64,000 nucleotides of DNA from Roseihalotalea indica (GTDB lineage: Bacteria > Bacteroidota > Bacteroidia > Cytophagales > Cyclobacteriaceae). A program made the translations under genes and the position numbers. How positions within the stretch are numbered: position 1 is the stretch's first letter; each line of letters begins with the position of its first letter. Positions 1-64,000 of this stretch are shown in pieces. Location: contig NZ_JAINFL010000001.1 of NCBI RefSeq assembly GCF_022458895.1, positions 1,054,001-1,118,000 of the forward strand, in the 5' to 3' direction. A model generated the notes under the pieces. That model was not told where the DNA came from and made no database searches. It saw only the letters and a program-made list of their open reading frames with translations.

Positions 1-869
1 ACGCCTTTCTCTCGCAATAAAGAACCATGCTTCTGTTCATCAGCCAGTTGATTGTTTGCTCCACCGGCAATTACCTGGCAGGAAAGGCGAGAAAGTGTGT
101 CATCATTCAAAGTGGCTCCCAGAGCGCAAGGGCTATAAATATCGGCAGGGATGTCGTAGATACCTTCAGGGCTTACTACATGGGCACCAAACTCCTGTGA
201 GATTTTTTGCAGTTTACTTTCTTCTACGTCAGACACAAAAACAAGCGCCTTCTCTTTAGTAAGGTACTCAATCAGCTTGCTGCCTACAGCACCTGCACCC
301 TGCACAGCAATCTTTTTCCCTTCCAGGCTATCGGTGCCGAATGCTTCCTGAGCGGCGGCTTTCATCCCCATATATACGCCATAAGCCGTAATGAGCGACG
401 AAGCCCCAGAGCCACCGATGGTTTCGGGTAGCCCAGTCACGTGGCGGGTTTCCATCCGAATGTATTCCAGGTCGCGCAACGTCATATTTACATCGCCTGC
501 TGTTACGTATTTTCCGCTCAGGCTATCAATAAATTTTCCGAAGCGGCGTAAATATGCTTCATTTTTTAACTGATGCGGGTTTCCGATTAATACCGCTTTT
601 CCGCCGCCTACATTGAGACCGGAAATGGCTGATTTATAAGTCATGCCACGTGCGAGCCGGAGAGCATCGGTGAGAGCTTCTTCATCGGATGCATAGTGCC
701 ACATGCGGGTGCCGCCCATGGCTGGTCCTAGTTCGGTAGAGTGGATAGCCACAATAGCTTTGAGCCCAGTCGCGGCATCGTAGCAGTAAACTACCTGCTC
801 ATGCTCGTAGGGAGTCATTAAATCAAAGAGAGATGGGGCAGCCGATGAACGCGCAGATCCGGATTCCAT
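1..869 (-). CDS. ldh: Leucine dehydrogenase (Glu/Leu/Phe/Val dehydrogenase family), 3' end cut by window edge
   Basis: NAD-dependent oxidative deamination of branched-chain amino acids in the cytoplasm. Translation from the ATG at 869 gives the family signature VGGGKAVLIGNP, which holds the catalytic lysine, and an upstream GPAMGGTRMW block. The Rossmann glycine motif GAGAVGS lies about 190 residues in. The reading frame is still open at base 1 (last visible residues LREKGV), so the C-terminus lies outside the window. About 289 residues are visible of a family length near 360. It is divergent from the ABC exporter, with 107 bp between the starts. Valine or phenylalanine dehydrogenase are alternatives within the same family; leucine dehydrogenase is the usual Bacteroidota member. 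Confidence 0.9.
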   Translation of the reverse strand, partial: MESGSARSSAAPSLFDLMTPYEHEQVVYCYDAATGLKAIVAIHSTELGPAMGGTRMWHYASDEEALTDALRLARGMTYKSAISGLNVGGGKAVLIGNPHQLKNEAYLRRFGKFIDSLSGKYVTAGDVNMTLRDLEYIRMETRHVTGLPETIGGSGASSLITAYGVYMGMKAAAQEAFGTDSLEGKKIAVQGAGAVGSKLIEYLTKEKALVFVSDVEESKLQKISQEFGAHVVSPEGIYDIPADIYSPCALGATLNDDTLSRLSCQVIAGGANNQLADEQKHGSLLREKG

Positions 870-976
870 AATCGTTTTTAGTCAAAAATCGCTGCAAAAA
901 TAATTTTTTTTCGTGTGGGCATCAATTCGATTTTCGTAATAGGAACCATTTAGAGAAACAACCGTTTGAAAACAAC

Positions 977-2809
977 GTGAAGGAACTCAGCTATCTCAAT
1001 AAGTACCTATATAAGTATCGGTATCGCCTCTTGCTTGGGCTATTGTTTATCATTATTTCCAACATTCTGGCAATCATTCCGGCGCAAATTGTCCGCCGAG
1101 CAATTAATCTGGTAAGCGAGAATATTTCTTTGTACCGGGTATTCGAAGGTCTAACGTTGCAAGAGCGCATTTACGATGCCTTTGCCGGGAGTATTTTGGT
1201 ATATGGAGTGGCTATTTTAGTGCTGGCCCTAGCCAAAGGGTTTTTCACCTTCCTGATGCGCCAGACTATCATTGTTGTTTCTCGGCTGATTGAGTATGAT
1301 CTGAAGAACGAAGTTTACGCCCACTACCAGACATTACCCATGAGCTTTTACCGGAAGAATAATACCGGAGACCTGATGGCTCGTATTTCAGAAGATGTGA
1401 GTAAAGTGCGAATGTATCTGGGGCCCGCTATCATGTATGGGCTTAATCTGTTTGTGCTGTTTGCTATTCTGATTCCGTATATGATTTCGGTCAATGTTCG
1501 TCTAACCCTGTATACACTGATTCCGCTTCCTATCTTATCCTTAAGCATTTACTATGTAAACAGCATTATTAATCGAAAGTCCGAAGAGATTCAGCAAAGT
1601 TTATCAGCCTTATCTACATTCGTGCAGGAGGCTTTTTCGGGAGTTCGGGTGTTGAAGGCTTTTGTTCGCGAAGAGGACTCAGCTCAGCAATTCAGCGTAG
1701 AGAGTGATGATTATAAAGATAAGTCTATCAGCCTTTCTAAAGTAAATGCGCTGTTCATTCCGCTTATTATGGCCCTAGTAGGCTTAAGTTCGGTGATTAC
1801 GGTTTTTGTTGGTGGTATGGAAGTGATTAGTGGTGCCATCTCTCCCGGGGTAATTGCTGAGTTTATCATCTACGTAAATATGCTGACATGGCCCGTGGCT
1901 TCATTAGGTTGGATTACCAGTATTGTACAACGGGCGGAAGCTTCCCAAAAACGTATTAATGAGTTTCTAAATACTAAAACTCAGATTGTTTCTCAAGAGA
2001 ATCTGAAACGAGAAATACAAGGCAATATCAGTTTAGAAAATGTGAGCTTTGTATACCCTGATTCCGGAATTCAGGCTCTGAAGGATGTAACGTTTAGTGT
2101 AGAGGCCGGGCAATCTATTGCCATTGTAGGAATGACTGGTTCGGGTAAGAGCACCATTGCTAATGTTATTCCCCGAATGTATGATGTTTCTTCCGGTAAA
2201 GTGTTAATTGACGGCATTGACATCAAAAAATATGATCTAGAGACGTTGCGCAGCCAGATCGGTTATGTGCCTCAGGATGTATTTTTATTCTCTAATACCA
2301 TCTTCAATAACATCGCTTTTGGATCGCAAGAAGATGCTGATGAAGAGAAGGTTCGCGAGGCTGCATATATTGCCGACCTGGAAAAAACGCTGAATGATTT
2401 TCCCGAAGGTTTTGCTACCCGGGTAGGCGAGCGGGGCATTACGCTTTCGGGTGGACAGAAGCAGCGGGTTTCTATTGCCCGGGCCATTGCCCTTAATCCT
2501 AAAGTTCTGATTCTGGATGATTGCCTGTCGGCAGTGGATACCAAAACCGAAAATACCATTCTTAATGGCCTGAAAGACGTAATGCAGAACCGGACCACGG
2601 TTATTATTTCTCATCGGGTTTCCTCGGCCAAACTAGCTGATAAAATTATTGTGTTGGATGATGGCGTCATTGTAGAGCAGGGCACAAACGAGTCTCTACT
2701 GGCGAAGAACGGCGTGTACAAAGAGCTTTACGACAAGCAATTACAAACCGACGAGGTTGAGGAGGAAAGTCAGGAGGATTCTATCCAAATCGGGCAGGCA
2801 GATAATTAA
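977..2809 (+). CDS. ABC transporter, fused permease and ATPase (MdlA/MsbA-like exporter half)
   Basis: A 610-residue half-transporter. An N-terminal type I exporter domain with about six membrane segments (residues ~15-310) is followed by a nucleotide-binding domain. Walker A is GMTGSGKST (residues 385-393), the signature is LSGGQ (~490), and the switch histidine is in ISHR. The Walker B stretch reads LILDDCLSAVD, so the usual catalytic glutamate is an aspartate (residue 515). That replacement is known in one half of heterodimeric exporters such as MdlA or TM287, yet no partner half is adjacent. The start is GTG: the upstream TTG runs into a stop in its frame. The substrate cannot be predicted. 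Confidence 0.92.
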   Translation: MKELSYLNKYLYKYRYRLLLGLLFIIISNILAIIPAQIVRRAINLVSENISLYRVFEGLTLQERIYDAFAGSILVYGVAILVLALAKGFFTFLMRQTIIVVSRLIEYDLKNEVYAHYQTLPMSFYRKNNTGDLMARISEDVSKVRMYLGPAIMYGLNLFVLFAILIPYMISVNVRLTLYTLIPLPILSLSIYYVNSIINRKSEEIQQSLSALSTFVQEAFSGVRVLKAFVREEDSAQQFSVESDDYKDKSISLSKVNALFIPLIMALVGLSSVITVFVGGMEVISGAISPGVIAEFIIYVNMLTWPVASLGWITSIVQRAEASQKRINEFLNTKTQIVSQENLKREIQGNISLENVSFVYPDSGIQALKDVTFSVEAGQSIAIVGMTGSGKSTIANVIPRMYDVSSGKVLIDGIDIKKYDLETLRSQIGYVPQDVFLFSNTIFNNIAFGSQEDADEEKVREAAYIADLEKTLNDFPEGFATRVGERGITLSGGQKQRVSIARAIALNPKVLILDDCLSAVDTKTENTILNGLKDVMQNRTTVIISHRVSSAKLADKIIVLDDGVIVEQGTNESLLAKNGVYKELYDKQLQTDEVEEESQEDSIQIGQADN

Positions 2810-2931
2810 AAGCCTTTGTATCCATTCTACCAATATACCCTTACCATGCTCATGAAAATTTGGGCTTGAAGAGTTAGTCGCTGTTTTGCTTCTTACCTTC
2901 TGATCTTTCTTTCTTCGCTATAAAACATTTG

Positions 2932-2939
2932 TATCTTTG
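2932..2939 (+). promoter_or_regulatory. Candidate Bacteroidota -7 promoter element before nuoI
   Basis: TATCTTTG matches the Bacteroidota -7 consensus TAnnTTTG exactly and ends 30 bp before the nuoI start. I do not see a well-spaced -33 TTTG, so the call rests on one box. Confidence 0.4.
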
Positions 2940-2969
2940 AACAAAAGAACCTGTTAAACAAAATGGTTT

Positions 2970-3680
2970 ATGGGAAGATTGGGAGCTAATAGTTCTTATT
3001 TCGGTCATGTTGGAGAGGCGGTACGCTCGCTACTGGGTGGATTGAGATTATCGTTTCGGCACTTGTGGCAGGCGCGTCGGCATCGGGAGCCGATGGGGGT
3101 GGCGGAAGATAATTACTTTGCCCGGCAGGATGGCATAGTAACGCTGCAATACCCGCACGAAACATTTCCGGTGCCGGATAACGGCCGCTACCAGTTGCAT
3201 AATGAGATAGAAGATTGCATTGTCTGTGATAAATGCGCCAAGATCTGTCCGGTGGATTGTATTGAGATTGAGCCAGTGCGCTCAGTAGGGGAGATTGGAA
3301 AAACCTCCGATGGATCATCAAAACGGATTTATGCCGCTACGTTTGATATTGACATGGCAAAATGCTGCTTTTGTGGCTTATGCACCACCGTATGCCCCAC
3401 CGAGTGTTTGACCATGACTAAGGATTATGATTTTAGTGTGTTTGATATTGAAGAACATACCTTTGCTTTCTCAGACATGACTGACGCCGAAATTGCTGAG
3501 AAGAAGCAGGAATTTGAAGAATACCAGCAGCAGAAAGCAGCGGCAAAGACCAGCAGCAGTAGCCAGCCCAAAGCGGCGGTTCGCCCCAAAGTAGGAGCTA
3601 AACCCAAACCTGCGTTTAAGCCAAAAATGCCAGTGCCTAAAAAAAATCCTTATCCCCCCAAACCACCTACCGAAGAATGA
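2970..3680 (+). CDS. nuoI: NADH-quinone oxidoreductase subunit I (2x[4Fe-4S] ferredoxin-type)
   Basis: Carries electrons through two [4Fe-4S] clusters in the peripheral arm of respiratory complex I. Two classical cysteine sets are present, CIVCDKCAKICP and CCFCGLCTTVCP, about 50 residues apart. After residue ~175 the protein has a low-complexity tail rich in Lys, Pro, Ala and Ser, longer than in typical NuoI and of unknown role. The stop overlaps the nuoJ start by 4 bp (ATGA), suggesting translational coupling. The pair stands alone: a convergent gene follows nuoJ and no other complex I gene is in the window. The ATG seven bases upstream is in another frame and stops at once. Confidence 0.93.
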   Translation: MGRLGANSSYFGHVGEAVRSLLGGLRLSFRHLWQARRHREPMGVAEDNYFARQDGIVTLQYPHETFPVPDNGRYQLHNEIEDCIVCDKCAKICPVDCIEIEPVRSVGEIGKTSDGSSKRIYAATFDIDMAKCCFCGLCTTVCPTECLTMTKDYDFSVFDIEEHTFAFSDMTDAEIAEKKQEFEEYQQQKAAAKTSSSSQPKAAVRPKVGAKPKPAFKPKMPVPKKNPYPPKPPTEE

Positions 3681-4198
3681 GCATTTCTATTGAAGTACTA
3701 GCCTTCTATGTTTTTGGTGGGTTAGTGGTATTGTCGGCTTTGATTATCTTAATAACCAATAATGTGCTGTATGCCGCTTTCTCACTATTAATTACATTCC
3801 TGGGTATCGCAGCGGTATATGTACTGGCAGGGGCTGATTTTTTGGCGGTTACTCAGATTCTGGTCTATGTTGGAGGAATACTAGTATTAATTGTTTTTGG
3901 AGTAATGCTCACTAATAAAGTGGCGGGGCAGTCGGTGAGAACGCAGCATCACAATCATTTTTGGGGAGTGCTGATCAGCGGAGCTTTATTATATCTGTTG
4001 GTTCCAGGAGTTCTGCAGGCTGATGTCGCCTCAGCCGCCTGGATAGAAAGCGGCAAATTAGTACAAACCTCTACTATTCAGCCATTAGGCGTTCAGCTGA
4101 TGAGCAATTTCATTGTGCCGTTTGAGCTTACCGGAGTATTACTCTTAATTGCCCTGATTGGCGCAGCTTATGTAGCTCAACGCCAGTTAGATCAATAG
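3677..4198 (+). CDS. nuoJ: NADH-quinone oxidoreductase subunit J
   Basis: Membrane subunit of complex I. The 173 residues contain about five hydrophobic segments. The characteristic stretch FSLLITFLGIAAVYVLAGADFLA, with the conserved VYVGGI motif following, identifies NuoJ. It starts inside the nuoI stop codon. The 3' end overlaps the stop of the convergent lptD by 7 bp, so both transcripts end in shared DNA. nuoK, which normally follows, is absent here and must be encoded elsewhere if complex I is complete. Confidence 0.93.
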   Translation: MSISIEVLAFYVFGGLVVLSALIILITNNVLYAAFSLLITFLGIAAVYVLAGADFLAVTQILVYVGGILVLIVFGVMLTNKVAGQSVRTQHHNHFWGVLISGALLYLLVPGVLQADVASAAWIESGKLVQTSTIQPLGVQLMSNFIVPFELTGVLLLIALIGAAYVAQRQLDQ

Positions 4199-7137
4199 AA
4201 ATCTCGCCATACCCGGCGGCGTTGCAACTTCAGATCGCTCAGCATAGATGACTTCACATTGATCTGCACATAATACGATGTGTACCGGCCAAACGGAACC
4301 CAGTCAAACCGGAAATCGAAGCAGTCCAGATCGCGGAAGATGGTGACATTGGTTTGCGTGATTTCTTTCTGCTGGAAATCATAACCCGACTGAAAGCGCA
4401 CTTTCCACTTAGGAGTCAGGTTAGCATCACCAGAAAATTGCAGCGATTGCCGGATAGGTCCGTAATTTCTGTTTCGGTAAGAATTGGCATAGTAGGTATC
4501 AATACCTCTAGTAGGCGGGCTTACGAGTTTTCTGCGAGGGTCTTTTGTATACGTAAATGAATAGCGTAGCTGTAAGCTCCAGGCGACATCAAAATCAGCG
4601 TAATCGTCGTCATAGGCAGACGGACCTACCATTTCCAGTTGATCTAATTCATCTACTGTGGGGTCCAAGCCTTCTTCGGGTGCTCCACCTTCGTCAGCAT
4701 CTTCTTTCTTGGCTTTAGGTTGTAGTCGCGTACTAATATTAAAGTTTGCCCGGCTTAATGTTCCAATACTCCAGTTTGGGGGAGTATATGAGGTGTTTTC
4801 ACCTGTGGGGATTTCTCGGTTATTCCAGGCGAACTGATCATATTTAACATAGTTTTCATAAACGGACCCATCTTGTGCAGTGTCAATCGGGTCTATAGGG
4901 TCGGGAATATAGGTGTAGGGGTCTACAGTAGCTCCGCCATTAATAGAGACCTTCCCGTCAAACAGCCGCGTTCGGGCTGAAATATTGAAAGGTGCTAACT
5001 TAAAAGAGTCTGCTGCAAAATTGTAGCTGCTTCCAATCTGTAAGCTTTCAAAAATGGGTATTTTCTTCGTGGCATTGTCACTTCCCGTTGTATCATTTTT
5101 GTCCCGCACCTTCATCTCAATATTGTTATTCAAAGAGAATCCGATGGAACCACTCTTCCCGGCGTTGGGAGCCGAATATACCCGTTGGTCATATAAGGGG
5201 ACGGAAACCAGGTTACGGTCTCTACCTTGATATAGCGGGTCAATAGTAGGGTCTAGTTGCGGGCCAATACGCACAGTATCATAGTAACGATCTTCATAGC
5301 TGGGAGTGTAGCCTATGCTGATAGACGGAATAACCGTATGGCGGATGGCCTGCACCCGCTCACTTCGAAAATTATACGTGCCGTACAAGCGGGTGCTGAA
5401 GCTCATACTGGTACTCCAGGAATTAACCCGATTAAACCCATTGAGTGTGTCAATGACAATATTATTGTAGTCTGAGTCATCGTAAGCAAACTTTTTGAAA
5501 TACCATATTTCCTCATAGTTAAACGAAGGAGACGCGGTAATAAATTTCAGCAAGTTGAAGGATGTGGAAATAGGAATAGTATGCCGTATACCCGTTTCCG
5601 TTCGCTTAAGAATCTCTGTCAGGTTTTCGCCGTTAATGTTCAAAATACTGTCTGCGATAATAGGATCATAATTAGCAATTTGATCATATGGCAGACCCCG
5701 AGGAGGGTCAATTCCCTCATTAGTAAACTCGTTTCGCCCACTCATCCGGTAACCCACATTCACTTTGGCCAGCCAACTGGTGCGCCGCTTGGCAATATTC
5801 TGAAACGGGTAGATCCGATTCATATTCACTGAAACATCGGGTAGTAGCACATTAAAAGTTCCGGTAATCAGGTTTTGGCTGTGCCGGGCACTTAAAGCCA
5901 TGTTAAATGGTGTATTGCGGAAAGAGGTAGAATACTGAACACTGGAGCTTAGGGCAGTATTCAAATTCTCATTCACATTCAAACTGGGATTGTTCCGGTT
6001 ATAGGTAGTGGTAGCTGCATTAATGGAGGCTGAGAACCGGCTCACTCCGCGCGACTGAGGAGCGTGCCGGAAGGCAATTCTAAAGTCGCGAGAGGTTTCA
6101 GAATCTCGATTATCGGGGTCCACCCGTTGCTGATTAAACCGAAAATCCAGCCCGCCATTGTAGGCATACCGCTTTCGGTACTGAGAGTTTATGGTAAACC
6201 CATAGCTGCCTTTCGAGTAAATCTCACCCAGTAACGTCAGATTCGCATATTCATTAATATCGAAGTAGTAGCCACCGTTTCTGAGAAAAAAGCCCCTCCG
6301 TTGTTCTTCTCCGTACTGCGGAATAATAATACCCGAGTTTTGCTTGCGAGGCATGGGGAAAATTCCAAAAGGTAGTCCCAGGGGGGTAGGAATATCAGTA
6401 ATCACAATGTTAAAGGGGCCAGACACCACTAAGTTGCCCGGTACCACTTTTAGGCGCTTAGACTGGATGTAAAAATCGGGTATCTCGCCGGGTTCACATT
6501 CGCAGGTAGTATACCAGCCCTTATCTATAAAGACCTCGTCTCGTTCGTTTTTCTTTACGGTTTCCCCGTATACGTAGCCTTCACCCTGCCCTTGTGGCTG
6601 AGTAAGCACCCCGGAGATGTATGCCCGGCGAGTTTCAAAATTATAGCGAATTTCTTCGGTTTGATATTCTTCCCCATTATCTTTAAATATAGGTTTTCCG
6701 GTGATTTGCCCCGTAGAATCTGCCGTTCCTCGGGCCGTAAGCATGTTATTGATCCAGTCCAGTTCAATATAATCTGCCTGAAGCGAGGTTTCTCCATAAT
6801 CAATAGTGGCATTTCCGTAGAGGTGAATAATCTGGTTTTGCACATCGAACTGAATGGAATCTTCGGCGTTGTAGGCAATAGTGGTTTCAATATCACCCTG
6901 AGGCTCTACGGCTATGCTGTCAGCGGTCAGCGTGGTGGTATCCGCTGGGGAAACATTGGGGGGAATAGTATCATTCGGCTCAATAATCCCCAAAGAATCA
7001 GCAGATGGAAGCGTGCCTTCAGGTACTTGGGCCCATAAATTTGTGGTAGCAGTAAATACTAGCCAAACAATACATACGTATTGTAAATAGTGCAATGTAT
7101 TTTTACGTTTTAAAGAAAATATAGCAAGTTTGCGCAA
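4192..7137 (-). CDS. lptD: LptD-like LPS assembly outer-membrane protein (OstA)
   Basis: Predicted to insert lipopolysaccharide into the outer leaflet of the outer membrane. The 981 residues begin with a hydrophobic signal-like segment ending WAQ. An OstA/LptA-like jellyroll follows (residues ~85-200, with the YGETSLQADYIELDW stretch). The rest is a long C-terminal beta-barrel with alternating aromatic strands. The first codon is TTG; a second TTG 14 codons in (MHYLQYV) would give a more compact signal peptide, so the start is uncertain. Its start lies only 31 bp from the divergent amidase ATG, and its stop overlaps that of nuoJ. Confidence 0.87.
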   Translation of the reverse strand: MRKLAIFSLKRKNTLHYLQYVCIVWLVFTATTNLWAQVPEGTLPSADSLGIIEPNDTIPPNVSPADTTTLTADSIAVEPQGDIETTIAYNAEDSIQFDVQNQIIHLYGNATIDYGETSLQADYIELDWINNMLTARGTADSTGQITGKPIFKDNGEEYQTEEIRYNFETRRAYISGVLTQPQGQGEGYVYGETVKKNERDEVFIDKGWYTTCECEPGEIPDFYIQSKRLKVVPGNLVVSGPFNIVITDIPTPLGLPFGIFPMPRKQNSGIIIPQYGEEQRRGFFLRNGGYYFDINEYANLTLLGEIYSKGSYGFTINSQYRKRYAYNGGLDFRFNQQRVDPDNRDSETSRDFRIAFRHAPQSRGVSRFSASINAATTTYNRNNPSLNVNENLNTALSSSVQYSTSFRNTPFNMALSARHSQNLITGTFNVLLPDVSVNMNRIYPFQNIAKRRTSWLAKVNVGYRMSGRNEFTNEGIDPPRGLPYDQIANYDPIIADSILNINGENLTEILKRTETGIRHTIPISTSFNLLKFITASPSFNYEEIWYFKKFAYDDSDYNNIVIDTLNGFNRVNSWSTSMSFSTRLYGTYNFRSERVQAIRHTVIPSISIGYTPSYEDRYYDTVRIGPQLDPTIDPLYQGRDRNLVSVPLYDQRVYSAPNAGKSGSIGFSLNNNIEMKVRDKNDTTGSDNATKKIPIFESLQIGSSYNFAADSFKLAPFNISARTRLFDGKVSINGGATVDPYTYIPDPIDPIDTAQDGSVYENYVKYDQFAWNNREIPTGENTSYTPPNWSIGTLSRANFNISTRLQPKAKKEDADEGGAPEEGLDPTVDELDQLEMVGPSAYDDDYADFDVAWSLQLRYSFTYTKDPRRKLVSPPTRGIDTYYANSYRNRNYGPIRQSLQFSGDANLTPKWKVRFQSGYDFQQKEITQTNVTIFRDLDCFDFRFDWVPFGRYTSYYVQINVKSSMLSDLKLQRRRVWRDFY

Positions 7138-7168
7138 AAGTAGGATTTGTTAACTTAACAACCGAAGC

Positions 7169-7954
7169 ATGGTGAGAAATATTATATGCATCGCATGTTT
7201 TTCGCTCCTGCTGCTGATGGCCTCATTCAGTACGGTGGGAGTTAAACAATATCGTGTTCAGAAAATCGTCATTGATGCTGGCCACGGCGGTAAAGATCCC
7301 GGCACACACGGAGTATTTTCCAATGAAAAAGATGTAGCCCTTAGTGTGGCGAAAAAACTGGGTGAAATCATTACTAAATATCTAGATGACGTAGAAGTGA
7401 TCTATACCCGTTCGGGTGACCGCTTTATTCCGTTGGAGCAACGAGCTGATATTGCCAATGAGAACGGAGCCGATTTGTTCGTCTCTATTCACGCTAATGC
7501 CCTGCCTAGCAGCTCAAATACGTATGGTACGGAAACCTATGTGATGGGAATGCATAAGCGGGAAGATAACCTGAACGTAGCCCGGCGGGAGAATTCGGTA
7601 ATTATGATGGAAGATAATTTTGAAGAACGCTATGCCGGGTACGATCCTAATGCGCCTGAGTCTCATATTTTGTTTGCTCTTTACCAAAACGCCTATTTGG
7701 GTAATAGCCTGGTACTGGCCGATAAAATTGAATCTCAGTTTAAAAACCGGGTAGGCCGCCGGAGCCGGGGTGTGAAACAAGCCGGTTTCCTGGTACTTTG
7801 GCGCACCTCCATGCCTAGCGTGCTGGTAGAGATGGGCTACATGACCAACCCTAAAGAAGAAAAATACTTAAATGATGAACTGGGGCAAACCTATATTGCT
7901 TCAGGAATTTTTAGAGCTATCCGCGATTATAAGAACGAGATAGAGACCTATTAA
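7169..7954 (+). CDS. N-acetylmuramoyl-L-alanine amidase (Amidase_3)
   Basis: Zinc amidase that cuts the bond between MurNAc and the stem peptide in peptidoglycan, acting in the periplasm during cell separation. An N-terminal signal peptide (residues 1-~22) is visible. The zinc and catalytic residues sit in DAGHGG (His), NEKDVAL (Glu), SIHANA (His) and VLVEMGYMTN (Glu). At 261 residues it is a stand-alone catalytic domain without SPOR or LysM modules. It pairs with the divergent lptD and the downstream MCE gene as an envelope-maintenance block. Confidence 0.93.
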   Translation: MVRNIICIACFSLLLLMASFSTVGVKQYRVQKIVIDAGHGGKDPGTHGVFSNEKDVALSVAKKLGEIITKYLDDVEVIYTRSGDRFIPLEQRADIANENGADLFVSIHANALPSSSNTYGTETYVMGMHKREDNLNVARRENSVIMMEDNFEERYAGYDPNAPESHILFALYQNAYLGNSLVLADKIESQFKNRVGRRSRGVKQAGFLVLWRTSMPSVLVEMGYMTNPKEEKYLNDELGQTYIASGIFRAIRDYKNEIETY

Positions 7955-8052
7955 CCGGATAATTTGCAAATTCGTTAAACCTAATAGGGAGCTATTCAGT
8001 ATGTATGTAGGAATGATCTCCGAAATTTTTACGCAATAATACTTTTTCATTT

Positions 8053-9012
8053 GTGAAATTATCCAAAGAACTTAAAGTAGCATTACTCGCCATTGTGGCC
8101 GGAGTGATACTCTACATGGGAGTTCGGTTCTTGAAAGGCACCGAAGTTTTCTCTCAAAATAAAACGTACTATGTAGTCTATAGCAATATTGAAGGGTTAA
8201 CCGAGTCTAATCCGGTCTTTATCAATGGCTATAAAGTGGGGCAGGTATTAAATATTGAGTTGCTACAGCAGCGGGATAATGAACTGCTGGTCACCATGAA
8301 TATTCAAAAAGATATTGTAGTAGGGGAAGGAGCAACCACCTCTCTGGTTTCCAGTGACTTACTGGGGAGTAAAGCGTTGTATCTTAACGTAGGCAATGTT
8401 AGCAAACCCTTAGACGATGGAGACACGTTGCAGTCTAATGTTGAGCAGGGGATCGTAGAGCGAGTACAGGCCCAGGCGTTGCCTATTGCCGAAAAACTAG
8501 ATTCTACACTGGCTCGCTTCAACGAAATCATCGGAGCTGGTGACCAGGATGAAATGTCTAACATACTAGGTATTTTGGTGGGCGATACCACCTCGGTTTC
8601 CCGAACGGTAGATAATCTTGAGACAACCTCCCGAAGTGTAAGTGGTATGCTACAGCGAAACGAGCGTCGCCTGGATGCAACCTTAGCGAATTTGCAATTG
8701 ATTTCTGAGCAACTTGGCGATAACGAAACCGGGTTGGGTGCACTATTAACCAAGCTAAACCAAACAATGGATAGCCTTCAGCTACAACCCACTATGGAGA
8801 AGCTGGATGTAATTGCTCAGAACTTGAATGATATTACCACCAAAATGAATGAAGGTCAGGGTTCTATGGGAAAATTGATTAACGATGATTCCCTTTATAC
8901 TAACCTGAACAACACGGCTGCGGATTTAGATAGCCTGCTGATTGACCTGAAGGAAAACCCCAATCGCTACGTGCACTTCTCTCTATTTGGTGGCGGCAAA
9001 AACCGCGACTAA
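8053..9012 (+). CDS. MlaD/MCE family lipid-transport protein
   Basis: Periplasmic, inner-membrane-anchored substrate-binding part of an Mla-type phospholipid transporter. It has one N-terminal membrane helix (residues ~8-25) followed directly by the MCE/MlaD domain (residues ~38-115). The C-terminal half is predicted helical, with Leu- and Asn-rich heptads (MDSLQLQPTMEKLDVIAQNLNDI region) that probably form a coiled-coil tube. GTG start: the TTG two bases upstream is followed at once by a stop. The ATPase and permease partners are not in the window. It follows the amidase after 98 bp. Confidence 0.88.
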   Translation: MKLSKELKVALLAIVAGVILYMGVRFLKGTEVFSQNKTYYVVYSNIEGLTESNPVFINGYKVGQVLNIELLQQRDNELLVTMNIQKDIVVGEGATTSLVSSDLLGSKALYLNVGNVSKPLDDGDTLQSNVEQGIVERVQAQALPIAEKLDSTLARFNEIIGAGDQDEMSNILGILVGDTTSVSRTVDNLETTSRSVSGMLQRNERRLDATLANLQLISEQLGDNETGLGALLTKLNQTMDSLQLQPTMEKLDVIAQNLNDITTKMNEGQGSMGKLINDDSLYTNLNNTAADLDSLLIDLKENPNRYVHFSLFGGGKNRD

Positions 9013-9127
9013 CCTAAGGTTTACATTCAAGAAAAATAAGCGATTAAATCAGGTTTTTCTTCGTAAAGAATGTGAGGCTTGCGTATCTTTAGGAGAATTG
9101 CTCTAACCCAATATATATGTGCTCTTT

Positions 9128-9979
9128 ATGAACGACCGAGAACTGAAAGCCTTGGTAGCTCTGCTGGATGATGATGACCTTGAAGTTCTTACCCACGTTG
9201 AAGAACGTTTAATCTCTTACGGAAATCCTATCATTCCATTTCTGGAACAGGAATGGGAAAAAAATTTTAACCCCGACGTACAGCGCCGTATTGAAGATCT
9301 GATTCATACGCTTCAGTTTGACTCAATGAAAGAGCGGCTCAGGGAATGGTATACCAATTCGCCTCAGGATCTGCTGGAAGGTATGTGGCTGATTGCCACC
9401 TATCAGTATCCTGATTTAACGTTAAGCACCATACAAAACGAGATTGAACAAATCTATTATGATACCTGGCTGGAGTTTAAAGTTGATATTCACCCCTACG
9501 ACCAGGTGCGTATACTGAACAGTGTGTTATTCAATAAGCTAAAGTTCAGAGCAAACACTAAAAACTTTCATGCCCCGGCCAATTCTATGATTAACCGGGT
9601 GTTGGAAACCAAGAAGGGAAACCCAATTTTACTGTGTGTGGTATATATGCTGGTGGCCCAGCGTTTGAACATGCCCGTATACGGAGTGAATCTTCCCAGC
9701 CTGTTTATCCTTACCTATAAACAAACTGATCTGCAATTCTACATCAATGCTTTTAATCGCGGTCTGATCTTCGCTAAACAGGATATTGATAACTACATCA
9801 AGCAACTCAAATTATCGCCCGACGATATGTTTTACCAGCCTTGCCAGACCATTGATATTGTTCGCCGGGTGCTGCGAAACTTGACAATCTCCTTTGAGAA
9901 ACTGAATGAATTTGATAAAGCCGATGAAGTGAAGCAATTATTAGAGATTGTATCGGAAGAAGATACAACCCTGCTATGA
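9128..9979 (+). CDS. SirB1/transglutaminase-like family protein
   Basis: A conserved cytoplasmic protein of the SirB1 family, whose biochemical role is not established. The recognisable core is the KKGNPILLCVVYMLVAQRL block followed by MPVYGVNLPSLFIL (residues ~170-200), the counterpart of the family's GNPI...GVNFPGHF motif. Here a Cys replaces the usual small residue after LL, and the His of GHF is missing, so a transglutaminase-like triad looks incomplete. I chose ATG 9128 over the in-frame GTG 9119 because homologues begin near MNDRELK. The stop overlaps the convergent gluconokinase gene by 6 bp. Confidence 0.75.
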   Translation: MNDRELKALVALLDDDDLEVLTHVEERLISYGNPIIPFLEQEWEKNFNPDVQRRIEDLIHTLQFDSMKERLREWYTNSPQDLLEGMWLIATYQYPDLTLSTIQNEIEQIYYDTWLEFKVDIHPYDQVRILNSVLFNKLKFRANTKNFHAPANSMINRVLETKKGNPILLCVVYMLVAQRLNMPVYGVNLPSLFILTYKQTDLQFYINAFNRGLIFAKQDIDNYIKQLKLSPDDMFYQPCQTIDIVRRVLRNLTISFEKLNEFDKADEVKQLLEIVSEEDTTLL

Positions 9980-11455
9980 ATTTGCGGCTTCCTGCTCAAC
10001 CATTCTGCTCCAGCGCAAAAATCTTTTGTATTGCTCCTGATACACACCTTGAAGGTCAGGGTTAGGAGTAAATTCCCGTTCCTTTTCGGTAGTTTTTGAA
10101 ATCATCTCCAGAGATTCTACCAGTCCCAGCGCATAACTGCCCAGCATGATAGCTCCCTCGGCTACTCCGTGGTGGCTTTCAGCAACATATACTGGCTTGT
10201 TAAAAACGTCGGCAATCAGTTGCACCATAAAATCCGAGCGGGTAAGGCCCCCATCAGCCCAAATAGCATCAAAACTTCCGGCGGCATCTTCCAGTCCCTG
10301 GGCAATACTATACACATTATACACTACTCCTTCCAGCGCTGCTCGAGCAAAATAATCCAGCGTATGGTCATGGTCAATACCAAAGTAGCCACCAACTACC
10401 CGCTCGTTCCAGAAAGGTGCTCGTTCCCCATGAAAATAGGGAAGGCACACTAGCTTATCAGCTCCGGGTTCTATTTGGGCGGCCTTATTCAGAATATCTT
10501 CGGGTGAGCAGTGTTGGTTGTATAGATTATTTTGTAACCAGGTAAGCATGATGCCACCATTATTGGTAGGGCCACCGAGTACATGGTATTTTTCAGTAAG
10601 CAGATAGTTGAATATACGCATCTGCTCGTCGGGAGTGGTGTTCTGGGAAATGAGGCGTATCGCCCCACTGGTACCTAGCGTTAAGGTGGCTTCGCGTGGA
10701 TTAAGCCCACTGGCATAAAGGTTAGCCAATGCACCATCGCTGGCACCGATAACCACCGGTGTGGTAACTGGCAGATGGGTTAAAGCTGATGCCCCATTAG
10801 TAAGTCCTCGTAAAATATGAGTGGTAGGTACCGGTTTGGATAACTGCTCTGAACTGATTCCAGCGAAGGCGAGGGCTTCCGGGTCCCATTCTAAAGTATG
10901 CTGGTTGAATAGACCAGTGGCGGTAGCCATAGAGTGATCAATAACGTACTCGCCAAACCAGTGAAAAAGTAACCACTCTTTAAACGAAATGAATTTATGA
11001 GCACGCTGAAATACCTGGGGCTGATGATCGCGCAGCCAGGCGATTTTACAAAGCGGCAACATAGCATGAATTGGCGCGCCGGTGCGCCGATATAAAGCTT
11101 TCCCTAGTGGATCGTGACGTAACTTCTCCGCGTATTCGCGGCTGCGGGTATCAGCCCAAATTAGCATAGGAGTAAGTGGTTTGCCCGTCTCGTCTACGGC
11201 CAGCAAACTATGCATGGCCGTGCTGAAACTTACTCCGGCTACCGGCTGATTTATCTGATCAACCACCGCCGCTACTGTTTTATGTACCGCATCCAAGAGC
11301 TCCTGCGGGTCTTGCTCTCGATAGCCATCCTGAGGCTGGTGTAAAGCGTAAGAAGTATCTTCGGCACAGATATTCTTTCCCTCAATATCGGCCGCCAGCA
11401 CCTTTACCCCCGTGGTGCCAACATCAATGCCCAGCATAATGGGTGCTTGACTCAT
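9974..11455 (-). CDS. gntK: Gluconokinase (FGGY carbohydrate kinase family)
   Basis: Phosphorylates gluconate to 6-phosphogluconate, feeding the pentose-phosphate or Entner-Doudoroff route. It has the N-terminal FGGY phosphate-binding loop GIDVGTTGVK and the gluconokinase-like AMHSLLAVDETGKPLTPMLIWAD block. A second ATPase-fold domain contains LGTSGAIR and the nucleotide-binding WADGGLTRSDFM region. The 493 residues match the family. Xylulokinase is the main alternative, but the MHS...WADTRS pattern favours gluconate. It heads a minus-strand run of sugar-phosphate genes that includes manA and pgi. Confidence 0.82.
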   Translation of the reverse strand: MSQAPIMLGIDVGTTGVKVLAADIEGKNICAEDTSYALHQPQDGYREQDPQELLDAVHKTVAAVVDQINQPVAGVSFSTAMHSLLAVDETGKPLTPMLIWADTRSREYAEKLRHDPLGKALYRRTGAPIHAMLPLCKIAWLRDHQPQVFQRAHKFISFKEWLLFHWFGEYVIDHSMATATGLFNQHTLEWDPEALAFAGISSEQLSKPVPTTHILRGLTNGASALTHLPVTTPVVIGASDGALANLYASGLNPREATLTLGTSGAIRLISQNTTPDEQMRIFNYLLTEKYHVLGGPTNNGGIMLTWLQNNLYNQHCSPEDILNKAAQIEPGADKLVCLPYFHGERAPFWNERVVGGYFGIDHDHTLDYFARAALEGVVYNVYSIAQGLEDAAGSFDAIWADGGLTRSDFMVQLIADVFNKPVYVAESHHGVAEGAIMLGSYALGLVESLEMISKTTEKEREFTPNPDLQGVYQEQYKRFLRWSRMVEQEAANS

Positions 11456-11491
11456 AGTATCGGTTGGTTAGTGTATCGTTTGTATACAATG

Positions 11492-11893
11492 TTAGGCATG
11501 TAATACGCCTTCCATATCCAGCGATTCAATGTACTGAAAGTTCTCCTCAGTCACACTGTCGGGCATGAATACAAACTTCTTATCGTATACTTCCTGATCT
11601 CGGTAGTAACTGACCCAGAATTGGTTCACGAGTGCAAACAAATCCGGATTGATTAATTCAACCTTGGCTACACTTTGGGGGGCCAGCGTGTGCAGATAAT
11701 GGCGCAATACTGATGTTTTCTTGGTTTTCTTTTTACTGTAACCCGAAGAGTTGACCAGCACATTTTCCAACGAGAAATCATTCTCATTAATCAGATAGAC
11801 ATGAAACTCATAATCATCAGAAACGGTGTTTTTTTTCCTGCCTATTGCCATACGTACTCCCTCTACCTTAGGAAAATTGATATCTTTTTTCAT
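11492..11893 (-). CDS. Conserved hypothetical protein coupled to lipB
   Basis: 133 residues with no signal peptide and no membrane segment. The sequence shows an ordered beta-rich pattern (FHVYLINENDFSLENVLVNSSG, then LRHYLHTLAPQSVAKVELI, then FWVSYYRDQEVYDKKFVF). It resembles a short family I associate with Bacteroidota that has no assigned function. Its ATG overlaps the lipB stop by 4 bp, so the two are probably translated together. I see no catalytic motif. Confidence 0.75.
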   Translation of the reverse strand: MKKDINFPKVEGVRMAIGRKKNTVSDDYEFHVYLINENDFSLENVLVNSSGYSKKKTKKTSVLRHYLHTLAPQSVAKVELINPDLFALVNQFWVSYYRDQEVYDKKFVFMPDSVTEENFQYIESLDMEGVLHA

Positions 11894-12639
11894 ACAAAAT
11901 TCGTGTTTATGCTAGCCTTCTCATCTATTGCCTTCACGTTCATATCAAACAGTATTTGCAAATGATGAAGAAGGTAATTAGTAACTTCCTCTGTATCCTG
12001 TGGGGTGCCTAACTCTTTCTCCAGCGAAGTCACTGCCTTATCTTCAATGCCACAGGGAACGATGTAATTAAAATACTGTAAATCGGTGTTCACATTCAGA
12101 GCAAAGCCGTGCATCGTTACCCAACGACTTGCTTTAACCCCCATAGCACAGATCTTTCTTGGGTTTTTCTGCTGCTCGTAATCTATCCATACCCCCGTAA
12201 GCCCATCAATGCGTCCGGCATCCACTTTATACTCGGCTAATGTGCGGATTACAGCCTCCTCCAGCATTCGCAGGTATTTATGAATGTCGGTAAAAAAGTT
12301 ATCCAGATCCAGAATTGGGTAACCTACAACCTGACCGGGACCGTGGTAGGTAATATCACCGCCCCGGTTAATCGGGTAGTATTGAATCTGTTTTTCAGAC
12401 AGCTCATCAGCGGATAAAAGTAAGTTTTCTGCTTTTCCGCTTTTTCCTAAAGTGTACACGTGTGGGTGCTGGCAGAACAGTAAATAGTTTTGAGTGCTCT
12501 TTGCCTGTTCCGGCTGCTTACGGTTGGTAATTTTGGTTTGTACAACTTCCGAAAAGAGCTGCTCCTGATACTCCCAGGCTCGAGCATAATCCACCAGTCC
12601 CAGGTGTTGGATCATAACTTGTTTGTTCTTTTCAGACAT
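11890..12639 (-). CDS. lipB: Octanoyl-[acyl-carrier-protein]:protein N-octanoyltransferase
   Basis: Transfers octanoate from ACP to lipoyl domains, the first step of protein lipoylation. The LipB signature RGGDITYHGPGQVVGYPI is intact (residues ~92-110). The catalytic lysine is in MGVKASRWVTMHG, and the acyl-accepting cysteine is in YIVPCGIEDKAVTSL. The 249 residues are slightly longer than E. coli LipB because of an N-terminal extension. lipA is not adjacent. The downstream hypothetical gene overlaps its stop. Confidence 0.95.
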   Translation of the reverse strand: MSEKNKQVMIQHLGLVDYARAWEYQEQLFSEVVQTKITNRKQPEQAKSTQNYLLFCQHPHVYTLGKSGKAENLLLSADELSEKQIQYYPINRGGDITYHGPGQVVGYPILDLDNFFTDIHKYLRMLEEAVIRTLAEYKVDAGRIDGLTGVWIDYEQQKNPRKICAMGVKASRWVTMHGFALNVNTDLQYFNYIVPCGIEDKAVTSLEKELGTPQDTEEVTNYLLHHLQILFDMNVKAIDEKASINTNFV

Positions 12640-12733
12640 GGCACAATGATAGAATGAATGAAGGGGTGACAGATTGAATGAAGATGATATTCTTTCTATT
12701 TACTCAATCATTACTATCACCTGACCTTCGGGA

Positions 12734-13717
12734 TTATTCAGGTACGTATGACTCTAACAACGTAAAGCCTGAAGAGGTTACCAATTCTACTTTTTGTACG
12801 CTGGCGGGTAGCAAATACGCTTCGCCTTTCTTTATGGGGTAGCGCGTGCCATTGCTAAATATATCAGCTTCGCCATCCACACAAACATAAATAGTGAAAG
12901 AGTCTCGGCCTTCGTAGCTGCGGGAGGTGTTCTCGGTATACTGTAGGCGAGAGGTAACGAAATAAGGGGATTTTACCATTTCTACCACCTCGTTTTCCTT
13001 TGCTTCGTACAGTGTCTTGTACTCATCGTGTTGCTGATAATCGATGGCATCCAAGGCTTGTTCTACATGCAGTTCCCGGGTTTTGCCCTGGTCATCTTTG
13101 CGGTCAAAATCGTAGATGCGGTAGGTGACGTCAGAAGTTTGCTGGATTTCTGCTAGTAAAATTCCTTTACCGATGCTGTGTACGCGCCCGGCGGGTAGAA
13201 AGAATACATCACCTTCCTGTACTTCCTCCTCATTCAGAATACTCATTAGTTTACCATCCTCAAAGTAATCCAGGTACTTAGACCGGCTCATGGGTTGGTT
13301 AAAACCTACAGTGAGTTGAGCTTCTTCGTCGGCCTGCATGATATACCACATCTCAGTTTTGCCAAAGGAGTTATGACGCTTCTGAGCCAGTTCATCATCC
13401 GGATGTACCTGGATAGACAGATCGTCGTTAGCATCAATGAATTTGACCAGCAATGGAAATTCGTTACCGTACTGCTGATAAACCCGCTCACCTACCAGCT
13501 TGCCCTTATAGGTTTCCAGTAACTCCTGTAAATTTTTTCCGGCCAAAGCTCCTTCCGCTACTTCCGAAACATTGCCAGTAACACCGGAGATTTCCCAGGT
13601 CTCGCCACAGTTGGGCAGAGGCGCAAAGTCTTTACCCAGTACGGTCTTGATTTTTTCACCACCCCAGATTTTATCTTTAAAGATGGTCTTGAATTTCAGA
13701 GGATACAGTTCAGTCAT
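12734..13717 (-). CDS. manA: Mannose-6-phosphate isomerase, class I
   Basis: Interconverts mannose-6-phosphate and fructose-6-phosphate. It is a cupin-fold zinc enzyme: QVHPDD carries zinc ligands, and LPAGRVHSIG supplies a further His. At 327 residues it is the short Bacillus-type form, lacking the helical insertion of the E. coli enzyme. The N-terminal KDKIWGG motif is typical. Context with gluconokinase and pgi points to a role in hexose-phosphate supply, possibly for surface polysaccharides. Confidence 0.93.
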   Translation of the reverse strand: MTELYPLKFKTIFKDKIWGGEKIKTVLGKDFAPLPNCGETWEISGVTGNVSEVAEGALAGKNLQELLETYKGKLVGERVYQQYGNEFPLLVKFIDANDDLSIQVHPDDELAQKRHNSFGKTEMWYIMQADEEAQLTVGFNQPMSRSKYLDYFEDGKLMSILNEEEVQEGDVFFLPAGRVHSIGKGILLAEIQQTSDVTYRIYDFDRKDDQGKTRELHVEQALDAIDYQQHDEYKTLYEAKENEVVEMVKSPYFVTSRLQYTENTSRSYEGRDSFTIYVCVDGEADIFSNGTRYPIKKGEAYLLPASVQKVELVTSSGFTLLESYVPE

Positions 13718-13763
13718 AATATAGCTTGATGATTTTAAGCATTAGCAAAGTAGCAGAATCTTA

Positions 13764-14357
13764 TTATTCGGGAAAAATATCGCCAAAGGTAATTTTAATA
13801 TTGAAGGGATGCACCGGAATAGGACCTTTACGATATATGGTAGTGGTTTGATATTGTCCATCCTGCCAGTTGCTGAATACATGGATTTGGCTTTTTTGTA
13901 AACTGATTACCCAATAGTGAGGTATACCAGCCTGCGCATACAATTCTTTTTTCAAGCCCAGATCACGCTCAAGGGTACTATCAGCAACTTCAACAATTAA
14001 TACCACATCACTGGCTTTTACGTGCTCATTTTGCCAGAGCTCAGGGCGCTGATTAACGATCAGAAAGTCAGGTTCGGGCATAGTTTGTTGAGAAATATCC
14101 AGAGGTATTTCTCGGTCCAGAAAGTACTTTTTTGAATCAATCTGTGAGCTAAAGAAGCTCATCAGTTTACGTTGCGTAATAACGTGAGGCGGATTCTTTG
14201 GGCTCATGACATACAATTGTCCATCAATCAGTTCCAGTCGTTCATTTTCCGGTAAAATGCCGTGCTCATACATTCTTTGCACCTCATCAACTGTAAAATT
14301 GTGAGTTTTGGAAAGTGCGTCTTTCTCGTATTCAATATGATTACTATCCATATTCAT
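13764..14357 (-). CDS. Uma2 family (DUF820) putative PD-(D/E)XK nuclease
   Basis: A 197-residue protein of a large family with a restriction-endonuclease-like fold and unknown biological role. The core shows MPEPDFLIV (acidic residue of the PD motif) and VVLIVEVADSTLERDLGLKKELYAQAGIPHYWVI, with the Glu of IVEVA and a following Lys set. This is the usual DUF820 arrangement. It lies 14 bp downstream of the deiodinase-like gene and may be cotranscribed. Family members are often in many copies per genome, so it need not be a defence gene. Confidence 0.83.
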   Translation of the reverse strand: MNMDSNHIEYEKDALSKTHNFTVDEVQRMYEHGILPENERLELIDGQLYVMSPKNPPHVITQRKLMSFFSSQIDSKKYFLDREIPLDISQQTMPEPDFLIVNQRPELWQNEHVKASDVVLIVEVADSTLERDLGLKKELYAQAGIPHYWVISLQKSQIHVFSNWQDGQYQTTTIYRKGPIPVHPFNIKITFGDIFPE

Positions 14358-14371
14358 AGTAATTTGTCCGG

Positions 14372-15046
14372 CTATTCATAATATACAATAACGTCTTCCG
14401 GTGGTTTTCGTTGGATGTCGGGCACTACGGCATCTTCGGCTGGGTAACCTACCGGGATGAGTAGAAATGGTCGCTCATTGGCCGGGCGGTTTAGTACTTT
14501 CATCAGGAAATTCATGGGACTGGGAGTGTGTGTTAATGCAACCAGTCCGGCATGATGAATGGCCGTGAGCAGGAATCCGCTGGCAATGCCGACTGATTCG
14601 TTCACATAGTAATTATTCTTCTTTTCCCCGGCATATTCCTCGTAAGCCCGCTTGCAGACTACGATCAGCCAGGGAGCAGTTTCCAGAAAGGGTTTATGTT
14701 CATTAGTATCAAAGACTTTCAGGTCTTCCAGCCAGGTATCAGACATGCGGCCGTGGTAATTAATGTGTTCTTCCCGTTCGGCCGCTTTGCGAATTTGGGC
14801 TTTTACATTTGGGTCAGCGATGGCGCAGAAGGTCCAGGGTTGTTTGTGGGCACCCGAGGGGGCCGAGGACGCTGTCATGATGATGTCTTCAATCACCTGC
14901 TTAGGCACGGGTTTATCGGAGAACATCCGTAGTGTGCGCCGCTGGTCCATGAACTGATAAAAATTTCTCGCCTGCTTTAGCAGTTCTTCACCTTCGTATG
15001 TGGAGTTGCGGTACGGAATGAATCCAGACTTTTCTTCATCAGACAT
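14372..15046 (-). CDS. Nitroreductase-fold flavoprotein resembling iodotyrosine deiodinase
   Basis: FMN enzyme of the nitroreductase superfamily. Conserved RRTLRMFSDKPVP and SSAPSGAHKQPWTF bind FMN. The active-site lid contains E93, Y97 (EEHINY) and K118, spaced as in animal iodotyrosine deiodinase (Glu, +4 Tyr, +21 Lys), where these residues bind the amino-acid part of halotyrosine. The C-terminal PVGYPAEDAVVPDIQRKP also matches that family. It therefore probably performs reductive dehalogenation of a tyrosine-like substrate rather than nitroreduction. Family recognition is from memory. A 14-bp-stem hairpin lies just upstream of the start. Confidence 0.82.
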   Translation of the reverse strand: MSDEEKSGFIPYRNSTYEGEELLKQARNFYQFMDQRRTLRMFSDKPVPKQVIEDIIMTASSAPSGAHKQPWTFCAIADPNVKAQIRKAAEREEHINYHGRMSDTWLEDLKVFDTNEHKPFLETAPWLIVVCKRAYEEYAGEKKNNYYVNESVGIASGFLLTAIHHAGLVALTHTPSPMNFLMKVLNRPANERPFLLIPVGYPAEDAVVPDIQRKPPEDVIVYYE

Positions 15047-15061
15047 AGCTCCAATTAATAA

Positions 15062-15091
15062 TGTAGGAACATCATCAATGATGTTCCTACA
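15062..15091. repeat. Perfect 14-bp-stem palindrome with 2-nt loop
   Basis: Arms TGTAGGAACATCAT and its exact complement are separated by CA. It lies between pgi and the downstream deiodinase-like gene, 15 bp before that start codon. There is no T-run, so it is not a standard terminator. A shorter relative is found at 46098-46115. Confidence 0.8.
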
Positions 15092-15126
15092 AATTTACGG
15101 TAAAATCAGCAATACAAAACCAGAGC

Positions 15127-16839
<1,713 letters not shown>

Positions 16840-16866
16840 TCAAAAACCAGAGCTTTATAAAACTGA

Positions 16867-17003
16867 TGATGGATGAATAATGAATGACGATGAATGAGTG
16901 ATGATGAATGAATAATGATGAGTGTGCTTTCCGCTATGAGTCATCAAACATTAATCGCTGATTATCCGTCATTATTCACCAATCACTCGTCATTAATCAT
17001 TAC
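16867..17003. repeat. Degenerate GATGAAT-rich tract forming an imperfect long inverted repeat
   Basis: 16867-16924 is built from repeated ATGAATGA/ATAATGATG words. 16959-17003 holds near-complementary words (ATTATCCGTCATTATTCACC and CACTCGTCATTAATCATTA). Together they could fold into a long imperfect hairpin between the divergent pgi and yraN genes. No function is evident. Confidence 0.5.
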
Positions 17004-17008
17004 CTATT

Positions 17009-17377
17009 ATGAAGCGAGGGAAAGACCAACAGACGGCGAAAGAAACCGGGCAGCAGGGAGAGGCCCGAGCATTGGCGTACCTTCAGGAAAAAGGATATGC
17101 GCTGGTGCAGCAGAACTTTCGTTACCGGAGAGCCGAAATTGATCTGATTGTGCAGAAAGACCAATTACTGGTATTTGTAGAAGTGAAAGCCCGGAAAAAT
17201 GCCGATTTTGGTTTCCCTGAAACATTTGTAAGCCCTGAACAGGCTCAACTCATTGTGACTGCCGCCGACCACTATGTACAGGAACAGAGCTGGGCAGGTA
17301 TGATCCGTTTCGATATTATAGCCATTACACTGGAACCGGCCATAACGATTGAGCACTTTGAAGATGCCTTTTATTAG
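17009..17377 (+). CDS. YraN family protein (UPF0102)
   Basis: 122 residues. A small PD-(D/E)XK-fold protein widely conserved in bacteria and of uncertain function, often thought to act on DNA. The core is AEIDLIVQKDQLLVFVEVKARKN (acidic Asp, then Glu-Val-Lys). The upstream GQQGEARALAYLQEKGYALVQQNFR is the standard N-terminus. It is complete. The stop overlaps the convergent 17374-18657 gene by 4 bp. Confidence 0.9.
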   Translation: MKRGKDQQTAKETGQQGEARALAYLQEKGYALVQQNFRYRRAEIDLIVQKDQLLVFVEVKARKNADFGFPETFVSPEQAQLIVTAADHYVQEQSWAGMIRFDIIAITLEPAITIEHFEDAFY

Positions 17378-18657
17378 GGGTTGATCAGTAATATCTGGCA
17401 GCCGAAGCCATAATTAAAGGTGGTATATACTGTCTTCAGCGATTCTACCTGATACGCCTCCTGAATAAAACCGGAGTTGATCTCCAGATTATTTTTTACA
17501 TAACCCAGCTCTGCATAAAACAGCACCTTCTCGCTAATCGGTAGCTTTATTTTTGCCCCGTAGCGCTCGCCTTTCCGGTTCTGGAAAATGGTGTTATGCG
17601 TATATTCCTGATTAAGCTCATTGCCATATCCGCGGAAGGCCTCGGGTTTCAGATAATTGTATTTGAAAACATGGTAGCTGGGAGTGAAATACAGATTGCG
17701 GTAAAGCCGGATGTCGTACTCGATAAATGCTCCGTACAAAAACCGTTTGCGAGGCCACTTGCCAATATTATAATTGGTAAAACCATTTTTCCGGTAATTG
17801 GTCTGCCCAATTTGGTTGCCTTCGTACCCAATCTCTACCCCTAGGTTCAGGTTTTTGAATGCATAGGAAACGCTGGCTGAAAACAGCGAGATGGCATCAA
17901 TGGTAGCCAAATATTCTTTTTGTTCGCTATCAACAGTAGCAAACGAAAACGACTGGTCGCCACTGCCCGTCATAAAGCCAAAAGAGGCATTCAACCGGGA
18001 CTTCTGGCTGAGTAGTGGAACTGGAAATTTGGGTTCGGATGTGGCCTGAACGACCGGTTTGCTCAGATCAACGCCCCAGGCTTTTAAATACTCCGGAAAC
18101 TGCGCAAGGTCATATATTATATAGTTAAACTGTTCATTCTTTCCCGCTGAGCGTACGGTAATCGTTTTAATATCGGCCTTTCTTCGGAAACGAAGTGCCG
18201 GTCCATCGTCCGTATAGTTGTAATTGTTATTGTAATCAATGAAGTAGGCTAGCTTCTTACCTTCACGGCCAATCAGGATGGTATTAACGGTGCGTTCCTT
18301 AGCCTTATTTTCCAGGCCAACCATCACCAGCAACGTATCTGCCATACCAGTCATATCGGGAAGAACCAGTTCGTGCCGTTCTACCGGATACCGATCAGGC
18401 TTTTTCTGTAACATATTGACCGCCTCGGTAGTAATCACGTTTCCTTCATAACGCAGCACGGCATTGGGTAAGTCGCTAATGGGTTTGGGCTGTTCATCCG
18501 AATTCTGAAGTGGCATGAGAAGGTTCTGCTTCATCAGTGGATACAGGTCATACTGAGTAGGACTAAGAACGAAGGGCTCCTGGCACCATCCAATGACATA
18601 CCCATTGACTAGCGCTACGATCAAAAGTAGCTTTCTTGATATGTAGATCTTCTTCAT
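17374..18657 (-). CDS. Hypothetical secreted protein, probable outer-membrane beta-barrel
   Basis: 427 residues with an N-terminal signal peptide (residues 1-~25, ending GWCQ). The second half has repeated amphipathic strands with aromatic ends (LYFTPSYHVFKYNY, VLFYAELGYVKNNLEI) and finishes in NYGFGCQILLINP, as barrels often do. The first half has a mixed alpha/beta pattern without a recognised motif. I do not recognise the family. It is a lone minus-strand gene followed by a convergent yraN. Confidence 0.65.
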   Translation of the reverse strand: MKKIYISRKLLLIVALVNGYVIGWCQEPFVLSPTQYDLYPLMKQNLLMPLQNSDEQPKPISDLPNAVLRYEGNVITTEAVNMLQKKPDRYPVERHELVLPDMTGMADTLLVMVGLENKAKERTVNTILIGREGKKLAYFIDYNNNYNYTDDGPALRFRRKADIKTITVRSAGKNEQFNYIIYDLAQFPEYLKAWGVDLSKPVVQATSEPKFPVPLLSQKSRLNASFGFMTGSGDQSFSFATVDSEQKEYLATIDAISLFSASVSYAFKNLNLGVEIGYEGNQIGQTNYRKNGFTNYNIGKWPRKRFLYGAFIEYDIRLYRNLYFTPSYHVFKYNYLKPEAFRGYGNELNQEYTHNTIFQNRKGERYGAKIKLPISEKVLFYAELGYVKNNLEINSGFIQEAYQVESLKTVYTTFNYGFGCQILLINP

Positions 18658-18855
18658 TACAATACAGTATAGCAGACAATAGTAAAGATAAAGATCTGAT
18701 GAAAATTTTTTATCAAACTATCGGGTTTTTTGAAATGAGATAGGGTAGCAGTCGATAAAGACTGATACTTACTATATAAAGTAAGGCATTTTAAATTTAG
18801 CCAGAATATTCTTATCAATTATGTAATATCAGTTTAGTTGCCAATTTCTTGCCCC

Positions 18856-19167
18856 GTTCATTTCTTTCTTGATAAAAAAACGAACAGCGCGGCTGCCGCC
18901 AAAAAAATCAAGTGGTCCCCACTGGGAAAAGATCAATGCGGGGCATCCACGCTTCTTTGCACAAGGCCAGCGCACGCCCGCTAAACTTTCAGGCCAACGC
19001 TCTTAATGTATGTAATACTTTCACATCAAGAATGTAGAAATTGACTCAGGTATTCCCCCAGTTACTGGGAAAGCTTGCTGTTTGAGCGCAGCGAGTTTCA
19101 AGCTTTCCTAGATTTTTTGCATACTTTTTCATCGATGGAAAAAGTATGAGCCTGCCCGGCTTCAGGG
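18856..19167. repeat. Structured dispersed repeat, copy A
   Basis: This is most of the 0.6 kb gap 18658-19260; I see nothing else there. It shares long stretches with 21411-21668: an opening GTTCATTT..TTTCTTGAT word, CACAAGGCCA.CGCACGCCCG, TTGCTGTTTGAGCGCAGCG and TCATCGATGGAAAA. It contains a hairpin with arms CATACTTTTTC and AAAAAGTATG around ATCGATGG, and an inverted pair GAAAGCTTG/CAAGCTTTC. Copy A has an extra GC-rich insertion (AGCGCGGCTGCCGCC) near its 5' end. Confidence 0.85.
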
Positions 19168-19260
19168 TAAATGTTTGAAAACGAGGGAGCGTCATATTTT
19201 ACTCGCAGAATCTAAAACGAAATTCACGTAATTGTTAAAAACATCAACTACTCTATATCC

Positions 19261-21309
19261 TTACTTCTTAAGCAAACTCATAGCAAAGCCGCCGCCGGGA
19301 GCTAAATGAATGGTACGGGTAGTTGTAGCATCTACCTCAATCTTTTCTATCGCATAACTTCCCGGGTTGTCATCCCAGTGAGCACTATCTCCGTCTCGAT
19401 ACAGGGTTGCTTCGTATGATTGATCTTCATCCAGGAAGCTAAAGGTAATAGTGAGGTCGCGCGCTTCTTCGTCGGTGATGCCGCCTACGAACCAGTGGCC
19501 GGTTTCACGTTCCTGTCGGGCGATGGTCACGAAGTCGCCTACTTCTCCATTAAGCACTTTCGTTTGTTCCCAGTCCACGCCCACATCGCGAATGAACTGA
19601 AAGGCGGGATGGTCTTGGTAGCTCTCAATCAGGTCAGCCGCCATTTGTACGGGGCTGTAGATGACAACGTACAGGGCAAGCTGATGCGCCAGGGTGGTAT
19701 TCACTTGGTTGGTATCGGAGTAAGGCTCCAGTTTGATGTTGAAGATGCCTGGCGTAAAGTCGATGGGGCCGCCCAGCATGCGGGTGAAGGCGATGATCGA
19801 CAGGTGCTCGGGTGGGTTGCCGCCATCCAGGGCCCAGGCGTTAAATTCCTGTCCCCGTAGTCCTTCCCGGGAAATGAGGTTAGGATAGGTGCGGCGCAGG
19901 CCGGTGTCTTTAATCGGCTCGTGAATATTGACCGCCACCTGGTATTCAGCCGCTTTGGTCACTGATTTATGATAATGGTTCACCATCCACTGCCCGTGGT
20001 GATACTCGCCATCCGGGATGATCGGACCTACGTATCCCGTCTTGACCGAGGCAATGTTCAGTGACTGCATGAGAGAATAGGCAGCGTCCATCTGTTGCTC
20101 GTAGGTGCGGGGTGCGGCCGAGGTTTCATGATGCATAATCAGTTCAACGCCTTTTTCCTTTCCGTAGCGCACCACCTCTTCCAGATCATAGTCGGGGTAG
20201 GGAGTGACGAAATCAAATACTCCTTCCCGGTCGTCAAAGCCAATCCAGTGGTTCCAGCCGGTATTCCAGCCTTCTACCAGCAAGCCTTTGATATTATTCT
20301 CGGCAGCGAAGTCGATGTAGCGTTTGGCATTTTCGGTGGTGGCTCCGTGCTTTTGAGCCAATACTTTCTGATGCGTGGCGGCTACCATATCCTGCGTGGC
20401 TTCCATATCCCAGGTAGAGATGCCCAGGTGCATTTCCCACCAGATACCGACGTACTTCATGGGCTGCACCCAACTGACATCGCCCAGCTTATTGGGCTCG
20501 TTCAGGTTCAGGATAAGCTTTGACTCAATCAGTCCGGGCGCATCTTCGCTGATTTGAATAGTGCGCCAGGGAGTGCTGAATGGTAGCTTGCGCATCACTT
20601 TATACCCCAGCCGGTCGGAGCCTACCAGCGCACTTTCCATCCGCAGATTCTCGGGATCGATGCGGAGGGTCATGTCGGTGTAGTTGATTAGGGCGGCTTC
20701 ATGAAAGCTGAGGTGCAGCCCATCCTTCGTCCGCATGGTGATGGGGGTATTTACCGCATTCTCAGGAATATACGTAGCGTTAAGGTTCGGATGGTTACGT
20801 TTAGCGATAGCGTCAATCTCGGTAAAGGCCGTGGTGTTGAACAGGTGCTCATAAATATCCCAGTCGCCGGGCATCCACCAGCAGGTGTGATTGTCCGTCA
20901 GGGTAAATTGAGTGCGTTCGTTCATGATCACAATATCTTCTACCCCGTTTTGCTCCGGTAGATGGTAGCGAAAGGCAATGCCATCATCGTACGCCCGGAA
21001 GTACAGGTGCAGTCCACGATGTGGCTCCGTAGTTTCCCGCAGTTGCACCACCAGTTCGTTGTATTGGTTCCGCACTTCCCGCTGTTCACCCCACGGCATC
21101 TCCCAGGTTTCATCTTCCGAATGGGTTTGGGTATCGATTACTTCAAAGTTCTTTACCAGGGGGGACTGGTTCTGTAGCTCAAAACCCAAGCTTGATGGGG
21201 CGATGATGGTTTTGTTTTGGTGCACTACTGAGTAGGTAGGTGAACCGTCTTCTTGTAAAGTAAAGTGTATGGTGATGTTTTTTGAAGGAGAGGAGATGGT
21301 GATGTTCAT
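19261..21309 (-). CDS. Glycoside hydrolase family 97, SusB-like inverting alpha-glucosidase, no signal peptide
   Basis: Predicted to release glucose from alpha-glucosides. Three acidic residues, E395 (HHETS), E464 (IHEPIK) and E488 (GQEFNAW), have spacings of 69 and 24. These equal the SusB spacings E439-E508-E532, so it belongs to the inverting branch. The protein starts directly at the mature domain (MNITISSPSKNITIHF). An in-frame stop lies nine codons upstream with no start codon between, so it lacks the signal peptide usual for GH97. It may be cytoplasmic or 5'-truncated. It stands alone between the two repeat copies, away from the SusC/D pair at 50-55 kb. Confidence 0.9.
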   Translation of the reverse strand: MNITISSPSKNITIHFTLQEDGSPTYSVVHQNKTIIAPSSLGFELQNQSPLVKNFEVIDTQTHSEDETWEMPWGEQREVRNQYNELVVQLRETTEPHRGLHLYFRAYDDGIAFRYHLPEQNGVEDIVIMNERTQFTLTDNHTCWWMPGDWDIYEHLFNTTAFTEIDAIAKRNHPNLNATYIPENAVNTPITMRTKDGLHLSFHEAALINYTDMTLRIDPENLRMESALVGSDRLGYKVMRKLPFSTPWRTIQISEDAPGLIESKLILNLNEPNKLGDVSWVQPMKYVGIWWEMHLGISTWDMEATQDMVAATHQKVLAQKHGATTENAKRYIDFAAENNIKGLLVEGWNTGWNHWIGFDDREGVFDFVTPYPDYDLEEVVRYGKEKGVELIMHHETSAAPRTYEQQMDAAYSLMQSLNIASVKTGYVGPIIPDGEYHHGQWMVNHYHKSVTKAAEYQVAVNIHEPIKDTGLRRTYPNLISREGLRGQEFNAWALDGGNPPEHLSIIAFTRMLGGPIDFTPGIFNIKLEPYSDTNQVNTTLAHQLALYVVIYSPVQMAADLIESYQDHPAFQFIRDVGVDWEQTKVLNGEVGDFVTIARQERETGHWFVGGITDEEARDLTITFSFLDEDQSYEATLYRDGDSAHWDDNPGSYAIEKIEVDATTTRTIHLAPGGGFAMSLLKK

Positions 21310-21410
21310 TGTGGTTTTTAATCTGAGCGTAGTTTAAAAAGTTCTTTTCGGTGTATTGTTGCAGATACAGTGCATACTTATCAGCGGTCATATCTGTGTT
21401 GTTCATTTTT

Positions 21411-21668
21411 TTCTTGATAAAAAAACGAACCAAAAAAATCAAGAAAGTTCAATGCTTCTCCGCACAAGGCCAACGCACGCCCGCTGAACTTTCGGGCCAA
21501 CGCACTTAAATGTATGAAATACTTGCATATCCAGAATGTATAAATTGATTCAAGTACTTCTCCAGCTATGGGGACAGCTTGCTGTTTGAGCGCAGCGAGT
21601 TTCAAGCTTTCCTAGATTTTTGTCTACTTTTCATCGATGGAAAAGTAGAAGCCCGCCCGGCTTAAGGG
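21411..21668. repeat. Structured dispersed repeat, copy B
   Basis: Diverged direct copy of 18856-19167, in the same orientation, upstream of the GH97 gene. Its terminal hairpin has arms CTACTTTTC and GAAAAGTAG around the same ATCGATGG core. Relative to copy A the two arms have changed together, so pairing is kept. Its 5' end pairs TTTCTTGAT with ATCAAGAAA. A 74-codon frame across it looks like a repeat artefact. Confidence 0.85.
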
Positions 21669-21780
21669 CTGCCAACAAGAAAATGAAAAAATTGCCCCAT
21701 GTATACCTATTAAGTTCTCAAATAAAAATTCACCCTAAAAACAGAAGTATCCCTTACTATGTTTTCCCACCTCAAATAAA

Positions 21781-22257
21781 CTAATACTTAACCCTATCCT
21801 CCTTCCTCCTCCACTCATCAAACACCACCGCCCCTTCTCCTTGCGCCAGCTGTAGAAACTCAATATCCCGCTCCTCCCAGGACCGATTCACCTCCTGATA
21901 AAGCCATTCATCATCAAACTGCCCCCGGGCCGCATCCTGCCGGGTAGCCGCAAACACAATCCGGGCAATCCTTGCCCAATAGATAGCCCCCAGGCACATG
22001 GGGCAAGGCTCACACGAGGTATACAACGTACACCCATCCAGCACGAAGGTATCCAACTGCTGGCAGGCATCGCGGATGGCATTAACCTCGGCATGGGCGG
22101 TAGGGTCGTGACTGGAAGTAACCCGGTTTTGCCCTCTCCCGATGATCTTTTGATCACGCACGACGATGGCTCCGAACGGCCCGCCCAGGTTCGATTGCAT
22201 CCCTTCCCGCGCCAGCTCAATGGCGACCGAGATAAAATAAGCATCGTTCTTTTCCAT
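21781..22257 (-). CDS. Guanine deaminase-like nucleoside deaminase
   Basis: Zinc deaminase of the cytidine/deoxycytidylate superfamily, probably converting guanine to xanthine. The motifs are PTAHAEVNAIRDAC (zinc His and catalytic Glu) and TSCEPCPMCLGAIYWARI (two zinc Cys). The N-terminal GGPFGAIVVRDQKIIGRGQN is typical of guanine deaminase. I chose the ATG at 22257 (MEKNDAYF). The frame runs 62 codons further upstream, but that part is Arg/Gly/Cys-rich and unlike the family. 158 residues fits. tRNA adenosine deaminase is the main alternative. Confidence 0.9.
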   Translation of the reverse strand: MEKNDAYFISVAIELAREGMQSNLGGPFGAIVVRDQKIIGRGQNRVTSSHDPTAHAEVNAIRDACQQLDTFVLDGCTLYTSCEPCPMCLGAIYWARIARIVFAATRQDAARGQFDDEWLYQEVNRSWEERDIEFLQLAQGEGAVVFDEWRRKEDRVKY

Positions 22258-22412
22258 ACCACAAAGGTAGGCATACAAGTATATCCTACCTAGTGCCAGC
22301 TTATGGAATGGCCACCCGTACATCCGGCCCCACGGGCATAAACCTTTGCGGCGAGCTCCCCTATGCTGCAAGCTGGGTAATAAACGATGCATGACTCTAC
22401 CCCCAAGGCACC

Positions 22413-22748
22413 AGACCGGTAAGCCACAGTTCCGGTTGCCCAAACAATAGCATTTGACCCGTCAAATACGATTCATCCGGCTGAACCAATGACGGATGAC
22501 CGGTCAAGGATGATTGATTTGCTGAAACGAACTGTATATGACCGGTCGAATGCGCTTCATCCGGGAAAATAGATCGCGCATGACCAGTCAAGAATGATTC
22601 GTTTTGGCGAACGAAGAACAGATGACCGGTCAAATAAAATTCATCCAAGAAGATATTTCATTCATGACCCGTCATATCACAATTATTTGAGCGAACGAAC
22701 TATACATGACCCGTCAAATTACGTTGATTTGGTGAAAAGTAGTATTGA
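22413..22748. repeat. Eight-unit tandem array, exact 42-bp period, each unit led by a TGACCGGTCA-type palindrome
   Basis: Units begin at 22413, 22455, 22497, 22539, 22581, 22623, 22665 and 22707, always 42 bp apart. Unit heads are AGACCGGTAA, TGACCCGTCA, TGACCGGTCA, TGACCGGTCG, TGACCAGTCA, TGACCGGTCA, TGACCCGTCA and TGACCCGTCA. The bodies alternate between an ATTCATCC type (units 2, 4, 6) and a TTTG..GAACGAA type (units 3, 5, 7), giving an 84-bp super-period. The minus strand reads as 14-residue repeats (DExxLTGH / NxSxLTGH) open from 22648 to 22397. Period and palindrome are direct observations; function is unknown. Confidence 0.93.
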
Positions 22749-22933
22749 TTATTGGGTATATATCTACCTAAAAATGGGTATATAAAATATAAAGCTGAAT
22801 TTTGTTATATTTTGTATCTTTTAAAGATAATAATGCTGCCTATTGGTTCAAGTTGATTTTTTGACAATATTGTGAGATGGGTTACTGGTAACTTGAGCCG
22901 TTGCTTTTGTGATTCAACGGAAACCTTGGGTAG

Positions 22934-22961
22934 CTCAGAGTCCTCTTCGAGTGACTCTGAG
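22934..22961 (+). repeat. REP-like palindrome, copy 1
   Basis: Arms CTCAGAGTC and GACTCTGAG around CTCTTCGAGT. It lies 23 bp before the start codon of the AT-rich nuclease-like gene. Confidence 0.88.
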
Positions 22962-22984
22962 GGGAGTCAATAAATAAATAGATA

Positions 22985-24457
22985 ATGGTATACTTTTCAG
23001 ATTATTTTAATGTAGATGAGCAAATATTGGAAGACTATGGTGCATTCAATATTTCACTGATTAACGACCTGCCATTATTTATCGATCCATTTTTACTTTT
23101 TGGTAGTGATAAATCAGAATACCAACAATTACATATAAACATAATTGAGTACTTAACTTTTCTAAAGACAAAATCGGAAGAAGGGAATATCACCGATGCA
23201 AATATCAAAAGCTGGTATAAGTTTTCAGAAGTAAGGCAAAATTGGCTTGGATACAGCTTAGTGGGAAACGGAGGAAGCGGATTAGGAAAGCAGTTTGGAG
23301 AAGCGATGTCCGCAAGTATGCATATCGTATATGATGATTTGAACAACGAGAGAGTCACAGTTTCGTCTCATTTAGAAAAGGCTGGTCTATTCCAAATAGG
23401 TGTTGGAAAAGACAATATAAGTGACTTTACCTGTAACCTCATAAAAGAATACTTAGCAGAATATACTGAGAAATTTGCAACAGAATACTTAGAACCAGAA
23501 CAAGTAAAGACCATAATGGTCAACAAAGTTTATTTTGATTACGAACTTGAAAGATGGATGCCAAAGCAGTTTTCCTTGCCATTCATTAATGGAGATTTCG
23601 TACTGCTGACTCCAAAAGACTTGTTAACTAAAGATGACAACTGGATAAATAGCAATGATTTGAAAGGCAGTTTTGAAAGCATTTGTAATGCTATTCCGAA
23701 CGACCAGTTACGCTCTGAGATACATAATTATTTTCGATCTAAAATCCCTCCTAAACCCAATAAGAAAAGACCGACTCAAAAGGAACTTTCCTTCGCTATT
23801 AATGAAACTATAAAAAAGTTTCCTGACATTCTTAAATATTATATAAAGTCTAAGGAAGAGAACAAGGTAGGTGCAAAAAATATATCTCAAAAAAGAGTAG
23901 AAGAGGTTGAAGAAGTGTTCATAAATAACGTTTCAACCCTAATTGGCGAGCTAATAGAACAAACGAATTTCTACGCAATCAATCCGAAAGGTTCTTTCGA
24001 AGAAGCTCTTGAACGAGTTGAGTTTTTGAAAGATGTAATCGAGAATAAGGATGGTTACAAACTTTTTTATTCCAAAGGAAAAGCGATTAAGAGAGAAGCT
24101 GATCTGCAAGTAATCTATCGCTTAACTTGGCATGCAACTCCATTTGATGTAAATAGAGAGGTAAATAATGGTAGAGGACCTGTTGATTATACCGTTTCTA
24201 GTGGCTCGGAAGATAAAACTTTAGTTGAATTTAAACTAGCATCCAATTCTAAATTAAAAATGAATTTAGAAAACCAGGTTGGAGTTTACGAAGCTGCTAA
24301 TAACACAAGTAAAAGTATTAAGGTCATAATGTACTTTGATGCTATTGAATTAGCTAAAGTGAATAAAATTTTAAAAGAGTTAAAACTTGAGAATAATCTA
24401 AGTATTGTATTGATAGATGCTTGTGACAATAAACCATCTGCATCAAATGTGAAATAA
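22985..24457 (+). CDS. Uncharacterised protein with C-terminal PD-(D/E)XK nuclease-like module
   Basis: 490 residues, soluble, not recognised as a named family. The N-terminal two thirds is alpha/beta with a glycine-rich loop (NGGSGLGKQFGEAM, residues ~98-112) that is not a Walker A. The C-terminal part has D401 (GPVDYTV), E415 and K417 (LVEFKLA) and Q431 (NQVGVYEAAN), the order expected of a PD-(D/E)XK nuclease. The coding sequence is clearly more AT-rich than its neighbours. It is flanked by REP hairpins just before its start and just after its stop, and preceded by the 42-bp array. Inferred to be acquired DNA; a defence role is possible but unproven. Confidence 0.7.
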   Translation: MVYFSDYFNVDEQILEDYGAFNISLINDLPLFIDPFLLFGSDKSEYQQLHINIIEYLTFLKTKSEEGNITDANIKSWYKFSEVRQNWLGYSLVGNGGSGLGKQFGEAMSASMHIVYDDLNNERVTVSSHLEKAGLFQIGVGKDNISDFTCNLIKEYLAEYTEKFATEYLEPEQVKTIMVNKVYFDYELERWMPKQFSLPFINGDFVLLTPKDLLTKDDNWINSNDLKGSFESICNAIPNDQLRSEIHNYFRSKIPPKPNKKRPTQKELSFAINETIKKFPDILKYYIKSKEENKVGAKNISQKRVEEVEEVFINNVSTLIGELIEQTNFYAINPKGSFEEALERVEFLKDVIENKDGYKLFYSKGKAIKREADLQVIYRLTWHATPFDVNREVNNGRGPVDYTVSSGSEDKTLVEFKLASNSKLKMNLENQVGVYEAANNTSKSIKVIMYFDAIELAKVNKILKELKLENNLSIVLIDACDNKPSASNVK

Positions 24458-24477
24458 TAAAAGCAACTTTCGTCCCC

Positions 24478-24505
24478 CTCAGAATCAATTGAAGAGGACT
24501 CTTAA
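24478..24505 (-). repeat. REP-like palindrome, copy 2 (degenerate)
   Basis: CTCAGAATC on the left and GAAGAGGACTCT on the right, in reverse orientation. It separates the nuclease-like gene from the GNAT gene. Confidence 0.7.
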
Positions 24506-24515
24506 ACTATTTTAT

Positions 24516-25010
24516 ATGAATATTGAATATTCCATTAAATCTGCAAAAGAACTATCAAAAAAAGAGATAATACAATTTGAAAACTTGTTAGCTAAGCAAG
24601 GCCAAGTAAACAAGTCACAAGGAAAGGCCGAAATGTGCAATAAGATTTGTTTGGTTTATGTCAATAAAGTACATATTGGTATTGGCGCTTTAAAAGAGGT
24701 ATATAAACGTCCATTTGAATATGCCGGTGTCGATGAATTGAAAGAAGATTTTAAATATGAATTGGGATATTTATTCGTAGATAATTCTTCTAATGAAAAC
24801 GACTTTAGGGGTTTAGGAATTGGTAAAAATATTACAAGATTGTTATTAAACGAAGCCAAGACAGAAAATGTATTTGCCACCACAGAATTAAGTACTAATA
24901 ACTCTATGTACTACATTCTCAATTCCTTTGGATTTATGTCTATCGGAAACCCATATAAAGGAAAAAGTACTGGGAAATTGCTAACTCTAATGATTCTAAA
25001 TAAACAATAA
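24516..25010 (+). CDS. GNAT family N-acetyltransferase
   Basis: 164 residues. The acetyl-CoA loop is DFRGLGIGKNITRLLLNEA (residues ~99-117), followed by the usual NNSMYYILNSFGFMSIG segment. It matches the GNAT fold throughout and the substrate is unknown. I chose ATG 24516; the longer frame begins at a TTG inside REP copy 2 and adds nine implausible residues. AT-rich like the preceding gene, and bracketed by REP copies 2 and 3. Confidence 0.85.
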   Translation: MNIEYSIKSAKELSKKEIIQFENLLAKQGQVNKSQGKAEMCNKICLVYVNKVHIGIGALKEVYKRPFEYAGVDELKEDFKYELGYLFVDNSSNENDFRGLGIGKNITRLLLNEAKTENVFATTELSTNNSMYYILNSFGFMSIGNPYKGKSTGKLLTLMILNKQ

Positions 25011-25019
25011 TTTTCCTCC

Positions 25020-25047
25020 CTCAGAGTCGCTCGAAGAGGACTCTGAG
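25020..25047 (-). repeat. REP-like palindrome, copy 3
   Basis: CTCAGAGTC, then GCTCGAAGAG, then GACTCTGAG: reverse orientation relative to copy 1. It lies 48 bp upstream of the transposase remnant. Confidence 0.88.
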
Positions 25048-25094
25048 CTAGCAGCCAGCTAACCTCATAATCCTATCGATAAAAAAAGAAAGCT

Positions 25095-25675
25095 TTGGCT
25101 ACCCACCGGCAACATACCGAATTGCATGAGGTGTACTTCTGTACTCTTACGTGCTACCAATGGTTGCCCTTATTAGAAGAAGCTAATGCCTATGAAGCGG
25201 TGTATACCTGGTTTGAACATCTTCAGAAAGCCAGTTGTCTTATTCTAGGCTACGTAATTATGCATTCCATGCCGGGCCTAATCATCTCCACACACTATTA
25301 TTTCCTACCAACCCGGATAAGCCGCTGAACCGGTTGGTGAGTGAAGGGAAGCGGTTTATGGCCTATGCTATTGTAAACAAGCTTAAGACCCTGGAGAAGC
25401 ATTCGCTATTACAGCAGCTTATAGAAGGAGTGCAGGTAAATGAAAGAAAGAAGGGCAAGAAGCATCAGGTCTTCCGCTTGTCGTTTGATGCTCGCCTGTG
25501 CCTTACCGAAAAGATGCTTGAGCAGAAACTAGACTATATTCACCACAACCCCGTCAGTGGTAAATGGAATCTGGTGGATGACTTTACCCGCTATCTGCAT
25601 TCCAGTGCGGCATACTATGAGCTGGGTAGTCCGAATCGGTACGTTACGCATTATCGGGAAGTGAGTGGTGAGTGA
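25095..25675 (+). pseudogene. REP-associated tyrosine transposase (RAYT, Y1_Tnp/IS200-like), frameshifted
   Basis: Two frames join into one Y1 transposase. 25095 onward gives VYFCTLTCYQWLPLL...LILGYVIM; the other frame gives PNHLHTLLFP...FMAYAIVNKL...YIHHNPVSGKW, with the HUH histidines (NHLH) and the catalytic Tyr in DYIHHNP. Removing 14 bp (CATTCCATGCCGGG, about 25262-25275) would restore GYVIM-PNHLH in one frame. The start is a TTG at 25095. REP copies in opposite orientation flank it (25020 and 25705). The break falls in the catalytic motif, so the copy is probably dead. Sequencing error is a less likely alternative. Confidence 0.87.
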
Positions 25676-25704
25676 ATTTGCGGTTTAGGGAAGATCCCAG
25701 GTAT

Positions 25705-25732
25705 CTCAGAGTCCTCTTCGAGAGACTCTGAG
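25705..25732 (+). repeat. REP-like palindrome, copy 4
   Basis: Arms CTCAGAGTC and GACTCTGAG around CTCTTCGAGA, 30 bp after the transposase stop. Inverted with respect to copy 3. Confidence 0.88.
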
Positions 25733-25770
25733 GGGGGGAGTGAAGTAAACGGTGAGTGAATTTGGAGTGT

Positions 25771-25798
25771 CTCAGCGTTCCTCGGAGAGTTCTCTGCT
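25771..25798 (+). repeat. REP-like palindrome, copy 5 (degenerate)
   Basis: CTCAGCGTTCCTCGGAGAG followed by TTCTCTG keeps the overall shape with several substitutions. A stray ACTCTGAG right arm lies at 25817-25824. Confidence 0.55.
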
Positions 25799-25833
25799 AG
25801 CGGTCGGCGCCCGATAACTCTGAGTGAGGGAAT

Positions 25834-25861
25834 TTCAGAGTCCTCTTCGAGAGACTCTGAG
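25834..25861 (+). repeat. REP-like palindrome, copy 6
   Basis: TTCAGAGTC, CTCTTCGAGA, GACTCTGAG: one mismatch at the outer pair. Confidence 0.85.
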
Positions 25862-25895
25862 GGCGAGCGGGAGAGCATGAAACTTAATATTCCCA

Positions 25896-25924
25896 CTCAG
25901 AGTCACTCGTTAGAGGACTCTGAG
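25896..25924 (-). repeat. REP-like palindrome, copy 7
   Basis: CTCAGAGTC, ACTCGTTAGAG, GACTCTGAG in reverse orientation. It faces copy 8 across an inverted pair TTACCATAAA (25937-25946) and TTTATGGTAA (25995-26004). Confidence 0.82.
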
Positions 25925-26015
25925 AGAGAAGCAATCTTACCATAAATCAGGGGGCAAACTTTGGGTAAGTTGTTTTATGTTTGTTATGAAGGGTTTTATG
26001 GTAACGTAGAGTTCA

Positions 26016-26039
26016 TCAGAGTCCTCTTCGAGCTCTGAG
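26016..26039 (+). repeat. REP-like palindrome, copy 8 (shortened)
   Basis: TCAGAGTCCTCTTCGAGCTCTGAG lacks four bases of the right arm. It lies 27 bp from the stop of the minus-strand DUF2236 gene. Confidence 0.75.
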
Positions 26040-26065
26040 GGATGGCCTAGGGTTGCCCATTGGTG

Positions 26066-26851
26066 CTAACCCGGATGGATATCCAGTTCGTTTATTTGCT
26101 GTTTATACTCGGGGGGAAGCAGGATGTCTTTAAATAACCCGTCTAACGTTATCAGCCGACTGATTTTATAGAGGGGGACTATGGGGGTGAGCCAGGAAAA
26201 ACTACGAAAGTGTAATAGCTTTTTTACCCTATCCGGCACTACTAATTTTTGTCCTTCAATCAGCACCGTATATCGCACAGCCCCTAAGTGCTTTTTGTAT
26301 TGCTTGAACAGATCAGTAGTATACTCACTCTGTTGGAGGTCTTCTCTTAAATGAGTATCTCGTACGGGTAGCCATGCTGTATAGGTAGGGGGTAGCCCTG
26401 GCATACCCATTCTTTTACCTACGCGGTAAAAAACATTATATACTTCTTCCTTTTCATCATCACTTAGTTTTCTCTCCAGTAGCTCGTAAGAAGCAATGGA
26501 GTAATGGATGAGCATAAACAGCACATCGCGGTAGGCCCAGTCGGGTATGGAAGTACCCCGATTCTGTTCTACCGCACTATGAATCTGCCGCATAGAGTCA
26601 ATGGCTTTATGGGCACCATCCAGGGGCGAAAAAATAATTCGTTGGGCATAGCCTACGGTGGAGAACAGTCGGGCCAATGGGTCAGCCGGGAGCCGACCGG
26701 TAAAGTAAAGCCAGTCTACTGCTTTGTTCAGCGCAAATTCAGCGGCCGAACCGGCAAAGATAAAAAGCACCGTATCACTCTTACCCCAGATGGTTCTAAC
26801 AATCGAGTTTTTTTCAACAAAAAATTGCATAAAGAAATTACTTCCTGCCAA
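26066..26851 (-). CDS. DUF2236 (MpaB/latex-clearing-protein-like) family oxygenase
   Basis: 261 residues. The family includes heme-dependent oxygenases such as the latex-clearing protein. Visible family marks are DPLARLFSTVGYAQRIIF, the histidine-bearing MRQIHSAVEQNRG, and AYRDVLFMLIHYSIASYELL, which supplies a second His in a helix. LSDDEKEEVYNVFYRVGKRMGMP is the typical following block. No signal peptide. Substrate unknown. It is divergent from the AraC regulator at 27118, with a 14-bp palindrome between them. Confidence 0.8.
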   Translation of the reverse strand: MAGSNFFMQFFVEKNSIVRTIWGKSDTVLFIFAGSAAEFALNKAVDWLYFTGRLPADPLARLFSTVGYAQRIIFSPLDGAHKAIDSMRQIHSAVEQNRGTSIPDWAYRDVLFMLIHYSIASYELLERKLSDDEKEEVYNVFYRVGKRMGMPGLPPTYTAWLPVRDTHLREDLQQSEYTTDLFKQYKKHLGAVRYTVLIEGQKLVVPDRVKKLLHFRSFSWLTPIVPLYKISRLITLDGLFKDILLPPEYKQQINELDIHPG

Positions 26852-26917
26852 TGTACAAATAATCAGGGCTCATCCACTGGCATAAGCAGCCGCTTGCCTG
26901 ATTAAAGGTACTGCTCC

Positions 26918-26931
26918 AGTAACATGTTACT
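26918..26931. promoter_or_regulatory. 14-bp perfect palindrome between divergent DUF2236 and AraC genes
   Basis: AGTAACATGTTACT lies 66 bp from the DUF2236 start. Its position in a divergent intergenic region makes it a candidate operator. There is no second copy nearby. Confidence 0.4.
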
Positions 26932-27117
26932 TAATATTTTATCAAGAGCAAGTTGCCGTAGAAACAGAAACAAAGCACAGGAGGTTCTGCCGAAAGGTAA
27001 AAGGAAGTGATAAGAGGTGTGCGGATGCGTTTTATTCGTAAGGAAGCAGAAAGAGGAAGTTGTTATAGTATATTTCTCCACTTTAGGTAGGATAAGCGTT
27101 ATATTGGACCTGCTAAG

Positions 27118-27999
27118 ATGTTTTCTGCAATACACCGCCCTATGATCCGAGACATCATCGATATCAACGACTTTACCATTCTGGTAGAAACTGCTAACTC
27201 TGACAAACCTACCCTGGATTCCTGCTTTTTTGATGAGCCGATCATTGCAGTGGCTTTTTATGGTTCGGGCAATGTGGAATTAGCCGTGAAGTATGGGGCT
27301 AAGAAAAAGATATATCATCATACCAAAGGGCTGGCTCTTTCCTTTTATGCAGATGATCAGGTAGAATTTACCCACACCATTTCGGCGAACAAGCCTCTGG
27401 AGAGTGTTTTAATTGCCACTTCAGCCCGTAATCTGGATAAGCTGCCCCATCAGGAGGGTGAGTTGTTTGGTGAGATGCTGCATCAGCTGGTGCATCCTCA
27501 GGACCATTACGTGGAAGGTCCCCGCTTCCTGATGACGCCCGAGATGCAGTCGGTGGTAGATCAAGTGTTTCATTCGCGGTACGAGGGAAAAGCGAAAATG
27601 ATGTTCTTCCGGAGCCAGATGACGGTTCTGCTGGCTCATTTCTTCGGGCACCTTTCTATACTGTCTGAAGAGGCTATTCCGGAAGATGAGCGGGAAAGAC
27701 TACAACTGGCAAAAGACATTCTTTCGGAAAACCTGGAAACGCCCCCCTCTCTGTCGGAGCTTTCCCGGCAAATTGGGCTAAATACCTTCAAACTGAAAAA
27801 GAATTTCAAGGAGCTGTTTGGCGTGCCGGTGTTCAAATACCTCCAGAATGAGCGGCTCACCAAAGCCCATGATCTGATTAGAAATCAGAGAATGACTATT
27901 CAGGAAGCCGCCTGGCAGGTGGGCTACGATAGTCTCAGCTCGTTCTCCAATGCTTTTGCCAAGAAATTTGGCTTTCGCCCCAGCGAAATAAAAGGATAG
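27118..27999 (+). CDS. AraC family transcriptional regulator
   Basis: 293 residues. An N-terminal sensing domain (~1-185) precedes a C-terminal double helix-turn-helix: PSLSELSRQIGLNTFKLKKNFKE, then MTIQEAAWQVGYDSLSSFSNAF, ending GFRPSEIKG. The effector is unknown. The ATG at 27142 (MIRDIID) is an alternative start. It probably controls the divergent DUF2236 gene or the downstream cytochrome operon. Confidence 0.9.
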   Translation: MFSAIHRPMIRDIIDINDFTILVETANSDKPTLDSCFFDEPIIAVAFYGSGNVELAVKYGAKKKIYHHTKGLALSFYADDQVEFTHTISANKPLESVLIATSARNLDKLPHQEGELFGEMLHQLVHPQDHYVEGPRFLMTPEMQSVVDQVFHSRYEGKAKMMFFRSQMTVLLAHFFGHLSILSEEAIPEDERERLQLAKDILSENLETPPSLSELSRQIGLNTFKLKKNFKELFGVPVFKYLQNERLTKAHDLIRNQRMTIQEAAWQVGYDSLSSFSNAFAKKFGFRPSEIKG

Positions 28000-28086
28000 G
28001 CCCTCGGAGATTTCTTCAACAAATCCTTTCCAAACAAATTCTACTACTTTTCGGACAAATGACTCAGTAGGGTAATCCGCAACTTT

Positions 28087-28119
28087 GTCTCATCAACAAT
28101 TAATTCATACTGATGAGAC
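28087..28119 (+). promoter_or_regulatory. 9-bp-stem hairpin overlapping the cytochrome start codon
   Basis: GTCTCATCA and TGATGAGAC are exact complements with a 15-nt AT-rich loop. The ATG at 28113 lies inside the 3' arm, so a folded transcript would hide the start codon. Confidence 0.45.
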
Positions 28120-28454
28120 ACTCTATAACCAGGCTTTTAAAACCCATCCTCCTTTGCTACGGGTTAGCGGGCATCCCTGCTTTGCGGGCGGCGGAACAGC
28201 CAACGATGGAGAGGGGAGAGCCTTTCCATTTAAAGCAGGCAGCTTTGGAGGTTTTGCAGACCAAGTGCAACGTCTGCCACAAAAAGAAAAATCCTCGTAG
28301 GGTATTTACCCTGGATAATATGTCAGATCTGGCACCCCGCATCTATAAGCAGGTCTTTGTCAAACAGCGCATGCCGAAGGGAAAAGAAACTCAACTAACC
28401 CGGGAGGAATACAACACGCTGGAAAAATGGCTTCTCACCGAAAACCTATTATAA
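28113..28454 (+). CDS. Small secreted c-type cytochrome-like heme protein
   Basis: 113 residues with an N-terminal signal peptide (residues 1-~26). It has a single heme motif CNVCH, and a candidate distal Met in KQRMPKGKETQLTREEYNTLEKWL, the pattern of small monoheme cytochromes. Periplasmic electron transfer is inferred. Its stop is 2 bp before the ATG of the DUF1772 protein, so the two are probably one operon. Confidence 0.8.
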   Translation: MRHSITRLLKPILLCYGLAGIPALRAAEQPTMERGEPFHLKQAALEVLQTKCNVCHKKKNPRRVFTLDNMSDLAPRIYKQVFVKQRMPKGKETQLTREEYNTLEKWLLTENLL

Positions 28455-28456
28455 CC

Positions 28457-28957
28457 ATGGAAATCTCAATAAAATCAATTTTGCTGTTTGTTGCCGTAGC
28501 ATTGACGGGGCTTTCTGCCGGACTGTTTTATGCCTGGGCGGTATCCATAATACCCGGCACCCGAAAGGTGGTAGACCTTACCTACCTGGAAACCATGCAG
28601 GTCATTAACCGCGCGATTCTGAATCCGGCTTTCTTCCTGATCTTTATGGGAAGCCTTATTCTCCTGATCATCAGTACTATTCAGCAGTATCAGGCCGGGC
28701 TGGCCTTCTGGATCATGCTGGCTGCTACGCTCACATATTTAGGGGGAACCTTTGGTGTAACGGCCTTTGGCAATGTCCCGCTTAACAATGCTCTGGATGC
28801 ACTTCATCTCCATGATATGAGTGTAGATCAGCTCACTGAATTCAGACAGTATTTTGAAGTAAAATGGAACCGCCTGCACATGATCAGAACCGTGTTTTCG
28901 GTGCTCTCCTTTCTGCTTTCGCTACTGGCTGTTTTTTCTCATACCAAAACAATTTGA
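28457..28957 (+). CDS. DUF1772 (anthrone oxygenase-like) membrane protein
   Basis: 166 residues with four hydrophobic segments. The family motif is GNVPLNNALD, with a following W-N-R-x-H...R (VKWNRLHMIRT). The reaction in bacteria is not established; fungal relatives oxidise anthrones. I chose ATG 28457, two bases after the cytochrome stop, over an in-frame start at 28427 that overlaps that gene. Followed 29 bp later by an NmrA-like gene. Confidence 0.82.
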   Translation: MEISIKSILLFVAVALTGLSAGLFYAWAVSIIPGTRKVVDLTYLETMQVINRAILNPAFFLIFMGSLILLIISTIQQYQAGLAFWIMLAATLTYLGGTFGVTAFGNVPLNNALDALHLHDMSVDQLTEFRQYFEVKWNRLHMIRTVFSVLSFLLSLLAVFSHTKTI

Positions 28958-28986
28958 CTATTCTTTAACCCTTAATATTTATAAAC

Positions 28987-29811
28987 ATGAAAAGCAACAT
29001 TTTAGTGATTGGCGGCACTGGCAAAACCGGTCGGAAAGTAGTGCAGAGCCTGCAAAATCTGAAACAAAACGTGCGGATAGGTTCCCGCAATGCGACTCCT
29101 CCCTTCGACTGGCAACGCCCGGATACCTGGCCGGCAGCTATGGAAGGCATAGAGAAAATGTATGTTACCTTTCAGCCTGACCTGGCCGTACCAAGAGCTT
29201 TAGATGCCATTGAAGCTCTGACCCGACAAGCCCGGCAAAGTGGTGTAAAAAAGATTGTACTGCTTTCTGGTAAAGGCGAGAAAGAAGCCGAACTTTGTGA
29301 GCAGGTAGTGATCCACTCCGGCATGGACTATACCATTGTGCGAGCCAGTTGGTTTAATCAGAACTTCAGTGAAAGTTTCTTCCTGGATCCGATTCTGGCC
29401 GGCCATGTTGCCTTACCCAAAGCCGAAGCCAAAACTCCCTTTGTCGATACTGATGACATTGCCGATGTAGCCGTAACTGCTCTGCTGGATGATAAACATA
29501 ATGGGCAGATTTATGAGTTGACTGGCCCCCGGCTACTGACTCTGGGGGAGGTGGTGGAGGAAATAGCCCAAGCTGCTAACCGGAATATTCAGTTTACGCC
29601 CATTTCTCAGAGTGCTTATACCAAAATGCTGGGTGAGGCCGGAATCCCCTCTGATTATGTCTGGCTGATTGATTACCTGTTTACAGAAGTAATGGGGACC
29701 GGAAGCAATAGTTTTGTCTCTCATGATGTTGAAAAAGTGCTTGGAAGGCCACCGAAAGATTTTTCAAAGTACGCGCAGGAGACCGCTAAAACAGGAGTCT
29801 GGCAGCCTTAG
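28987..29811 (+). CDS. NmrA-like NAD(P)-binding protein
   Basis: 274 residues. A Rossmann loop GGTGKTG at the N-terminus and a KKIVLLSGKG strand give the atypical SDR (NmrA) fold. There is no classical Tyr-x-x-x-Lys catalytic pair in the usual place. It resembles NAD(P)H azoreductase or quinone-sensor proteins. It follows the cytochrome-DUF1772 pair on the same strand, likely in the same transcription unit. Confidence 0.85.
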   Translation: MKSNILVIGGTGKTGRKVVQSLQNLKQNVRIGSRNATPPFDWQRPDTWPAAMEGIEKMYVTFQPDLAVPRALDAIEALTRQARQSGVKKIVLLSGKGEKEAELCEQVVIHSGMDYTIVRASWFNQNFSESFFLDPILAGHVALPKAEAKTPFVDTDDIADVAVTALLDDKHNGQIYELTGPRLLTLGEVVEEIAQAANRNIQFTPISQSAYTKMLGEAGIPSDYVWLIDYLFTEVMGTGSNSFVSHDVEKVLGRPPKDFSKYAQETAKTGVWQP

Positions 29812-29835
29812 ATGGTGCTTCGAACCAGGCTGAAG

Positions 29836-29876
29836 CCGCTAACGGGAAGTATAAGCTATGTCCGCACCGTTAGCGG
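29836..29876. terminator. Hairpin between convergent nmrA-like and hxlR genes
   Basis: CCGCTAACGG and CCGTTAGCGG pair perfectly (10 bp, extendable by AAG/TTT with one G-U), around a 21-nt loop. Only a short TTT follows, so it may be a weak or bidirectional terminator. Confidence 0.45.
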
Positions 29877-29904
29877 TTTGGTGTATTGTTCGGGCAAAAC
29901 GGTG

Positions 29905-30243
29905 TTACTTGCCCATAACCTCTTTTCGGTGTTTTAGTCCCCACTGGTATAGTTCATCCAGCAGGCTTTGCAGAGATTTGCCGTGCTCGGTAATAGAATA
30001 TTCTACCGTAGGCGGGAAAGTGTCGTGCACGGTTCGGGTCACCAATTTGTTGATTTCCAGCAGCTTCAGTTCTTTAGAGAGCATTTTATCCGTAATCCCC
30101 TGTACCTCCCGGGATAGCTGTTTGAAGCGCTTCTTTCCACCCGAGAGAGAAAGCAAAATCAGCAGTTTCCATCGGCCTTCCAGTGCTTCTAACGCATCTT
30201 TAATAGCCAGCACATTTTCCGGACATCCTTCTTGAGTGAGCAT
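29905..30243 (-). CDS. HxlR family transcriptional regulator
   Basis: 112 residues, winged helix. EALEGRWKLLILLSLSGGKKRFKQLSREVQGITDKMLSKELKLLE is the canonical HxlR DNA-binding core, with a Cys at position 7 (QEGCPENV) as in redox-sensing members. It is divergent from doxX. Three abutting palindromes fill the intergenic region (30268-30320) and are the obvious binding sites. This suggests control of itself and of doxX, probably by quinone or oxidative stress. Confidence 0.92.
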   Translation of the reverse strand: MLTQEGCPENVLAIKDALEALEGRWKLLILLSLSGGKKRFKQLSREVQGITDKMLSKELKLLEINKLVTRTVHDTFPPTVEYSITEHGKSLQSLLDELYQWGLKHRKEVMGK

Positions 30244-30267
30244 AAGTATCTTTTACATGAGTACGTT

Positions 30268-30320
30268 ACTATCCTCCCGGATAGCGCTATCCACCGGGAT
30301 AGTACTATCGGTTGGATAGT
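30268..30320. promoter_or_regulatory. Three abutting palindromic operators between hxlR and doxX
   Basis: Site 1 (30268-30285) ACTATCC-TCCC-GGATAGC; site 2 (30286-30303) GCTATCC-ACCG-GGATAGT; site 3 (30304-30320) ACTATC-GGTTG-GATAGT. The sites touch end to end. Consensus RCTATCC-N4-GGATAGY. They start 25 bp from the hxlR start and end 43 bp from the doxX start. Confidence 0.75.
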
Positions 30321-30363
30321 GAAGATAGCTACTTTTGAGCTATTCATAAAAAAAACATAGCGC

Positions 30364-30774
30364 ATGACCATTCAACAAAAATCTTCCAAAGTACTTCATA
30401 TTACCCTCTGGGTAGCCCAGCTATTGTTAGCATTCACCCTGCTGTGGTCGGGCACCATGAAATTGTTTCAACCGATCGAGCAACTTTCAGCCATGTGGCC
30501 CTGGGCGGGCGAAGTTCCGGTAGCCTTGGTAAAACTAACCGGGATAGTAGATGCACTGGGCGCCTTTGGGTTGGTGCTACCGGCCCTGCTCCGAATAAAG
30601 CCGCAACTTACTCCGCTGGCGGCGGTTGGAGTTATTGTACTGATGGTTTGTGCAAGTATTTTCCATATTCTGAGGGGAGAGACATCACAAATAGGAGTGA
30701 ATATAGTTTTTGCTATTATAGCTGCTTTTGTAGCGTGGGGCAGGTTTAAGAAGGCACCGATTGCCGCCAGGTAA
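30364..30774 (+). CDS. DoxX-like family membrane protein
   Basis: 136 residues with four membrane segments. The first helix holds the family mark LLAFTLLWSGTMKLFQP, and GIVDALGAFGLVLPALL follows. DoxX relatives are linked with redox stress and quinone handling. The divergent HxlR gene and the operator array point to HxlR control. Confidence 0.85.
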   Translation: MTIQQKSSKVLHITLWVAQLLLAFTLLWSGTMKLFQPIEQLSAMWPWAGEVPVALVKLTGIVDALGAFGLVLPALLRIKPQLTPLAAVGVIVLMVCASIFHILRGETSQIGVNIVFAIIAAFVAWGRFKKAPIAAR

Positions 30775-30811
30775 ATATGTTGATTACTGGCATTGCTTTT
30801 CTTAAAAACGA

Positions 30812-30865
30812 CTACGCCAACCGTAGATTCAACTACATAAGTAAAGGATGAAATACAGACCTTTA
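30812..30865 (+). promoter_or_regulatory. Conserved promoter/operator block, copy 1 (before AraC gene)
   Basis: CTAC-N7-GTAGATTCAACTACA, then 20 bases, then GACCTTTA. The same layout and spacing recur at 32649-32702. CTAC/GTAG/CTAC form alternating inverted half-sites. GACCTTTA lies where a -7 box would be, 49 bp before the AraC start. Confidence 0.65.
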
Positions 30866-30913
30866 CAGGTTGGAATATAAGTCGGGAGCAACGTATATTT
30901 TAATTTTCGAGTT

Positions 30914-31825
30914 ATGAAAAATATCCAGCCCCAGAGGATCAGGAGCATCCATGAGTACCATCAGTTTATGAGGTTGCAAAAACCGGAGCATCCGCTGATC
31001 AGCGTGATAGATTTTGAAACCATTGTGCATTTGCCGGGCAGTAAGTCCGTCAGCATGGTCATGGATTACTATTCTATAGCGCTCAAAAAAAACTTCAACG
31101 GCAAAATGCGCTACGGACAGCAGGAATATGATTTTGATGAAGGAGTGATGACGTTTATGGCACCCGGTCAGGTCTTGCACATTGAGTCAGAAGAGCAATT
31201 GAAACATTCGGGGTGGTTGCTACTGGTTCATCCTGATTTTTTGTGGAATACCCCGCTGGTCAAAACCATTAAGCACTACGAGTATTTTGATTATTCGGTC
31301 AATGAGGCGTTGCATCTTTCGGAAAAGGAAGAACGGATGGTGAACGGAATCATTCAGAACATTGAACAGGAATACCGATCTAACATTGACAACTTCAGTC
31401 AGCGTGTGGTCATTGCCCAACTTGAATTATTACTGACCTATGCCGATCGGTTTTATCATCGCCAATTCATCACCCGCAAAATTACCAATCATAAAATCCT
31501 GGATCGTCTGGAAAGCATTCTGGCGGAATATTTTAACAGCGATACTTTAGTTGATGGATTGCCTTCGGTACAATACATCGCCGAAACATTAAACGTATCA
31601 CCCAATTATTTAAGCAGCTTGCTTAAATCCTTGACTGGCCAAAGCACCCAGCAGCACATTCATAACAAGCTGATTGAAAAAGCCAAGGAAAAACTATCTA
31701 CGACTGATCTATCAGTCAGTGAAATTGCTTATGATCTGGGTTTCGAGCATTCACAATCATTTAGCAAACTGTTCAAGAGCAAGACGCACCTTTCGCCCAT
31801 AGAATTCCGTCATTCCTTCAATTGA
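30914..31825 (+). CDS. AraC family transcriptional regulator
   Basis: 303 residues with an N-terminal cupin-like sensor (~40-160). The C-terminal HTH pair is PSVQYIAETLNVSPNYLSSLLKS and LSVSEIAYDLGFEHSQSFSKLF, ending HLSPIEFRHSF. Many close relatives sit next to SDR genes, as here. The shared block before this gene and before 32743 suggests it regulates both itself and the NmrA-like gene. Confidence 0.92.
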   Translation: MKNIQPQRIRSIHEYHQFMRLQKPEHPLISVIDFETIVHLPGSKSVSMVMDYYSIALKKNFNGKMRYGQQEYDFDEGVMTFMAPGQVLHIESEEQLKHSGWLLLVHPDFLWNTPLVKTIKHYEYFDYSVNEALHLSEKEERMVNGIIQNIEQEYRSNIDNFSQRVVIAQLELLLTYADRFYHRQFITRKITNHKILDRLESILAEYFNSDTLVDGLPSVQYIAETLNVSPNYLSSLLKSLTGQSTQQHIHNKLIEKAKEKLSTTDLSVSEIAYDLGFEHSQSFSKLFKSKTHLSPIEFRHSFN

Positions 31826-31889
31826 TCTTAATGCAGTTGTTTCGTAGGTTGAGATCAAACAATTCTATCTCGATTAACTTTAAGCATTC

Positions 31890-32594
31890 ATGAAAAACAT
31901 TGTAGTCACTGGCGGTACTAAAGGGATTGGAGAAGCCATTGTGAGAGATCTATGTAAAGAGGGGCATCGGGTGTTTTCTGTTTATAGCTCGGATGATGCT
32001 GCGGCCGAGAAGCAAAAGCAGCAGCTAAAGGAGTACCATCTCGATGTTATCAAAGCAGATGTATCCGATAACGAAACCGTAAAAAAATTAGCCAGCACCA
32101 TTGAAGCAGAGTGCAGAATCATCGATGTGCTGATTAACAATGCCGGCATTGCCAAATTCAAAAGTTATCAGGAAATAACCTACGAAGACTGGCTGCATAC
32201 CCTACAAGTGAACCTGACCTCTACGTTTATTGTGACGCAGGCATTTTTACCTTTGCTAATGGCTGCGGAGAAGGCCAAAATCATCAATATCTCATCGGTA
32301 GCGGCGTTTAATGGCGGAGTGGTGGGGCCGGATTATACCGCTTCCAAAGCCGGTCAACTGGGGCTTACCCGCTACTATGCCCGAGAGCTGGCCGATAAAA
32401 ATATCACCGTAAACACGATTGCGCCTGCCCTGGTTAAAACCGACATGTTGAAGAAAGATCTGGACCCGGATATGATGCCCGTAAAAAGATTTGGCGAATC
32501 GGAGGAAATTTCTCAGGCAGTTCTGTTCTTAATGAATAACGACTACACTACCGGACAGACCATTCACGTCAATGGGGGCTTGTATTTTACCTAA
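31890..32594 (+). CDS. SDR family NAD(P)-dependent oxidoreductase
   Basis: 234 residues, a complete classical short-chain dehydrogenase: TGGTKGIGEA cofactor loop, NNAGIA, the catalytic Ser in ISSVAA and the Tyr-x-x-x-Lys in YTASKAG. Resembles 3-oxoacyl-ACP reductase-type enzymes; the substrate is unknown. It lies 64 bp after the AraC gene and could be read through from it. An inverted pair TTGATCT/AGATCAA (31822-31858) spans the gap. Confidence 0.92.
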   Translation: MKNIVVTGGTKGIGEAIVRDLCKEGHRVFSVYSSDDAAAEKQKQQLKEYHLDVIKADVSDNETVKKLASTIEAECRIIDVLINNAGIAKFKSYQEITYEDWLHTLQVNLTSTFIVTQAFLPLLMAAEKAKIINISSVAAFNGGVVGPDYTASKAGQLGLTRYYARELADKNITVNTIAPALVKTDMLKKDLDPDMMPVKRFGESEEISQAVLFLMNNDYTTGQTIHVNGGLYFT

Positions 32595-32648
32595 ATAGCG
32601 AAATATTTTCTGCATACCAGGATATCTTATCTCGCGTCGTAGAAGCGG

Positions 32649-32702
32649 CTACAACAAGCGTAGATTCAGCTACAGGATCTGGCGTTGAAGTATAGACCTT
32701 TG
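32649..32702 (+). promoter_or_regulatory. Conserved promoter/operator block, copy 2 (before NmrA-like gene)
   Basis: CTAC-N7-GTAGATTCAGCTACA, 20 bases, then GACCTTTG. From the first CTAC to GACC is 46 bp, as in copy 1. The bases before GACC also agree (G.TGAA.TA.A). Confidence 0.65.
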
Positions 32703-32742
32703 TAATCGCAAGGTTTAATGCTAAAACAAAAACTTAGTGATT

Positions 32743-33621
32743 ATGAACGTGATAGTAACCGGTTCGCTAGGCCACATTGGTGAGCCGCTAACCAGAGAAT
32801 TAGTACAAGAAGGTCATACCGTTACGGTGATCAGTAGCAATCCGGAAAGACAAACCGCTATTGAAAGTCTCGGTGCAGCCGCGGCCATTGGCTCGCTGGA
32901 AGATATTGATTTCCTAACATCTACTTTTACCGCTGCCGATGCCGTCTTTGCCATGGTGCCACCCAACTTTGCCGAGGCCGACCTGGTAGCCTACTACCGC
33001 AGAATTGCCAGTAATTACGCACAAGCTATCTCCGGGTCGGGTATCAAACGTTTGGTTTATCTCAGCAGTTATGGTGCTCATCTGGACAAAGATAGTGGGT
33101 TTATTCTAGGCGCTCACCATGCCGAAGGTATTTTGAATGAACTGCAAAATGTAGCCACTACTCACCTGCGCGCTGGGTACTTCTACTACAATTTTTACGG
33201 CTTTAAAGATATGATTGAAACGCAGGGAATTATGGGAGCTAATTACGGTGGCAATGACAAGATGGTGCTGGTGGCACCCAGCGATATTGCTACTGTTGCG
33301 GCAGAAGAAATTCAAACACCAACCACTGGCCAGCACGTGCGATATGTAGTGAGCGATGAGCATACGGCCGACGAAGTTGCTCATATTCTGGGCACTGCTA
33401 TTGGTAAGCCTGATCTGAAATGGATCACCTTTACCAATGAAGAAATGCAGGAGGGCATGGAAAAGAGAGGTATGCCTGCCCATATGGTTAGCAACTTTGT
33501 TGAGTTGGGAGCCAGTCTGCACAACGGTTCACTACTGGAAGACTATGAACACTATGCGCCAGTTCCTATGGGTGAAGTGAAACTGGAAGATTTCGCTCGG
33601 GAATTTGCCAAAGCTTTTTAA
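32743..33621 (+). CDS. NmrA-like NAD(P)-binding protein (azoreductase-like)
   Basis: 292 residues with the N-terminal Rossmann loop VTGSLGHIGEPL and a KRLVYLSSYGAH strand. THLRAGYFYYNF and the C-terminal region match NmrA/HSCARG-type proteins. ATG 32743 is preferred to GTG 32737. Regulated, by inference, through the conserved block upstream. It is not a close copy of 28987-29811. Confidence 0.87.
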   Translation: MNVIVTGSLGHIGEPLTRELVQEGHTVTVISSNPERQTAIESLGAAAAIGSLEDIDFLTSTFTAADAVFAMVPPNFAEADLVAYYRRIASNYAQAISGSGIKRLVYLSSYGAHLDKDSGFILGAHHAEGILNELQNVATTHLRAGYFYYNFYGFKDMIETQGIMGANYGGNDKMVLVAPSDIATVAAEEIQTPTTGQHVRYVVSDEHTADEVAHILGTAIGKPDLKWITFTNEEMQEGMEKRGMPAHMVSNFVELGASLHNGSLLEDYEHYAPVPMGEVKLEDFAREFAKAF

Positions 33622-33664
33622 ATAGGCGGATAAAATACTTCCGATATGCGTTCTCTCCCGCCCC

Positions 33665-33696
33665 CTTCAGAGTCTTCTCGCCAGAGGGCGCTGAAG
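33665..33696 (+). repeat. REP-like palindrome, copy 9 (degenerate)
   Basis: Outer arms CTTCAG and CTGAAG with AGTCTTCTCG inside keep the family layout. Lies 44 bp after the NmrA-like stop. Confidence 0.6.
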
Positions 33697-33773
33697 TAAT
33701 ACAATGCTTTATAGATTAAAGATTTTATGGTAGCTTAGCCTCAGAGCTCTTTTATGCATGAAGCAAACAGCAC

Positions 33774-34319
33774 ATGACACGTACCATAAAGTTAAAAACA
33801 GTTTTGCCCTATCCACCCGAGAAAGTCTGGATAGCCTTAACAGATTCAGAGATTCTGGGTAGCTGGTTTATGGAGAATGACATTGAGCCTAAGCTTGATC
33901 ATTATTTTACCTTCCGAATGGCTCCGCAAAAAGGCTGGGATGGTATAACCCATTGCCAGATAATGGCATTAGAGCTGCAAAAACACATTGCTTACACCTA
34001 TCGTGGTGAGGCAACTGGCGAGAAAGCATTGGCTTGTGCCGGTATTCATTCTGACAAAGCAGACAATGTGACGAAGGGGCTTTTTACAAAATTAGATACA
34101 GTCTTACGATTTACCCTGGAACCTACCTGCGGTGGCACTCTTCTTTCCCTGGCCCATTCAGGTTATAAAGGGTGGAAACTGGTGATCATTAGTTTTATTA
34201 TGCAAATGGGCTGGAAAAAGCAGTTAAAGAAGAAATTGCCAAAAGTTCTAGCCAGTGACATGGTATTGCCTAACATGAAAAAGTCTTCCCCCTCAGAGTC
34301 GCTCGTCAGGGGACTTTGA
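33774..34319 (+). CDS. SRPBCC (START/AHSA1-like) domain protein
   Basis: 181 residues. TVLPYPPEKVWIALTDSEILGSWFMEND and the following strands are typical of the AHSA1 branch, which binds hydrophobic ligands. The last ten residues (SPSESLVRGL) and the stop codon are encoded by REP copy 10, so the natural C-terminus has been replaced or extended by the repeat. The last helix (KKQLKKKLPKVL) is unusually basic. Confidence 0.82.
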   Translation: MTRTIKLKTVLPYPPEKVWIALTDSEILGSWFMENDIEPKLDHYFTFRMAPQKGWDGITHCQIMALELQKHIAYTYRGEATGEKALACAGIHSDKADNVTKGLFTKLDTVLRFTLEPTCGGTLLSLAHSGYKGWKLVIISFIMQMGWKKQLKKKLPKVLASDMVLPNMKKSSPSESLVRGL

Positions 34320-34320
34320 G
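34292..34320 (-). repeat. REP-like palindrome, copy 10, inside the 3' end of the SRPBCC gene
   Basis: CTCAGAGTC, GCTCGTCAGG, GGACTTTGAG in reverse orientation. It supplies the last codons and the TGA of the upstream gene. Confidence 0.83.
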
Positions 34321-34394
34321 GAAGCACGGGATGATTTTTCATATAAATACCCAAGATCAGTGAAAAGAAAGTTGCCAGAGGTGATAGCCATCGC

Positions 34395-35480
34395 CTAAGA
34401 TGAAAAGGAGAGTTTCCTGGCTTTTAACGCCTTCTTTTTCAACCCAAACAGTGGTCGGATGAAATTTACTCGTCTGATGATCAACTCATACATACCGAAA
34501 CACCCAGCGACCGTAAATACTACCAGTAGCCCAAACTGAAGAGGTGCCGGAATATTCAACGGAAATATCAGCCACGACCCCAGGTACAGAAAAACCATGT
34601 GCACAATGTATACCGGGTAGGCCGCCTGACTTAAGTAGCTTAATGCGGCACTGGGATGATTCAGGTAGCGATAGCCAAAAGCAAAAACAGCCAGTATCCA
34701 CGCATTAGATTCTACGGACACTAGGTAATTAGAGGCAGGTTGAGGGTATTGAGTAAGCCGGACCGCAAAAAGTGCAGCGGCTACTACAAGAAACAGCCAT
34801 CGCCACTTCAGCATCATCTCCCAGAATGGCGGACCGCTCAACACAAAGCAGAAGCCAAAGAAGAAGGCCAGCAAACCCAGGAAGAATCCGTGCCACGTCA
34901 TGGCATAGAGCTCATATGGAGTTGGGTTAACTAACACTACCTCCATCATGAAAGCGGCTATCACCGGAATAAGACCTAAAGGAGTGCTTAGTATTTTTTT
35001 AATACCCTGAGCCAGAACCCCTTCTTCGTTATTCTTTAAGTAGAAAAAAACCGGAGATAGCACAACTACATATACAAAGATATTACCCAGAAACCACAAA
35101 TGACCGGGATTGTAGTTATAGCTCAGGTCCATGTTATAATAGTTCTGCCAGATAAAGATATGAAGGGGAACAATGAAGAAAATACCAAACAGGAAAGGGA
35201 CTAGAATCCGGTTGGCCCGCTCCGTGATCAGTTGTTTCCAGTTTCTTCTCCGAAGGGCAAAATACACTCCCATGCCCGATACAAAGAACAGTAGCGGTAT
35301 TCTCCAAACGTTCAGCATCATCATCGGAATCCATAAGGATGGCCAGGGGTTTTTATTGGCAATAAAACCGATCATCACCCCCCAGAGTTGAAAGCCAATG
35401 GCGATGTGGTAGACCAAAAGCAGGCCAATGGCAATCACTCTCAGCCAATCAATATCGTATCTTCTATTGGTAGTTAACAT
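34395..35480 (-). CDS. Acyltransferase_3 family membrane protein
   Basis: 361 residues with about ten membrane helices. N-terminal RRYDIDWLRVIAIGLLLVYHIAIGF includes the catalytic His of the family (VYH), and ERANRILVPFLFGIFFIVPLH follows. These enzymes O-acetylate exported glycans or lipids from the inner membrane. It lies 23 bp downstream of the ankyrin lipoprotein gene on the same strand. Confidence 0.85.
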   Translation of the reverse strand: MLTTNRRYDIDWLRVIAIGLLLVYHIAIGFQLWGVMIGFIANKNPWPSLWIPMMMLNVWRIPLLFFVSGMGVYFALRRRNWKQLITERANRILVPFLFGIFFIVPLHIFIWQNYYNMDLSYNYNPGHLWFLGNIFVYVVVLSPVFFYLKNNEEGVLAQGIKKILSTPLGLIPVIAAFMMEVVLVNPTPYELYAMTWHGFFLGLLAFFFGFCFVLSGPPFWEMMLKWRWLFLVVAAALFAVRLTQYPQPASNYLVSVESNAWILAVFAFGYRYLNHPSAALSYLSQAAYPVYIVHMVFLYLGSWLIFPLNIPAPLQFGLLVVFTVAGCFGMYELIIRRVNFIRPLFGLKKKALKARKLSFSS

Positions 35481-35503
35481 TCTTTTATAGGTTGTGTAAG
35501 AGA

Positions 35504-36103
35504 CTATTTCAGCATTTTAGCAATTTGCGGACGGGTTTTTTCCAGGTAGGGATAATCCAGTTTCAGGCCCAGAGGTCCCAGGGTTGTTCCCATCATGTCG
35601 TAGGCACTTTTTACGTCGCTGAATGAGCTTGCTACTGACGCGTAGGGGGTGGCTCCGTAATCGTTTGTAATCGTTTTGTCTGCGCCGTTGTCCAGTAGCA
35701 CTTTCACAATCTCGGGATGACAGAAGAAGGCCGCTACATGCAAAGCGGTAGAGCCTTCGTTGTTCTTGAAGTTTACATCGGCTCCGGCTTCAATCAACGA
35801 TTTGACCATTTCGGGCTTACCGAATAAAGATGCTGTAATGAGCGGACTGGAGCCACCGAACGGATCTTTCTCATTCAGGTCGCTACCAGCGGCAATATGC
35901 TGCTGAAGGGCCTCTTGGTTATTGGTAAGCACTGCCGTATGAAGGTCTACTTCCGGGGCCTTTACGCTGGTTTTGGTGACTGAAAGTGAATCGCTTTCCT
36001 GGGCAGTTTCTTGCCGGCTCTGGCAGGAGGCTATGATCAGCAGAGCAGCTAATAGTATAGAAGTAATGCTGGCTTTCAAACGATTGATTTGTTGGGTTTT
36101 CAT
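35504..36103 (-). CDS. Ankyrin-repeat lipoprotein
   Basis: 199 residues. A lipoprotein signal with lipobox IIASC (Cys ~27) and a Ser/Thr-rich linker is followed by about three ankyrin repeats (SSPLITASLFGKPEMVKSLIEAGADVN and STALHVAAFFCHPEIVKVLLDNGAD), then a helical tail. A periplasmic or surface protein-binding role is inferred. Divergent from the large AraC-TPR gene. Confidence 0.88.
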   Translation of the reverse strand: MKTQQINRLKASITSILLAALLIIASCQSRQETAQESDSLSVTKTSVKAPEVDLHTAVLTNNQEALQQHIAAGSDLNEKDPFGGSSPLITASLFGKPEMVKSLIEAGADVNFKNNEGSTALHVAAFFCHPEIVKVLLDNGADKTITNDYGATPYASVASSFSDVKSAYDMMGTTLGPLGLKLDYPYLEKTRPQIAKMLK

Positions 36104-36215
36104 GGTCTGTAATGGTTAAGTGGGGAAAGAAATTTGAATGATGTAAAGGTAGGCGAGCCGCCCAGGAGAGGCTAAACAGCTATGAGGACAAAACCATCAA
36201 GTTTGCAGAAAGCAG

Positions 36216-36255
36216 TATAAATTATGACGAATCGATATAAAATATGATGCAAATG
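36216..36255 (+). promoter_or_regulatory. Two tandem 20-bp imperfect direct repeats before the AraC-TPR gene
   Basis: TATAAATTATGACGAATCGA followed directly by a second copy, TATAAAATATGATGCAAATG. The 20-bp phase is about two helical turns, as expected for AraC-type half-sites. They end 95 bp before the start. Confidence 0.4.
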
Positions 36256-36350
36256 TGCCCTATGAAGGGTAAATTCGTAGAAAGAATCAGGGGGCGCCAA
36301 AGAATTTTGACCCTTTGGATTAGTCCTGATAAAATGCTTTCATAAACACC

Positions 36351-38417
36351 ATGCCCGAACTTCGCCATACCGATAATGCTTTTCTGGAACGGATCACTAC
36401 CGTGGTGGAGACGAACCTCGCCAATGAGCAGTTTGGGGTTTCCGAGCTGGCAGATGCCGTGAACATGAGCCGGTCAAATCTGCTGCGGAAGGTGAAGAAG
36501 CTCACCGGGCTATCGGTCAGTCAACTGATCCGGCAGGTACGGCTGAAACGGGGGATGGAACTGTTGCGGAATACTTCTCTCAATGTCTCGGAGGTATCGC
36601 ATCAGGTAGGCTTTGGCAGTACATCTTATTTCATCAAATGCTTCCGCGAATATTATGGCTATCCCCCGGGCGAAGTGGGAAAGCAGGACGCTACCGAAGA
36701 AGAAACCATTACGGCAGCTCAGCCCGCCCCCCGGCAGAAAGCTGGAATGAAAACTTGGGTGCTGGTTACCGTGGGAGTAGTCGTACTACTGGTCGTTGGG
36801 CTGATAAGTTATTTTATGCTGCCCTCATCCGAAACTCCGGTGTTGGAGAAATCCATTGCCGTGCTACCCTTTAAGAACGACAGCAACGATTCTTCTAATG
36901 TCTACCTCATCAACGGGCTGATGGAGGCCACGCTGAACAACTTGCAAAAAATAGAAGATCTTAAAGTCATTAGCCGGACATCGGTAGAAAAGTACCGCAA
37001 TACCTCCAAGTCTATTCCTGAAATGGCGAAGGAGCTAAACGTAAATTATTTTGTAGAAGGTAGCGGCCAGAAAATTGGCGATCAGATTCTACTGAACATT
37101 CAGTTGATTGAAGCCTCTACCGACCGGCACTTATGGGGAAGCCAGTACCAGCGAGAAGCTCAGGATATCTTTACCCTACAGCAGGAAGTTGCTAAAAATA
37201 TTGCGTTGGAGATTCAGGTCGTCATCACTCCGGAAGAGCAAAAGAGAATTGAGAAAATTCCTACCGACAATCTGGTCGCCTACGATCTGTTTCTGAAAGG
37301 TCAGAACGTAGCATACTACAGTACTAATGAAAAGCGAGAAGAGGGCATTGTTTACTTTAAACAGGCCATAGAGCATGATCCCAATTTTGCCCTGGCCTAC
37401 GCCAATATAGCGTTTACATATTACTACCTGGATGTCTTCAAAGCGGAAAAAAAATATACCGCCGAGATCGGTAATTATGCAGATAAAGCTTTGCTGTTAG
37501 ATTCGGAGCTGGAGGAAAGTCTGATTGCCAAGGCGTTGTATTACATCCAACGGAAAGAATCTGAGCTGGCACTTTCTTACTTTGAAAAAGCCCTGGAGTA
37601 CAATCCCAACTCCATGTTAGCCATCAATTTACTAACCGACTTTTACACTGATTATTATCCTAACACCAGTAAATACCTGGAGTATGCACTGAAGGGATTT
37701 AAGCTGGATGTAGCCGCGAACGACTCTATCACCACCAGTTATAACTACCTGCGTCTGAGCAACGCGCTGCTGCAAACTGGCTTTTTTGATGAGTCTCTCA
37801 AGTACATTAATAAATCGCTGGAGTATAATCCGGAAAATCCCTACGCCTACCTCAAAACATATGTTATGTTCGCTCAAGACAAAAATATTAAGCGAACCAA
37901 AGACCTGCTCATCCAGGAACTACAGAAAGATACTACGCGGGTGGACATCACCCAGGAGATAGGAAAAACCTATTATACCATGCGGGAGTACGATAGCGCC
38001 TATTACTACTATCAGCGATTTCTGGAGCTGAAGCAGCAGCAAAACCTGGATGTTTATCGGCACGAAAACCTGAAACTGGCTATCGTATGGAAAAAGCTGG
38101 GTTATGAGGAAGAAGCGGAAGCACTTGCTAGCGATTACCTCGACTTTGGCGAACATGACCGTTCGCTCTACCGGCAACTGCACCTGGCTTCGTATTACGC
38201 TTATCAGGGCGATACACAGCAAGCAATTGAGCACCTTAAATTGTTCCTGAAAGAAGACGACTTTCAGTATTGGGTACTTTTGATGGAGTATGATCCGGTA
38301 GCCGATTCCATGAAGGATAACCCCGAGTTTCAGAAAGTCATGGAGGCGATCAAAATCAAGTTCTGGAACACCCACGATGAAATTGAAGTAACATTAAAAG
38401 AGAAGGGGCTGCTGTAA
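36351..38417 (+). CDS. Membrane-anchored AraC-type regulator fused to TolB-like and TPR domains
   Basis: 688 residues. Residues ~10-105 are an AraC HTH pair (FGVSELADAVNMSRSNLLRKVKK; LNVSEVSHQVGFGSTSYFIKCF). Residues ~143-163 form one membrane helix (VLVTVGVVVLLVVGLISYF). Then comes a TolB/FlgO-like domain opening KSIAVLPFKN, containing LKVISRTSVEKYRN and DRHLWGSQYQREAQDIFTLQQEVA. From ~310 on there are about eight TPR units. The DNA-binding end is cytoplasmic and the TPR end periplasmic, so it may pass an envelope signal straight to DNA. No kinase or phosphoacceptor is visible. Confidence 0.88.
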   Translation: MPELRHTDNAFLERITTVVETNLANEQFGVSELADAVNMSRSNLLRKVKKLTGLSVSQLIRQVRLKRGMELLRNTSLNVSEVSHQVGFGSTSYFIKCFREYYGYPPGEVGKQDATEEETITAAQPAPRQKAGMKTWVLVTVGVVVLLVVGLISYFMLPSSETPVLEKSIAVLPFKNDSNDSSNVYLINGLMEATLNNLQKIEDLKVISRTSVEKYRNTSKSIPEMAKELNVNYFVEGSGQKIGDQILLNIQLIEASTDRHLWGSQYQREAQDIFTLQQEVAKNIALEIQVVITPEEQKRIEKIPTDNLVAYDLFLKGQNVAYYSTNEKREEGIVYFKQAIEHDPNFALAYANIAFTYYYLDVFKAEKKYTAEIGNYADKALLLDSELEESLIAKALYYIQRKESELALSYFEKALEYNPNSMLAINLLTDFYTDYYPNTSKYLEYALKGFKLDVAANDSITTSYNYLRLSNALLQTGFFDESLKYINKSLEYNPENPYAYLKTYVMFAQDKNIKRTKDLLIQELQKDTTRVDITQEIGKTYYTMREYDSAYYYYQRFLELKQQQNLDVYRHENLKLAIVWKKLGYEEEAEALASDYLDFGEHDRSLYRQLHLASYYAYQGDTQQAIEHLKLFLKEDDFQYWVLLMEYDPVADSMKDNPEFQKVMEAIKIKFWNTHDEIEVTLKEKGLL

Positions 38418-38574
38418 CGGGCTGATCCATTCCAGGTACACATACCTTCATTTATCACAATTGTATAACGTTTATATCACCATTTTTTAAGTGTAAGCTG
38501 GCGGACGTTTGAGCGACGCACAGACCGATAGCTTTGGCTCACAATGATTTTTGAACCAAAACTATCGTAACATC

Positions 38575-39723
38575 ATGAAAAATCTCAAGCTTGCATTTCT
38601 GGTATGGGCCGTGGCTCTCATGGGCCTTTCCGCCTGTAGTAAAGAAGATTTCTTTGACTTTCTGAAAGACAAACCCAGCGAAGATAAACCAGCGGGTATG
38701 GTATTCACCACCACCAATGCGATGGATGGTAATGAAGTAGTGGCCTACGACCGGGGAAAGGACGGTATGATAGAAGAAGCCGGAAGATACTATACCGGGG
38801 GCACGGGTACCGCGGGCAGTTTAGGCTCGCAAAACGCCGTGATGTGGGCCGCCAGCAAGAAGCTGCTATTTGTAGTAAACGCCGGTAGTAACGACATCTC
38901 AGTGTTCTCAGCCAAAGGCGGCGGATTGACCCTGGTAGACAAAGTGAGTTCGGAAGGTGAGATGCCCGTTAGCCTGACCTATCACGGAAAGTACCTATAC
39001 GTAGTCAATGCCGGAGGTAGTGGCAGCATCGCAGGTTTCCTGATTAGTGATTCCGGCAAGCTTACCTATATTCCTGATTCCAAGCAATACCTGAGCAATG
39101 AAGGTGAGGGAGATGCCACTGGTCCGGCCCAGATCGAATTTACCCCGGACGGCTCATGGCTGGTCGTGACCGAAAAGCCGACTAACCAGATTTTACTGTA
39201 CCGGGTTGGCAATGATGGGAAAGCGCACCCACCGGTAGTGAATGCCTCTGCTGGCGAAACTCCTTTTGGATTTTTCTTTACGAGGAATGGAGTGCTGGCC
39301 GTTTCCGAAGCTTTTGGCGGCGCTGAGAATGCCAGCGTACTATCCACCTACAAACTTCACGACGATGGTATGATCAGCGTTATCTCCGATCAGGTGCCTA
39401 CGCATCAGACGGCGGCCTGCTGGGCCATTATTACGGATAACCAAAAATATGTGTATACCACCAATACCGGCAGCGGCAGCGTATCCAGCTTTGCCCTGGC
39501 CACCGACGGAAGCGTAGAATTGCTAGAGTCCGTGGCCGGTTTTAACGGTCCGGATACCGCGCCCATCGATATGGCGCTGAGTCATAATTCAAAGTACCTT
39601 TACGCTCTCAACCGAAGTAGCGGTAGCATTAGCGTGTATGAGGTGATGGCTGACGGTAGCCTGGAGGATGTTGAAACCATGAGTGACCTGCCAATGGGTG
39701 CCGCGGGCATTGCCGCCCAATAG
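38575..39723 (+). CDS. YncE/lactonase-like beta-propeller lipoprotein
   Basis: 382 residues. Lipoprotein signal with lipobox LSACS (Cys ~21). The body has seven-bladed-propeller-type repeats such as LLFVVNAGSNDISVFSAKGG, YLYVVNAGGSGSIAGF and YVYTTNTGSGSVSSFALATDG, characteristic of the 6-phosphogluconolactonase-like/YncE group. ATG 38575 is preferred; the longer frame starts at TTG 38551. Ends in a good terminator. Confidence 0.85.
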   Translation: MKNLKLAFLVWAVALMGLSACSKEDFFDFLKDKPSEDKPAGMVFTTTNAMDGNEVVAYDRGKDGMIEEAGRYYTGGTGTAGSLGSQNAVMWAASKKLLFVVNAGSNDISVFSAKGGGLTLVDKVSSEGEMPVSLTYHGKYLYVVNAGGSGSIAGFLISDSGKLTYIPDSKQYLSNEGEGDATGPAQIEFTPDGSWLVVTEKPTNQILLYRVGNDGKAHPPVVNASAGETPFGFFFTRNGVLAVSEAFGGAENASVLSTYKLHDDGMISVISDQVPTHQTAACWAIITDNQKYVYTTNTGSGSVSSFALATDGSVELLESVAGFNGPDTAPIDMALSHNSKYLYALNRSSGSISVYEVMADGSLEDVETMSDLPMGAAGIAAQ

Positions 39724-39793
39724 CTTGTCAAAGACGTAAACTTAAGTGAGTCTCAGAAAACGCGAATTTGCCAATTTTGGTAAAGATACTCCT

Positions 39794-39822
39794 AGCCCCC
39801 AAATTATCATGGGGGCTTTTTT
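39794..39822 (+). terminator. Intrinsic terminator after the propeller gene
   Basis: AGCCCCC and GGGGGCT pair perfectly around a 10-nt loop and are followed by a T-run. Confidence 0.88.
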
Positions 39823-40391
39823 ATTTTCCTGCCTCGCGAATCTATCCCCAATCTTCAAAGGGAACCCTGAAATTTATGAGGCTATGTGATAGCCTCACAC
39901 ATACGTGAAGCCAGTTGACTATCCAGTATAAGCCGAAATCATCTTGAGCAGACCAATTAAAGCTAGTAACGTTTGCCTGGCGCGGGCTAATTCTAACAGA
40001 AAAGAGCGTGATATAGCCTGAGCAGCACAAATGTAAAATAGATTACTTCAGAGAACAGCCGTTAGCCAAGAGATATGCAGCAGGTTTGGACATTGTACGA
40101 AGAAGTGCCTGTTAATCTCAAGAGAATACCAAATATACGATTTCCTCACATAGACGTAGCAAAGAATGTGCTGCATGATGGAGCCTGCTAACCATGAGTT
40201 TATGGTACCTACTCCTAATTTACATCGCTAATAAAAGGTAACTATCCTCTGATTTGTTTTAGGGAAGTCCGAAAGAGAAAGTACCTTTACCTTTACCTTT
40301 ACCTTTATACTGAACAAGAAAATCGATAGAGAGAGGAACTATTGAATGGGTGGCTCGTTTTTAGTATTTTACTGCCACAACCGCCATTCTT
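39823..40391. other. Gene-free stretch with a palindrome and a hexamer repeat
   Basis: No credible gene. It holds a 21-bp palindrome at 39877-39897 (TGAGGCTAT-GTG-ATAGCCTCA, no T-run) and four tandem ACCTTT hexamers at 40283-40306, about 85 bp before the next start codon. Confidence 0.6.
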
Positions 40392-41333
40392 ATGAAAACT
40401 ACGCTCGCTGTCCTTTTAACGATCTTTGCATTAGCCGCTATGCAGTCTTCCACCAGCAAAGAACCAACTCTTAAAAAAGCTGATTATCTACGCGTTGCTC
40501 ATCTAAGCAAGGGAGATACCAGCGGTCTGGCTTCCATTCGCGAGGCTTTCACTGAGCGCAATCCCGGCTATGATCTGCATTATTTTGGGCAGGTGAAAGA
40601 GGTTCCGGCAGCTAAAGCACAACGGCTGGCATTCATTCAGCAGGGAGGTGGTACCGCCAAGTTTCTAGATGGTTCTTCATCCAAGATCTCAGTAGGCGAT
40701 ATTATTCATCTGTCATCCCAGCAATCTATGACTACCGATAGCCTAATTGACATGCTGGTATTCACCGTGCCCGATCCGCTGCCCAAACCAGTTCCCACAT
40801 TCATTCGCCCTGATTGGGACGAGAATATTACTGATACCCCCGGCGGCTGCGCTACCGACACCGGTGCTTACCGCCGCATTTTGCTGACCTGGAAAGATGA
40901 AGTAGGCCCGTATACCTATCACGCCCTGAATGCCCACCGCGTACGCATCACCGATTCTTTCACTCATTACCATCCGCTGGAGGGAGGGTTTGATGAGTTT
41001 TATCTGGTGCAGATGGTTCAGCCCGATGCTCGCTTAATCACCTCGAACCAAACCGATAAGATCACGCATCCTGAATCAGTAGAAGCTGATGAGGTGGATG
41101 ACCTGCTGCAAGCTACCCAACTAAAAGTAGGTGATCTTGTGTATTTGCCAAGAGGCGTAGTACACCGCGGCGTAGGTGGTGTGCTGGCGCAGGTTATAAC
41201 CGTTCCCGGTTTTATTCCTGGTTCGGAAATAGGCGTAGATCATCACTTGCGGCGCATCACAGAGCGTTTTTCACAAGCTAGTGCTCAACTGCCGTATCAG
41301 GAAGAAGCTTCCAAAATGGAGGTGATCCGCTAA
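40392..41333 (+). CDS. Secreted bicupin-like protein
   Basis: 313 residues with an N-terminal signal-like segment (1-~20). Two cupin-like regions are visible. The second has FTHYHPLEGGFDEFYLV (His-x-His-x6-Glu metal set) and LPRGVVHRGVGG. The first (AFIQQGGGTAKF...VGDIIHLSS) has lost its metal residues. Probable metal-dependent periplasmic enzyme or sugar-binding protein; substrate unknown. Confidence 0.7.
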   Translation: MKTTLAVLLTIFALAAMQSSTSKEPTLKKADYLRVAHLSKGDTSGLASIREAFTERNPGYDLHYFGQVKEVPAAKAQRLAFIQQGGGTAKFLDGSSSKISVGDIIHLSSQQSMTTDSLIDMLVFTVPDPLPKPVPTFIRPDWDENITDTPGGCATDTGAYRRILLTWKDEVGPYTYHALNAHRVRITDSFTHYHPLEGGFDEFYLVQMVQPDARLITSNQTDKITHPESVEADEVDDLLQATQLKVGDLVYLPRGVVHRGVGGVLAQVITVPGFIPGSEIGVDHHLRRITERFSQASAQLPYQEEASKMEVIR

Positions 41334-41796
41334 CCTCTATATTAAAAATGACTCTGTAATCGGCAAAATATCGAGTATTAGAAACCGGTTCCGTAGATAT
41401 GCGATTTTTAGGGTGCCATAAGTTTTGCCATCCTTTTTAAGTCATTTAAAATCAGATTGCCATTACGATGATGCCTACACGCGTGTTTTAAAGCTATAAT
41501 AAAAGGAAAATAGTATTATTGTTATATGGAGCCTTAGCAAGGTATAATCATATAAAGCGCAATCCGTGAGTTAGTTCTTAGATGATTTTGTCATTTAGAT
41601 GTGATTTTGGGCGAAAATTTAGATAAAGTCATCATAAAAGGTATTTTTACTTATTATTTTGTAACGCACCTTTACGGTTTGATACAATTTTTGTAATTAT
41701 AAGATTGAATGAAGCAACGTCGCTATAAAGCTTCATTTTTATTGTTATCGCTTACTTGTCATACATAAGGTTTTTACTTGCAACTGCTACATTCAC
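41334..41796. other. Gene-free AT-rich stretch before the TonB-linked barrel gene
   Basis: 463 bp with no credible open frame, no strong hairpin and no repeat found elsewhere in the window. It probably contains the promoter of the downstream barrel gene; I could not pick out a convincing -33/-7 pair. Confidence 0.5.
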
Positions 41797-44535
41797 ATGA
41801 GCAAACATTATTTCTTTGTCCTTTTCCTATTCATCACTTTTCAGGCTTATTCACAACAATCGGAAATTCAGGGTACGGTCAAAAGTGCCACCGATGAAAT
41901 GGGGCTACCCGGGGCCACAGTCATTCTAGAAAAGACATCCGATGCCACCACCAAGGGAGTTGTTACCGATATAAACGGTAAATTCAGGATAGCTTCGGTT
42001 GATACCGGGCAATACAAACTCCGTATTCAGTTTATCGGGTTTGTGCCTCTTGAGAAGAACATCCACCTGCAAAAAAGCTCGGTGGACTTGGGTAACATCA
42101 TGCTTTCGGAAGAAACCACTACCCTGAAGGAAATAGAGATTGTAGGAAAAGTGCCGACAGGTCAGCAGCAGGGAGATACTACCCAGTTTAATGCCGGTGC
42201 TTTTAAAACCGCGCCCGATGCCAGTGCTCAGGATCTGGTAGAAAAAATGCCCGGTATTGTGATGCAGGATGGTAAGCTACAGGCCCAGGGTGAAGATGTA
42301 CAGCAGATTCTGATAGACGGAAAACCATTTTTTGCCAAAGATGTAAACGCTGCTCTGCAAAACTTACCGGCCGAAGTAATTGCCGGCATTCAGGTGTATG
42401 ACCAGAAAAGTGACAAAGCCCTGCTTAGTGGAGTAGACGATGGCGAGCGTACCCGAACCATCAATATTGTTACCAAGCCCAATCGCAGAAAAGGGCAGTT
42501 TGGTAAACTTACCGGCGGTTATGGAACCGACGACCGCTATCTGGCCGGAGCAAGTGTAAACTTTTTCAATGAAGACCGGCGAGTAACGGTAACCGGGTTG
42601 AGCAATAACGTAAATACCTTAGATTACTCGGCAGACCCCAATAACCAGGGAAATACTCAAACCCAGGATGGCATTATTAATACCAATACATTAGGCATTA
42701 ACTTTATTGACACATGGAATGATAAAATAGATGCCAGTGGAAGTTATGTCTTTACGCGCCGACGAAATGAGGGCAATCAGATCAAGATAAGAGATTACGT
42801 GCTCCCTTCGGACTCTGGGCAAATTTATACCGAGAACAGCAACAATACCACGACCCAGTATACGCATCGGGCCAATATGCGGATTGACTATAAGATCAAT
42901 GACAATAACCGTTTACTTATCCGACCTTCGGCTTCATTAGAGGAAACCAAACGCAACTCGTACTTTCTGGGTCGCACCGATTCCGAGGTCGGGCCAGTCA
43001 ACCAGACGGAAAACACCTCAACCTCTGACCACTACAATTATGACTTTACGAACAGAATGTATTACAGTCATAAATTTGGGAAGGCCGGCCGTAGTTTAAG
43101 TCTCCATCTACACACTGGTTATCATACTAACGAGGATGATAGCTACCGTTTTGCGGATAATATTTTTTACAATGCTGAAGACAGTAGTGAAACCTTAAAC
43201 CAGTATACCCGCCTGGACAGAGCCGGTTTTGACTGGGAAACCGGTATATCATATTCTGAACCATTAGGAGAACACGGAATTCTGGAAATTGAATATGAGA
43301 TTGGTAATACGTATAATGACTCTGACAAACGCACTTATGATTATTTAGAAATGACCAGCGATTATACCTTGCTGGATACGGCGATCAGTAATACGTTTAA
43401 CAGCCGGTACCTGACCCAGGAAACGGAGCTGGGTTATCAGTATAATACCGAAAAACTCAGAGTGCAGGTAGAAGCAGAGTACCAGCATGCCAGCCTGCTG
43501 AACGAACAGTTATTCCCCCGCGACTATGATATGGATCGCACCTTCCGTAGCGTGCTTCCGTCGGCCCGGGTTGATTATAAATTCTCAGAGAACAAAAATA
43601 TTGAATTCAACTACCGCACCTGGACCAACGAGCCTTCCGTAGGCCAGTTGCAGGCTGTAATTGATAACTCCAATCCCCTTCAGCTCCGAACTGGTAATCC
43701 AAACCTTGATCAGTCGTACAATAACTGGATAAGAACCCGGTATAAGGCGCACAACCCGGAGACAAATCAGTCCTTCTATGCTTCGGTACAAAGCAATATC
43801 ACCCAAAACTATATATCTAATCAAACTTATATTGCCGAGCAGCCTACGGAAGTTGAAGATGGCATAGTATTAGAAAAAGGCTCTCAACTCACTCAACCAG
43901 TTAATGTGAATGGCTACTACGATATACGCTCCTACGTTAGCTACGGCCAGCCGCTGGAAGGTATCAAATCCAATATTCATGTGGGGGGTTCGGTTCGTTA
44001 TTCCAGAAAACCCGGTTTGATCAACAATGAAACCAACCTGGCGAATGCCAGTAGCTTTGGGTTAGGTGCCTCGCTTAGCAGTAATATCAGCGAGAAGGTC
44101 GATTTTAGAATCTCCACTCGATCAAGCTATAATGTAGTAGAGAATTCACTGCGCCCGGTATTGAATAATAATTACTTTGTGCAGCGGACTCACCTGCGGT
44201 ACAGCTGGATTCTCTGGGAAGGATTGGTATATCGTACTGACCTTAGGCATCAGTTAAATTCCGGGCTTTCTGCTGGCTTTGATAATAGCTACATGCTTTG
44301 GAACATGAGCCTCGGAAAGAAGCTGTTTAAAAATCAGTTAGGCGAAATCAGCCTCAATGTATATGACCTGCTGAAGCAAAACAATAACATCAGACGAAAT
44401 ATTGCGGAGGCTTACGTGGAAGACGTTCAATCCAACGTATTGCAACGGTATTTCATGCTGACGTTTACCTACAACCTGCGCCATTTCAGTGAAGGCACCA
44501 GCGTAGATGATTACGAAGAACTATACCGAAACTAA
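41797..44535 (+). CDS. TonB-dependent receptor-like outer-membrane protein (CarboxypepD_reg + OMP_b-brl_3)
   Basis: 912 residues. Signal peptide (1-~20, ending AYSQ), then a carboxypeptidase-regulatory-like beta-sandwich (residues ~22-100, IQGTVKSATDEMGLPGATVIL). A plug-like segment contains DLVEKMPGIVMQDGKLQAQGEDVQQILIDGKPFF. A large barrel of the OMP_b-brl_3 type then runs to the end. There is no SusD partner. Substrate unknown. Convergent with the DUF5009 gene. Confidence 0.88.
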   Translation: MSKHYFFVLFLFITFQAYSQQSEIQGTVKSATDEMGLPGATVILEKTSDATTKGVVTDINGKFRIASVDTGQYKLRIQFIGFVPLEKNIHLQKSSVDLGNIMLSEETTTLKEIEIVGKVPTGQQQGDTTQFNAGAFKTAPDASAQDLVEKMPGIVMQDGKLQAQGEDVQQILIDGKPFFAKDVNAALQNLPAEVIAGIQVYDQKSDKALLSGVDDGERTRTINIVTKPNRRKGQFGKLTGGYGTDDRYLAGASVNFFNEDRRVTVTGLSNNVNTLDYSADPNNQGNTQTQDGIINTNTLGINFIDTWNDKIDASGSYVFTRRRNEGNQIKIRDYVLPSDSGQIYTENSNNTTTQYTHRANMRIDYKINDNNRLLIRPSASLEETKRNSYFLGRTDSEVGPVNQTENTSTSDHYNYDFTNRMYYSHKFGKAGRSLSLHLHTGYHTNEDDSYRFADNIFYNAEDSSETLNQYTRLDRAGFDWETGISYSEPLGEHGILEIEYEIGNTYNDSDKRTYDYLEMTSDYTLLDTAISNTFNSRYLTQETELGYQYNTEKLRVQVEAEYQHASLLNEQLFPRDYDMDRTFRSVLPSARVDYKFSENKNIEFNYRTWTNEPSVGQLQAVIDNSNPLQLRTGNPNLDQSYNNWIRTRYKAHNPETNQSFYASVQSNITQNYISNQTYIAEQPTEVEDGIVLEKGSQLTQPVNVNGYYDIRSYVSYGQPLEGIKSNIHVGGSVRYSRKPGLINNETNLANASSFGLGASLSSNISEKVDFRISTRSSYNVVENSLRPVLNNNYFVQRTHLRYSWILWEGLVYRTDLRHQLNSGLSAGFDNSYMLWNMSLGKKLFKNQLGEISLNVYDLLKQNNNIRRNIAEAYVEDVQSNVLQRYFMLTFTYNLRHFSEGTSVDDYEELYRN

Positions 44536-44574
44536 TAGCTTAACCGCCAAAAGTAACCTTTATCATAACGATGG

Positions 44575-44673
44575 GCACGCGTTGCAAACTCGCGCCAGAT
44601 TAAGTGAGGCTGGTTAAGGATAGTTCGGAGAAAAGTAGCAGTATAGTGTCTTGCGCGCGTTTGCAACGCATGC
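44575..44673. repeat. Long inverted repeat between convergent genes
   Basis: 21-bp arms at 44575-44595 (GCACGCGTTGCAAACTCG...) and 44653-44673 match in 19 positions, separated by 57 bp. The spacer itself holds a CCAG/CTGG pair. GC-rich arms and an AT-rich surround suggest a small inserted element (MITE-like) or a bidirectional transcription end. Confidence 0.75.
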
Positions 44674-44745
44674 ATATTTTAGATAATACCTTTGCTATCC
44701 TTGCATATTGCACCTACAAGTACATTCAGATAAAGAAGCAAATGG

Positions 44746-45984
44746 CTACAACTTCAATCGAACACCCAATTGCGTAAGCCCACCGGTAATAGCGACACAA
44801 AGCAGCGCAAACAAAAAGGATTTGAGCAACCCAATAATGCCGACTAACATGACGTCCGGCAAATGCAAACCGGACAAGCTCATAAAGGCATACGCAAAAT
44901 AAGGAATCAGATAGCAGAGTAAGGTATTATAACCCGCTGGCTTGACAAAGTTAAACCAGTTAGCCTTCTTCTTTCTGTCAGCCAGCCAGTAGATGCCGAC
45001 AAAAACCAGCATAGTGATGGCACTGCACAGGAACAGCCAGGCGGGAGTGGCCCGTAGCTTAGAGATGCCCCAGAATGTGCGCGTGTAGAACCCCAGAATC
45101 ATCAGCCCAATCGCCAGGGCAGCTAATACAATCATCATACGTTTAGGGGCATTTTGCTTTTGGAAGCGCTGAAACAGCAAGGTTGTAATAACCCCTCCCA
45201 TTGTTAAACCGGCCAGTGTACCCCGGCTAATCGGGCTGGGAATCATCCCTAGCAAGCTATCGGAAGAAATATAGCCCGCACTGGACAGCATGCTGAGGGT
45301 GCAGAATACCACCCATGCAATAATCGGTAAATAAAGCTTATCGCCCGAAAATGTCAGAACCAGCGCGCAGGCCAGATACGCCCAGCCGATTAACCCCAAG
45401 ATACCCCACCAGTAGGTAGAGAAATGGTCAAGTGCTTCTGCCTCGCCACCCCGATATAAAAACGCCAGTGTGAGCAGAATACCAAACCCCAGAATGCGAG
45501 CACCTAGCACCAGCGGTTTATTGGCCGTTTTAGGATACATATTCCAGATCAGAATGAAGGAAAAACAACAGAGCGTATACCAGACTACGCGCGGCATGCC
45601 CGTAGCAGCTTCGTTGATATTTTCACCATTTACCAGAAACACCCCCATAATCAGTAAAGCGGCTGAGCGAACCAGGACGTGTTTTACAATAGCAATAGTA
45701 TTATCACCTTTCTTGCGACGACTGCGGATAGCAAACGGTAAAGACATCCCCACAATAAATAGGAAAGCCGGAAAGATTGTATCAGCTAGCCCCATGCCGT
45801 CAGCCTCGTAAGACACATGCTCTAGCCAGGATGGAATGCCTTCTAACGACCATAGATCATTCACAAAAATCATCAGCACCATGGTAATGGCCCGCAGAAT
45901 GTCAATGGAGGCTAGGCGTGAAGTAACGGTGCGCTCAGCAGGAGGGGGCGTCGCGAGTACCGGGTCAGTTTTAAGATGCAGCAT
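44746..45984 (-). CDS. DUF5009 / heparan-alpha-glucosaminide N-acetyltransferase-like membrane protein
   Basis: 412 residues with about ten to twelve membrane helices. RLASIDILRAITMVLMIFVNDLWSL and DTIFPAFLFIVGMSLPFAIRSR are typical of DUF5009, related to the lysosomal heparan-acetyltransferase family. The Asn of FVND replaces the His that is catalytic in the animal enzyme. I chose ATG 45984 (MLHLKTD) over the first start of the frame at 46020. Function in bacteria unproven; sugar acetylation is inferred. Confidence 0.82.
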   Translation of the reverse strand: MLHLKTDPVLATPPPAERTVTSRLASIDILRAITMVLMIFVNDLWSLEGIPSWLEHVSYEADGMGLADTIFPAFLFIVGMSLPFAIRSRRKKGDNTIAIVKHVLVRSAALLIMGVFLVNGENINEAATGMPRVVWYTLCCFSFILIWNMYPKTANKPLVLGARILGFGILLTLAFLYRGGEAEALDHFSTYWWGILGLIGWAYLACALVLTFSGDKLYLPIIAWVVFCTLSMLSSAGYISSDSLLGMIPSPISRGTLAGLTMGGVITTLLFQRFQKQNAPKRMMIVLAALAIGLMILGFYTRTFWGISKLRATPAWLFLCSAITMLVFVGIYWLADRKKKANWFNFVKPAGYNTLLCYLIPYFAYAFMSLSGLHLPDVMLVGIIGLLKSFLFALLCVAITGGLTQLGVRLKL

Positions 45985-46097
45985 AGTTTCAGGTAGGACG
46001 ATTACAACGAAAATAGGCAAAATACGCGATTTATTGGCACATTGCCGCGTCTAATTGTAATGAACATAATAGCGAGTGCCGCCGGATCTTTCGTAGA

Positions 46098-46115
46098 AAC
46101 ATCATTCATGATGTT
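46098..46115. repeat. AACATCAT/ATGATGTT palindrome (relative of 15062-15091)
   Basis: 8-bp perfect arms around TC, with GTAG(A) just upstream, as in the longer palindrome before the deiodinase-like gene. Located 56 bp before the M24 peptidase start. Confidence 0.6.
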
Positions 46116-46171
46116 CTGGCTGACATTAAGCTCGAAAAGTTGTATTTTTAAGGCTTGATTATATCATTACT

Positions 46172-47659
46172 ATGAGATACACTACATATCTTTTCATTAT
46201 ACTTACCTGGTTAACCACTTTCTATGCTTTCGGGCAGAATAACAATCTGCCGGACGATCTGCTATCAATGGATTTCCACCAGCAGCGCCGGGAAGCATTA
46301 CGCGCCAAACTGCCGAGCAATTCGGTAGCGGTAATTTTTGCTAACCCCGTGCGCAACCGGGCTAACGATGTGAACTATATTTACCATCAGGACCCGAACT
46401 TCTACTATCTCACCGGCCACCGGGAACCGCACGCGGCACTGTTAATCTTTAAAGAAAATCAGCGTATTAACGGGAAGCGTATTAATGAGATTGTTTTTGT
46501 ACGAGCTCATGATGCCCTGAAAGAACTATACGATGGTGCTCGGTTGGGAAAAGAAGGCGCTAAAGAAGAGCTTGGCTTTTCTTCCGCTTATGAAACCCCT
46601 TCCTTTGCCGACTTCCCTATTGATTTCTCCAAGTTTGATCAGGTGCTTTTCTACGACTTTGAAAATGATGTGCGGGATACCAAAGAAGAAGGCGATTTGT
46701 ATGATGTGATTGCGGCATTCAAGCAGAAAGTAAACTACCCGGAAAATGCTTCTCAAACCCTGGAGATAGAGCCTCAGAAAAACAATCTGGATACCGAAAC
46801 GCTGGACAGCCTGATGCAGGAGCTACGGGGTATCAAAACTCCCGAAGAACTGGATTTACTTCGCAAAGCTGTAAAAATTTCTGCCCTCGGACAGCGGGAA
46901 GTGATGAAAGCCATAAAACCAGGGATGTCTGAACTGGAAATACAGGGGATACATGAGTTTATTTACAAAAAATACCAGGCTGAATACGAAGGCTACCCCA
47001 GCATTGTTGGGGCCGGACACAACGGCTGCGTGCTGCACTACATTGAAAACTACAAACCCAAGATTGAAGACGGTGAGCTGATTCTGATGGACCTGGGCGC
47101 GGAGTACCACGGTTACACCGCCGACGTAACGCGCACCATTCCCGTCAACGGAAAGTTCACCAAAGAGCAGAAGATTATTTACGATCTGGTATACAAAGCC
47201 CAGGAAGCCGCCATGAAAATCTGTAAGGAAGGCACTACGTTTAAAGAAATTTACGAAGCCACCGCCGAGGTCATTAACCAGGGGCTGGTAGACTTAGGTA
47301 TTTATAAAAGCCTGGATAAAGAAGACATTATCAACCCTGCTACCGGACGCAACCGCTACTACCCTCACGGTTGCATGCATCACATCGGCCTGGATGTGCA
47401 CGACAAAGGCGAGTACGATACCTTACAGGCCGATATGGTTGTCACTATTGAGCCAGGTATCTACATTCCCGAAGGTAGTCCCTGCGACCCCAAGTGGTGG
47501 AACATCCCCGTACGTATTGAAGACGACTTTCTGATCACGAAAGATGGCTACGAGCTACTATCAAAAGATGCCCCTCGTAAAAGCGAAGAAATTGAGGCTC
47601 TCATGCAGCAGCCCAGCCCCTTCGATGCCATCGATATGCCTTCTCTGGAAGGACAATAG
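46172..47659 (+). CDS. Secreted M24 aminopeptidase P-like metallopeptidase
   Basis: 495 residues. Signal peptide (1-~22), an N-terminal creatinase-like domain (FANPVRNRANDVNYIYHQDPNFYYLTG), then the pita-bread catalytic domain. Metal ligands are visible as Asp in MDLGAEYH, Asp in YTADVTRT, His in HHIGLDVHD, Glu in VTIEPGIYIP and Glu in VRIEDDFLIT. All five are present, so it should be active on Xaa-Pro N-termini in the periplasm. Confidence 0.93.
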   Translation: MRYTTYLFIILTWLTTFYAFGQNNNLPDDLLSMDFHQQRREALRAKLPSNSVAVIFANPVRNRANDVNYIYHQDPNFYYLTGHREPHAALLIFKENQRINGKRINEIVFVRAHDALKELYDGARLGKEGAKEELGFSSAYETPSFADFPIDFSKFDQVLFYDFENDVRDTKEEGDLYDVIAAFKQKVNYPENASQTLEIEPQKNNLDTETLDSLMQELRGIKTPEELDLLRKAVKISALGQREVMKAIKPGMSELEIQGIHEFIYKKYQAEYEGYPSIVGAGHNGCVLHYIENYKPKIEDGELILMDLGAEYHGYTADVTRTIPVNGKFTKEQKIIYDLVYKAQEAAMKICKEGTTFKEIYEATAEVINQGLVDLGIYKSLDKEDIINPATGRNRYYPHGCMHHIGLDVHDKGEYDTLQADMVVTIEPGIYIPEGSPCDPKWWNIPVRIEDDFLITKDGYELLSKDAPRKSEEIEALMQQPSPFDAIDMPSLEGQ

Positions 47660-47686
47660 GCTAAATGCCATCACACTTACTATTCA

Positions 47687-48247
47687 TCACTCATTCCAAA
47701 TTCGGGTAGGTAATTGGAAATGCTGTCGGAAATGGTCTTCCAGTTTTATGAGATAGGGTAGAGCTTTCTCTTCGCCTTCCTTGGGAGCCCATGAGGCGAA
47801 CTCTTTATCGGTAGCGGCATCATAAGGGCCGGGTTTTACTTCGAAGACAACGGTATCGGGTTCTAATGCAAAGAACGTATGCCAGACTTTGGCTCGATAA
47901 TCTATGCCGTGAATTCCCTTTTTAGGGTCAATCAGGAAAAAGTTTTCTTCCTGATAACTACCGTCCTCATCAAAATACACAAAACCCAGACTGCCTTGTA
48001 GAACCACCACCGCTTCAGCTTTGGGAACGCTGATGTGGCGATGAGGCGCTACATAACTGCTCGGTTGAAAGGCATTGAGCATACGCTGTAAGGTATCTTC
48101 ATCGCCGGTATGCAGCACATGAATCTCCCGCTGCCGCTGACTGGCCCGGGCATCCTGCGCCTTCTGATCAACCAGGGCCTGATCGATGGTGGTAACAATG
48201 TTATGCTGCGATTTGGTAGCGGCGGGAGAGATTCGGTGAAGTTCCAT
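47687..48247 (-). CDS. WbuC family cupin-fold metalloprotein
   Basis: 186 residues. QPSSYVAPHRHISVPKAEAVVVLQGSLGFVYFDEDG carries the His-x-His and Glu of a cupin metal site; HGIDYRAKVWHTFFAL adds a further His. WbuC proteins are often linked with polysaccharide clusters. ATG 48247 (MELHRIS) is preferred; the frame extends upstream to 48325 with a poor sequence. Immediately downstream of gpmI on the same strand. Confidence 0.83.
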   Translation of the reverse strand: MELHRISPAATKSQHNIVTTIDQALVDQKAQDARASQRQREIHVLHTGDEDTLQRMLNAFQPSSYVAPHRHISVPKAEAVVVLQGSLGFVYFDEDGSYQEENFFLIDPKKGIHGIDYRAKVWHTFFALEPDTVVFEVKPGPYDAATDKEFASWAPKEGEEKALPYLIKLEDHFRQHFQLPTRIWNE

Positions 48248-48336
48248 AATGAGCGAGGTGCGGGGAGCTTGGGGCGAGGAGCCGAGAGCTTGGAAATAAT
48301 GTAATTTACTCCCAGATCCTGGCACCCCGCACCAGG

Positions 48337-49863
48337 CTATTTATTTTGAAGAAGAGATTTTCCGGTCATCTCCTTAGGCTGCTGAATACCCATCAGTTCC
48401 AGAATAGTAGGGGCAACATCGCCCAGCTTGCCATCGTTTAGTTTGCCCTGATAATCCTTATCTACAAGGAAGCAGGGAACGGGCACGGTGGTATGCTGGG
48501 TGTGAGGTGAGCCATCGGGGTTTTTCATTCGATCAGCATTGCCGTGGTCGGCCAGCACAATAGAGGCATATCCATTTTCTAAAGCTACCTCCAGTACGGC
48601 TTTGGCACACTCATCCACCGTTTCGCAGGCTTTTACGGCTGCTTCGAATACGCCCGTATGCCCTACCATATCTGGGTTGGCAAAGTTCAGGCAGACAAAA
48701 TCTACTTCGCCTTCTTTCAGTTTCGGAATGATGGCATCACGAATGTCGTAGGCGCTCATCTCGGGTTGTAGATCGTAGGTCGCTACTTTAGGCGATGGAC
48801 ACATAATGCGTTCTTCGCCTTCAAATTCCTCTTCGCGTCCGCAGTTGAAGAAAAAAGTTACGTGCGGATACTTTTCGGTTTCAGCAATGCGGATTTGTTT
48901 CTTGCCGTTTTCGGCTAGAATTTCGCCCAGTACGCGGGTAATTTCCTGAGTGCCGAACAAAATGCCTACGTCTTTAAATGTATCGTCGTATTCGGTCATA
49001 GTCAGGTAATGTAGCTTGAGCGGCTTCATGTTTTGCTCGGGAAACTCCTTCTGGGTAAGAGCTTCGGTAATCTGCCGGGCCCGGTCGGTGCGGAAGTTAA
49101 AAGAAAGCACCACGTCGCCTTCTTCAATCAACGCTACCGGCTTATCGCCCTCGGTAATCACAATGGGTTTAATAAACTCATCAGTCACATCTTCATTGTA
49201 AGACTGCTGAATACCTTCGGTGGCGCTGGACACGTGCTTGCCTTCGCCGTGCACCATGGCATCGTACGCCAGCTTGGTCCGTTCCCAGCGCTTGTCTCGG
49301 TCCATAGCGTAGTAGCGGCCGATGACGGTAGCTACTTTCCCGGTGGTTTCGCTCATATGTTTTTCAACATCTTCCAGGTAACGCTTTCCGGCTTTAGGGT
49401 CGGTATCGCGGCCATCGGTGAAGGCATGAATGAATACATCGCTGAGTCCGGCATCGTTGGCCGCCGAGCAAAGTCCTTTCAGGTGATTAATGTGGGAATG
49501 CACGCCACCATCAGAAACCAACCCGATGAAGTGGACTTTCTTGCCGTTTTCTTTAGCATACTGAAAAGCATCCTGCAACGGCTTTTTCTCTTTCAATTCA
49601 CCTTCTTCAATAGCGGTATTGATGCGCTCCAGCATTTGGTAGACCGTACGCCCGGCTCCCAGGTTCATGTGGCCCACTTCGGAGTTTCCCATTTGCCCTT
49701 CGGGCAACCCAACTGCCTTACCAGAGGCTTGTAGCTGGCTGTGTGCGTACTTTTCCCAGAGCGAGTCTACAAAAGGGGTATTAGCTTTGGCAATGGCAGA
49801 GACTTCCGGGTTCTCGGCAATGCCCCAGCCGTCGAGTATCATCAGTATGGCTTTCTTGTTCAT
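48337..49863 (-). CDS. gpmI: 2,3-bisphosphoglycerate-independent phosphoglycerate mutase
   Basis: Interconverts 3- and 2-phosphoglycerate in glycolysis. Alkaline-phosphatase superfamily: ILMILDGWG holds a metal Asp, and GQMGNSEVGHMN carries the phosphorylated Ser (S61). FTDGRDTDPKAG, LNFANPDMVGHTG and VLADHGNAD hold the remaining metal ligands. 508 residues, complete. The start is ATG 49863; a TTG two codons earlier is also in frame. Confidence 0.96.
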   Translation of the reverse strand: MNKKAILMILDGWGIAENPEVSAIAKANTPFVDSLWEKYAHSQLQASGKAVGLPEGQMGNSEVGHMNLGAGRTVYQMLERINTAIEEGELKEKKPLQDAFQYAKENGKKVHFIGLVSDGGVHSHINHLKGLCSAANDAGLSDVFIHAFTDGRDTDPKAGKRYLEDVEKHMSETTGKVATVIGRYYAMDRDKRWERTKLAYDAMVHGEGKHVSSATEGIQQSYNEDVTDEFIKPIVITEGDKPVALIEEGDVVLSFNFRTDRARQITEALTQKEFPEQNMKPLKLHYLTMTEYDDTFKDVGILFGTQEITRVLGEILAENGKKQIRIAETEKYPHVTFFFNCGREEEFEGEERIMCPSPKVATYDLQPEMSAYDIRDAIIPKLKEGEVDFVCLNFANPDMVGHTGVFEAAVKACETVDECAKAVLEVALENGYASIVLADHGNADRMKNPDGSPHTQHTTVPVPCFLVDKDYQGKLNDGKLGDVAPTILELMGIQQPKEMTGKSLLQNK

Positions 49864-50088
49864 GATCAATAGGGATAGGATAATAAAAAATTATATAAGC
49901 TTTTTAGTGCGATGTCGCAATTTAGAGAGGAATGAAACGGTGTCAAATAAAATACATACTTTATTGGGCAATGAGTTAACAGCTTAGCCCACGGTTGTGT
50001 TTTGTACCCTCATCAGTAGTGAGATGTATGAATACTTTTGTATTGAATTGCTTATCGGCAAAAACAACAGAACTCTCTTCTTAAACAC

Positions 50089-50111
50089 AGAAAGCCCAAA
50101 AAGGGCTCTCT
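50089..50111 (-). terminator. Hairpin downstream of the susCD pair
   Basis: Read on the minus strand: AGAGAGCCC, TTTTT, GGGCTTTCT, followed by a short T-rich run. It lies 33 bp past the SusD-like stop. Confidence 0.55.
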
Positions 50112-50143
50112 GAAATATCAAAACAAGAAAATAATTTTATCCT

Positions 50144-51766
50144 TTAGTTCACATCCCACCAGATCTTGGCAGACATCACATCTCCGCCATTCATTCTGGC
50201 TGTTTGATCCTGATAATTGATCGTATTAAATTCTGACTCACTCTGTGGGTAGTGGATACGATTACCGACTTCAATCATCTGTCCCGTTTCGGTGGACTGC
50301 ATCTCTTCCAGTGGAATCAGCCCGGTGCGTCTGAGTAGGTGGTAAGCCTCCTGGGCATTAAAGATCAAATCAATCCACCGTTGTACAGCAATCTGCTGTA
50401 GGCCATTAGCCGGATTATAGGCTATTTTAGGGTGCATCAGCATGGCGGCAATTTCTTCCTCAGCTGGCATCTCGGGCGGGTTTACCCACAAATCTACTGA
50501 TTGAGCATAGTTATACCATTTTTCAACAGAAGCGCGTATACCGGCTTCGTAGGCTGCTTTAGCGTCGCCGCTGGCGTAACCGCGCGCGTAGGCTTCCGCT
50601 TTTAGAAACAGCACTTCGGCTAACGACACGTGTATTTCCGGTACGCTGGTTTCATCCTGTAACATGTAATAGTTAAACCCGGACACATCGTCTTTTCGGG
50701 AGGCATCTTCCGGCTCAGTGCGACGTTGGCTTTCGTATATCACTCCTCCGATGGACAGGCTTTGCCCAGCGGCTGGCGATGGCGGTGCGGGTACATATTC
50801 TCCGTCGGCATTGGTTTCAAAATAGACAAAAAAGCGAGGATCGAACACGGTGCTGCCATCCGGGCTAAAATCATCGGCCATTTGCGACATTACCGTTGTA
50901 GACATACGCAAAGAAGGTTCGTACTGCCACGACCAGTAGCGAGAGCCAATCTGCAACCCTTCAATCTCATCCTGCTTGTAGCCAATCTCTTCTTCCAATG
51001 TTTCAGGTAAAGGTAGTCCTCCGTCCAGAACCTCACTGATAATAGCTTGGGCGCCGCTTTCGTTCACTGCCGACATGCGCATGGCGTATCGCAGCCGCAA
51101 GGCGTTAGCAAACTTCTGCCACATCAGCAAGTCATTGTTAAAGAGGGTTTCACTTACGCCATAATTGAAGTACGATTCGCCATTGGGTGTTTCAGCATCC
51201 ATGGTGATGTTATCGGCGGCCCACTTCAGGTCTTCCAGGCAGGCAGCATAGATAGACTCCTGACTATCGAAAACAGGTCGGTAGGTATCGCTTAAACCCA
51301 TGGCGGCTTGTGAATAGGGGATGTCGCCAAACAAGTCGGTAAGGCGCAGCGTTCGGTAGGCTCGTAGTACATACAGCATAGCTTTCCGGTTGCGGTTGCG
51401 CTCAGCGTCTCCTACATATTCATCCAGCTTACGTTCCAAATCGCGGGCATTGGCCAGAAAGTCCCGGTAATAGTTATCCCATACGTTATCTACCCCCTGA
51501 GCTTCAATCAATTTCCGATCTACCTGCACATTGTTAATAGCGTAATTGGTGCCTAGTTGGGTCCAGGGCATGAGTACTGAATTATTCAAATATAGCTGCT
51601 CATCTCCGCCAAACCGGCTGGTAGAAATCAATTGATTAAAAAGATCTCCACTGCTAACATCAGTTGGGTTCTTGGGGTGCACATTCATTTCGTCAAACCC
51701 CTCGTCACAGGCAGATACCAACAGCATAGTTAGTATCGCGCTAAGTAGTTTTATCTTAATATTCAT
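50144..51766 (-). CDS. SusD/RagB-like nutrient-binding outer-membrane lipoprotein
   Basis: 540 residues. Lipoprotein signal with lipobox LVSAC (Cys 20), then DEGFDEMNVHPKNPTDVSSGDLFNQL, the start of the SusD_2 type fold. Helical TPR-like packing includes LYVLRAYRTLRLTDLFGDIPYS and the closing HLLRRTGLIPLEEMQ. Surface-exposed, binds the ligand for the partner SusC barrel, whose gene ends 20 bp upstream. No neighbouring CAZyme, peptidase or sigma/anti-sigma gene indicates the substrate. Confidence 0.93.
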   Translation of the reverse strand: MNIKIKLLSAILTMLLVSACDEGFDEMNVHPKNPTDVSSGDLFNQLISTSRFGGDEQLYLNNSVLMPWTQLGTNYAINNVQVDRKLIEAQGVDNVWDNYYRDFLANARDLERKLDEYVGDAERNRNRKAMLYVLRAYRTLRLTDLFGDIPYSQAAMGLSDTYRPVFDSQESIYAACLEDLKWAADNITMDAETPNGESYFNYGVSETLFNNDLLMWQKFANALRLRYAMRMSAVNESGAQAIISEVLDGGLPLPETLEEEIGYKQDEIEGLQIGSRYWSWQYEPSLRMSTTVMSQMADDFSPDGSTVFDPRFFVYFETNADGEYVPAPPSPAAGQSLSIGGVIYESQRRTEPEDASRKDDVSGFNYYMLQDETSVPEIHVSLAEVLFLKAEAYARGYASGDAKAAYEAGIRASVEKWYNYAQSVDLWVNPPEMPAEEEIAAMLMHPKIAYNPANGLQQIAVQRWIDLIFNAQEAYHLLRRTGLIPLEEMQSTETGQMIEVGNRIHYPQSESEFNTINYQDQTARMNGGDVMSAKIWWDVN

Positions 51767-51785
51767 AGTGGTAACAGACTTAGAA

Positions 51786-54700
51786 TTAGAAGCTTACTTT
51801 TACATTGAAACCGTAGGAAGCCTGCACAGGCAACGAGCCCCACTCAAAGCCTTGCGCATTGCCTACTCCATTGATGCCTTCCGGATTGATATTTTCAGGC
51901 GCGGTATCGTATAAATACCAGAGGTTGCGGCCAACCAGAGAGATGCTCGCCTGCTGAACGAAGCCAATTCGGCTTAGCATGGATTGGGGAAAGGTGTACG
52001 AAAGGCTGAGTTGCCGCAGACGGACCCAGGTGTTTTCGTGCACTCCCGGAGTGGTAAGCGCGCCGGCACCCCATCCGCCATAATCGCTATACTTGTAGCG
52101 GTGATTCACTACTTTATCATTTACCTCGCCATCTTCGTACACTCCTTCTTTAATAATACCATCCTGCCGTACATTTCCTTCTGCATCTACCCATTCCAGT
52201 CCGCCAAACTCAGGTTCCCGGCCTTCCAGGGTGGCTAGCGATTGCCCGAACGTCATTCCGGTGACATACGTACCGAAGTAGGTATCCCCACCGATTTTCA
52301 TATCAATTAAGGTATTTAAGCTGAAGCCTTTGTACGTGAAAGTATTCGTCAGGCCACCAATCCAGCGGGGGGTGGCGTTGCCTACGGGTACGCGCTGATC
52401 GGTGGTGAGATACCACTCCCCGTTTTCATCAATAATCGGCTTTCCGTTAGACGGATGGTCAATGGGGTTGCCATTGGCATCGGTGGCTTGGTAGCGTACG
52501 TAATCCCAACCGACAATGGTACCGAATTCATCACCGGGTCGCACCTCCTGAGCCGGGCCATTACCGCCCCAGATGCCTCCAATGTTGATACTCTCGGCAC
52601 CTTCCGACAAGCTCACTACATAATTGCGGTTATGAGCGTAGTTAAACGTGACATCCCAGATAAACTCAGCAGTTTGGATGGGGGTGGCCTGCAAAACTAG
52701 TTCTACTCCGTAATTCTCCAACTCGCCCGTATTAATGATGAGGCTGTTAAACCCGGATGACTTGGGCAGTGGTGAGGTAAGTATCTGCTCGAAAGAGTTG
52801 ATATGATAATATGCTATGTCGGCATTGATGCGATTGCCAAGCAAGCCTAGCTCCAAGCCCACCTCATAAGAGTCGGTCGTTTGTGGTTTCAGATTTAGCG
52901 GGGGAATTTCTGCGCGTAAACTACCGGTAGCCCCTCCACCAAAAGAGCCTGTTCCGTAGGTTGGCTGGATCTGATAGGGGTCAGTATCAGTAGCCGCTTT
53001 TGCCCAGGATGCCCGAAGCTTACCCATAGAAAGTAAACTGCTTTCTATCTCAAAAGCATCAGTAAACACAAAGCTACCCGATACAGAAGGGTAAAAGTAG
53101 GAGTTACTTTCGGGAGGTAAGGTAGAGCTCCAGTCGTTGCGCCCGGTAATTTGCAGGAAGGCAAAGTCCCGGTATGCAAAGTCTACCGAACCGAAGATGG
53201 AGTTGATTTCTTTATCGTAAAAATCTTCGGTAGGCCAGGTTGGTTGAGTTTGCGTGGAGTTATTGAATGTATACAGGTTAGGGAAACGGAAATTGTCCCA
53301 ATGCCCTTTTTCACCCTTAATGCTGTAGTAGTCTCGGCTCCAGTGCATTCCTCCCAGGTTGGCCGTTACGTTCCAGTCGGTAGCTACTTCTTTATTAAAG
53401 GTTACCATAACCTCGTGGTTTTGTATGCGGTTGCGGCCCAATGTGTGGTTATATCGGCCCAATACAATTCCTTCGGCGTCTTCGGGCGTGCCCCGGAACT
53501 CGTAGTCATCGTTTCGGTTATCAATGCCCAGGCGGCCCATTACTTTCAGCCAACTGGTGATGTCGTAGTGCAGAGCCAGTGAGCCGATCATCCGATCTTC
53601 ATCCCGGTAGTTGTTCTGCTCATAGATGTTCCAGAAGAAGTTACCAGCCCGACCCCGTCCGAAGGCTTCAGGAAACGTCTTTTTTGAACCATCGGGGTTT
53701 CTGAAATCCTTTAATACATCCAGCTTTTCTTCCCGGCTCCAGTTATAGCTCAGGTTCTTTCCGATAGAGCTTTCCGAATCGCCCAGGTTCGGCGCGTTCT
53801 TTTTATAGGTGTCGAAGTACGAAACGGATACATCGGCTCTTACGCGGGAAGAAATATCCAGCGAACCGTTTAAGTTGACAGTGGTGCGGTCATACTCACT
53901 ATTGGGTACAACCGTGTTTCCATCCATGCGAGTGAGAGATACGCGCAGTGAGCCGTTTTCATTGGCTCCCGAGAAGGCAATGTTATGCGATGAGCTATAG
54001 GCCGTTCGGAAAAAGTCTTTAATGTTATCGGGCTGAGGCGAGTAAGGGCGCATCTCGCCATCCCACCATAGTACTTCGGTGCCGTCCATACGAGGCCCCC
54101 AACTAGCCCCGGAGCCCCAGAAGCTAACGGTAGGCAATACCGGTATACCATCTTCATTTACCGGAATAGATCGGTCAGCTCCTACCGAGCCGCCACCAAA
54201 CACGTTTTGCACCTTTCGGAAACGCAGTGGGGTGGTCCAGATGGTGTTGTTGTTGTATGTAAGACCTAACCCTTCGCTCTTTCTTCCTTTTTTGGTGGTA
54301 ATCAAAATAACGCCATTGGCACCCCGTGCTCCGTACAAAGCCGCTGCCGTCGGTCCTTTTAGTACGGTGATATCAGCGATATCCTGCGGGTTGATATCAT
54401 TGATGCCCGAACCCCAGTCGGTACCACTGCCTTGTCCAGTCCAGGCGCCGGCACCAGCTCCCGAGACAGAGTTCTCAATCTGCACTCCATCCACAATCAG
54501 CAAAGGCTGGTTATCTCCATTGATATTGTTCATGCCGCGGATAACTACCCGGGAAGAACCCATCCCCACCCCATTGGGCTGAGAGATCTGTACTCCGGCT
54601 ATCTTTCCACTAATGGCATTCAGGACGTTTGGTTCAGATGCCAGCGCAACTTCTTCACCGTCTACATCCTGCACGGTGTAACCAATGGTTTTCTTTTCTC

Positions 54701-55055
54701 GCTCAATCCCCAAAGCAGTCACCATCACTTCGTCGAGGCTGGCTACGTTTGGTTCCAAAATAACATTGATGGCAGATTGATTCCCCACTTCAACCGTCTG
54801 GGTTTGGAAGCCTACGGAAGAGAAGGAAAGTGTAACACTGCCCTCTGGCACAGTAAGAGAATAGTTTCCGTCCAAGTCAGTAACAGTTCCCTGCGTGGTT
54901 CCGACAATGAGGACGTTCACGCCGGGAAGACCTTCCTGGTCCTCGCTTGAGTTTACTATTCCGCTGACATTTCGCTGTTGGGCCAGCAGAGGGCCACCCA
55001 TTAGCAAGGCTACAGCTATTAGCAGCCTACTTCTTTTTAGATAGTTGTGCAACAT
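51786..55055 (-). CDS. SusC/RagA family TonB-linked outer-membrane protein
   Basis: 1089 residues. Signal peptide (1-~26, ending LLAQ), an N-terminal carboxypeptidase-like beta-sandwich (VSGIVNSSEDQEGLPGVNVLIVGT), then EVMVTALGIEREKKTIGYTVQ, the hallmark SusC plug entry. The plug contains NINGDNQPLLIVDGVQIEN and TVLKGPTAAALYGARGANGVI. The 22-strand barrel ends SYGFNVKVSF. It imports an oligomeric substrate with the SusD protein encoded 20 bp downstream. The upstream region is long (629 bp) and likely carries the regulation. Confidence 0.95.
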   Translation of the reverse strand: MLHNYLKRSRLLIAVALLMGGPLLAQQRNVSGIVNSSEDQEGLPGVNVLIVGTTQGTVTDLDGNYSLTVPEGSVTLSFSSVGFQTQTVEVGNQSAINVILEPNVASLDEVMVTALGIEREKKTIGYTVQDVDGEEVALASEPNVLNAISGKIAGVQISQPNGVGMGSSRVVIRGMNNINGDNQPLLIVDGVQIENSVSGAGAGAWTGQGSGTDWGSGINDINPQDIADITVLKGPTAAALYGARGANGVILITTKKGRKSEGLGLTYNNNTIWTTPLRFRKVQNVFGGGSVGADRSIPVNEDGIPVLPTVSFWGSGASWGPRMDGTEVLWWDGEMRPYSPQPDNIKDFFRTAYSSSHNIAFSGANENGSLRVSLTRMDGNTVVPNSEYDRTTVNLNGSLDISSRVRADVSVSYFDTYKKNAPNLGDSESSIGKNLSYNWSREEKLDVLKDFRNPDGSKKTFPEAFGRGRAGNFFWNIYEQNNYRDEDRMIGSLALHYDITSWLKVMGRLGIDNRNDDYEFRGTPEDAEGIVLGRYNHTLGRNRIQNHEVMVTFNKEVATDWNVTANLGGMHWSRDYYSIKGEKGHWDNFRFPNLYTFNNSTQTQPTWPTEDFYDKEINSIFGSVDFAYRDFAFLQITGRNDWSSTLPPESNSYFYPSVSGSFVFTDAFEIESSLLSMGKLRASWAKAATDTDPYQIQPTYGTGSFGGGATGSLRAEIPPLNLKPQTTDSYEVGLELGLLGNRINADIAYYHINSFEQILTSPLPKSSGFNSLIINTGELENYGVELVLQATPIQTAEFIWDVTFNYAHNRNYVVSLSEGAESINIGGIWGGNGPAQEVRPGDEFGTIVGWDYVRYQATDANGNPIDHPSNGKPIIDENGEWYLTTDQRVPVGNATPRWIGGLTNTFTYKGFSLNTLIDMKIGGDTYFGTYVTGMTFGQSLATLEGREPEFGGLEWVDAEGNVRQDGIIKEGVYEDGEVNDKVVNHRYKYSDYGGWGAGALTTPGVHENTWVRLRQLSLSYTFPQSMLSRIGFVQQASISLVGRNLWYLYDTAPENINPEGINGVGNAQGFEWGSLPVQASYGFNVKVSF

Positions 55056-55684
55056 AAGCGTAATTATTATTAGTGGTACAATAAAATGCTACTGCGCGGG
55101 TTAGGCCTGAAAGCAATATCGCGACACACCAACAGCTACTATATAGCCCATTACCAGAAAGATTTTTTAAGACAAGCTTAGCCGATCTGTTTACTTAGAC
55201 AGAACCTGTCTGAACTAAATCTTCAGCCGAATGTCATTACTGACACACTCTCACGTTGTTATGAATAGATAGGGGGCGGGTCATTTTGAAGGCCCTCAAA
55301 GTATTGACTAAGCTTTAGACATTGAGTGACTATACATAGCGTAGCTTATGGACTAAGCCATTACGTTATGGGTTTTAAATCCATATACCTAAAGCGAATC
55401 CCTGTTTACTTGTAAGCGGTCTTCATTGAAGTGTTATTATCCATCCGGAGCAATCTTAGGGCATGATGGATAATACAAAGTAGCTTGTAAGGAAGCTATT
55501 TTGCGGTAGTATCAGAAGTGAAAGCGCTGTATATAAGGAAAATTGTTGTTGCCTGCCCTGATAAGCAGATTTAAGCAAAAGATACCAGCCTGTAGGCACT
55601 TTTAAAAGCTTTTCAAGAGAAAAATCATAATTACGGGCTAATAGGAAGGGGCTATCTTTTCTTCAGATCAATTTTTGAAATAAA
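55056..55684. other. 629-bp gene-free region upstream of susC
   Basis: No credible gene. The clearest element is a 15-bp palindrome AGACAG-AAC-CTGTCT at 55197-55211, 142 bp upstream of the SusC start. No anti-sigma or sigma gene is adjacent. Confidence 0.5.
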
Positions 55685-56332
55685 CTAACGAGCGGTAGAG
55701 AAAATAGCCTGAGGAATTTCGGGATGTTCGTCGGCAATCCGGTCGATGAGTTGCTTGGCACCCCGGGTTTTAAGGCGGCGGGCAATGAGAGCATCGGTGA
55801 AGGCCTCCATGTTGTTACCCAGCCGGTAATGGTTAGCCGCTCGCAGCAGATACAATTCTCCGTTTCGAGGAGTTATCTTAAGGGCTCGGCTGGCATCTTT
55901 CACGGCTTCAAAAGAGTAGCCCAGCTTTTGCTTCACCCAAGCCCGGTGTTGGTAAGCTTTGGCATACGTAGGGCTCAGGCGAATGGCCTTATTCAAATCG
56001 GCCAGTGCTAATGCATATTCTTTTTGCTTAGCATGTACGTAGCCCCGGTTAGAGTAAGCAATGGCATACTTCTTATCATATTTTAGCGCGGTGGTAAAAT
56101 CTTCCAGTGCCTGCCCGTAAAGCTGTTCTTTAAATTTGGATACTCCCCGTTCATTGTATGATTTAGCGTAGTTATGAAACCGGGCCATCGCTTCATCGTA
56201 ACTGACCAGATTGCCCTCTTCGTCGTATAAATCGTATACCTTGGCCGCCCGCTCTACAAACAGCTCTTCCTGTGTCTTTTTCTGACAAGACAACAGCACG
56301 ATACTAAACAGAAAAATGATCCGGAGTTTCAT
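55685..56332 (-). CDS. TPR-repeat lipoprotein
   Basis: 215 residues. Short lipoprotein signal with lipobox VLLSC (Cys ~16), then at least three and a half TPR units: AKSYNERGVSKFKEQLYGQALEDFTTAL, AIAYSNRGYVHAKQKEYALALADLNKAI, AKAYQHRAWVKQKLGYSFEAVKDASRAL. Probably a periplasmic scaffold; partner unknown. No clear operon with its neighbours. Confidence 0.87.
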   Translation of the reverse strand: MKLRIIFLFSIVLLSCQKKTQEELFVERAAKVYDLYDEEGNLVSYDEAMARFHNYAKSYNERGVSKFKEQLYGQALEDFTTALKYDKKYAIAYSNRGYVHAKQKEYALALADLNKAIRLSPTYAKAYQHRAWVKQKLGYSFEAVKDASRALKITPRNGELYLLRAANHYRLGNNMEAFTDALIARRLKTRGAKQLIDRIADEHPEIPQAIFSTAR

Positions 56333-56595
56333 TATCCTTCTAATGTTTCAAAAAGTCAGCTAGTTCACTTCTTACTTTATATTCTGAGTCAACGCTTATT
56401 AAGAAAGAATTGCTCATTAAAACGAGTAGGGCAATAAAAAATGTTAAATACGGGAAAATTACTTGTTAGTGCTTTGTCAAAACCATCTTAACCAACTTAT
56501 AGCTAGACTGACCGGAGCCATAAGAACAGCAATCTAGGATTCTGACAGTCTACGGATAACGTCTTACCAGTCTGCCAATCAGCACATAATAAACA

Positions 56596-56721
56596 TTATT
56601 CTGATTTCTTTTCATGGTGTACCAGGAAGCGGATGGCCGGAGGCAGGTTCCCCGTACAGCCTCTTGCTGATTGCCTCCGGCAACACTGTTTAAGTTAAGA
56701 CTCATGATAGAATCAGAATAA
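56596..56721. repeat. 126-bp element with nested inverted repeats
   Basis: Outer arms TTATTCTGATT (56596-56606) and AATCAGAATAA (56711-56721) are exact complements. Inner arms GCCGGAGGCA (56636-56645) and TGCCTCCGGC (56672-56681) are also exact. TCATG/CATGA adds a third pair. The element fills much of the 403-bp gap 56333-56735, where no gene is seen, and lies 15 bp past the endonuclease III stop. Confidence 0.7.
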
Positions 56722-56735
56722 CTTCTACTATAACG

Positions 56736-57455
56736 CTAGATAGTTACTGATTTTTTGGGTAAAAAGCTAGTATGATAATACGTGCAAATATCGGTTAAGA
56801 TGCAACTGCGGCAGCGAGGGTAGCTCCAGGTGCATACCTGTTGCCCATGCTTAAAAAACAGCTTATGATAATTTAACAGTTCGTTGGCGTCTTTGGGTAG
56901 TAAATCCAGCAATACTTTATGGGCTTTCGCTTGAGTGGTTTTCTGATCAATAATGCCTAACCGCTGTGAGACCCGGTGGACGTGGGTGTCTACAGGCAGT
57001 ACGGGTTTTCGGAAAGTAAACAGTAGCAAAAAGGTGGTGGTTTTATGGCCTACTCCTTCAAACTGCATCAGCCACTGCATAGCTTCTTCTACCGGGAGGT
57101 CAGCCAGAAACTGTAGGTCAAAATTACCGCGTTCCTCGTAGATCTGCTGTAGAATCTTTTTAATTCGCGGTGCCTTCACTTCCGGATAATTAGAAGAGGC
57201 AATAGCTTCAGTCAGTTCATCCGCAGGCGCATTCATAATACCTTCCCAGGAGCCAAAGCGATCCCACATTCGCTCAAAAGCCTTCCGTTCATTCTCGTAG
57301 TTGGTACGTTGCGAGAGGATGGTAGCAATCAGTTGATCCATGGGAGACTTACCAGAAAAGCGTGTCTGTCGGCCAAATTGCTCTTCCAGTCGGGCTAAGG
57401 CCGTGCTTATTTTTTCTTCCGGCGACTCTCTTAAAAACTCGGCTGCTTCATTCAT
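56736..57455 (-). CDS. nth: Endonuclease III-like DNA glycosylase/AP lyase
   Basis: 239 residues. Helix-hairpin-helix FEGVGHKTT with the catalytic Lys, and PVDTHVHRVSQRLG with the catalytic Asp. The C-terminal [4Fe-4S] set is C-x6-C-x2-C-x5-C (CTWSYPRCRSCILTDIC). Removes oxidised pyrimidines in base-excision repair. The loop reads FEGVG instead of the common LPGVG, so it may be a branch with altered specificity, but all catalytic residues are present. Confidence 0.9.
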   Translation of the reverse strand: MNEAAEFLRESPEEKISTALARLEEQFGRQTRFSGKSPMDQLIATILSQRTNYENERKAFERMWDRFGSWEGIMNAPADELTEAIASSNYPEVKAPRIKKILQQIYEERGNFDLQFLADLPVEEAMQWLMQFEGVGHKTTTFLLLFTFRKPVLPVDTHVHRVSQRLGIIDQKTTQAKAHKVLLDLLPKDANELLNYHKLFFKHGQQVCTWSYPRCRSCILTDICTYYHTSFLPKKSVTI

Positions 57456-57586
57456 ACTGTAAGTAACCTGTTATCCGACAAGTAGTTTAGCCACTTCTTC
57501 TCAAAAAAAACTCAAATAAGGTAACATTTCAGCACGAACGCCTGTATATTCGCTTTATAGTTTTACCAATTGCAAATCAAGTTGTT

Positions 57587-58594
57587 ATGAAATTAGCTGT
57601 TGTTGGGGCAACCGGACTGGTCGGTACTGAGATGCTGAATGTCCTGGCCCAACGAGATTTTCCGTTAGACGAACTGCTGCCGGTTGCTTCGGCCCGGTCG
57701 GTAGGGAAGACCATTGAATATAAAGGCAAGTCGTACCCGGTTATTAGCATGGAAGATGCTATTGCGGCCCAGCCCGATATTGCTATCTTCTCAGCAGGCG
57801 GGTCTACTTCGCTGGAGTATGCTCCTAAGTTTGCCGAAGTAGGCACGATCGTAGTAGACAATTCTTCTGCCTGGCGGATGAACCCGGCTAACAAACTGGT
57901 AGTGCCGGAAATCAATGCCAACGTGCTTACTGAAGCAGATAAGGTTATTGCTAACCCTAACTGTTCTACTATTCAAATGGTGGTAGCTTTGGCGCCTCTG
58001 CATAAAAAATACCAGATTAAACGGATTGTCGTATCTACTTATCAGTCGGTAACCGGAACGGGAAAGGCTGCGGTAGATCAGCTGATGAACGAGCGTGAAG
58101 GTAAAGAGGGCGACAAGGTATATCCTCACCCTATTGATATGAATATTCTCCCTCATATTGATGTGTTCTTTGACAACGGATACACCAAAGAGGAGATGAA
58201 AATGGTTAATGAAACCAAGAAAATCTTTGGCGACGATAGCATTCGGGTAACAGCTACTGCGGTGCGAGTTCCGGCAGTGGGTGGTCATTCTGAAGCAGTA
58301 AACGTAGAGTTTGCCCAGGATTTTGATCTGGATGAAGTGCGCGAGTTGCTATCTGGCGCTGCCGGCGTAGTGGTGCAGGATGATGTGAAGAACAATATCT
58401 ATCCTATGCCGATCTGGGCTCACCATAAAGACGAGGTTTTTGTAGGGCGGTTGCGCCGGGACGATACTCAGCCTAACACACTCAATATGTGGGTGGTATC
58501 TGATAACCTGCGTAAAGGGGCAGCTACCAACGCCGTGCAAATTGCCGAGTATTTGGTGGCTCAAAACCTGATAAAATCAGCGGTGGCGGAGTAG
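57587..58594 (+). CDS. asd: Aspartate-semialdehyde dehydrogenase
   Basis: Reduces aspartyl phosphate to the semialdehyde, the branch point for lysine/DAP, threonine and methionine. N-terminal VVGATGLVGTEML binds NADP; the catalytic Cys is C126 in NPNCSTIQM. GGHSEAVNVEF contains the active-site His. 335 residues. Its TAG stop overlaps by one base the GTG start of the following methyltransferase gene. Confidence 0.96.
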   Translation: MKLAVVGATGLVGTEMLNVLAQRDFPLDELLPVASARSVGKTIEYKGKSYPVISMEDAIAAQPDIAIFSAGGSTSLEYAPKFAEVGTIVVDNSSAWRMNPANKLVVPEINANVLTEADKVIANPNCSTIQMVVALAPLHKKYQIKRIVVSTYQSVTGTGKAAVDQLMNEREGKEGDKVYPHPIDMNILPHIDVFFDNGYTKEEMKMVNETKKIFGDDSIRVTATAVRVPAVGGHSEAVNVEFAQDFDLDEVRELLSGAAGVVVQDDVKNNIYPMPIWAHHKDEVFVGRLRRDDTQPNTLNMWVVSDNLRKGAATNAVQIAEYLVAQNLIKSAVAE

Positions 58595-59784
58595 TGACAA
58601 TTGCTGATCTGGAGGTATTACAAGAGCCGCACATCCGGCAGTTCATTCGCGAACATGAGTCGGATGATCCGTATGCACTGGCCCTTCAGGTAAAGCGGTA
58701 TCCGGATGTCCCTATCCAACAAGTAGCGGAGCAGATTCAGGGTCGGCAAAAAGCCAGAAAGAAACTTCCTGAGTGGTATGAGGCAGAAGGAGTCATTTTT
58801 CCTTCTGCCTTATCTATGGAGCAATGCTCTTCCGAAACCACCGCTAAATTCAAAAGCAAGCTGGTATTAGGAAAGACTGCCGTAGACCTAACGGGCGGGG
58901 CAGGCGTAGACTCCTACTATCTAAGTCATTCCTTTGAGCAGTTCCACTACATAGAGCAAAATCCCCTCTTAGCGGCCATTACGCAACATAATTTTACTCA
59001 GCTTGGTACTTCTGTAATCCAGGTTCATACTACCGATGCGGAATCTTTTGTGTCATCTATGGATGGGGTAGATCTTATCTACCTGGACCCAGCCCGGCGG
59101 AATGATGCTAATCAGAAAGTATTCCGTTTGTCGGATTGCTCACCTGATGTACTGCATTTGCTGCCTCGCCTGCTGGCAAGTGCTAAACAGATAATGCTCA
59201 AAACCTCACCCATGCTGGATATTGACGCTGCTCTCCGAGATTTAGACTATGTTGATCAGGTATACGTAGTTGCAGTAAATAATGAGTGTAAAGAGGTGCT
59301 GTATATCTTATCTTCAGAGGCTGCAGAATTTCCGATCATTACGGCTATAGACTTAGGAACCGAAGCTGTACCGCTGCAATTTACCCGGGATGAAGAAGCT
59401 GATGCCCCTGTCACCTACACGGAGCCACAGCAGTACTTGTACGAGCCCCATGTTGCAATACTGAAAGCTGGAGCTTTCCGGTCGGTGGCTCAGCAGTGGA
59501 AAGTGGATAAACTGCACCCTCATACGCATTTATATACCTCATCTCAACTTATTCCGAACTTTCCAGGACGTTCCTTTCGGGTAGAAGCGGTGTTACCATA
59601 TCAGAAAAAAACCATACGAAAGCTAATTCCCGAAGGAAAAGCGAACATTACCACGCGCAATTTCAGCGACTCTGTAGCGACCGTGCGGAAAAAGCTGGAG
59701 CTACAGGAAGGAGGAGATACTTACCTGTTTGCTACTCGTACCCAATCCGCTGACCGCGTTATACTTCTCACTCATAAAGCATAG
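58594..59784 (+). CDS. Class I SAM-dependent methyltransferase with THUMP-like C-terminal domain
   Basis: 396 residues. SAM loop AVDLTGGAGVDSYYLS (residues ~97-112) and motif IV IYLDPARR. The C-terminal region (KKTIRKLIPEGKANITTRNF) resembles the THUMP-like domain family and suggests an RNA substrate. GTG start, sharing one base with the asd stop, so translation is probably coupled. Target RNA unknown. Confidence 0.87.
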   Translation: MTIADLEVLQEPHIRQFIREHESDDPYALALQVKRYPDVPIQQVAEQIQGRQKARKKLPEWYEAEGVIFPSALSMEQCSSETTAKFKSKLVLGKTAVDLTGGAGVDSYYLSHSFEQFHYIEQNPLLAAITQHNFTQLGTSVIQVHTTDAESFVSSMDGVDLIYLDPARRNDANQKVFRLSDCSPDVLHLLPRLLASAKQIMLKTSPMLDIDAALRDLDYVDQVYVVAVNNECKEVLYILSSEAAEFPIITAIDLGTEAVPLQFTRDEEADAPVTYTEPQQYLYEPHVAILKAGAFRSVAQQWKVDKLHPHTHLYTSSQLIPNFPGRSFRVEAVLPYQKKTIRKLIPEGKANITTRNFSDSVATVRKKLELQEGGDTYLFATRTQSADRVILLTHKA

Positions 59785-59866
59785 ATAATGGTAGTCATGG
59801 CAACTAAAGCCTTGACATTTCGTTGATATGGTTGTCGTGACTACTTCAAGGCGTAAAGTTTAGGCT

Positions 59867-60310
59867 ATGGACCAAACTGAAGAAAAATACTGGATTATTG
59901 TAGCTTCCAGAGATCATGTACAGGCAGGAGTGGCGGGGGGCTTCGCTCAAGCCAACCACGGAAAACGTGGTCCGATGCAAAAGATGAATAAAGGAAATAA
60001 GCTTGTTTATTACTCTTCCAAAGCTGAATACGGTCAGCCAGAGCCTTGTCAGAAATTTACGGCCATTGGCGAAGTAATTGATGGAAAGCCTTATGCAGGA
60101 ACGATGTCAATGACTGGAGATTCTCAACCCTATCGTAGGAATATAAATTACTATTCTTGTGAGGAAATTTCAATCCGCCCTTTGTTGGAAAAATTATCGT
60201 TTATTCAGGACACCAAGCATTGGGGGTATTCATTCCGACGAGGGTTCTTTGAAATTTCTAAACAGGATTACCAAACTATTGCCCAATTGATGCTGCATGG
60301 ATCAGAGTAA
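59867..60310 (+). CDS. EVE domain protein
   Basis: 147 residues, a single EVE (PUA-like) domain: YWIIVASRDHVQAGVAGGFAQANHGKRGPM, KGNKLVYYS, KFTAIGEVIDG and SFRRGFFEIS are typical. EVE domains bind modified bases in DNA or RNA. The 3' end overlaps the MarR gene by 14 bp in another frame, implying tight coupling. Confidence 0.88.
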   Translation: MDQTEEKYWIIVASRDHVQAGVAGGFAQANHGKRGPMQKMNKGNKLVYYSSKAEYGQPEPCQKFTAIGEVIDGKPYAGTMSMTGDSQPYRRNINYYSCEEISIRPLLEKLSFIQDTKHWGYSFRRGFFEISKQDYQTIAQLMLHGSE

Positions 60311-60758
60311 AAGTATTTTCCCTTTTGAAGAGCCCGAGGAGAACGCTGGTTTTCTGCTTTGGCAGGTAACTATGCGATGGCAACGCCGCATAAAGCAGGG
60401 GTTAGACCCTCTTGGCTTGACGCACACTCAGTTTGTGTTGATGGCAGCCTTGCAATGGCTATTAAGTGCCCGAGAGGACGTGTATCAGGTTGATGTTGCC
60501 AATTACGCGCAGGTTGATAAAATGATGACTTCTAAAGTATTTAAAACATTGATCGGCAAGCAATTGGTGCGTATGCGGACTAGTGCGGAAGACAAACGAG
60601 CAAAGCAGGTGATGCTAACCCCAAAGGGCCGGGAGGTGCTAAAGCAAGCTTTGTCTGTTGTAGGTCGTATTGATACGGAATTTTTTTCTTCCCTGGAAGA
60701 ACAGAAAGAAGAATTTCGCCAAATGATGCAATTGCTGATGGAGGATAAAATGGCATAA
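60297..60758 (+). CDS. MarR family transcriptional regulator
   Basis: 153 residues, winged helix: LGLTHTQFVLMAALQWLLS, then VDVANYAQVDKMMTSKVFKTLIGKQLVRMRTSAEDKRAKQVMLTPKG. Starts inside the EVE gene, so the two are expressed together. Ligand unknown. Followed by a bidirectional terminator. Confidence 0.9.
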   Translation: MDQSKSIFPFEEPEENAGFLLWQVTMRWQRRIKQGLDPLGLTHTQFVLMAALQWLLSAREDVYQVDVANYAQVDKMMTSKVFKTLIGKQLVRMRTSAEDKRAKQVMLTPKGREVLKQALSVVGRIDTEFFSSLEEQKEEFRQMMQLLMEDKMA

Positions 60759-60761
60759 AAA

Positions 60762-60790
60762 AAGCCGACGGAAGAAAATCCTGTCGGCTT
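60762..60790. terminator. Bidirectional intrinsic terminator between marR and lolA
   Basis: AAGCCGAC and GTCGGCTT form a perfect 8-bp stem with a 13-nt loop. An A-run precedes and a T-run follows, so it serves both strands. Confidence 0.88.
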
Positions 60791-60810
60791 GTCAGTTTTT
60801 TTAAGAACTG

Positions 60811-61461
60811 TTATCGTAAATCTACCACTTCAACATCCTGGTATTTGCTGGTGTCAAAGGTGAAAAGCTCGTCGGTAACACTAGCCTGGGGGTTGAAATT
60901 GTCAATCTCGTAGGTATAGCTGGTGCCATTTTTATCAAAGATTTTCCACTTTTTTAGCGTCTTATCGTCTTTAGAAATATGCAGACGAATTTTGAAAAAC
61001 TGATTGTCAGCATTTTCAGGAACCAGATCAACTACCTGATAAGATTTGCCGTCAATAGTTTCATCTTCCAAGTATGTATATTTAAAACCGCGTTTGTAGG
61101 CATTATAAATCTGAGTGGGCGAAATGTCGCCTTCTTCCGGATCGTAATCATCAATATTTACTTCATTTACTTCTTCCAGATACGTCCATACGGTCTGCCC
61201 ATCATTGATAATCTCCTGACCGCCCATCTTTAAGCGGTATTTATCACCTTTTACCGAAATCTCACCTTCAAAATCTTCACTAATAGACTGATCAGCGTTT
61301 TCCATGGAATAGGAGAAGTCAGATTTGAATGCCCCGATCTGCTGGTAAGCATTGCTCATAGCATCCAGAATCTCCTTGGCTTTGGGGTCATACTGGGCAT
61401 ATACATTAGAATACTGGAAACCAACCAGTACTATGGCGACTATCATTAAAATTTTCTTCAT
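60811..61461 (-). CDS. lolA: LolA-like outer-membrane lipoprotein carrier protein
   Basis: 216 residues. Signal peptide (1-~22, ending VYAQ). The LolA/LolB half-barrel is visible as GAFKSDFSYSMENADQSISEDFEGEISVKGDKYRLKMGGQEIINDGQTVWTYLEEVNEV followed by repeated strands to FTFDTSKYQDVEVVDL. It shuttles lipoproteins across the periplasm. Directly downstream of ftsK (30 bp), a common Bacteroidota arrangement. Confidence 0.9.
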   Translation of the reverse strand: MKKILMIVAIVLVGFQYSNVYAQYDPKAKEILDAMSNAYQQIGAFKSDFSYSMENADQSISEDFEGEISVKGDKYRLKMGGQEIINDGQTVWTYLEEVNEVNIDDYDPEEGDISPTQIYNAYKRGFKYTYLEDETIDGKSYQVVDLVPENADNQFFKIRLHISKDDKTLKKWKIFDKNGTSYTYEIDNFNPQASVTDELFTFDTSKYQDVEVVDLR

Positions 61462-61491
61462 ACAAATACAACTGTTAGGAATCTTATTGTG

Positions 61492-63963
61492 TTAGTCCAG
61501 ACTGTTCAATAACTGTTCCAAACTGTATTCATCGGTGATCAGGACCTCCCGGGCTTTACTTCCCTCAAAAGGCCCTACAATGCCAGCGGCTTCCAGTTGG
61601 TCAATCAGTCGCCCGGCGCGGTTGTAGCCCAGTTTAAGTTTTCGCTGAATGAGTGAGGTACTACCCTGTTGGTGGTGAACAATAACGCGAGCGGCATCCT
61701 CAAACATATCGTCCCGGTTTTTCAGGTCTACTTCCAGCACATTATTGCTGTCATTATCGTCTCCTAAATACTCAGGCAGCACGTAAGCTGACTCATAGCC
61801 TCGTTGAGAGCCGATGTACTCGCAAATGCTGTCTACTTCGTGCGTATCAACAAAAGGGCATTGCAGCCGGATAAGATCGGAATTGACCGATAGCAGCATA
61901 TCTCCCATACCCACCAGTTGCTCGGCTCCGCCGGTGTCCAGAATGGTGCGGGAATCTACCTTGGAGGTAACCCGATAAGAGAGGCGCACCGGGAAGTTAG
62001 CCTTAATAATACCCGTGATGACGTTTACCGAAGGGCGCTGAGTAGCCACCACCAGGTGAATACCAATGGCCCGGGCCAACTGAGCCAGGCGAGCAATGGG
62101 AGTTTCTACCTCTTTCCCAGCGGTCATCATCAGGTCAGCCAACTCATCAATAATCAGCACGATATACGGTAAAAAGCGGTGGCCCTGTTCAGGGTTCAGT
62201 TTGCGCTTAACAAATTTCTGATTGTACTCACGAATATTACGACAACCGCCATCTTTAAGCAGATTATAGCGGTTATCCATCTCAATGCACAGCGAGTTAA
62301 GGGTATAAATTACCTTTTTAGTTTCGGTGATGATAGCATCTTCACTGTTAGGAATTTTTGCCAGAAAGTGCCGCTCTAGTTTATTAAATAAAGAGAGCTC
62401 CACTTTCTTAGGGTCGACCATCACAAACTTCAACTGAGAAGGGTGACGTTTGTAGATCAGGGAGCTGATTAGCACGTTAAGCCCCACTGACTTACCTTGT
62501 CCGGTGGCCCCAGCAATCAGTAAGTGAGGCATTTTGGCTAGGTCAGCCACAAACAGCTCATTCGCTACAGTTTTGCCTAAAATGATTGGAAGCTCCTTAT
62601 TGCCGTGCATGAACTTCTCCGTGGTAACCACCGAGTGCATGCTGACCATCTCCCGGTTTTTATTAGGCACCTCAATACCAATCGTGCCTTTCCCCGGAAT
62701 GGGAGCGATGATACGAATACCCAGGGCCGAGAGGTTAAGCGCAATATCATCTTCCAGATTCTTGATCTTGGAAATTTTAACTCCGGCCTCCGGCACTATT
62801 TCATAAAGCGTTACAGTAGGGCCAATGGTAGCTTTGATAGACTGAATGCCGATCTTGAAGTTAATCAGCGTTTCAATAATCTTGTCTTTATTGGCCTCCA
62901 GCTCTTCTTTCGTTACCTGCACCCGCCCGGAGTGGTTATCATCCAGCAAACCCGGCTCAGGATAGCGGTACTTGGGTAAGTCTAGGGTGGGGTCGTAGTT
63001 CTCTGAAGTAAGCACCTGTTTAGCTTCCTCGCTGTATTCCTCTACCTCCAGGGCAAAATTGGGCGCGGTTTCCTGAGGCAGGTTAGGGTCTTCAATATCC
63101 AGTGGAAGTGAGGTTGGTGGCGTTTTAGGCGGAGCTGGCTGGGGTTTCGGGTCTATAAACAGCTCTTCTTCCATTTCTGAATACTCGTCTTCTGTTTCTT
63201 CCTCAGTGGCCGGACGATCCCAGCCCATAGTGTCTTCTTCCGGCACGAAGCTTAGTTGCCCGGAACCTGACTCTGCCACTCCAACACCAGCGGCTTCCGG
63301 AGATGAATTTTTACTAAAAGGAGAATTAGGATTTGGTAAGGGCAAAGGTGAGGTGAGATTGAAGAAATAGATGATAAAAACAATCAGGGCAAATGCCAGA
63401 ATCAACAAAGTGCCCCAGCCAATCAGGCTATCGGTTAATACGGCTAGTTCGTAACCTACGCCTCCACTTAACAGGCCCCAACCTGTTAAATTTTCCTGAT
63501 GATAAATCCAATAGCCCAGCAGCCAGCTAATCCAGATCAGGAAAAAAGTAACGCCCATGGTAGCACGATGGAGGGATACTAAGGTACGGCGGAAGACTAA
63601 CTGCACCCCAGCCGCAAAGAAGAGCGGAGGTATGAGTAAAGAAGCAATGCCAAACCAGCGGTAAATCCACAGATAGGATACTACTGCTCCCACTAACCCC
63701 AGCCAGTTTTCAGTTTCCTGTCCGGCAGATTTCCAGTTGCTTTCCAGCACTGATTCCACTACGCTCTGGTCAGCCGGACCGGTAAAGAGGTACGAGACCT
63801 GGGCAATGAAGAGGTAGAGCGATGCAACAATCAGGAAAAACCCTATTGCCAAATGGAAACGAGGGTCTCGCCAAATAGGTGAAAACGCAGAGGGTTTCCG
63901 TTCCTTTCTGGTCTTGGTTGATGTTGATTTTACTCGATTAGTTTTGTTTGTTTTTTTTGCCAT
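61492..63963 (-). CDS. ftsK: FtsK/SpoIIIE DNA translocase
   Basis: 823 residues. Four to five N-terminal membrane helices (residues ~30-210), an acidic Pro/Glu-rich linker (~215-345), then the RecA-like motor with Walker A GATGQGKSVGL (~480-490) and VLIIDELADLMM as Walker B. The C-terminal winged helix is present (SLIQRKLKLGYNRAGRLIDQLEAAGIVGP), which reads KOPS-like sequences. Pumps chromosome DNA at the division septum. Complete; it starts 37 bp from the window edge. Confidence 0.96.
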   Translation of the reverse strand: MAKKTNKTNRVKSTSTKTRKERKPSAFSPIWRDPRFHLAIGFFLIVASLYLFIAQVSYLFTGPADQSVVESVLESNWKSAGQETENWLGLVGAVVSYLWIYRWFGIASLLIPPLFFAAGVQLVFRRTLVSLHRATMGVTFFLIWISWLLGYWIYHQENLTGWGLLSGGVGYELAVLTDSLIGWGTLLILAFALIVFIIYFFNLTSPLPLPNPNSPFSKNSSPEAAGVGVAESGSGQLSFVPEEDTMGWDRPATEEETEDEYSEMEEELFIDPKPQPAPPKTPPTSLPLDIEDPNLPQETAPNFALEVEEYSEEAKQVLTSENYDPTLDLPKYRYPEPGLLDDNHSGRVQVTKEELEANKDKIIETLINFKIGIQSIKATIGPTVTLYEIVPEAGVKISKIKNLEDDIALNLSALGIRIIAPIPGKGTIGIEVPNKNREMVSMHSVVTTEKFMHGNKELPIILGKTVANELFVADLAKMPHLLIAGATGQGKSVGLNVLISSLIYKRHPSQLKFVMVDPKKVELSLFNKLERHFLAKIPNSEDAIITETKKVIYTLNSLCIEMDNRYNLLKDGGCRNIREYNQKFVKRKLNPEQGHRFLPYIVLIIDELADLMMTAGKEVETPIARLAQLARAIGIHLVVATQRPSVNVITGIIKANFPVRLSYRVTSKVDSRTILDTGGAEQLVGMGDMLLSVNSDLIRLQCPFVDTHEVDSICEYIGSQRGYESAYVLPEYLGDDNDSNNVLEVDLKNRDDMFEDAARVIVHHQQGSTSLIQRKLKLGYNRAGRLIDQLEAAGIVGPFEGSKAREVLITDEYSLEQLLNSLD

Positions 63964-64000
63964 ACCCCAAAATATCAGCTACAACGAAAAACGCTTTAAA

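Follow-up and report, generated by a model that had tools for sequence, protein, structure and literature searches.

Genomic Context of the Array

The array lies in Roseihalotalea indica, within the 64-kb stretch of DNA that was analyzed here (the window), between two divergent genes, that of a deaminase on the minus strand and that of a 490-aa protein on the plus strand (Table 1). The 490-aa protein had a partial match to the phage-defence candidate model PDC-M36A. The GC content was 55% in the gap on the deaminase side, 43% in the array, and 33% in the next 236 bp and in the gene for the 490-aa protein, which agrees with the AT-rich cassette that an earlier note, made from the sequence alone, had placed next to the array. 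Pfam families were found for four of nine neighbouring ORFs (GH97, deaminase, MPAB-like, and AraC-like) and not for the other five. The AraC-type gene was located about 4.4 kb from the array, and no replication initiator gene was among the families of the nine ORFs scanned.

Table 1. Features of the array, its neighbourhood and the two look-alike arrays. Positions are those of the window unless a locus (L304, L305) is given.
Feature	Position	Strand	Remark
Deaminase gene of the cytidine/deoxycytidylate type, pointing away from the array	21781..22257	-	Pfam PF00383, 1.3e-28
TAnnTTTG word, putative -7 box of the deaminase gene	starts 22269	-	based on the motif alone; shuffles of the intergenic stretch give 0.57 such words
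Degenerate first unit, AGACCGGTAA	22413..22454	+	36-52% identical to the other units
Seven 42-bp units, conserved core and drifted 32-bp body	22455..22748	.	0.4 (core) and 1.88 (body) substitution steps per column, no indel
Core 1, TGACCCGTCA	22455..22464	+	
Core 2, TGACCGGTCA	22497..22506	+	exact palindrome
Core 3, TGACCGGTCG	22539..22548	+	
Core 4, TGACCAGTCA	22581..22590	+	
Core 5, TGACCGGTCA	22623..22632	+	exact palindrome
Core 6, TGACCCGTCA	22665..22674	+	
Core 7, TGACCCGTCA	22707..22716	+	
490-aa AT-rich accessory gene	22985..24457	+	PADLOC 4.4e-24 to PDC-M36A, residues 5-250
REP-like repeats, TCAGAGTCCTCTTCGAGTGACTCTGA and relatives	22931-22963, 24474-24506, 25018-25050, 25708-25737, 25835-25863		
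G855 look-alike array	L304 8932-9225		seven units of CATTTGACCNGTCAAATG type, two near-identical
G787 look-alike array	L305 9199-9408		five units of GCTGACCGGTCAGC type

REP-like repeats bracket the gene for the 490-aa protein, the ORF that follows it and a split ORF, but not the array; one of them lies between the array and the gene for the 490-aa protein. The split ORF (25095-25675) consists of two overlapping frames. We take it to resemble a REP-associated transposase, and it had no Pfam match.

Fifteen plasmid records, from Sinorhizobium, Bradyrhizobium, Rhizobium, Paenarthrobacter, Roseomonas, and Janthinobacterium, carry homologues of the 490-aa protein. In none of the five of these records that were examined was a 42-bp array among the three strongest periods. 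The upstream gene overlapped the homologue or left 8 to 86 bp in three of the four annotated records; in the fourth, 523 bp were free upstream, and the fifth record examined was unannotated. The array is therefore probably not part of the system of the 490-aa gene, and this candidate explanation was dropped. Among viral contigs, 20 stretches matched the peptide pattern of the 490-aa protein, none of which was confirmed as a relative. The AT-rich cassette seems to be unrelated to the array, with the 490-aa gene a bystander.

Organization of the Repeat Units

Seven copies of the word TGACCNGTC were found on the plus strand between 22455 and 22707, with a start-to-start spacing of exactly 42 bp, confirming the strict period described in the earlier note. 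They are the only copies on the plus strand of the window, for which 0.52 would be expected by chance, with a maximum of 3 in 60 trials of first-order random sequence derived from the window. On the minus strand, apart from the array's own palindromic copies, a lone copy was located at 42156, a number as expected by chance. One step (42 bp) before the first full unit lies a degenerate one. The eight units and seven exact intervals counted before are thus obtained if this worn unit is admitted, since only six intervals join full units.

Each unit has a near-palindromic core, the centre of which is the strongest dyad of the window unit. The full palindrome TGACCGGTCA, which had been ascribed to every unit, was present in two of the eight only. 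The core motif is directional, TGACC-N-GTC, in which position 5 is always C and position 6 is variable, and all cores of the array are in one orientation. The step of 42 bp corresponds to a whole number of helical turns, that is, four turns at 10.5 bp.

The bodies have diverged, as had been noted before. Their mean identity between units was 48%, compared to 27% for shuffled bodies, indicating that they are related but drifted, which is presumably why Tandem Repeats Finder did not report the array in the window. The strongest self-match lags of the array stretch were 84, 168, 42, and 126 (lags 10-179 compared), and unit pairs of the same parity were 53% identical, against 45% for opposite parity. 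The two alternating body types proposed before, with a super-period of 84 bp, can be retained as a tendency, strict alternation being weak (P = 0.086 over all unit orders).

Apparent Constraint on the Core and Unit Length

The seven full units gave a shortest tree with 4 substitution steps in the 10 columns of the core and 60 in the 32 columns of the bodies. This amounts to 0.4 vs. 1.88 steps per column, a core about five times slower than the bodies, and a 10-column block this slow was obtained in 0.9% of column permutations (P = 0.009). No indels were seen in the array, where 7.6 were expected from the ratio of 45 indels per 380 substitutions in 1,860 aligned noncoding bases of related genomes (P = 5e-4; both the ratio and P are approximate, as the comparison pairs partly overlap and the array was noticed for its regularity). 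Apparently, the array is constrained in length and conserved in its core, while the sequence of the spacers is free.

Spacing of the Core Word in Other Loci

Pattern scans with free spacing listed 232 loci, made up of at least 120 stretches of genome contigs and 112 stretches of viral contigs. Among the matches listed, at least three TGACCNGTC words shared one exact step in 158 of the 232 loci, and 171 held at least three at one step within 1 bp. The length of the exact step took many values across these loci. Bodies were at least 65% identical, or the period was shorter, in 124 of the 158 listed loci with an exact step; the remaining 34 had drifted. The smallest period was 29-59 bp in 88 loci among the matches listed, most of them inside stop-free frames and 19 outside stop-free frames of 300 nt. 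The body of the window array was not found in 18 free-spacing loci that were compared by eye.

The 19 listed noncoding loci, collapsed by hand into 15 families, gave R = 0.39 and p = 0.10 at 10.5 bp per turn, and the same families gave p = 0.03 at 10 bp and p = 0.006 at 9.5 bp, so that a general preference for 10.5 bp is not supported. The idea that all palindromes face one side of the helix is consistent with the window array itself, where the exact 42-bp steps fit four turns, but found no significant backing in these free-spacing arrays.

Two further arrays, both in reversed orientation, combine drifted bodies with cores of TGACCYGTC type, one with a step of 52 bp in Arsenicicoccus bolidensis (L056 313-572) and one of ~45 bp in a Pleurocapsa MAG (L051 7625-7890). 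Both belong to other phyla and are located outside stop-free frames of 300 nt.

Occurrence in Related Genomes

Relatives were approached through a Parabacteroides locus, which led to the phylum Bacteroidota, and then more closely through the deaminase, glucose-6-phosphate isomerase and a 981-aa protein. The nearest genomes, based on identity of the deaminase (G903, 70%; G919, 69%; G881 and G837, 67% each), together make up one genus of the collection searched (4/4). No array was seen upstream of the deaminase gene in these four, and a pattern of three units matched none of them (0/4) anywhere in the genome when as many as 3 mismatches were allowed; arrays worn further, or built on another word, would escape this search. 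The array is thus either specific to its lineage or so worn in relatives that it no longer matches.

Among 390 genomes of the order, a fixed 42-bp pattern, with up to 3 mismatches, matched 5, vs. 8 for a reversed-pattern control; among 196 genomes of the family, it matched 4, vs. none for the control (the order and family sets overlap). Among the nine matching genomes, only G787 and G855 contained look-alikes, and G509 contained a conserved array. The other six (G664, G702, G583, G868, G830, and G883) were rejected, since they showed either a period below 42 bp (21 or 28 bp) or one match due to chance. The search of relatives for the unit consensus that the earlier note had suggested thus yielded two 42-bp look-alikes and no orthologous array. 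Partly overlapping DNA amounting to 1.42 Mb, drawn from the window, from parts of G855 and G837, and from other loci, was scanned for periodicity. The scan returned 12 regions, namely the arrays of the window, G855 (twice, in overlapping loci), G787, and G509, a 21-bp array of G509, and six regions in open frames of at least 765 nt. Among the titles and abstract openings listed from the literature, none reports an array of this kind in Bacteroidota.

These results bear on the main rival to a constrained array, the neutral decay of an old tandem duplication without present function. An amplified 42-bp segment would then be wearing away, and its core would look conserved by chance or through unequal exchange. 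Such a history fits bodies that still share ancestry, a pattern absent from the four nearest genomes, and the many different exact steps at which the core word recurs in the free-spacing loci listed (158/232). It does not fit the uneven distribution of change along the unit (P = 0.009) or the missing indels (P = 5e-4), and we regard it as unlikely, though deserving more weight than the other alternatives.

Look-Alike Arrays and Insertion Sites

The arrays of G855 and G787 resembled that of the window in having the dyad at the same unit column, a 42-bp step and drifted bodies, with word and step selected by the search pattern itself, which imposed both. They differed from it in the flanks of the core. 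Bodies were unrelated between genomes (identity 0.24 to 0.33). A slight excess was found for the window and G855 on the plus strand (0.329 vs. at most 0.325 in 27 rotations), and the other five comparisons were within their rotations. The core was not significantly slow in G855 (P = 0.38), and in G787 the effect was marginal (P = 0.08). No homologue was returned when proteins were searched with the G787 frame.

The G855 array is part of a segment of ~2.6 kb (L304 8609-11203), which also carries an ORF with a sub-threshold Mrr_cat match and is absent from G774 between the same two genes. At that site in G774 (L311), the DUF4385 gene and the gene for a 457-aa protein are separated by 65 bp. In G889 (L310), ~9 kb were found there, mostly other DNA, with ~0.25 kb in common with G855. 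These length differences between the same genes point to an insertion hotspot.

The G509 array (L306 9047-9508) comprised eleven well-conserved 42-bp units starting GACTAGTC, just downstream of a two-gene system with a best match to PDC-M62A/B and weaker matches to Septu models. A drifted 21-bp tandem array of CCGCGGTGATTGATGCGCTTT type was located at L306 13402-13737, between ORFs of at least 100 aa. An association of such arrays with defence genes, suggested by the position of the G509 array and by the Mrr_cat match next to that of G855, was considered but not retained; neither gene beside the G787 array has a match in Pfam or PADLOC, and the array beside the PDC-M62/Septu-like genes of G509 is a well-conserved tandem array.

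A hotspot of this kind would accord with a mobile-element or REP/BIME-like array, the palindromes of which were placed or amplified by a transposase or recombinase, and the REP-like repeats that bracket neighbouring genes in the window point the same way. Those repeats are, however, unrelated to the array in sequence and lie outside it, the core word recurs only once, in isolation, on both strands of the 64 kb, and no related DNA was found in plasmids or phages. An origin by mobile elements is accordingly judged improbable.

Folding and Coding Potential

The folding energy of the window array was below that of shuffled sequences (z -3.0 for the plus and -5.4 for the minus strand), as would be expected for a structured RNA, a hairpin array transcribed from one strand. 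With the cores kept and the bodies shuffled, the excess dropped to z -0.6 and -2.4, respectively, so that it is mostly due to self-complementary cores pairing with one another. In G855 and G787, it persisted under the same treatment (z -3.5 to -5.2) because the palindromes extend beyond the 10-base core. The window core alone would allow ~3 stem pairs, and Rfam had no matches in the window; we give a structured RNA a slim chance.

Since 42 bp is also 14 codons, the earlier note had read the minus strand as 14-residue repeats containing LTGH, and several plus-strand units as MTGQIKFI-type repeats. Among the seven full units, the LTGH frame is mostly open, its two stops falling in the units that start at 22623 and 22665, and the DRS frame of the plus strand has one. 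MTGQIKFI itself occurs in one unit only, contrary to that reading. Stops were found in all six frames, about as frequently as in the column-shuffle null. Among the same units, body identity did not differ by codon position (P = 0.77), and when the letters of each column were redealt among units and peptides compared in six frames, no frame was conserved beyond its column make-up (z -0.42 to 1.03). A search of ~5.8 billion proteins with the minus-frame peptide returned one word-sharing candidate and none at an E of 0.01 or better. Judging from the translations, the LTGH and MTGQ readings would arise because the palindrome spells L/M-T-G on both strands. The mostly open LTGH and DRS frames, and a plus frame open across the G855 units, would speak for a 14-residue repeat protein whose gene is decaying. 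Such a gene is very improbable given identities that do not differ between codon positions, z of at most 1.03, stops as frequent as in shuffles, and the lack of a homologue at this E value. The result is a warning that an array of palindromes with a step that is a multiple of three can mimic a repeat protein on both strands.

Proposed Interpretation as a Protein-Binding Array

A conserved core and a conserved unit length, together with six frames showing no coding signal, favour the reading as DNA sites over that as a repeat protein, in line with one of the two alternatives of the earlier note. Our preferred, though tentative, explanation, which falls a little short of an even chance, is that positions 22413-22748 hold a length-constrained, non-coding array of near-palindromic dyads, seven full and one worn, which are candidate binding sites for a protein. 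Each core may be a dyad gripped by a dimeric DNA-binding protein. With 42 bp equal to four helical turns, the dimers would be placed on one face of the DNA, where their alignment would permit cooperative binding or bridging. Lying between the deaminase gene and the acquired gene for the 490-aa protein, the array might then serve as a patch with a regulatory or chromatin-like role. If the phase is truly selected, the array would be a natural ruler, in which spacers of fixed length and free sequence report the requirement for sites on one face.

A broader and far more speculative proposal, which we consider improbable, is that the arrays of the window, G855 (in an insertion hotspot), and G787 are three independent examples of an undescribed class of intergenic arrays of Bacteroidota. 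Such a class would combine TGAC-type dyads and species-specific flanks with a strict 42-bp step and free spacers, and a putative dimeric protein would build on it a one-sided cooperative filament or a loop anchor.

Comparison With Known Systems

REP and BIME arrays also consist of palindromes at regular spacing in intergenic DNA, but the word of the window array does not resemble the neighbouring REP-like repeats, and BIME members are described as alternating in orientation (PMC2817692), whereas the window cores all point one way. The core letters TGACCGGTCA are shared with operators of the TetR type in Thermus (TTHB023 / TTHA0167). The TetR-family repressor TTHA0167 is reported to bind promoter sites bearing TGACCGGTCA with a KD of 1.2 and 1.9 nM (PMC7022988). 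This finding establishes no more than the ability of such a dyad to serve as an operator; no TetR protein has been linked to the array in the window.

CRISPR arrays likewise have a constant length of repeat plus spacer, but in the window array the core is only ~10 bp and the bodies are related to each other, and no Cas model was matched by the four neighbouring ORFs scanned with PADLOC. The window array resembles operator and iteron arrays in being intergenic and in having a short dyad that recurs at a fixed step, always in the same orientation. It differs in its step of 42 bp, longer than the roughly 20 bp of iterons, and no replication gene or array-tied regulator is among the annotated neighbours.
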